Source: a virus
IMG/VR virus record: IMGVR_UViG_3300037502_002720
Location: 1-22,452 of that record
DNA length: 22,452 bases
Strand: one strand, 5' to 3'
Shown here piece by piece: positions 1 through 22,452 of this stretch. Positions within the stretch are counted from its first letter, which is position 1. Every line of letters starts with the position of its first letter. The notes below the pieces were generated by a model. It saw nothing but the letters and a program-made list of their open reading frames with translations, had not been told where the DNA came from and searched no databases. A program made the position numbers and the translations under genes.

Positions 1-21
1 CAGGTTCTAGGACGACTGAAT

Positions 22-1884
22 ATGCCGCAACCGAAATCCCAAACGCTGCCCGGGATTCCGGTCGGCCAGCAGTCTGGCGGTATGAGTGACGACGCGATCT
101 TCTCGGCGTTTAGTGGTGGCGCGCCGCCAGCATCGCAGCCTCAGAGCGGGCCGACGGATGATCAGATCTTCGCAGCCTTTTCGAAGGGCGCTCCTGCATC
201 TGATGCGCGCGCTAAACCGTTAGTTACGAATGCTCAGACGATTCAACGTCCGGGCGTTCTCGAATCAATCGCAGCCGGGCTCGGGAAAGGCTTCGGATCG
301 ACGGTACTCGGGGCTCAGCAACTTCTTGGGCACGGACTTCAATCGCTAGGGTCGTCCGGTCAAGGCATGACCGATCAAGGGAAAAACCTGCTGGGGATGG
401 TAGGCAAAGCAGGCGATTGGCTGGTCAATGACGCTAACCGTGGCATCTCGCAGATGGATCAGCAGTATGCGCCGTATGCGCAGGCTCATCCGATTGCAGC
501 AGGTGCAGGGAATCTTGGCGGCTCGATTGTTGCGACCGCGCCGTTGGCGGCTGCGGCTCCTGTCGCGCGCACCTATCTTGGCGCGGCAGGTATTGGAACT
601 GGAATGGGGGCGGTTGCTGGAGGTTTGGCTCCTGTAGAAAACGACCATCCTGCCAATTCGACTTCCCTGGCGGCCGGTCAACAGCCCACGGATTTCTGGA
701 ATGAAAAGCTGAAGCAAGTAGGGCTTGGAGCAGCAACTGGCGGAGTCTTGTCTCCGGCTGCTATGGCTGTTGGCCGTGCTATTGCACCGCAGGTTTCGCC
801 GGACATCCAGAAGCTTATGGATGCGGGCGTGACGCCTACCCCGGGCCAGATTCTCGGTGGAGGCTTTGCGCGGACGGAATCGAAGCTCACGAGTGTCCCC
901 GTCTTGGGAGATCTCATCAAGAATGCTCAACAGCGAGCTGTGAATCAGTTCAACGAGGCGGCATACAACCAAGCGCTAGCCCCCATCGGGGAGAAATTCT
1001 CAGGGAAAGTCGGTCAAGAAGGCATCGAGCAAGTTGGCAATAAGATCGGCGCCGTCTATGACAAAGTGCTGCCGCAGATGCAGATGCGCGTTGATCCTCA
1101 ATTCCAGAACGATGTGGTCAACTTGGGGCAAATGGCCCAAGCGCTCCCGGAGAGTCAACAGAATACGTTCATGCGCATTCTCAAGACGCAAGTTTTCGAC
1201 AAGCTCGGGCCTCAAGGAAATATGGACGGACAGACTCTCAAGGGCGTCCAGAGCGAACTTGCTCGGACCGCCAAGGGCTATCTTGGGGACGCATCTTATG
1301 ACAATCGGCAACTCGGTGCGACGGTGAGTTCACTACGCGACGCGATTGATTCGAATCTGACGCGCGTGAACCCTCCGGACCTTAGTCGACAATTGGCGAA
1401 TGCGAATGAAGCGTGGGCGAACTTTGCACGGCTGCGTTCTGCCGCATCGTCCATCGGAGCGGCAAACAACGAAGGGATTTTCACTGCAGCGCAGTTGCAG
1501 AACGCTGTTAAGGCCGGCGACAAATCGGTTGGTAAAGGTGCTTTTGCTACCGGCAATGCGCTGATGCAGGATCTGTCGGGTGCTGGTCAACGCGTCCTTG
1601 GATCGAAGTATCCTGATTCCGGGACCGCCGGCCGCGGATTGATGGCGTTGCTTGCACCCGGTGGCATTGCAGCGGGACTTACGACGGCGCCTATGCCGAC
1701 CCTAGCGACGCTTGGTGGGATTGGTCTTGGATCACTTCCGTACACGACTGCTGGTCAACGTGCTGCTGCTGCGCTTCTGACAGCGCGCCCACAGTTTGCC
1801 AATGCGATAGGCAATGCGGTAGCGCAGTTCGGTCCTCGGGTCGTAGCCGGGGGCCTTCCGGCGCTCCTCGCGCCGAACCCGTGA
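22..1884 (+). CDS. Internal virion / DNA-ejection protein (putative)
   Basis: A 620-residue protein rich in Gly, Ala and Gln, with long helical, membrane-friendly stretches (about residues 155-205 and 535-620). This composition is typical of podoviral internal virion proteins that leave the head with the DNA and help it cross the envelope. The N-terminus holds two copies of a short motif, residues 22-35 and 45-58, of the form D-D-x-I-F-x-A-F-S-x-G-A-P. Similar acidic/aromatic peptides occur at the N-termini of phage ejection proteins. I see no enzymatic motif. The ATG at 22 follows an AGGA stretch; a second ATG at 82 has a poorer ribosome site. It sits directly before the tailspike, as expected for the end of a virion module. 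The ejection role is inferred from composition and position, not from a catalytic signature. Confidence 0.65.
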   Translation: MPQPKSQTLPGIPVGQQSGGMSDDAIFSAFSGGAPPASQPQSGPTDDQIFAAFSKGAPASDARAKPLVTNAQTIQRPGVLESIAAGLGKGFGSTVLGAQQLLGHGLQSLGSSGQGMTDQGKNLLGMVGKAGDWLVNDANRGISQMDQQYAPYAQAHPIAAGAGNLGGSIVATAPLAAAAPVARTYLGAAGIGTGMGAVAGGLAPVENDHPANSTSLAAGQQPTDFWNEKLKQVGLGAATGGVLSPAAMAVGRAIAPQVSPDIQKLMDAGVTPTPGQILGGGFARTESKLTSVPVLGDLIKNAQQRAVNQFNEAAYNQALAPIGEKFSGKVGQEGIEQVGNKIGAVYDKVLPQMQMRVDPQFQNDVVNLGQMAQALPESQQNTFMRILKTQVFDKLGPQGNMDGQTLKGVQSELARTAKGYLGDASYDNRQLGATVSSLRDAIDSNLTRVNPPDLSRQLANANEAWANFARLRSAASSIGAANNEGIFTAAQLQNAVKAGDKSVGKGAFATGNALMQDLSGAGQRVLGSKYPDSGTAGRGLMALLAPGGIAAGLTTAPMPTLATLGGIGLGSLPYTTAGQRAAAALLTARPQFANAIGNAVAQFGPRVVAGGLPALLAPNP

Positions 1885-1984
1885 GCATTTGAGTTCGTAG
1901 ATGATCGCAAGGCCGATCGATACGCCGACAGAGTGAATGATCTGTTCAGTATTCATAGTAGAGGTATAAAGGACTGCATCTCTC

Positions 1985-3754
1985 CTGCCGAATGGCAAGC
2001 AGCAATTCATCGACTCGACCGGTAAGCCGCTGGTCGGCGGCTCCGTCTACTTCTACGTCCCGAACACTACCACGAAGAAGGACACTTGGCAGGATGCCGG
2101 ACAGACGGTTCTTAACACGAATCCGGTCGTGCTGGATTCGCGCGGGCAGGCGACGATTTGGGGGAGCGGCTCGTATCGGCAAGTGGTCGCCGACAAATTC
2201 GGGGTGACGATTTGGGATCAAGTGGTTTCTGCCGCCGTCTCGTCTGACTCATTGGCTGCGAGCGGGGGTGCATCTCTCATTGGAACGCCAGACGGCAGTA
2301 CGCTTGCTAATATTTTGCTGCTCGGGCTGAATCGCGTCGTTGATTCAATTGCAGCGCTCCGAGCAACAAATCACACATTCTTTTCGCGCGCATTCGTCAC
2401 TGGATACTATGCGCCACACGATGGTGGTGGTGGCGCTTACCAATACGACCCGAGTGATACGACCAGCGCCGACAACGGTGGCACGATCATCATTGCGGCT
2501 GATGGCGGCCGCTGGAAGTGGCAGCCCATCGGACCGTTGACGCCGGAGCATTTCGGCGCAATGCCGAACACCTCCGGGACTGACTCCTATGCGTTTCTGA
2601 GCGCCGGGCTTGCGGCGGCGTCTGCGTTGAATGTCCGCTGGCACTGGACGACCGGACGCTACTACGTCAGTCAGGCTGCTTTCGTCATCCCGTCGCTGAT
2701 GGCGATGACCGCGGATGCCGGCTCGCAGATCCTGCCGTTTGGCTCGGCCGCGACCACCATCACGTCGTACGTGTTCGGCGTCCCCAAAGACAACGACGGC
2801 CTCGGGCCGCAAACATACCCGTCCATCTCGGGTTTCACGAACGCGTATGCATTTCAGGTGGAGGGGAACGTCAAGCGCATCTTCTGCGCGAAGGTCGATA
2901 ACTGCTACGGCATCGTGAAGTTTCCGGTTGGCGCAAACGGGAACATCCTCAACAGTATCGTCGAGGTCAACCAGGGTGCGGCACTTCAGGTCGGCATGAA
3001 CTTGCACTTGGCCGGAACGGGCGTGATGCAAGGAACCGGCCTCAAGGGAAACTTCCTGACCAACACCCGAAAGCCAGTGCTAGTAACAGGCTCGGTGAAC
3101 GCGAGCCGCGACACGAACTTTATCGAGTTCCGCGCACTGGACATGTCCGCGACATCGGGAGGTACCGATGCAGTGCTCGCGAATGAATCCGGTATGGATA
3201 TGCCGACGTTCCGGCTCACCGTCACGGATTGGTTTGGTGGCAACGGGTTCAATACCGCGCCGTACACGCAATTCGCTACTGGCGTTTGGAACTACGCCAA
3301 TATCCAGATCCATGCCGCGGGTTGGTCGTCAAATTGGGATCTTGGAAAGTGTTTGCCCTCTGGGCGTCTCAAGTGTTTCCGCGTGAAAGAGACGCAGGTT
3401 GCCGGCACCCAAAAATTTGTTGCATCGGCAACGCAAGGCGTAGCCAATTTCACCAATGGCGTGTGCTCGTTCCAGACAGACTTCCAACTGTATTGCCGCC
3501 ATAAATCCACTGACGCTGCGATTGCCGCAGGTGCGAACGCGACGTTCTACGCATACAACATCTGGGGCGATTCGACGCAGAACATGTGGCGGCCAGTGGT
3601 CCTTTCTATGGACCCGCGGTTTTCACTGGTGTCGATCGTCGACAACAGTGCGACGAACCAAGGCGAGATCGCCATCACTGTCAAAAATATTTCGGCTTCG
3701 TCTGTTGGTGCGGCCGATGTGGACACGTGCGTGCTCGGGTTCTCGCACGCGTGA
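1985..3754 (+). CDS. Tailspike / tail fibre with beta-helix (start codon unclear)
   Basis: Host-recognition spike. The N-terminal part (codons from about 1985) reads as the head-binding domain common to podoviral spikes: P-N-G-K-Q-Q-F-I-D-S-T-G-K-P-L-V-G-G, then a Y-F-Y-V-P segment and an L-D-S-R-G-Q-A turn. It is followed by a neck with G-Y-Y-A-P-H-D-G-G-G-G and D-N-G-G-T and by an E-H-F-G-A motif that usually opens a right-handed beta-helix. The remaining roughly 400 residues are Thr/Ser/Gly/Asn-rich, as in beta-helix depolymerase spikes. The frame opens after TAA 1967-1969, and no ATG, GTG or TTG occurs in it until GTG 2129, which would cut off half the head-binding domain. I give CTG 1985 as a working start, with AAAGGA at 1968-1973. 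A mutated ATG (AGG at 1970-1972) behind GAGGT is equally possible. The enzymatic specificity cannot be read. Confidence 0.75.
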   Translation: MPNGKQQFIDSTGKPLVGGSVYFYVPNTTTKKDTWQDAGQTVLNTNPVVLDSRGQATIWGSGSYRQVVADKFGVTIWDQVVSAAVSSDSLAASGGASLIGTPDGSTLANILLLGLNRVVDSIAALRATNHTFFSRAFVTGYYAPHDGGGGAYQYDPSDTTSADNGGTIIIAADGGRWKWQPIGPLTPEHFGAMPNTSGTDSYAFLSAGLAAASALNVRWHWTTGRYYVSQAAFVIPSLMAMTADAGSQILPFGSAATTITSYVFGVPKDNDGLGPQTYPSISGFTNAYAFQVEGNVKRIFCAKVDNCYGIVKFPVGANGNILNSIVEVNQGAALQVGMNLHLAGTGVMQGTGLKGNFLTNTRKPVLVTGSVNASRDTNFIEFRALDMSATSGGTDAVLANESGMDMPTFRLTVTDWFGGNGFNTAPYTQFATGVWNYANIQIHAAGWSSNWDLGKCLPSGRLKCFRVKETQVAGTQKFVASATQGVANFTNGVCSFQTDFQLYCRHKSTDAAIAAGANATFYAYNIWGDSTQNMWRPVVLSMDPRFSLVSIVDNSATNQGEIAITVKNISASSVGAADVDTCVLGFSHA

Positions 3755-3778
3755 CACCGCACGTTAAAGGGGAATCGA

Positions 3779-4114
3779 ATGGCCGAACCAACGACTAGCG
3801 TTCTCGCGGCAGCCGGTGCGCTCTTGGTGAAGATCGTGCCGGGCGCTGTCGGCTCGCTCTTGGCGCTGAAATTCATCGGAGACGGTCTGACATGGCGCCA
3901 GAAGGCAATCTCGTTTTGCTCCGGCGCGGCGATCGCCTATTACGCAGGGCCATGGGCCGTCTTGCTGTTCGGTAGCAACGACGCTCGGTCGCAACAGGCG
4001 ATCGGATTTTTCGTTGGCCTGTTTGGCCTGGCGATCACCAAAGAGCTGTTCAAAGAAATCAACAACGCAGACTTCATCGGGGCTCTCAAACGACGCATCT
4101 TCGGAGGCCCGTGA
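3779..4114 (+). CDS. Holin-like membrane protein 1
   Basis: A 111-residue protein with three predicted membrane segments, about residues 9-31, 43-65 and 74-90, and a short basic C-terminus (K-R-R). This is the size and topology of class I holins, which form holes in the inner membrane and release the endolysin. It starts at ATG 3779 behind a strong AAAGGGGA. It opens the lysis cassette directly after the tailspike, and its TGA overlaps the ATG of the next membrane protein by one base. I do not recognise a family from sequence alone. Which of the two adjacent membrane proteins is the holin and which the antiholin or partner cannot be decided here. Confidence 0.6.
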   Translation: MAEPTTSVLAAAGALLVKIVPGAVGSLLALKFIGDGLTWRQKAISFCSGAAIAYYAGPWAVLLFGSNDARSQQAIGFFVGLFGLAITKELFKEINNADFIGALKRRIFGGP

Positions 4115-4395
4115 TGGTCATGATCTCGATTTTCGTTCTGGCAAACCTCGTCGTGCTTGCGTTCTGCGTGTGGATCTCGGTGACGGACGCTATCGCGACT
4201 GGATGGTGGGGCACGCTCGGCTTCTCGGTGTCGGGCGTCGCCGCGCTCGGGAACCTGCTCAAGCCGATCCGCATGGCTGCCGTGATCGACATGCCCGAAA
4301 CGACGATGCTGGTTGGCATCGCGATTGTGTGCGTGTGGGTGATGGGGCGACACATCTACTGGTTGAAGAAGGAGCACAAGCATGGCGCGCATTGA
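4114..4395 (+). CDS. Holin-like membrane protein 2
   Basis: A 93-residue, strongly hydrophobic protein with predicted membrane segments at about residues 2-22, 32-50 and 64-78, and a Lys/His-rich cytoplasmic tail. ATG 4114 is used because GGAGG at 4103-4107 lies six bases upstream. GTG 4111 also opens the frame but is too close to that site. The start overlaps the stop of the preceding membrane gene (TGATG), so the two are probably translationally coupled. The end overlaps the endolysin start by 14 bases. A tandem pair of small membrane proteins before an endolysin suggests a holin/antiholin pair; this is inferred from order and topology. Confidence 0.6.
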   Translation: MVMISIFVLANLVVLAFCVWISVTDAIATGWWGTLGFSVSGVAALGNLLKPIRMAAVIDMPETTMLVGIAIVCVWVMGRHIYWLKKEHKHGAH

Positions 4396-4870
4396 CGCAA
4401 CCGCAGCCGGCGGCCAGAACCGCGTGGCATTCCTCGACATGATCGCGGCGAGCGAGATCGGCGCGGCGCTGCTCGCCAAATCGGACGATGGCTACAACGT
4501 GCTCGTCGGATCGACGGCAGCGCGGCCGCTGCTGTTCTCGAGTTATGCGAGTCACCCGAACGTCTTCAACGCGGAGTTCAATTCGACGGCCGCCGGCCGC
4601 TACCAGATCCTGTACCGCTGGTGGCGCATCTATCAGGCGCAGATGAAGCTGCCTGACTTCGGGCCGGTGTCACAGGATCGCTACGCACTGCAGCAGCTGC
4701 GCGAGCATGGTGCGCTCCCGCTGATCGACGCCGGCCGGTTCCGCGAGGCGGTCGCAAAGGTGTCGAACGTGTGGGCCAGTCTGCCGGGTGCCGGCTACGG
4801 TCAGCATGAGAACGACATCGAGCGGCTGCTCGCCGCGTACCAGGCGGCCGGCGGGGAGGTCACGGCATGA
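4382..4870 (+). CDS. Endolysin, lambda R-type lytic transglycosylase
   Basis: A 162-residue cell-wall hydrolase that cleaves the glycan strands of peptidoglycan. It follows lambda R along its length: A-F-L-D-M-I-A-x-S-E near residues 16-25, G-Y-N-V-L-V-G, the S-Y-x-x-H-P segment, S-T-A-A-G-R-Y-Q, D-F-G-P-x-S-Q-D, a G-A-L-P-L-I-D block, and the C-terminal N-x-W-A-S-L-P-G-A-G-Y-G-Q. Glu25 matches the catalytic glutamate of lambda R. The length equals that of the family, so the gene looks intact. There is no signal peptide or N-terminal anchor, so export should depend on the upstream holin. AAGGAG at 4369-4374 sets the ATG. The stop overlaps the Rz start (ATGA). Confidence 0.93.
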   Translation: MARIDATAAGGQNRVAFLDMIAASEIGAALLAKSDDGYNVLVGSTAARPLLFSSYASHPNVFNAEFNSTAAGRYQILYRWWRIYQAQMKLPDFGPVSQDRYALQQLREHGALPLIDAGRFREAVAKVSNVWASLPGAGYGQHENDIERLLAAYQAAGGEVTA

Positions 4871-5343
4871 CGATCCTCGACCCGCGCCTCTGGCTGGCCT
4901 TCATTGCCGCGCTCGCGATCACCGCCGGCGGCTGCTACTTCAAGGGGCACGCCGATGGCGTGCGCGTGACGGCCGCTGCGGCGCAGAAGGCGCAGCTCGC
5001 CGCAGTCGATGCGGCCCGCGCCGAAGAACAACGCCGCACCGCGGCGCAACAGGAGATTGCGAAAGATGCGAATCAACAACGAACTGCCGCGCTCGCGGAT
5101 GCTTTTGCTGCTCGTGCTGCCGCTGGCAGCCTGCAGCAGCGTGTCGACCAGCTCGTCGCAGCCGCCCGCCATCCCGCCACTTCCGCCGGAAGCCCGGCAG
5201 CCGGCGACGCCCTCGATCTGCTTGCCGACGTGCTCAGCCGCGTTGACGAGCGCGCGGGAGAGCTGGCAAAAATCGCTGACGAGCGCGGCATCGCCGGCCA
5301 GCAGTGCGAGCGCGACTACGACGCGCTGACGGCCGTAAAATAG
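4867..5343 (+). CDS. Rz-like inner-membrane spanin subunit
   Basis: A 158-residue protein with one N-terminal membrane anchor (about residues 8-24), followed by a long Ala/Gln/Arg-rich helical region that should form a periplasmic coiled coil. This is the architecture of Rz i-spanins, which join with Rz1 lipoproteins to fuse inner and outer membranes in the last step of lysis. The start overlaps the endolysin stop by four bases. A complete Rz1 frame is embedded inside it at +1, which is the strongest support for the assignment. The C-terminal C-E-R-D-Y-D-A-L is also a common Rz ending. Confidence 0.88.
   Translation: MTILDPRLWLAFIAALAITAGGCYFKGHADGVRVTAAAAQKAQLAAVDAARAEEQRRTAAQQEIAKDANQQRTAALADAFAARAAAGSLQQRVDQLVAAARHPATSAGSPAAGDALDLLADVLSRVDERAGELAKIADERGIAGQQCERDYDALTAVK
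5066..5329 (+). CDS. Rz1-like outer-membrane spanin lipoprotein (nested in Rz)
   Basis: An 87-residue lipoprotein read in a different frame, wholly inside Rz. A short basic N-terminus is followed by a hydrophobic L-L-L-L-V-L-P-L-A-A-C stretch. The lipobox L-A-A-C places the lipidated cysteine at residue 23. The mature part is Ser- and Pro-rich (P-P-A-I-P-P-L-P-P-E-A-R), typical of Rz1. ATG 5066 is preceded by AGGAG at 5051-5055. An internal ATG at 5099 would shorten the signal peptide but keep the lipobox. Nested Rz/Rz1 pairs are well established in lambdoid phages. Confidence 0.85.
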   Translation: MRINNELPRSRMLLLLVLPLAACSSVSTSSSQPPAIPPLPPEARQPATPSICLPTCSAALTSARESWQKSLTSAASPASSASATTTR

Positions 5344-5348
5344 CTCTG

Positions 5349-5395
5349 GCGCGCCGGTTCGGGTCCGGTCGAAGATGGCGCGCACTTTCTTCTTC
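5349..5395 (+). terminator. Possible terminator after the lysis cassette
   Basis: GCGCGCC at 5349-5355 can pair with GGCGCGC at 5377-5383. The loop is about 21 nt and itself contains CCGG repeats. A T-rich but interrupted run, TTTCTTCTT, follows at 5386-5394. It lies six bases past the Rz stop. The long loop and broken T tract make this a moderate candidate only. Confidence 0.35.
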
Positions 5396-5476
5396 CTGCT
5401 ACAAATCCGCACCTCGCTTTCTCAAGTCATTGATTTTTAGCTGATGTAGTTTCCGGTCCCCGGCACCATCCCACTC

Positions 5477-5623
5477 TGTAGCGCAAGCTATCCTGCCTGT
5501 AGCAAACCCAATCCCAATAAGGCTTTATGTGCTATCTTCCCGATCCAAGAAGGTAGCCGCGTTGTAGCGAAAACAAGCCGTTTTTGCACCCGCGTGCACC
5601 AGAAATGCACCATGATTTGCACC
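5477..5623. repeat. Two families of short direct repeats, possible attP arm sites
   Basis: Three copies of TGTAGC (5477-5482, 5498-5503, 5563-5568), each followed by a purine/A-rich tail, precede four copies of TGCACC (5585, 5595, 5606, 5618). The TGCACC starts are 10, 11 and 12 bases apart, close to one helical turn. The cluster ends just before the ATG of an integrase-like stub at 5636. Repeats beside an integrase gene are often arm-type integrase or excisionase sites. No core sequence can be identified. Confidence 0.5.
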
Positions 5624-5709
5624 AAGGGGGGCAGGATGGCGACATACACGAAGCGCGGTGGCGTATGGCGCGCGGCGATTTCCTGAGCCAGTTCGGTGAT
5701 TTCGGTCAT
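5488..5709 (-). pseudogene. Last gene of the leftward operon, truncated and fused to the integrase region
   Basis: The start is convincing: ATG at 5709-5707 overlaps the Lar stop by four bases, as elsewhere in this operon, and M-T-E-I-T-E-L-A-Q-E-I-A-A looks like ordinary coding sequence. After about residue 13-15 the frame runs antisense through the integrase stub, the TGCACC repeats and the upstream repeat region, giving a sequence unlike a folded protein (73 codons in total). I read it as the 5' end of a gene whose remainder was deleted. It is possibly still translated as a junk-tailed peptide. The original function is unknown. Confidence 0.45.
5636..5686 (+). pseudogene. Integrase N-terminal remnant (16 codons)
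   Basis: ATG 5636 follows a G-rich ribosome site (GGGGGGCAGG) and encodes M-A-T-Y-T-K-R-G-G-V-W-R-A before the reading frame changes character and stops at TGA 5684-5686. M-A-x-Y-x-K-R-x-G-x-W-R-A is the usual opening of the arm-binding domain of phage tyrosine recombinases. It lies immediately after a cluster of phased repeats. The rest of an integrase (about 350 codons, with the R-H-R-Y catalytic residues) is absent. The stub abuts the 5' part of a leftward gene, so a deletion joined the two. The family call rests on 13 residues plus context. Confidence 0.5.
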
Positions 5710-5903
5710 TTCTGTTCTCCCTCACTAGCAGGGGCGCGGCGATTCCACTTAGCAATCGCCGATTCGATAGACGTGTGCCCCGCCGCTGCCGGCAAAATGC
5801 AACCCGGCGTTTGACACGCGACATACCACCATTCGTCCGGATCTATTTCCTCGGCCACGTAAGGCGGCTTTCCGCAGAACGGGCACGGTAAGACGTTGCT
5901 CAC
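5706..5903 (-). CDS. lar: Lar-like restriction alleviation protein
   Basis: A 65-residue zinc-ribbon protein. It has L-P-C-P-F-C-G near the N-terminus, then W-Y-V-A-C-Q-T-P-G-C, then the closing S-A-I-A-K-W-N-R-R-A. This arrangement is the hallmark of the Lar family, whose Rac-prophage member relieves type I restriction of incoming DNA. The four cysteines should bind one zinc. The start is GTG at 5903 with AGGAGG upstream, overlapping the stop of the preceding gene (GTGA). An anti-restriction role here rests on family knowledge and fits with the orphan methyltransferase in the same operon. Confidence 0.8.
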   Translation of the reverse strand: MSNVLPCPFCGKPPYVAEEIDPDEWWYVACQTPGCILPAAAGHTSIESAIAKWNRRAPASEGEQK

Positions 5904-6337
5904 GATTCCTCCTGGCGTTGGGAGAGGGCCTCCGCATCATCAAGCCCATTCCATGAAAATGCACTGAGCAGGTCATGTACGGTCAGCACATATCTAACGT
6001 TGCTCAGATCACCGCTTGGAGTAGATAGATCGGCCTCCCAACCGTCGGCTTCCATACTGCTGTATTGCGACCCGATGAAGTCGATCGCCTGTTGTGGCGT
6101 TTGCGGAATGCGCTTAAGAAGGCCGGCCATTTTCTGCTTATCCGCAGCAGCGGCTTCCACCTCTGCCAGTAGGAGGTCGATGGCGTCGGCGGCTTCGTAC
6201 CGCAAATCGAACGAGCCGCTTTCTCGTTCGCCATCAAAATCAGCATCGGCACGCAAGCATTTCGCCAGCGCCCGCATCTTGTCTTGGTCGATCATCGAAT
6301 CCACCTCGTTTTTCCGCATCTTCTTCACGTCGATCAT
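5900..6337 (-). CDS. Hypothetical acidic helical protein
   Basis: A 145-residue acidic, Ala-rich protein. It contains an M-R-A-L-A-K-C-L-R-A-D-A-D segment and a helical A-A-D-A-I-D-L-L-L-A-E-V-E-A-A-A-A-D region, possibly a short coiled coil. No enzymatic motif is visible. ATG 6337 overlaps the upstream small gene (ATGA) and has AAGGTGA before it. A second ATG at 6295 (M-I-D-Q-D-K) has an equally good GAGGTGG, so the true N-terminus is uncertain by 14 residues. Proteins of this kind are common accessory genes in the left arm of Burkholderia phages. Confidence 0.7.
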   Translation of the reverse strand: MIDVKKMRKNEVDSMIDQDKMRALAKCLRADADFDGERESGSFDLRYEAADAIDLLLAEVEAAAADKQKMAGLLKRIPQTPQQAIDFIGSQYSSMEADGWEADLSTPSGDLSNVRYVLTVHDLLSAFSWNGLDDAEALSQRQEES

Positions 6338-6474
6338 TCAGTCACCTTTTCAACGCTCACGCGGCATTTCCCGGAGTTAGAAATGCACGTGCGGAAGTCA
6401 ATGATGTCAATCGAGCTAAGTACGGCCAAAATGATGTAGATCGCTCCGACGATCTCGCAGATTCGCCTGATCAC
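6334..6474 (-). CDS. Small membrane protein (46 aa)
   Basis: A short gene below normal length cut-offs. GTG 6474 overlaps the upstream stop (GTGA), and its TGA overlaps the downstream ATG 6337 (ATGA), so it is locked into the operon on both sides. The product begins with a basic residue pair and one hydrophobic segment of about 20 residues (I-V-G-A-I-Y-I-I-L-A-V-L), followed by a short polar tail with two cysteines. It is predicted to be a single-pass inner-membrane peptide. Function is unknown. Confidence 0.65.
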   Translation of the reverse strand: MIRRICEIVGAIYIILAVLSSIDIIDFRTCISNSGKCRVSVEKVTE

Positions 6475-6737
6475 GATTCCTCCGTCGACGCAGCAGTCGG
6501 AGTGGTCTTCAGGGAGCGCAGTAGTTCAGCTGCGCTATCCCATTTCCGGTCCAGACATGCTGCGCATTCCTCGATGATGGCGTCCCTGTCGGGAGTGGTG
6601 CGGTTTGCGGCAGCAAGAACTTCCCGTCCGTAATCGATCACCATGCGACCAAAAACCCCCCAGTCCGGGTGCGCGCCGTTTGCCTTCTTCCAAAGTATGA
6701 GCAGATCCTCATCGGTCAGAATCTCGCGCTCATCCAT
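6471..6737 (-). CDS. Hypothetical protein (88 aa)
   Basis: An acidic protein starting M-D-E-R-E-I-L-T-D-E-D-L-L-I-L-W, with a Y-G-R-E-V-L-A-A-A middle and I-I-E-E-C-A-A-C-L-D near residue 55. The same style of short helical module (L-T-D-E-x..., x-A-A-x-L-R-x-L) recurs in the larger protein at 7497-8783 and in many phage left-arm genes. GGAG lies upstream of ATG 6737. The start overlaps the preceding gene by eight bases. No function can be assigned. Confidence 0.7.
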   Translation of the reverse strand: MDEREILTDEDLLILWKKANGAHPDWGVFGRMVIDYGREVLAAANRTTPDRDAIIEECAACLDRKWDSAAELLRSLKTTPTAASTEES

Positions 6738-6960
6738 GGTGCTTCTCCTTCAGGCCGTCGAAAAACGCTTTTGCCTCTTGCTCGGTCTTGAACCTCATCA
6801 GCCCCTTGTCCTTCGTGTAGATGTTGGCCCAGACCTTCTTTTCTGGCTCTCGCACCTCGATCGAATACACCGGCTTCAAGGTCTTCATGTCGAGCCACGG
6901 GCGTGTCCGCATGCGCCACGACGGATCGACGGCTCCGACTTCGATTCCAGGTATCTTCAC
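6730..6960 (-). CDS. Hypothetical small basic protein (76 aa)
   Basis: A 76-residue protein with alternating basic and aromatic residues, W-L-D-M-K-T-L-K-P-V-Y-S-I-E-V and K-K-V-W-A-N-I-Y, ending in E-A-K-A-F-F-D-G-L-K-E-K-H-H-G. A small beta-sheet fold is likely. It starts at GTG 6960 with AAGGAGG seven bases before it, overlapping the previous stop (GTGA). Function is unknown. Confidence 0.7.
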   Translation of the reverse strand: MKIPGIEVGAVDPSWRMRTRPWLDMKTLKPVYSIEVREPEKKVWANIYTKDKGLMRFKTEQEAKAFFDGLKEKHHG

Positions 6961-7250
6961 GATTCGCCTCCTTGGGCGCGGGCGGCGGTCATAGCGCCAT
7001 CAATATCGGCGTCGATGTTTTCGCAACGGTCGATTGGACCGGCGACCGACCACCATGCGTCCAGATGCTTGTTGTCACGCAGCCACCGATACCGCTCGGC
7101 ACACACCTTGTCGTCGTCCGTCACCCCGCCGCTCGGCTGCTGCGTGGGGGCGAGAAGGTTCTTGGCATGACGCGCAAACGCTTGATACCCGTGTCGGTTT
7201 GCGAGGGTGTAGAGCTGCATCAGCGTAGTGTCCGTCAGCTTACCGGGCAT
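6957..7250 (-). CDS. Hypothetical protein (97 aa)
   Basis: The frame is open for 147 codons, but the gene proper starts at ATG 7250, which has AAGGAG upstream and overlaps the preceding gene by 11 bases. The product begins M-P-G-K-L-T-D-T-T-L-M-Q-L. It contains D-D-K-V-C-A-E-R-Y-R-W-L-R-D-N, a phrase frequent in small phage left-arm proteins, and ends in a helical D-G-A-M-T-A-A-R. No catalytic or membrane features are visible. Function is unknown. Confidence 0.7.
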   Translation of the reverse strand: MPGKLTDTTLMQLYTLANRHGYQAFARHAKNLLAPTQQPSGGVTDDDKVCAERYRWLRDNKHLDAWWSVAGPIDRCENIDADIDGAMTAARAQGGES

Positions 7251-7500
7251 GGTCGACTCCTTCGCCCGCAGGCTTTCCGCAAAACGGACAGTAGCTCGCC
7301 AACACCGGAACCAACTTTCCGCGCGCAAAGCCCTTGGCTTGCGCAACAATCTTGAACTCGGTTTTATGGATGACGCGCACGGAGTTATCGCCCATCGCAA
7401 ACCCGGCCGACTGGCAGTCTGCCGTAGCGTCTGCGCCGAGTTCTTCGCTATAGCGTTTGGCGAGCTTGTTCTCGATCTCGCTGATGCAGTTGCAGTTCAT
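7240..7500 (-). CDS. Hypothetical zinc-ribbon protein (86 aa)
   Basis: It starts at ATG 7500 (M-N-C-N-C-I-S-E-I-E), overlapping the upstream stop (ATGA). A C-x-C pair lies at the N-terminus and C-P-F-C-G-K-P near the C-terminus, so the four cysteines could form one zinc site joining both ends. The middle is mixed helix and strand. Small C-P-F-C-G-K-P proteins of unknown role are common next to Lar-like genes in phages. A nucleic-acid or protein-binding function is likely but unproven. Confidence 0.7.
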   Translation of the reverse strand: MNCNCISEIENKLAKRYSEELGADATADCQSAGFAMGDNSVRVIHKTEFKIVAQAKGFARGKLVPVLASYCPFCGKPAGEGVDHAR

Positions 7501-8783
7501 GATTGGTCGGCTCCATTGAGAAGGGCGCGCAGCTCTTTGGCTGCGGTGTAGGCGTACCGATTGCTGACGTTCTGGTCCATCCATGTGATGGCGTATTCGA
7601 TCGCCTCGCGCTGCTCGTCCGTCAGGCGCGCCTCTCCCGCATCGGCTGTGGCGCTGCCGATGGCTGCGCGCAGCTTCGCCAGAAGCGCCGGATTGGTCTT
7701 GGCCTGCTCCAGCGCGCTATCCCACACTTCCGCCAACAACTTCGACGGCTCGCGCGCCTCTGCCGGTGCGTCGGCCTGCGCGGGCGGTTGCTCAGACTTC
7801 ACGCGAGCTTCGTTACCGTCGCGAGTTCCGAGCACCCATGCGGCCGCTTGCGAGCCGGATTCGGCGAATGGGTTGGGGAATGAGCGGCCGTCGTATGCCT
7901 TCGAATAGCCCTCGTTGTAGGCGAACACGATTGCTTCGAGGTGTAGCGGTTCAAGCATGGGCCACGGCGCGCGTGCGTCGGCTCGCGCGGGCCAAATGCC
8001 AGTTCCGCCGCATTCAGTGCAGTCCGGGCCACTATGCGCTTGGCACTGGATTGTGTCGGCCTGCGCGGGTTGCGGGGCGGCGATAGCCGTGCGCGCGTGC
8101 GATAGCGTGTCGCAAACCTTCCGCAACAGTTTGCTCAGGCCAGCGAGCGCTTTCTCGTCGGCTGCAGTCGCGACGTTGCGGAGCGATTCGATGTTGCTGT
8201 CGATCACCTCGACTAGCGCACTATGCGGGACCGCCGCAGCAGCGGGCGATGCTGCCGCGCGGGCTTGATCCGAGCACCAGCATCCGTATCCCTCGTTGTC
8301 GGGACAGCTCGACGGATCTCGGCTACAGTCGCGCGGCCGTTCTGGATCGGCAAGCTTGCGAATCTCCGCAGCATGGTCGATAGCAGTAGTTAGACCGGCG
8401 CTATCGATGTACCGGACCGCTGCCTTGATACCCATGCATCGGCCGATCGTCAGCAATCCCTGCGCCGCCCGCTCGTCCGCCGGCGAGGGTGCGGTAGGCG
8501 CTGCGCATGCCGCAGTCCAACCAGCCTCATAGAACTGCCACGGGGTCATTTTGGCATACATCGGCGAGCTGATTTCGCCCCAAGATTTCACCATTTCTGC
8601 TCGATCGATCGGCGCTGCTGCGGGCTGCGAGGATTGGGATGCGGCAAGGCGGTCGATGAGCTTCAGGATGCCGTTTCGGTCAGCGGCATCGATCGGTTTC
8701 GTGCAGTCGTTCACGCGAGCCAGCAGTAACCGCTCGGCTTCCGTCAGCGCATCAGCGCTGCTCTTATCGGTGGTCATGGTCAT
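7497..8783 (-). CDS. Large modular accessory protein (428 aa)
   Basis: The frame is open upstream, but ATG 8783 overlaps the preceding stop (ATGA) and is preceded by GGAGCGA. ATG 8777 is an alternative. The protein reads as several small helical modules joined by Ala/Pro/Gln-rich linkers (P-Q-P-A-Q-A-D and P-P-A-Q-A-D-A-P-A-E-A). The modules are an N-terminal T-E-A-E-R-L-L-L-A-R-V segment, an F-Y-E-A-G-W-T-A-A segment, a Cys-rich S-C-P-D-N-E-G-Y-G-C-W-C patch, a C-x6-C-x2-C patch ending in G-G-T-G, an aromatic A-Y-N-E-G-Y-S-K-A-Y module and a C-terminal L-T-D-E-Q-R-E-A-I module ending A-K-E-L-R-A-L-L. Some of these occur elsewhere as free-standing small phage proteins. No enzymatic signature is seen. 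Confidence 0.72.
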   Translation of the reverse strand: MTMTTDKSSADALTEAERLLLARVNDCTKPIDAADRNGILKLIDRLAASQSSQPAAAPIDRAEMVKSWGEISSPMYAKMTPWQFYEAGWTAACAAPTAPSPADERAAQGLLTIGRCMGIKAAVRYIDSAGLTTAIDHAAEIRKLADPERPRDCSRDPSSCPDNEGYGCWCSDQARAAASPAAAAVPHSALVEVIDSNIESLRNVATAADEKALAGLSKLLRKVCDTLSHARTAIAAPQPAQADTIQCQAHSGPDCTECGGTGIWPARADARAPWPMLEPLHLEAIVFAYNEGYSKAYDGRSFPNPFAESGSQAAAWVLGTRDGNEARVKSEQPPAQADAPAEAREPSKLLAEVWDSALEQAKTNPALLAKLRAAIGSATADAGEARLTDEQREAIEYAITWMDQNVSNRYAYTAAKELRALLNGADQS

Positions 8784-9025
8784 TCGCTCCAGTAGGACAT
8801 TTCGCAATCCGCCGCGCCCTCCGGGTCGTTCTCGAAGCCGAAGTCGGCAACGTTCTCGAAAGCGGCTTCGGCAAATGAATCGGCGATCCGTTGATCGACG
8901 CCAGCGCGCTGGACGAATCGTGCGGCGCATCGCCGAAGCCACTCAGCGTCCGAGATCTTCTCGGCGGCAGCCGGCTGCCCCAAAATGGCGGCGCGCCAGC
9001 GCTGAAGGAAAGATGGGGTGGTCAT
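8780..9025 (-). CDS. Hypothetical protein (81 aa)
   Basis: Starts M-T-T-P-S-F-L-Q-R-W-R-A-A-I and continues with D-A-E-W-L-R-R-C-A-A-R-F, then an acidic tail ending Y-W-S-E. It is mostly helical, with a basic amphipathic N-terminal half and an acidic C-terminal half. ATG 9025 overlaps the upstream stop by four bases. No motif assigns a function. Confidence 0.68.
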   Translation of the reverse strand: MTTPSFLQRWRAAILGQPAAAEKISDAEWLRRCAARFVQRAGVDQRIADSFAEAAFENVADFGFENDPEGAADCEMSYWSE

Positions 9026-9372
9026 GGCTTGACCTCTGCATGCGTTGCATAGACCGCGTACGGGCCGTCTTCACTGTCTCCAATCTCGATCAGCCACCAG
9101 CCGGGCTCAGGCGACGGATCCCATGCGCTGATGTCGAGGTTCCCGTTGTCGAAGTACGAGACGTAGGCCGGATGATCCATGCTCTCGTTACCGAGGTGGT
9201 AGATCGACGTCTTGATGCCGGCGCGCTTTTCGAGGTCTTCCCATTGCTGCGGCGTGCAGTGCTCAGCGCCGTCCATCGTGACCGTCCAGAAATGGAGTAG
9301 ATCCGGGTGAATGAAATAGCCGTCTTGGTCGCGCACGATGGGGATCTGCTGGAGAATCGGTTGGTCGTTCAT
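9022..9372 (-). CDS. Hypothetical acidic protein (116 aa)
   Basis: A soluble acidic protein starting M-N-D-Q-P-I-L-Q-Q. It contains D-G-A-E-H-C-T-P-Q-Q-W-E-D-L-E and P-G-W-W-L-I-E-I-G-D-S-E-D-G-P-Y-A-V-Y, so it is probably a small alpha/beta fold. CGGAG precedes ATG 9372, which lies two bases after the upstream stop. Its first five codons are the same as those of the preceding gene (see findings). Function is unknown. Confidence 0.7.
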   Translation of the reverse strand: MNDQPILQQIPIVRDQDGYFIHPDLLHFWTVTMDGAEHCTPQQWEDLEKRAGIKTSIYHLGNESMDHPAYVSYFDNGNLDISAWDPSPEPGWWLIEIGDSEDGPYAVYATHAEVKP

Positions 9373-9374
9373 GG

Positions 9375-10121
9375 TTACTCCGCGTCGATCATCCGCGAGA
9401 ACAGGTCATGCGCGCTGGCCTGAAGTTGCTTGACGGTCGGTTCGAGCTTCGCCCCTGCGGCGGCCCCTGCGGCGGCCCATGCGGCGTCCCATGCGGCGGC
9501 CCATGCGGCGTCCAGTGCGGCGTCCCATGCGGCGTCCCATGCGGCGTCCCATGCGGCGGCCCATGCGGCGACCCATGCGGCGCCCCGTGCGGCGTCCAGT
9601 GCGGCGTCCCATGCGGCGGCCCATGCGGCGACCCCTGCGGCGGCCTGTGCGGCGGCCGCGCCCTTCTTGGCGGCATCCAGCTTCGGTTGTGCCGCCTGCA
9701 AGTCGGCAACGCAGGTGATCGGCGGCAAGGCTTTCAGCGCGTCGGCATGGTGCGCGAGCTGCGGATTCAGCGCGAGCCATGCGGCGCAGTAGGTGCGCAC
9801 GATCCAATCCATCGCCATCCAGCCGCGTTTTTGGGAAAGCTCGGGACCCTTGTTGGTACCTGGCAGACGCGTGATGTAGATCTTCAACTGCGCGCGTTCT
9901 TCATCGGATCGCATGCCGTCGTTCCACGATCTGCCGAACTGAGCGAGGATCGGATCGACGCACTTGGGTGAGTCGCTGAACTGCTCGCCGGCAAACATGC
10001 TGACGACCTCGAGCAGACAATGCCCCTCTTCAGGCGATTTATGGCCGCCGTGATGGATGGTGAGCGTTTCGAGATCTTCGATGGTCAGTTTCATAGCGTT
10101 CTCGTATGGTTGGTCGTTCAT
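9375..10121 (-). CDS. Protein with conserved N-terminus and Ala-Ala-Trp tandem-repeat helix
   Basis: A 248-residue protein. The first 130 residues look globular. They contain L-T-I-H-H-G-G-H-K-S-P-E-E-G-H-C-L-L-E-V-V-S and F-G-R-S-W-N-D, a theme found in proteins of unknown function outside phages as well. From about residue 155 to 223 the chain is a tandem repeat of the four-residue unit x-A-A-[W/L/R/G], with x mostly Asp, Ala, Val or Gly. A four-residue period on a helix puts Trp along a slowly turning stripe and Asp on a neighbouring one. The C-terminal 25 residues are ordinary. It starts at ATG 10121 with GAGGAAA upstream. The function is unknown; repeat number is probably variable. Confidence 0.75.
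   Translation of the reverse strand: MNDQPYENAMKLTIEDLETLTIHHGGHKSPEEGHCLLEVVSMFAGEQFSDSPKCVDPILAQFGRSWNDGMRSDEERAQLKIYITRLPGTNKGPELSQKRGWMAMDWIVRTYCAAWLALNPQLAHHADALKALPPITCVADLQAAQPKLDAAKKGAAAAQAAAGVAAWAAAWDAALDAARGAAWVAAWAAAWDAAWDAAWDAALDAAWAAAWDAAWAAAGAAAGAKLEPTVKQLQASAHDLFSRMIDAE
9451..9654. repeat. 12-bp tandem repeat inside the AAW protein gene
   Basis: About 17 imperfect copies of a 12-base unit (on + of the type GCGGCGTCCCAT, with variation at the last six bases) encode the x-A-A-[W/L/R/G] units on -. Third-position and first-codon changes distinguish the copies, so the array is not freshly amplified throughout. It also creates long open frames on the other strand and in the other frames; those are shadows. 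Confidence 0.9.
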
Positions 10122-10139
10122 GGTGGTTTCCTCTGTGGG

Positions 10140-11225
10140 TCAGGCGAGCGCGAGCCCCGGCTGGCGCAGCCGATCGCGTTGCAGGGATTCGTATTCGGGA
10201 TTCAGTTCGCAGCCGAGGAAGCGCCGGCCGAGTCGCTGCGCGACCTGGCCCGTCGTGCCGCTACCGAAGAACGGATCGAATACGACGTCGCCCGGGCGAC
10301 TGCCGGCAAGCACGCAGGGTTCGATTAGAGCCTCGGGGAAGGTTGCGAAGTGCGCACCCTTGTATGGCGTTGTCGCAACTGTCCAGACGGAGCGCTTGTT
10401 GGCTCTACCGCTGGCGCCCTTCCACTCGTTGCCGCTCTTCGTCCTCGATTCTTCGCGATCATCGTCGCCGTACTTGTTGCCGCCGAAGCGCGGGCCCACC
10501 GCCTTCATGTTGCCGTTGGTCTTCCCCGGCACCCGGTCACTGCCGATCTGATGGGCAAGGTTCGGCTGTGACAGGCGCTCGATGCTCGCCTCTGACAGCG
10601 GCTCCGAAATTGCTTCGGCGTCGAAGTAGTAGCGCTCGCTCTTGCTGAGCAGGAACAGATATTCGTGCGCCTTCGTGCAGCGGTCGCGCACGCTCTCCGG
10701 CATGGGGTTCGGCTTGTGCCAGATGATGTCCTGCCGGAGATACCAGCCGGCGTCCTGCAAGGCGAACGCGAGGCGCCACGGCTGGCCGACGAGATCCTTC
10801 GGCTTCAGCCCTTCGACGCGCACGTCGGAGCGCGGTACCGGCGCGTCATCGCGGCGGCGGCTGGCGGTCATGGCGCGATTTGCCTCTGTCTGGTTGCGGC
10901 GCGTACCGTTCAGCGTGGTTGCCGTCTCCGGGCCGCTTCGTGAGCCGGCGTAGCTATCGCCCATGTTCAACCAGAGCGTGCCGTCGTCGGCCAGCAGCTC
11001 GCGCGCAAGCTCGAACACGCCGACGAGCGTGTCGATGAAGGCGCGGAGCGTCGGCTCTTGCCCGATTTCGCGATGCTTCTCCGGGTGATCGTCTGGCAAG
11101 TACGAGCGCAGCCCCCAGTACGGCGGCGATGTCACGATCGTCTGCACGCGCACGCCGTCGGCGATCATCGCGGACATCAGGTCGCGGCAGTCGCCGCGGT
11201 GAGATTGTCCGATCCACTCGGTCAT
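10140..11225 (-). CDS. Site-specific DNA methyltransferase (N4-C/N6-A type, orphan)
   Basis: A 361-residue amino-methyltransferase. The catalytic motif T-S-P-P-Y-W is at residues 32-37, preceded by the G-D-C-R-D-L motif typical of these enzymes. The AdoMet-binding motif D-P-F-F-G-S-G-T-T is at residues 317-325, followed by G-R-R-F-L-G-C-E-L-N-P-E-Y. Catalytic motif first and AdoMet motif last is the beta-group order. S-P-P-Y is often, but not always, linked to N4-cytosine methylation. The D-I-I-W-H-K-P-N-P-M-P block in the middle belongs to the same family. No restriction enzyme lies nearby, so the likely role is masking sites against host restriction. ATG 11225 is preceded by GAGGAAG. Confidence 0.9.
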   Translation of the reverse strand: MTEWIGQSHRGDCRDLMSAMIADGVRVQTIVTSPPYWGLRSYLPDDHPEKHREIGQEPTLRAFIDTLVGVFELARELLADDGTLWLNMGDSYAGSRSGPETATTLNGTRRNQTEANRAMTASRRRDDAPVPRSDVRVEGLKPKDLVGQPWRLAFALQDAGWYLRQDIIWHKPNPMPESVRDRCTKAHEYLFLLSKSERYYFDAEAISEPLSEASIERLSQPNLAHQIGSDRVPGKTNGNMKAVGPRFGGNKYGDDDREESRTKSGNEWKGASGRANKRSVWTVATTPYKGAHFATFPEALIEPCVLAGSRPGDVVFDPFFGSGTTGQVAQRLGRRFLGCELNPEYESLQRDRLRQPGLALA

Positions 11226-11258
11226 GGTCGCTTCCTCTACAGATAAAGCCTCAATGGC

Positions 11259-11645
11259 TCAAATCGCCGCAAACTCGACGCCGAGTTCCTGCACTGCGTG
11301 GCACTCAATACGCGTCACAAAATTGGCGAACTGTTCTTTCGTCATCTGGCTCGAACCGACCGGAACCAGACCGCGCGGACCTTCCTGCTTGGGCGCGTAG
11401 AGGTCGAGGTAGTGGGCGTACCACGCTTCCTTGGCGAACCGCTTGCCTTCCAGTTCGACCTGCTCCGCGATCTCGGTCAGGAGGGCCCAGAGAAGCCGGT
11501 TCTGCTCGCTGCTGCGCTTCGCCTGGTATTCGCCGATCTCGACCACGATCGGCCTACCAGACTTCGCGGCAGGCCCAGCAACAGCCTTGATGTAATCCAC
11601 CATTCGCTGGGCGATGTCTTTGTTTCGGAGGATGTAGGTCGGCAT
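11259..11645 (-). CDS. ninB: NinB-like recombination protein
   Basis: A 128-residue protein of the NinB (lambda Orf) family, which acts as a recombination mediator binding single-stranded DNA and SSB. The family pattern is visible: V-V-E-I-G-E-Y-Q-A-K-R-S-S-E-Q-N-R-L-L-W-A-L-L-T-E-I-A, followed by K-E-A-W-Y-A-H-Y-L-D and the Gly/Ser-rich S-S-Q-M-T-K-E-Q-F-A-N-F motif. It lies just after the exonuclease and annealing-protein genes in transcription order, which fits a phage recombination module. ATG 11645 has GAGG upstream. Confidence 0.88.
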   Translation of the reverse strand: MPTYILRNKDIAQRMVDYIKAVAGPAAKSGRPIVVEIGEYQAKRSSEQNRLLWALLTEIAEQVELEGKRFAKEAWYAHYLDLYAPKQEGPRGLVPVGSSQMTKEQFANFVTRIECHAVQELGVEFAAI

Positions 11646-11653
11646 GGCTTACC

Positions 11654-12307
11654 TCACGCTACTTTCTTGCTGAGAAGGGCAACTACTTCTTCCACGCGTG
11701 CGTCGAACGCGAGCAGTTTCTCGACCATCTGCTCAATGAACGCTTCGTCACGCTCGATTCGCTTGATGAACAGGTGGTTCCCGCCGTTTTCTAGGGCTGG
11801 GACGTACTGAATGAAGTCGCACCACTTTCGGCCGGAAATCCATAGACCGCCTTGGATTTGGTGGTAGTACTCGGACACGTCACCGGTGCGTAGCATGTCG
11901 ACGATCTTGACGCTATCGACGGGACACTTGATCTCGATGAGCCCGTCGTTCTCCACCAAACCGTCCGAGCTATAGCCGAATCGGCGATCGTCGGTGAGGA
12001 TCACGCCAGATTCAGACGCGAGATAGCCTGTCTGCGCTTCGTATTCGATGCGTGCCTCGACTTCCAGCGCATGACCGCGTTCAAGCGTCCACGCCTTGAC
12101 CGGCTCGCCGTATGGCTTGCCGCTGATGCGCTCGATCGCGAGGTCGTAGCAGTACTTGTCGGATGCACCAGTAGGATCGCCAGCTTCCTTGCTGCCCGAC
12201 TTGCGGGTGAGGACGGAAATAGCATCCGCGAAGCAGGAGGCAGTTATCGCGCCGCAGCGTGCATCAAGCCATTCCTGCGTGCCTTGCTGGCAACTGACGA
12301 TGATCAT
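11654..12307 (-). CDS. YqaJ / lambda-exonuclease-family viral recombinase
   Basis: A 217-residue nuclease expected to degrade the 5' strand at double-strand ends and supply 3' tails to the annealing protein. The start is ATG 12307, with GAGGAGG before it and a four-base overlap with the ERF gene; the frame is open further but without a better site. It begins with the family's Q-Q-G-T-Q-E-W-L-D-A-R-x-G-x-I-T-A-S. The PD-(D/E)XK centre is D115, E125 and K127 in S-S-D-G-L and L-I-E-I-K-C-P. Q-I-Q-G-G-L-W-I-S-G and the closing E-x-L-x-A-F are also typical. The catalytic residues look intact. Confidence 0.9.
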   Translation of the reverse strand: MIIVSCQQGTQEWLDARCGAITASCFADAISVLTRKSGSKEAGDPTGASDKYCYDLAIERISGKPYGEPVKAWTLERGHALEVEARIEYEAQTGYLASESGVILTDDRRFGYSSDGLVENDGLIEIKCPVDSVKIVDMLRTGDVSEYYHQIQGGLWISGRKWCDFIQYVPALENGGNHLFIKRIERDEAFIEQMVEKLLAFDARVEEVVALLSKKVA

Positions 12308-13170
12308 TTCGCCTCCTCGGCAGCTTGGAAATCGAGGATCTTGCTTTCCACGAGCTTCTTGACTTCCTTGTGGCCCTCCGTCGCCTTGACTGCACGAAGA
12401 GCCGCGGCGGCAACCGCCCAAATCTGGCGCACTTCAGATTCCGACTTGGCGTCGCGGACCTGCGCAAGGAACTGATCGATCAGTACTCGTTGATCAACCT
12501 CGGCCGGCGAATTGCCGTCTTTGTCGTCGTCCTGCTCTGAGAGTCCCGTGATAGCCTTCAGCGTGTATCGCTCAAGATAGGTCTTCGTGCTGGCTCGCGC
12601 CTGAAGCGCGTTCTTTGCGCCGCCAACATCGGGAGGACCGCCCATCGACACGCTTTCCTCGTGACCATTCACATGGCGCAGATAGCAGGTAACTTCTATC
12701 CAGTCCTTCTCGTCACGCGTGAGCTTCCACGATGAAGAAAGGCCATGCTTCGAAAGGGCCGGCGTGACGGCACTCACGACGTCGTGAAGTTCCGCGTACT
12801 TCCTGCCCTTCAGTGGCCCATCCGTCACATCCTTACCTTTCGCAATCACGACCGCCTCGGCCTTGAATGCGGCGAAAGCAATGTCGTAAGCCTGCTTGGC
12901 TTGCTTTGCCTCCCAGCGGTCCTGAAGCGACATGAGGCGTTCGAGCCGGTCCAGATCGGCGCCGCTCTCGACCGCGATGCGAAGCAGATCGGCCGGCGTC
13001 GTCGTTGTGATCGCCGTTCCGATGGGTTGGGCAACAGCCATCGGAAGCTCTTTTCGATTATCCGTTTCCATGTCAATGACAGCTTGTTCTGCGACGCGAT
13101 TCATGGCTTGTTCCTCAAATGCTTGTAACGTGTCGGCCGCGAGCCAGTCGGGGCCGTCATCGGTTTTCAC
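12304..13170 (-). CDS. ERF-family single-strand annealing protein
   Basis: A 288-residue recombinase partner for the exonuclease encoded directly downstream. The central domain (roughly residues 65-210) shows the ERF pattern: F-x-A-F-K-A-E, K-Y-A-E-L-H-D-V-V-S-A-V-T-P-A-L-S-K-H-G-L-S, G-H-x-E-S-V-S-M, and A-R-A-S-T-K-T-Y-L-E-R-Y-T-L-K-A-I-T-G-L. The C-terminus is a charged helical tail. Start choice: GTG 13170 overlaps the upstream stop (GTGA) and has GGAG before it, as usual in this operon. ATG 13104 with AGGAA is the main alternative and would give 266 residues. The function is firm; the start is not. Confidence 0.87.
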   Translation of the reverse strand: MKTDDGPDWLAADTLQAFEEQAMNRVAEQAVIDMETDNRKELPMAVAQPIGTAITTTTPADLLRIAVESGADLDRLERLMSLQDRWEAKQAKQAYDIAFAAFKAEAVVIAKGKDVTDGPLKGRKYAELHDVVSAVTPALSKHGLSSSWKLTRDEKDWIEVTCYLRHVNGHEESVSMGGPPDVGGAKNALQARASTKTYLERYTLKAITGLSEQDDDKDGNSPAEVDQRVLIDQFLAQVRDAKSESEVRQIWAVAAAALRAVKATEGHKEVKKLVESKILDFQAAEEAK

Positions 13171-13331
13171 GTCTGACTCCATGCCGCGCGAACTGCGAGG
13201 CTGGAATCCGGGATCGAAGCAATGCCGATCGCGCATGCAAACGCGATTGCCATCGCAACGAGAATCCCGGCGACCGGGTTCCGCTCGAACAGGCGGTCGA
13301 GCGCGCCGCACAGGTAGGTGATCGGGTTCAT
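13167..13331 (-). CDS. Small membrane protein (54 aa)
   Basis: M-N-P-I-T-Y-L-C-G-A-L-D-R-L-F-E-R-N-P is followed by a strong hydrophobic span (A-G-I-L-V-A-M-A-I-A-F-A-C-A-I-G-I-A) and a short polar tail. This predicts a single-pass membrane protein with its N-terminus inside. ATG 13331 overlaps the upstream stop (ATGA). No clear Shine-Dalgarno is present, so translation is probably coupled. Function is unknown. Confidence 0.62.
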   Translation of the reverse strand: MNPITYLCGALDRLFERNPVAGILVAMAIAFACAIGIASIPDSSLAVRAAWSQT

Positions 13332-13450
13332 CGCGCAATCCCCGCTAGAAGTTCGTACGCCGGCGCAACGCCGCACGCGATCAGGTACAGCGCGCCGAGC
13401 ACCGCGAGCGGGAACCAGTCGGGAAGGCTGTTGAGAGGGGCGCGCATCAT
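13328..13450 (-). CDS. Small membrane protein (40 aa)
   Basis: A 40-residue product, M-M-R-A-P-L-N-S-L-P-D-W-F-P, then a hydrophobic span L-A-V-L-G-A-L-Y-L-I-A-C-G-V-A-P-A. The ATG pair at 13450/13447 follows GGGGAGG. Both ends overlap their neighbours by four bases (ATGA twice). It forms a tandem with the 54-residue membrane protein that follows, so the two may act together. Function is unknown. Confidence 0.62.
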   Translation of the reverse strand: MMRAPLNSLPDWFPLAVLGALYLIACGVAPAYELLAGIAR

Positions 13451-13656
13451 GCCTCCCCAACGACACGCACTCGATGCGCGATCAGGATGAATGGATGGGT
13501 GCGGTCGAATTCGACGGTTTTCCCGACCAAGGTGTCGTGTGATTCGGCGTCCAGATCGCCGGAGACCAGAAGATCGATGTACGCTTCATCACCGTCTTCG
13601 AACCGGCACTTATGTGCACCCCAATGCTCGTCGTATCTGAGGACTTGGACTTTCAT
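13447..13656 (-). CDS. Hypothetical protein (69 aa)
   Basis: An acidic, probably beta-rich small protein, M-K-V-Q-V-L-R-Y-D-E-H-W-G-A-H-K. It contains D-A-E-S-H-D-T-L-V-G-K-T-V-E-F-D-R and ends V-R-V-V-G-E-A, reminiscent of a small barrel. GGAGG precedes ATG 13656, which overlaps the upstream stop by four bases. No function can be read. Confidence 0.68.
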   Translation of the reverse strand: MKVQVLRYDEHWGAHKCRFEDGDEAYIDLLVSGDLDAESHDTLVGKTVEFDRTHPFILIAHRVRVVGEA

Positions 13657-13988
13657 TTCGCACCTCCCGCGATCGTCACGTGCCGCACCGGCTCCGGTGC
13701 CTTCTTCCGGCCGGCCTTGATGAGGGCGGCGTCGATCGCAAGACGGACACCGGAGGTAAGCATGATCGTTCCGGCATCAGCGTCGGCGGCGATGATTTCG
13801 AGGATCTCGGCCATGTCGGGCGCGGCAGCAATCAGAGTCGCGTTTGCTTCAACGACGGGTCCGTCGATTTCCGGGGAGCCATATTCCCCGTAGACGCAGG
13901 CAACTGCGTAGTCGTTGTCATCGTCTGTACGCACCATGCCAGCCGCGCTGGCTCTCCACGGCCCAGGCGTGTGCTTGATCTGGTTCAT
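13653..13988 (-). CDS. Phage H-T-P-G-P-W family hypothetical protein
   Basis: A 111-residue protein opening M-N-Q-I-K-H-T-P-G-P-W-R-A and containing E-A-N-A-T-L-I-A-A-A-P-D-M-A-E-I-L. Both are signatures of a very widespread phage protein family of unknown function. The middle is an acidic D-D-D-N-D-Y-A-V-A strand region and the C-terminus is basic. GAGGTGA precedes ATG 13988, which overlaps the upstream stop by four bases. Confidence 0.75.
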   Translation of the reverse strand: MNQIKHTPGPWRASAAGMVRTDDDNDYAVACVYGEYGSPEIDGPVVEANATLIAAAPDMAEILEIIAADADAGTIMLTSGVRLAIDAALIKAGRKKAPEPVRHVTIAGGAK

Positions 13989-14428
13989 GCTTCACCTCGC
14001 GCGCGCAGCATGGCGTGACGCAGCATGTGGTGGCTGTGGCACAACCATTGGATCTCAAGGGGCTTCGAGTAATCGTCGTGATGTGCATCGGCCTTTTCTG
14101 CGCCGCATACTTCGCACGGCTTGCGCGACAATCGGCCTGCTTCGATTTCCGTGGCTACCTTGCGCCGTGCAGCACGCTTTTGAGCGTGCTCCGAATCAGT
14201 CCGCTTTTCGGCCCAATAGCCTGCGTAATAATCTCTGCGGCGCTGATACGCTTGCTTTGCCTCGGTACGAAGACGTTCCCCCTTGGCCGAGTTCGTCGCG
14301 TTCTGCTGGGCGCGCTTGCACGGGAGGCACCGGCGATCTCGACTCTTTACCTGCCATTCGCGCGGTTCAAAAGCGATCCCGCACTTCGTGCAAGTGAACG
14401 CCGGTCCGCCGTGGTTGATCTCGTTCAT
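13985..14428 (-). CDS. HNH-like zinc-finger protein
   Basis: A 147-residue protein with two metal-binding parts. Near the N-terminus, C-T-K-C-G-I-A-F and C-L-P-C-K-R form one ribbon. At the C-terminus, C-E-V-C-G-A, D-A-H-H-D-D-Y-S-K-P-L and W-L-C-H-S-H-H-M-L-R-H form an HNH-type beta-beta-alpha-metal pattern with paired CxxC-like ligands. Such proteins are often homing or packaging-associated nucleases, but this pattern alone does not prove activity. ATG 14428 is chosen because GAGGG lies seven bases upstream; ATG 14434 lies too close to it. The helical middle is very basic and suits DNA binding. Confidence 0.72.
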   Translation of the reverse strand: MNEINHGGPAFTCTKCGIAFEPREWQVKSRDRRCLPCKRAQQNATNSAKGERLRTEAKQAYQRRRDYYAGYWAEKRTDSEHAQKRAARRKVATEIEAGRLSRKPCEVCGAEKADAHHDDYSKPLEIQWLCHSHHMLRHAMLRARGEA

Positions 14429-14457
14429 GGTCATCCCTCGGTGTGGTGTGATGCAGA

Positions 14458-15048
14458 TCAGCACGAGCAGGTAAAAAACGATTCGCGCTTGTCTTCGGCA
14501 ACCGTCGTGCCGGTCACGATCTCGTAGTGCCTCCAGAACTCGGGGAACTGGTCCCAATGGTCCTTGTAGGCCTCGGTGTTGTCGTACGTATAGTCCTGGC
14601 ATTCGATCCAGTTTTCTGCCGCGCCCATGAGACGGCTATAGGTCTGGTCGATGCGAGCGGCGAAGTCCTCGATCCATTTCCGCGAGGCGCTGACAGCATC
14701 AAGCGCCGGCTCGTCACCAGCCACATTTGTGAGTTCGCTCGCCGGAAAATCCGGGTGCTCCCAAACGTGCCGCAGCGACCGGATCGTGCGCGGCAGCACG
14801 ATTAGCCAAAAGCGCTGGCCGCGTTTCACGCGATCGTCGAGGAACGGATCGACGATACCGACCGTTTTGCCGGCACGGACCGCCGTACCATTCGGACCCA
14901 GCGCGACGCGGTCTCCAGGCCAGAAATCGTCGGCCGCGATGACCGGCTCGACAGCAAGGTGGATTGCGTCCCGCTTCTCGTTTTCGCCGATGATCATGCC
15001 GAGTGTCTCGAGCGCGTCAGTCGCGACGCTGCGCTTATCTGCGGACAT
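14458..15048 (-). CDS. Hypothetical protein (196 aa)
   Basis: A soluble protein starting M-S-A-D-K-R-S-V-A-T-D-A-L-E-T-L-G with GGAGGACAT before ATG 15048. Residues 40-95 contain P-G-D-R-V-A-L-G-P-N-G-T-A-V-R-A-G-K-T-V-G-I-V-D-P-F, a small beta-barrel-like stretch. The C-terminal third, I-E-C-Q-D-Y-T-Y-D-N, P-E-F-W-R-H-Y-E-I-V-T-G-T, is aromatic and acidic. The protein ends in C-S-C. I do not recognise the family. It precedes the HNH-like gene with a 29-base gap. Confidence 0.68.
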   Translation of the reverse strand: MSADKRSVATDALETLGMIIGENEKRDAIHLAVEPVIAADDFWPGDRVALGPNGTAVRAGKTVGIVDPFLDDRVKRGQRFWLIVLPRTIRSLRHVWEHPDFPASELTNVAGDEPALDAVSASRKWIEDFAARIDQTYSRLMGAAENWIECQDYTYDNTEAYKDHWDQFPEFWRHYEIVTGTTVAEDKRESFFTCSC

Positions 15049-15098
15049 ATGTCCTCCGGGTGATGGTGTGGCGTGATTGCCCGCAGGGCGGGCGCGAG

Positions 15099-15515
15099 TT
15101 ACTTCTTCGGTGCCTGGAACCGACTTGCTTCCAGGATCGGAAGACCCGCTTCTGTCGGCACATAGATCACCTGGCCGCCTTTCCCTTCGCTGTCGGACAG
15201 CTTGTTGATCCAGAGGTAGCGCAGGTAAGCCTCGTTGTCGCGGAGCGAGTTGCCGATGATGGCGTTCGCGCGGGCGACGCCTTGAGCGCGGATCACTTCG
15301 GCGTCGGCATACGCTTGGGCGCTTTCCAGCTTCGCCTTTGCGTCCTGCACTTGAACTTGCTTGCTGTAGTTCGCCTGCGCCAGCTCGGCCTCGCCGTCCA
15401 TACGCTGCGAATACACGCGGTACTGTGGGCATCCGTAAAGCAATCCGCCGGCAAGCGTGGCGATAGCCAATGCGCCGATACCCGACGCGCTGATCAGAAA
15501 TCGTTTTTCATCCAT
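15099..15515 (-). CDS. SPFH (HflC/prohibitin)-like membrane protein, C-terminal type
   Basis: A 138-residue protein with an N-terminal hydrophobic segment at about residues 6-28 ending in G-L-L-Y-G-C, followed by a long charged helix (A-E-L-A-Q-A-N-Y-S-K-Q-V-Q-V-Q-D-A-K-A-K-L). The tail, A-E-V-I-R-A-Q-G-V-A-R-A-N-A-I-I-G-N-S-L-R-D-N-E-A-Y-L-R-Y-L-W-I, then Q-V-I-Y-V-P-T-E-A-G-L-P-I-L, resembles the C-terminal region of SPFH proteins such as HflC and prohibitin. The SPFH core itself is missing. The cysteine at the end of the hydrophobic segment could be lipidated, although Tyr at -2 is unusual. AGGAG lies before ATG 15515. In lambda the HflKC-FtsH complex affects lysogeny; a link here is only a hypothesis. 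Confidence 0.68.
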   Translation of the reverse strand: MDEKRFLISASGIGALAIATLAGGLLYGCPQYRVYSQRMDGEAELAQANYSKQVQVQDAKAKLESAQAYADAEVIRAQGVARANAIIGNSLRDNEAYLRYLWINKLSDSEGKGGQVIYVPTEAGLPILEASRFQAPKK

Positions 15516-15541
15516 GGTCGTTCTCCTGTAGCGGGCGGGGT

Positions 15542-15655
15542 TCAGTCGTGGTGCCAGTGGTCGTCGTTCTCGAAGCGCTTGGCAGCGCGCACGATCACGA
15601 CCGCGGCGAAGATCAGCACGATCGCGGCGCCGATCAGGATTGAAGTGATGGTCAT
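15542..15655 (-). CDS. Small membrane protein (37 aa)
   Basis: M-T-I-T-S-I-L-I-G-A-A-I-V-L-I-F-A-A-V-V-I-V is one membrane span, followed by R-A-A-K-R-F-E-N-D-D-H-W-H-H-D, a basic then His/Asp-rich tail on the cytoplasmic side. GGAGAACTGAC precedes ATG 15655, which lies one base after the upstream stop. The frame extends upstream, but that part belongs to antisense of the neighbouring gene. Function is unknown; the His-rich tail could bind metal. Confidence 0.6.
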   Translation of the reverse strand: MTITSILIGAAIVLIFAAVVIVRAAKRFENDDHWHHD

Positions 15656-15656
15656 G

Positions 15657-15830
15657 TCAGTTCTCCACATTCGAGGAAGCGCTGTATCCGACTTTTCGCA
15701 GCGCTGCATCAACATCGGCCCGAACGTCGGCAGGAAGGGAAACGCGCGACACGACCTTGAGCAATGCACAGGTCAGTTCGCATGTAATCGAGACGGCCGC
15801 AGTTTCGAGTGGCGATTCAGTGTTTTGCAT
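15657..15830 (-). CDS. Hypothetical small protein (57 aa)
   Basis: M-Q-N-T-E-S-P-L-E-T-A-A-V-S-I-T-C-E-L-T-C-A-L-L-K-V-V, then S-L-P-A-D-V-R-A-D-V-D-A-A-L-R-K-V-G-Y-S, is a compact helical protein. GGAGGGAG lies directly upstream, and ATG 15830 overlaps the preceding stop by one base (TGATG). It is too short for usual gene finders. Function is unknown. Confidence 0.62.
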   Translation of the reverse strand: MQNTESPLETAAVSITCELTCALLKVVSRVSLPADVRADVDAALRKVGYSASSNVEN

Positions 15831-15958
15831 CACTCCCTCCGATCTTCTAGCGCTTCACGCTCAAGCTGTCGTTCTTCATCGGTCAGCGGTTCGTCATCGC
15901 CGTACCAGTCGTCCAGACCAGCAAGCCGCCAGTCGTCCGACGGTTCAATAATTCGCAT
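15830..15958 (-). CDS. First gene of the leftward operon, small acidic protein (42 aa)
   Basis: ATG 15958 follows AGGAG by seven bases and encodes an acidic peptide, M-R-I-I-E-P-S-D-D-W-R-L-A-G-L-D-D-W-Y-G-D-D-E-P-L, ending in a charged helix E-R-Q-L-E-R-E-A-L-E-D-R-R-E. It is the first gene with a good ribosome site downstream of the leftward promoter, about 500 bases away. In lambda that position is held by the antiterminator N, but this peptide is acidic, not arginine-rich, so it does not look like N. Function is unknown. Confidence 0.6.
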   Translation of the reverse strand: MRIIEPSDDWRLAGLDDWYGDDEPLTDEERQLEREALEDRRE

Positions 15959-16108
15959 GTCTGGACTCCTAAATAGGTGCCGGTTACGGTTCCGGCTCGA
16001 TCGACTTGCGCCGTCGCGCAGCGGTCATCGACGGTTACTGCACTGATGGGCGGATACGCAGCGTTCGCATGAGGCAGCGTTTTCGCGAGGCAGCGTGTCT
16101 TCAGACTC

Positions 16109-16142
16109 AAAAAACAGGGGTATGACGGGGCCCGGCCGTCAT
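16109..16142 (-). terminator. Attenuator-like hairpin in the leftward leader
   Basis: On the - strand ATGACGG (16142-16136) pairs with CCGTCAT (16128-16122), and six T residues follow at 16114-16109 after a seven-base gap. The gap weakens it as a classical terminator. It lies about 310 nt into the leader, downstream of the boxA-like site, where an antitermination-controlled stop would be expected. Confidence 0.4.
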
Positions 16143-16398
16143 CGCTGCATATCCGCTCATCAGGGCAGTGGTGTTGCGCTCGCGCGCCCGGCTACTCCCG
16201 GCCGTGCCGGCTCCGGGCCGCGCGAGGTTTGTGCCGATTACAACGCCATCGGATCACGTGTTGCTGGCTGTCTTGTGTCAGGTCCGTTCAAGCTGCTAGC
16301 GGTAGCCAAACTTCAGCCCAGCGCGCCGCGCCTGTCCTGACTCACGAGGTGGATCACCCCGGCCGGTTGCTCCGCGTGTGCGGTCCCGGCATACCTTC

Positions 16399-16413
16399 AA
16401 TTGTTAGAGAGCG
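16399..16413 (-). promoter_or_regulatory. boxA-like antitermination site
   Basis: Read on -, CGCTCTCTAACAATT differs at two positions from the ribosomal-operon boxA TGCTCTTTAACAATT. It starts about 42 nt after the predicted PL start. A small CCGC-ACAC-GCGG hairpin follows within 25 nt. boxA RNA recruits NusB/S10 and makes polymerase ignore terminators. The match is seen directly; function is inferred. Confidence 0.5.
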
Positions 16414-16460
16414 GTCCGCCGGGGCGGTGGCGCAGCGCGTTGTGTGCTGCGTTGGAATCA

Positions 16461-16488
16461 AGTATACGACAACGAATAGCAATGTCAA
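16461..16488 (-). promoter_or_regulatory. Leftward early promoter PL with embedded operator
   Basis: On - the -35 box is a perfect TTGACA (16488-16483), the spacer is 16 bp, and the -10 box is TATACT (16466-16461). The predicted start is near 16454. The spacer plus -10 contain CTATTCGTTGTCGTATAC, matching the operator in PR at 13 of 18 positions. It drives the 10-kb leftward operon. Confidence 0.8.
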
Positions 16489-16511
16489 TACATCAATGGA
16501 TAGATGAGGGC

Positions 16512-16536
16512 AAAAAAAATCCCGCCGGGGCGGGAT
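16512..16536 (-). terminator. Intrinsic terminator of the repressor gene
   Basis: On - a 7-bp stem ATCCCGC/GCGGGAT with a four-base loop (16536-16519) is followed by eight T residues (complement of the A run at 16512-16519). It lies 36 bases past the repressor stop and upstream of PL. It should stop repressor transcription before it enters the leftward operon. Confidence 0.85.
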
Positions 16537-16571
16537 CGTATGTTGAGGGCAACCCAGTTGCGAAGGTGCTA

Positions 16572-17285
16572 TCAGCCCGAGCGATAGATGACGCGGCCGA
16601 CAATGTGCACGAACTCGAGCTTTTCGGGCGGCACGATCTTGTCGGGATAACGGGGATTGTAGGAGTGCAGGATCAGGCCGCCGCCAGCCTCCTTGAAGAT
16701 CTGCTTCACAAGAGGCTCATCCTGGAAATAGATAGCGTAGCGCTCACCATCCATGATCCGAGTTGACGTGACGTCGACCATGATGACGTTTTTGTCCTCG
16801 GCCCATGGTTCCATGCTGTCACCACGCAGCACCAGCAACTTGCAGTCTTGCGGGCGCGCCCCCTTTGCCTTGAAAAACGCCGCGTTGAACGGCAGGGCAC
16901 GCTTCTCACGCACTTCCCACTGAATCAATCCATTCCCCGCCGAAAAATGGTAGTCGAACCGGTCGATCCAGATACGGTCTTCATCCGGCTCCAAGTCCTC
17001 GGGATTATCCCAGATAGTGACATTTCCCTTTTCGGCAGGAAGAAGGGGTTTCTGTCCGCTTTTCGGAAGATCGGGACCGCGTCCCTTTTCTTCGAGCAAC
17101 CACGAGGTATCGAGCTGGAGCGCATCGCTCAGCTTCTGGATCGTAGCCATATCGGGCTGAGTGGTCGTTCCCTTCAAGATGCGATTGATGGTCGGCTGCG
17201 GCACGCCGGATAGCCGGCTGAGAGCGCTCTGGCTCTCAATGCCCCGCACCTTCATCGCTAAGTCGAGTCGTTCGGCGAGATTCAT
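16572..17285 (-). CDS. CI-like repressor (XRE helix-turn-helix + S24 peptidase)
   Basis: A 237-residue lysogeny repressor. Residues 1-60 form an XRE-type DNA-binding domain (S-A-L-S-R-L-S-G-V-P-Q-P-T-I-N-R-I-L-K-G). A linker of about 50 residues follows, then a LexA/CI-type S24 domain. The catalytic pair is Ser157 in R-G-D-S-M-E-P and Lys194 in P-L-V-K-Q-I-F, spaced 37 residues as in LexA. Ala116-Gly117 in F-S-A-G-N-G is a plausible self-cleavage site, so RecA/SOS induction is expected. The frame extends upstream to 17573, but ATG 17285 starts the HTH domain. That ATG coincides with the predicted transcription start of its promoter, so the mRNA may be leaderless. Confidence 0.93.
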   Translation of the reverse strand: MNLAERLDLAMKVRGIESQSALSRLSGVPQPTINRILKGTTTQPDMATIQKLSDALQLDTSWLLEEKGRGPDLPKSGQKPLLPAEKGNVTIWDNPEDLEPDEDRIWIDRFDYHFSAGNGLIQWEVREKRALPFNAAFFKAKGARPQDCKLLVLRGDSMEPWAEDKNVIMVDVTSTRIMDGERYAIYFQDEPLVKQIFKEAGGGLILHSYNPRYPDKIVPPEKLEFVHIVGRVIYRSG

Positions 17286-17291
17286 GCCCGA

Positions 17292-17321
17292 ACTATACGT
17301 AACAGAATAAGCATCGCTCAA
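17292..17321 (-). promoter_or_regulatory. Repressor promoter (PRM-like), leaderless output
   Basis: On - the -35 is TTGAGC (17321-17316), the spacer is 18 bp, and the -10 is TATAGT (17297-17292). Counting seven bases on, transcription would start at 17285, the A of the repressor ATG. Lambda cI transcribed from PRM is leaderless in the same way. A CTATACG half-operator overlaps the -10. Confidence 0.6.
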
Positions 17322-17378
17322 GCCGCTATCCGTTCTTGCATTGACAAACCTATCCATCATCGTATAGATTGCGTATAG
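17293..17378. promoter_or_regulatory. Operator cluster OR (repressor/Cro sites)
   Basis: The best site is CTATCCATCATCGTATAG at 17350-17367, an inverted repeat of CTAT/ATAG arms lying between the PR -35 and -10 and overlapping the latter. Weaker copies with the CTAT arm start at 17326 (24 bp away, the lambda OR1-OR2 distance) and at 17293, over the repressor promoter. An extra CGTATAG occurs at 17372-17378. Confidence 0.6.
17341..17368 (+). promoter_or_regulatory. Rightward early promoter PR
   Basis: TTGACA at 17341-17346, a 16-bp spacer, and TATAGA at 17363-17368, giving a start near 17375. It faces Cro and the replication genes. Spacing and the operator embedded in the spacer are the same as in PL. 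Confidence 0.8.
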
Positions 17379-17402
17379 GTGAATAACTGTTCGAGCCAAA
17401 CC

Positions 17403-17621
17403 ATGGACCTGCGCCCCCCCAGCGAACTGCTTGCCGAGATCAAGCAAGCGACGAAAGAAGGTGAAATTGCTCTCGCGAAGCGCCTCGGCATTTCGCAGCC
17501 CACCGTAAATCGGCTGCTGAACGGCCAGGTGGACTGTTCGTCGAGAACTCTCCGTGCCATCCAGCGTGTTCACGCTGAGATCGTGGGCAGTAATGCCGAC
17601 TCTGTTCAGGTGCCCGCATGA
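17403..17621 (+). CDS. Cro-like transcriptional regulator
   Basis: A 72-residue helix-turn-helix protein, the first gene behind PR and divergent from the repressor. The DNA-binding motif is A-L-A-K-R-L-G-I-S-Q-P-T-V-N-R-L-L-N-G. The recognition part (S-Q-P-T-V-N-R-L-L) is very like that of the repressor (P-Q-P-T-I-N-R-I-L), consistent with both binding the same operators. ATG 17403 is preferred. GTG 17379 is in frame but only about four bases after the predicted transcript start. No strong Shine-Dalgarno is visible. The stop overlaps an ATG at 17618 (ATGA). Confidence 0.82.
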   Translation: MDLRPPSELLAEIKQATKEGEIALAKRLGISQPTVNRLLNGQVDCSSRTLRAIQRVHAEIVGSNADSVQVPA

Positions 17622-17653
17622 GCCTCAACCGCAAGCGCGAGCGCGCGAAGTTG

Positions 17654-18190
17654 TCAGCGCATCCAGCCCTGCGGGCCGCCGGGCGGCTCATCGTCGGTGA
17701 TTGCGCTTCTGCTGCGCGGGGAGTTTCGATCGGTGATGTAGATCGTCGAGCAGATAGGGCACTTGAAATTGCCCGGGCGGCCGTGACCCTGCAGCACCGA
17801 ATTTTTCTTTTCCGTGCGGCATCGGGCGCAAAGGTAATGGCGGGGTGTTCTCTCGCCCTCGGTCGGCTCGAAAAGGTAGGCGAATTGCTGCCCCTCAAGT
17901 TCAACGAGTTGGTATCGGACGTCGTTTTCCGCCTGCGTTTGCGTCTTTGCAAGCTGCTCGCGAAGAACATCGTTTTCGCGCTGGAGCGTGGCAATTTCTT
18001 TTTGCAGTTCCATCAGGTGCTGCGTCGCTTGGACAAATGCGAGGCTTGCCGAGCCAAGTTCCTTTCTCAATTCGGCTGTCGCGGCCTGTACTTTCGCGTC
18101 GCCATTAGCGCCGACAAGTTTGCCGAGCATATCCAGCGCAGTGTTTGCTCCGCCGAGTGCTGCGGTGAGCATGTTGATGTCCCAGGTCAT
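17654..18190 (-). CDS. Inverted accessory gene: coiled coil + zinc ribbon
   Basis: A 178-residue protein on the opposite strand to the genes around it. After M-T-W-D-I-N-M-L-T-A-A-L-G-G-A-N-T-A-L-D-M-L-G-K-L comes an amphipathic helical half that includes a coiled coil, L-M-E-L-Q-K-E-I-A-T-L-Q-R-E-N-D-V-L-R-E-Q-L. The second half carries a zinc ribbon (C-A-R-C ... C-P-I-C) and a disordered Pro/Ser/Arg tail. AAGGGG precedes ATG 18190. The longer + strand frame over the same bases is its shadow. Being antisense to PR transcription and sitting between Cro and the replication genes, it looks like a moron expressed from its own promoter in the lysogen; I could not find a convincing promoter. Function is unknown. 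Confidence 0.7.
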   Translation of the reverse strand: MTWDINMLTAALGGANTALDMLGKLVGANGDAKVQAATAELRKELGSASLAFVQATQHLMELQKEIATLQRENDVLREQLAKTQTQAENDVRYQLVELEGQQFAYLFEPTEGERTPRHYLCARCRTEKKNSVLQGHGRPGNFKCPICSTIYITDRNSPRSRSAITDDEPPGGPQGWMR

Positions 18191-18279
18191 GGGGGTCCCC
18201 TTGGTGGTGGTTTCAGTGGTTGTGGCGATCACGATTCTACGGCTGGGCGGGATTCCCACCCCTTTACTCGGGAGGGTGC

Positions 18280-18552
18280 ATGAGCACCGTTGAAACAGTC
18301 TCGCCCGATGCGGTTGAGAACACACGCATGCTCGGGCATCAAGGAGGGGCGGTCATGAACTGCGCTGAATCTTTCGACGACGTGATGCGCCAGGACCATA
18401 TCCACGAACTCTGTCATCGCATGACGATGTGCGACTCCCGTGCGGTTCGCGTTCAGCTCTGCTCGGAACTGAAGCGTGAGATTGATCGGTTGAACGCAGC
18501 GCGCCTTGAACGGTTGGTGGCGGCTATGGAAGTGGCAGGAGATTCGCGATGA
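18280..18552 (+). CDS. Hypothetical early protein (90 aa)
   Basis: Mostly helical, with I-H-E-L-C-H-R-M-T-M-C-D-S-R-A-V-R-V-Q-L-C-S-E-L-K-R-E-I-D-R-L-N-A-A-R-L-E-R-L. Several cysteines and histidines lie in the middle. Two starts compete. ATG 18280 has GGAGG at 18271-18275, while ATG 18355 has AAGGAGG seven bases upstream and would give 65 residues covering all of the conserved-looking part. The stop overlaps the next start (ATGA). Function is unknown. Confidence 0.65.
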   Translation: MSTVETVSPDAVENTRMLGHQGGAVMNCAESFDDVMRQDHIHELCHRMTMCDSRAVRVQLCSELKREIDRLNAARLERLVAAMEVAGDSR

Positions 18553-19025
18553 GCTATGGATTCATTTATGTGCTGGCGAACAGGGCCATGCCTGGTATCT
18601 ACAAGGTCGGCTTTACTGAGAGAAGCCCTTCGCTGCGGTGCGAGGAACTGAGTTCCGCCACCGGCGTTCCGGCACCGTTCGAACTCGTCTGCTATGCGGA
18701 ATACATGAACGCACAAGAGCGTGAACGTGAGATTCATCGGGAGCTTGCTGGCTTCCGAGTGTCGCGTGGCCGTGAGTTTTTCAAGTGTGACCTGTTCCAT
18801 ATCACTCAGATGGTCATGGATGAGGAATTGGCCTGCACGTTGTGCGACCGAGACATGGTAACTCCGATGCTGTATGCGTTCAGCCCGATGTTCAAGGCGC
18901 GCATAGACGTGTCCGACTTCATTCAGAAGGATTCGCTTGACTTCTTAACCAATGGAAAACCCATGGGTTTTGCGGATGAAAGCCAGTCCGAACCTGAGTC
19001 TAACCATAGCCTGGGATTGATCTAA
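18549..19025 (+). CDS. T5orf172 / GIY-YIG-like domain protein
   Basis: A 158-residue protein whose first 80 residues show the T5orf172 (MUG113) version of the GIY-YIG fold: G-F-I-Y-V-L near residue 4, G-I-Y-K-V-G-F-T-E-R at 16-25, then C-E-E-L-S-S-A-T-G-V-P-A-P-F and E-R-E-I-H-R-E-L-A-G-F-R-V-S-R-G-R-E-F-F. Members are found in phages and are thought to be nucleases or DNA-binding proteins; activity is unproven. The C-terminus, including T-N-G-K-P-M-G-F, is encoded by a 16-bp palindrome shared with the next gene. AGGAG precedes the ATG, which overlaps the upstream stop. Confidence 0.8.
   Translation: MSYGFIYVLANRAMPGIYKVGFTERSPSLRCEELSSATGVPAPFELVCYAEYMNAQEREREIHRELAGFRVSRGREFFKCDLFHITQMVMDEELACTLCDRDMVTPMLYAFSPMFKARIDVSDFIQKDSLDFLTNGKPMGFADESQSEPESNHSLGLI
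18956..18971. repeat. Perfect 16-bp palindrome, copy 1
   Basis: AAAACCCATGGGTTTT is perfectly self-complementary. It lies inside the 3' part of the GIY-YIG-like gene. A second copy (14 bp perfect, plus one T) lies at 19388-19402 in the replication gene, 430 bp away. It may be a binding site for the replication initiator. Confidence 0.8.
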
Positions 19026-19029
19026 AGCC

Positions 19030-19881
19030 ATGATTGTTGATCCCGATTTCGTTGACCACTGGAAGACCCGAATGCTCGCCGACTTGCTTGGCGAGGATGA
19101 GGTTGCTCCTTTGTATGTCATCCGTCTCTGGGCGCACTGTCAGCAGCGCCGCGAGTGGGTGTTTGATCTTCCACCGGCCGCACTCAAGGCGATCTGCCGC
19201 TTCAAGGGCGACGCCGATATGTTCGAGTCGGCGATGGTGGCGAGTGGCTTCGTCTCGCGCTCGGGAGACAAGATCACAGTTGAGGGATGGGAAAAATACA
19301 ACGCATCCCTGATTGCGAATTGGAAGAATGGGCAGCGCGGCGGAAGGCCAAAAAAGAGTAAAGATTCATCCTCTAAGATCGATCAAGAAACCCATGGGTT
19401 TTCTATAGGCAACCCACATGATTCCCATGGAGAAGCGATAAGAGGAGATAAGATAAGAGAAGATATAGAGGCTAACGCCTCTGTCGACAGCGACGCTTCC
19501 GCGCCGACTGTCGGCCTCGTCGTCCAGTCTTCCAAGACCCTGCCGCCTTGTCCTGTTGAGAGAATCGTGAACGCGTATCACGAGTTGCTCCCTGACAACC
19601 CTAGGGTCAAGGTCCTCAACAACGCGCGCCGTCGTCTCATCGCATCTCGATGGAGGGAGGCTGCGCGCCTCAAGTGCAGCCCGTTCGGCTACACGTCTAC
19701 CGAGGAGGGTATCGAAGCATGGCGCGCGTTCTTCTCCGTCTGTGCCGATTCCGATTTCCTTACGGGCCGTTCAAAGCCGCAGCCTGGGAAACCGCCATTC
19801 GTCGCTGACATCGATTTCCTGATGTCTCCGTCCGGCTTCGCGAAGTGCCTTGAGAACAAGTACCACCGGGAGGCTGCATGA
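19030..19881 (+). CDS. Lambda O-like replication initiation protein
   Basis: A 283-residue protein with three parts. The N-terminal 1-105 (M-I-V-D-P-D-F-V-D-H-W-K-T-R-M-L ... G-D-K-I-T-V-E-G-W-E-K-Y) is likely a winged-helix DNA-binding domain. A low-complexity basic then polar hinge (about 105-160) includes the R-G-D-K-I-R-E-D-I stretch seen in many phage initiators. A C-terminal domain (about 175-283) has A-Y-H-E-L-L-P, A-R-R-R-L-I-A-S-R-W-R-E-A, W-R-A-F-F and F-x-A-D-I-D-F-L-M-S. It lies directly before DnaB, with a four-base overlap, and probably loads that helicase at an origin located in its own gene. ATG 19030 lies a few bases after the previous stop; the ribosome site is weak (TCTAAAG). 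Confidence 0.78.
   Translation: MIVDPDFVDHWKTRMLADLLGEDEVAPLYVIRLWAHCQQRREWVFDLPPAALKAICRFKGDADMFESAMVASGFVSRSGDKITVEGWEKYNASLIANWKNGQRGGRPKKSKDSSSKIDQETHGFSIGNPHDSHGEAIRGDKIREDIEANASVDSDASAPTVGLVVQSSKTLPPCPVERIVNAYHELLPDNPRVKVLNNARRRLIASRWREAARLKCSPFGYTSTEEGIEAWRAFFSVCADSDFLTGRSKPQPGKPPFVADIDFLMSPSGFAKCLENKYHREAA
19388..19480. other. Candidate replication origin inside the initiator gene
   Basis: The hinge-coding part holds the palindrome AAACCCATGGGTTT (19388-19401), then related AACCCA and TCCCATGG half-sites by 19432. A purine-rich, AT-rich tract of GATAAGA-type repeats follows at about 19435-19470, unlike the GC-rich flanks. Iterons followed by an AT-rich tract within the initiator gene is the lambda ori design. 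Function is inferred. Confidence 0.5.
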
Positions 19882-21245
19882 GCGCGAACGACCTCGCAAA
19901 GGCGGTGCCGCATAGCATCGAAGCCGAGCAGGCCGTGATCGGCATTCTGCTCAACGACAACGACGCGATCGACCGTATCGGCGATCTGCGAACCGAGCAT
20001 TTTTACCGCGGCGACCACCGCGCTCTGTTCGCCGAGATCGTCGGGTTGATCGCCAATGGCGTCGGCGTGGACGTTGTCACCCTCTACGAGCGTTTAAAGG
20101 CCCTAGGACGGGCTGATGACCTCGGGGGTATGTCGTACCTCAACTCGCTCGCGCGAGAGGCTCCTAGCGCCGTTTCTGTGGCTAGAAATGCCAATGTCGT
20201 GGTGGACCGAGCGCGCAAACGCGGATTGCTGGCTGTCGCTGCGGAAATGCAGGAATCGGTCGGTGCGACGGCTGACGATGCTGCAACGCTGATCGACCGG
20301 GCTGCTGCAAAGCTGGAATCCCTTGGCGAGGCGACGGTCAAGCGCGAACCGAAGTTGCTGGCCCAGGCGCTGGCTGACCACATCAACCTGCTCGAGCGCC
20401 GCTCGACGGGCGGTGAGCGCGTCATTTCGACGGGCTACGAGGATCTGGACCGTGCGCTGAACGGCGGACTGCGTCCGGGCTGGTCGGTCATCCTGGCGGC
20501 TCGGCCTGGGATGGGGAAAACGAGTCTCGCGCTGAACATCGCATCCCATGCCGCCGTCGATCACGGGGTCTTGTTCCTGTCGATGGAGATGCCGGAGAGC
20601 GAGCTGATCGACCGGAACATCGCGTCGCTCGGACGCGTTCCGCTCGATCGGGTGATGAACGCGCCGGACGACAACGAGTTCTGGGATCGCGTGACGGCGG
20701 CAACCCTGAAGATGCGCGACATGAACCTGCACATCGACGACCAACCGGCGCTGCGTCTGCTCGACGTTCGGACCAAGGCTCGGATGGTCAAGCGCAAGTC
20801 GGGTCTCGACGTGCTGATCGTCGACTACCTGCAGCTCATGCAGGGCGAAGGCGCGAACCGCAACGCGGAAATCGAGGGTATCTCGCGCGGCCTGAAGGCG
20901 CTCGCGAAGGAACTGAACATCGCCGTGATCGCCCTGGCGCAGTTGAACCGGCAGGTCGAGCAGCGGGCCAATCGCACGCCGATGCTGTCGGACCTGCGCG
21001 ACTCCGGCTCGATCGAGCAGGATGCCGATGCCGTGTTGTTCATCCACCGGGAAGAAGTCGCCAACCCGGACGCCGGAGAGCAGTGGCGCGGGTTTGCTCA
21101 GATCCGCGTCGCGAAGTTCCGGCATGGGAGAACGGGCGACGTCCCGATGACTTACTGCGGAGAGTTCGTGCGGTTCGAGAGCCATTCCGGAGCATGGCCG
21201 ACGCATACCGTTCAAAAGCAATCCCGTTCAAGGGGGTTCGAATGA
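19878..21245 (+). CDS. dnaB: Replicative DNA helicase, DnaB family
   Basis: A 455-residue helicase close to full bacterial DnaB length. The N-terminal domain opens P-H-S-I-E-A-E-Q-A-V-I-G-I-L-L. The RecA-like core carries Walker A A-R-P-G-M-G-K-T (208-215; Gly where bacterial enzymes usually have Ser), F-L-S-M-E-M-P near 233-239, Walker B V-L-I-V-D-Y-L-Q-L (312-320), and D-L-R-D-S-G-S-I-E-Q-D-A-D (372-384) with the arginine finger region. The C-terminus has F-R-H-G-R-T-G-D-V. It should replace or supplement host DnaB at the phage origin. It overlaps the initiator gene before it and the nuclease gene after it, both by ATGA. Confidence 0.95.
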   Translation: MSANDLAKAVPHSIEAEQAVIGILLNDNDAIDRIGDLRTEHFYRGDHRALFAEIVGLIANGVGVDVVTLYERLKALGRADDLGGMSYLNSLAREAPSAVSVARNANVVVDRARKRGLLAVAAEMQESVGATADDAATLIDRAAAKLESLGEATVKREPKLLAQALADHINLLERRSTGGERVISTGYEDLDRALNGGLRPGWSVILAARPGMGKTSLALNIASHAAVDHGVLFLSMEMPESELIDRNIASLGRVPLDRVMNAPDDNEFWDRVTAATLKMRDMNLHIDDQPALRLLDVRTKARMVKRKSGLDVLIVDYLQLMQGEGANRNAEIEGISRGLKALAKELNIAVIALAQLNRQVEQRANRTPMLSDLRDSGSIEQDADAVLFIHREEVANPDAGEQWRGFAQIRVAKFRHGRTGDVPMTYCGEFVRFESHSGAWPTHTVQKQSRSRGFE

Positions 21246-21559
21246 GCCGACTCGAAGAACTGTTCGCGCTTCACGCGCGCGCCGCAAAGCTACCGGAGCC
21301 GGTGCGCGAGCATCGGTTTCATCCGGTTCGTCGGTTCCGCTTCGATTTCGCATGGCCCCACGCCAAGGTTGCCGTCGAGATCGAGGGTGGCGTCTGGACG
21401 GGTGGTCGACATACGCGCGGAGCCGGTTTCGAGTCCGATGCGCACAAGTACAACCTGGCCGCGCTGGACGGATGGCGCGTATTCCGCTTCACCGGCGCAA
21501 TGGTCAAGAGCGGCGCGGCGATTTCTACCGTGATTCAGGCATTGAAGGAGGGAGCGTAA
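21242..21559 (+). CDS. Small PD-(D/E)XK-like endonuclease domain protein
   Basis: A 105-residue protein. R-F-R-F-D-F-A-W-P (Asp35), followed by K-V-A-V-E-I-E-G-G-V-W (Glu47 and Glu49), matches the D...ExE core of small very-short-patch or DUF559-like nucleases. G-G-R-H-T-R-G-A-G-F, H-K-Y-N-L-A-A-L-D-G-W and V-F-R-F-T complete the fold. It could resolve branched DNA in place of RusA, which often holds this position in lambdoid phages; that is inference. ATG 21242 overlaps the DnaB stop (ATGA), with AAGGGGG upstream. The frame upstream is a shadow of DnaB. Confidence 0.75.
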   Translation: MSRLEELFALHARAAKLPEPVREHRFHPVRRFRFDFAWPHAKVAVEIEGGVWTGGRHTRGAGFESDAHKYNLAALDGWRVFRFTGAMVKSGAAISTVIQALKEGA

Positions 21560-21927
21560 TGCCGATGAAACCGACAACCCGCGATGCGATCAAGCGGTTG
21601 ATCAAGGAATTCGGGCCGATGACGGTCCAGGAATTGGCTGATGAACTGGGTAAGCCGGCAAAAACGATCGGATCATGCATCAGCGAGTCGCGCCGTCGTC
21701 CCGAGAAGCATTTCTACATCAAGGAATGGCGTCCTCAGATAGGGGTTGCTGGCCTGCCTTCGGGAGTCTATGCGATCGGCAACCGGAAGGATGCGCCAAA
21801 GCCGGAAACCGACGTGAAGGCGACGCGTGCCCGCTATTACCGGAAGCACAAGGCGAAGATCAAGTTAAAGCGGGGAAATCGGGCGATTAACCCGTTCACG
21901 GCGCTTATTACGCAGGTGACGGCATGA
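21559..21927 (+). CDS. Winged-helix DNA-binding protein (122 aa)
   Basis: The N-terminal half reads A-I-K-R-L-I-K-E-F-G-P-M-T-V-Q-E-L-A-D-E-L-G-K-P-A-K-T-I-G-S-C-I-S-E-S-R-R-R, a clear winged helix-turn-helix, followed by a wing-like F-Y-I-K-E-W and a G-V-Y-A-I-G strand. The C-terminus is very basic (R-A-R-Y-Y-R-K-H-K-A-K-I-K-L-K-R). GGAGGGAG precedes ATG 21559, which overlaps the previous stop (TAATG). It is probably a regulator or a DNA-architecture protein of the early operon; the target is unknown. Confidence 0.72.
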   Translation: MPMKPTTRDAIKRLIKEFGPMTVQELADELGKPAKTIGSCISESRRRPEKHFYIKEWRPQIGVAGLPSGVYAIGNRKDAPKPETDVKATRARYYRKHKAKIKLKRGNRAINPFTALITQVTA

Positions 21928-22355
21928 GCGAGTTCAAGAGCCTCGAGGATCGCCTCGATAACTGGGGGGCGACGGTGCGCTCTCCGCGGTTCAAGCCGGA
22001 GGTCTGTGCGCAGTGGGCGCGGCTGCACGTCGCGCTGCGCGACAAGGCGCTCGCCGAGATGGCGCTCCCGCCCGAGCAGAAGGACGGCTGGCTCGTCGAG
22101 GCGGCATGGTCGGCCATGCCGAACCACGTGGCGAAGTGGGTGCTGAAGTACACGTACGTCTGGCGCATGGCACCCGACCAGGTGCAGACGCGCATGCGGA
22201 AGGCTCACGGCGCGGTGCTGCGCGGCCGGCGCTTCGAGCTCGTGCTCGCCGACGCGCACCGCGCGATCTCGCAGAGCATCGTGAAGCTGACCGCAGACTC
22301 GGTCATCAGAAAAATTGCGTCGACCGGTTGTAAACCGCCGGAATCTGTTCTATGA
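21924..22355 (+). CDS. Presumed late regulator (Q-like antiterminator position)
   Basis: A 143-residue protein, M-S-E-F-K-S-L-E-D-R-L-D-N-W-G-A-T-V-R, with W-S-A-M-P-N-H-V-A-K-W-V-L-K-Y-T-Y-V-W-R-M and A-H-G-A-V-L-R-G-R-R-F-E-L-V-L-A-D-A-H-R-A-I. The L-x-x-R-L-x-N-W-G opening, a conserved W-x-L-K-x-x-Y middle and the position as last gene of the rightward early operon are typical of late antiterminators and related phage late regulators. A promoter with TATGAT overlaps its stop codon, which is the lambda Q / PR' arrangement. No zinc or sigma-factor motif is visible. Naming it Q would go beyond the sequence. Confidence 0.6.
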   Translation: MSEFKSLEDRLDNWGATVRSPRFKPEVCAQWARLHVALRDKALAEMALPPEQKDGWLVEAAWSAMPNHVAKWVLKYTYVWRMAPDQVQTRMRKAHGAVLRGRRFELVLADAHRAISQSIVKLTADSVIRKIASTGCKPPESVL

Positions 22356-22356
22356 T
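22328..22356 (+). promoter_or_regulatory. Late promoter candidate (PR'-like)
   Basis: TTGTAA at 22328-22333, a 17-bp spacer, and TATGAT at 22351-22356, predicting a start near 22363. The -10 overlaps the stop codon of the presumed late regulator, and its sequence is identical to the lambda PR' -10. It would transcribe late genes beyond the window. Confidence 0.6.
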
Positions 22357-22379
22357 CCTCGGCAGATTACCGAATCCGC

Positions 22380-22426
22380 CTTGCGCGTGAGCTTTCTGCT
22401 TCCCGGTTGGGAGGCAGACGCGCGAG
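22380..22426 (+). other. Large hairpin just downstream of the late promoter
   Basis: Inner stem TCTGCTTCCC (22395-22404) with GGGAGGCAGA (22409-22418), ten pairs including one G-U, and a GGTT loop. Outer stem CTTGCGCG (22380-22387) with CGCGCGAG (22419-22426), eight pairs including one G-U, and a seven-base bulge on the 5' side. No T run follows. It begins about 17 nt into the predicted late transcript. Confidence 0.6.
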
Positions 22427-22452
22427 GATACGAAGCCCCGCATGCGAAAGCA

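Follow-up and report, generated by a model that had tools for sequence, protein, structure and literature searches.

An engineered counterpart of the locus analyzed here exists in another Burkholderia phage, phiBP82.2: no phage was released once int had been deleted from the prophage, and release of the int-deleted phage returned when int was supplied in trans (PMC13026187). The window (the whole 22,452-nucleotide stretch of IMG/VR record IMGVR_UViG_3300037502_002720) resembles that construct in lacking a working integrase while keeping its attachment site. It differs in being natural and of another phage family, and in having lost an excisionase-like (xis-like) gene as well, whereas phiBP82.2 is an engineered myophage located at tRNA-Arg. 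The closest intact system is a prophage module of Burkholderia at tRNA-Leu(UAA), carried by six IMG/VR contigs (L010-L015), by Burkholderia singularis (L018), and by the prophages of G040 and G050. This module shares with the window the int start, the xis-like gene, the attP core, the arm repeats and the convergent gene order; what sets the window apart is that 1,197 bp between the two gene starts are missing. Based on these comparisons, the window very probably derives from a temperate phage of a Burkholderia family integrating at tRNA-Leu(UAA), altered by one 1,197-bp deletion between short direct repeats. It would represent a clean natural case in which a temperate phage loses its integration and excision module by one short-repeat deletion while immunity and attP are kept. 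This is an ordinary kind of phage mutation and leaves the view of phage biology unchanged; new here are the apparently xis-like nature of the second lost gene, a seemingly intact attP with its core in tRNA-Leu(UAA), and the presence of phage DNA on both sides of attP.

The convergent int and xis-like genes

To find relatives of the two interrupted genes, we searched IMG/VR contigs with a degenerate pattern for MATYTKRGG, which matched the six contigs L010-L015, and with an independent degenerate pattern for MTEITELAQEIA, which matched these six contigs again and also L016 and L017. In the six shared contigs the two separately searched patterns lie 1.2 kb apart in opposite orientation. MATYTKRGG opens a tyrosine integrase of 345 amino acids that is whole in all six, with the L013 product matching PF00589 (E 7e-21) and phrog_1 (E 2e-55); the 13-residue match to an integrase claimed in the original prediction is thus found in a bona fide member of that family. 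On the strand opposite to int, MTEITELAQEIA opens an 82-aa protein in L010-L015, which at full length matches phrog_66 (excisionase and transcriptional regulator; E 1.4e-5) and scores weakly against HTH_17 (E 0.036, below the cut-off). The second lost gene may therefore be described as a small helix-turn-helix, excisionase-like gene, a role suggested by a weak profile match. The two genes run tail to tail with overlapping ends; in L013, int ends at 1038 and the leftward ORF at 1023. The features of the window that bear on the comparison are as follows.

4867-5343, plus strand: Rz-like spanin, last late gene before attP (phrog_312, E 7e-40)
5348-5451, plus strand: P arm, matching the attR-side sequence of G040, G050, G001 and G004 up to the core
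5452-5468, plus strand: predicted attP core TCCGGTCCCCGGCACCA (17 bp), identical to the 3' end of the host tRNA-Leu(UAA)
5488-5709, minus strand: fused 73-aa frame, with 14 xis-like residues followed by the antisense of the int start and P' arm
5585-5623, plus strand: four phased TGCACC repeats (P' arm), starting at 5585, 5595, 5606 and 5618 (spacing 10, 11, 12)
5636-5674, plus strand: retained 5' end of int (13 codons), 39/39 nt identical to the intact int of L010-L015
5667-5674, no strand: probable deletion junction, 8-bp microhomology GGCGCGCG (39 + 43 - 74 = 8 nt, against L010, L012 and L015)
5667-5709, minus strand: retained 5' end of the xis-like gene (14 codons), MTEITELAQEIAAR, 43/43 nt identical to L010, L012 and L015
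5706-5903, minus strand: Lar-like restriction alleviation protein (PF14354, E 7e-11)
16572-17573, minus strand: CI-like repressor, ORF as listed, with the real start probably internal (phrog_4, E 3e-40)
17379-17621, plus strand: Cro-like small HTH ORF (phrog_4583, E 2e-6)

The junction and the missing segment

The rightward ATG at 5636 opens the frame MATYTKRGGVWRAAIS, 16 codons closed by a stop codon at 5684-5686, of which 13 codons are those of int and the last three are antisense of the xis-like gene. The leftward frame begins with an ATG at 5709, and this start shares 4 bp with the end of lar, whose stop is at 5706. The layout described in the original prediction, with a 16-codon frame following phased repeats and stopping inside the antisense of a leftward gene whose start overlaps lar by four bases, is accurate in its coordinates. 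Its statement that both genes are cut at one point also holds, but the breakpoint lies at 5667-5674 rather than 5672-5680, and its position is ambiguous by the 8 shared bases. The catalytic domain is absent, with no PF00589 match in the record, which makes the rightward frame a remnant and not an integrase. The 39-nt int piece by itself scores about E 5e-15 against the 40-kb relatives; together with the agreement of two separately searched patterns on six contigs, this argues that the identity at the junction is not due to chance. As a separate observation, a run of six G precedes the int start (window 5625-5636), where L015 and L018 have five.

Either frame might be read as a functional short gene, given that the start and ribosome site native to int are still present in the 16-codon frame and the operon start in the 73-aa leftward frame. 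However, the last three of the 16 codons come from the antisense of the xis-like gene, the junction was found in no other record, and no stop interrupts the P' antisense frame in the intact L018 either; its openness therefore means little, and its length is not something selected here. We consider such a gene scarcely credible and treat both frames as by-products of the junction, the 73-aa fusion being accidental.

Measured from the int ATG to the xis-like ATG, all seven relatives compared (L010-L015 and L018) have 1,271 bp, against 74 bp in the window, which leaves exactly 1,197 bp missing. The octamer GGCGCGCG is present in both int and the xis-like gene of the closest relatives (L010, L012 and L015) and only once in the window, and the parental copies around the breakpoint, GTGGCGTATGGCGCGCG and GTGGCGTCAGGCGCGCG, form a direct repeat of 17 bp in which two positions differ. 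Homology of 8 bp or longer is rare in that region, at about 0.05% of breakpoint pairs. Since 8 bp are common to both breakpoints and lie within this imperfect direct repeat, a microhomology-mediated deletion is the favored mechanism. It would have run from nt 32-39 of int, where one repeat lies, to its counterpart within the 5' part of the xis-like gene, which converges on int, removing 332 of the 345 int codons and approximately 68 of the 82 xis-like codons and leaving attP and the arm repeats in place. The original prediction had proposed just such a single loss of most of a convergent integrase and its neighbor, and it is borne out by relatives in which both genes are whole, convergent and constantly spaced, and by the exact 39-nt and 43-nt identities on alignment to them.

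These phages are strongly mosaic and relatives match in short blocks, so that stepwise exchange between phages could be invoked in place of one deletion. Yet on either side the int and xis-like starts stand in the order, orientation and register seen in the same relatives, and both flanks are 100% identical to those relatives up to the microhomology, which makes mosaic exchange very improbable. A single short-repeat deletion is the simplest account.

The main remaining doubt about the deletion is a same-strand chimera formed at the short repeat, during amplification (e.g. multiple displacement amplification) or assembly, in which case the real phage would carry int and xis whole. The short homology at the junction, its single occurrence and the status of the contig as an IMG/VR fragment all accord with such an artefact: the junction 29-mer was not found in genome and viral contig collections, nor its degenerate form in viral contigs, although these collections may omit the record of the window itself or those very close to it. 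Against it, a chimera would need to dominate the consensus, and a match of just 8 exact bases is too short to make a k-mer assembler collapse the two copies. Moreover, contig G013 has also lost int, together with attP, by a different route (see below), and module loss does seem to occur. We therefore regard a chimera as unlikely and retain the deletion as the preferred reading. This deletion did not turn up in our literature search. Against phage records, BLASTN with window 5344-5720 produced nothing beyond weak, short matches. The plasmid collection revealed no plasmid carrier, yielding one 35-nt match, at the lar edge only.

The attachment site and its host tRNA gene

In the G040 prophage, the attL side matches the window from position 5452 onward and the attR side, 38.5 kb away, matches it up to about 5470; the G050 prophage has the same attL/attR arrangement. 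The sequence TCCGGTCCCCGGCACCA is common to the attL, attR and attP cores, and at attL it forms the 3' end of tRNA-Leu(UAA), as identified by ARAGORN with its intron option. In integrated relatives the P arm adjoins host DNA via the core at attR. The 10/11/12 spacing of the TGCACC repeats is kept in L018, L052 and L053, and one or two units are changed in L046 and L048; we infer that the repeats are putative integrase arm-type sites. Judged from sequence, attP of the window appears intact, with recombination predicted at its tRNA-Leu(UAA) core. These matches fix tRNA-Leu(UAA), a gene with a group I-like intron, as the site where this family of Burkholderia prophages attaches.

The Rz gene and P arm of the window are contiguous with the core, the P' arm and the int remnant. 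With phage DNA on both sides of attP, the contig is not read as a prophage at the usual site; it therefore stems from phage DNA that was free, or from a copy in tandem or at a different place. The same contiguous attP is found in G005 (L015), where int is intact. Continuity from P through the core to P' fits a deletion tolerated in lytic growth.

In several Burkholderia-type genomes, the tRNA-Leu(UAA) attB gene seemingly carries at its anticodon, at position 36, a group I-like intron of 247-267 nt (L046:1601-1934; also L048, L053 and L018). The L046 intron scores 38 bits against RF00028 (E 2e-8, by E-value threshold), below the gathering score of 50, and it is missed by Rfam at the gathering threshold. 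Because of the intron, default ARAGORN reports no tRNA at attL, and the intron option recovers tRNA-Leu(taa). We found no paper clearly on tRNA introns in Burkholderia.

Expected phenotype and a possible second loss of the module

Neither a tyrosine (PF00589) nor a serine (PF00239) recombinase was detected within the 22.4-kb linear record, which covers about half a genome, and no serine recombinase (PF00239) was detected in 13 relatives. In line with the intact immunity region of the original prediction, the CI-like repressor and the Cro-like ORF are both present and open. The claim that the phage keeps repression agrees with the open repressor; the accompanying claim that it cannot integrate alone is an extrapolation from a record in which no integrase gene was found elsewhere but which spans only about half of the genome. 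On this gene content and by analogy with phiBP82.2, the phage should still repress and replicate lytically, without unaided integration or excision. Exceptions would be a further recombinase encoded in the half of the genome that is missing, or Int from a related prophage that acts in trans and recognizes the intact attP.

The 40-kb metagenomic phage contig G013 (IMGVR_UViG_3300009622_000001), the source of L016, offers a second comparison. It resembles the window in a related early region, a truncated xis-like gene and the absence of an integrase in 40 kb, and differs in that the whole of int and attP is gone and the left side of the join consists of a tail-fibre-like gene and a palindrome, through which the shortened xis-like gene is connected. 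The join (L016 ~9190-9240) contains a perfect palindrome whose two arms are each 18 bp long (TTGACATCCTCCCCGGCC TGAA GGCCGGGGAGGATGTCAA), reminiscent of a terminator or of an IS200/IS605-type end. Provided that both contigs are sound, this group has lost the module on at least two occasions, in L016 by an independent route. The further idea of stable integration-defective members, which would keep the repressor, attP and arm sites, drop int and xis, and lysogenize only via the Int of a co-resident relative, strikes us as quite improbable.

Elsewhere in the window, a leftward 248-aa ORF (9375-10121) contains a long run of Ala/Trp/Asp repeats (AAWDAAWDAA...), and the repeat DNA occurs in L018 too.
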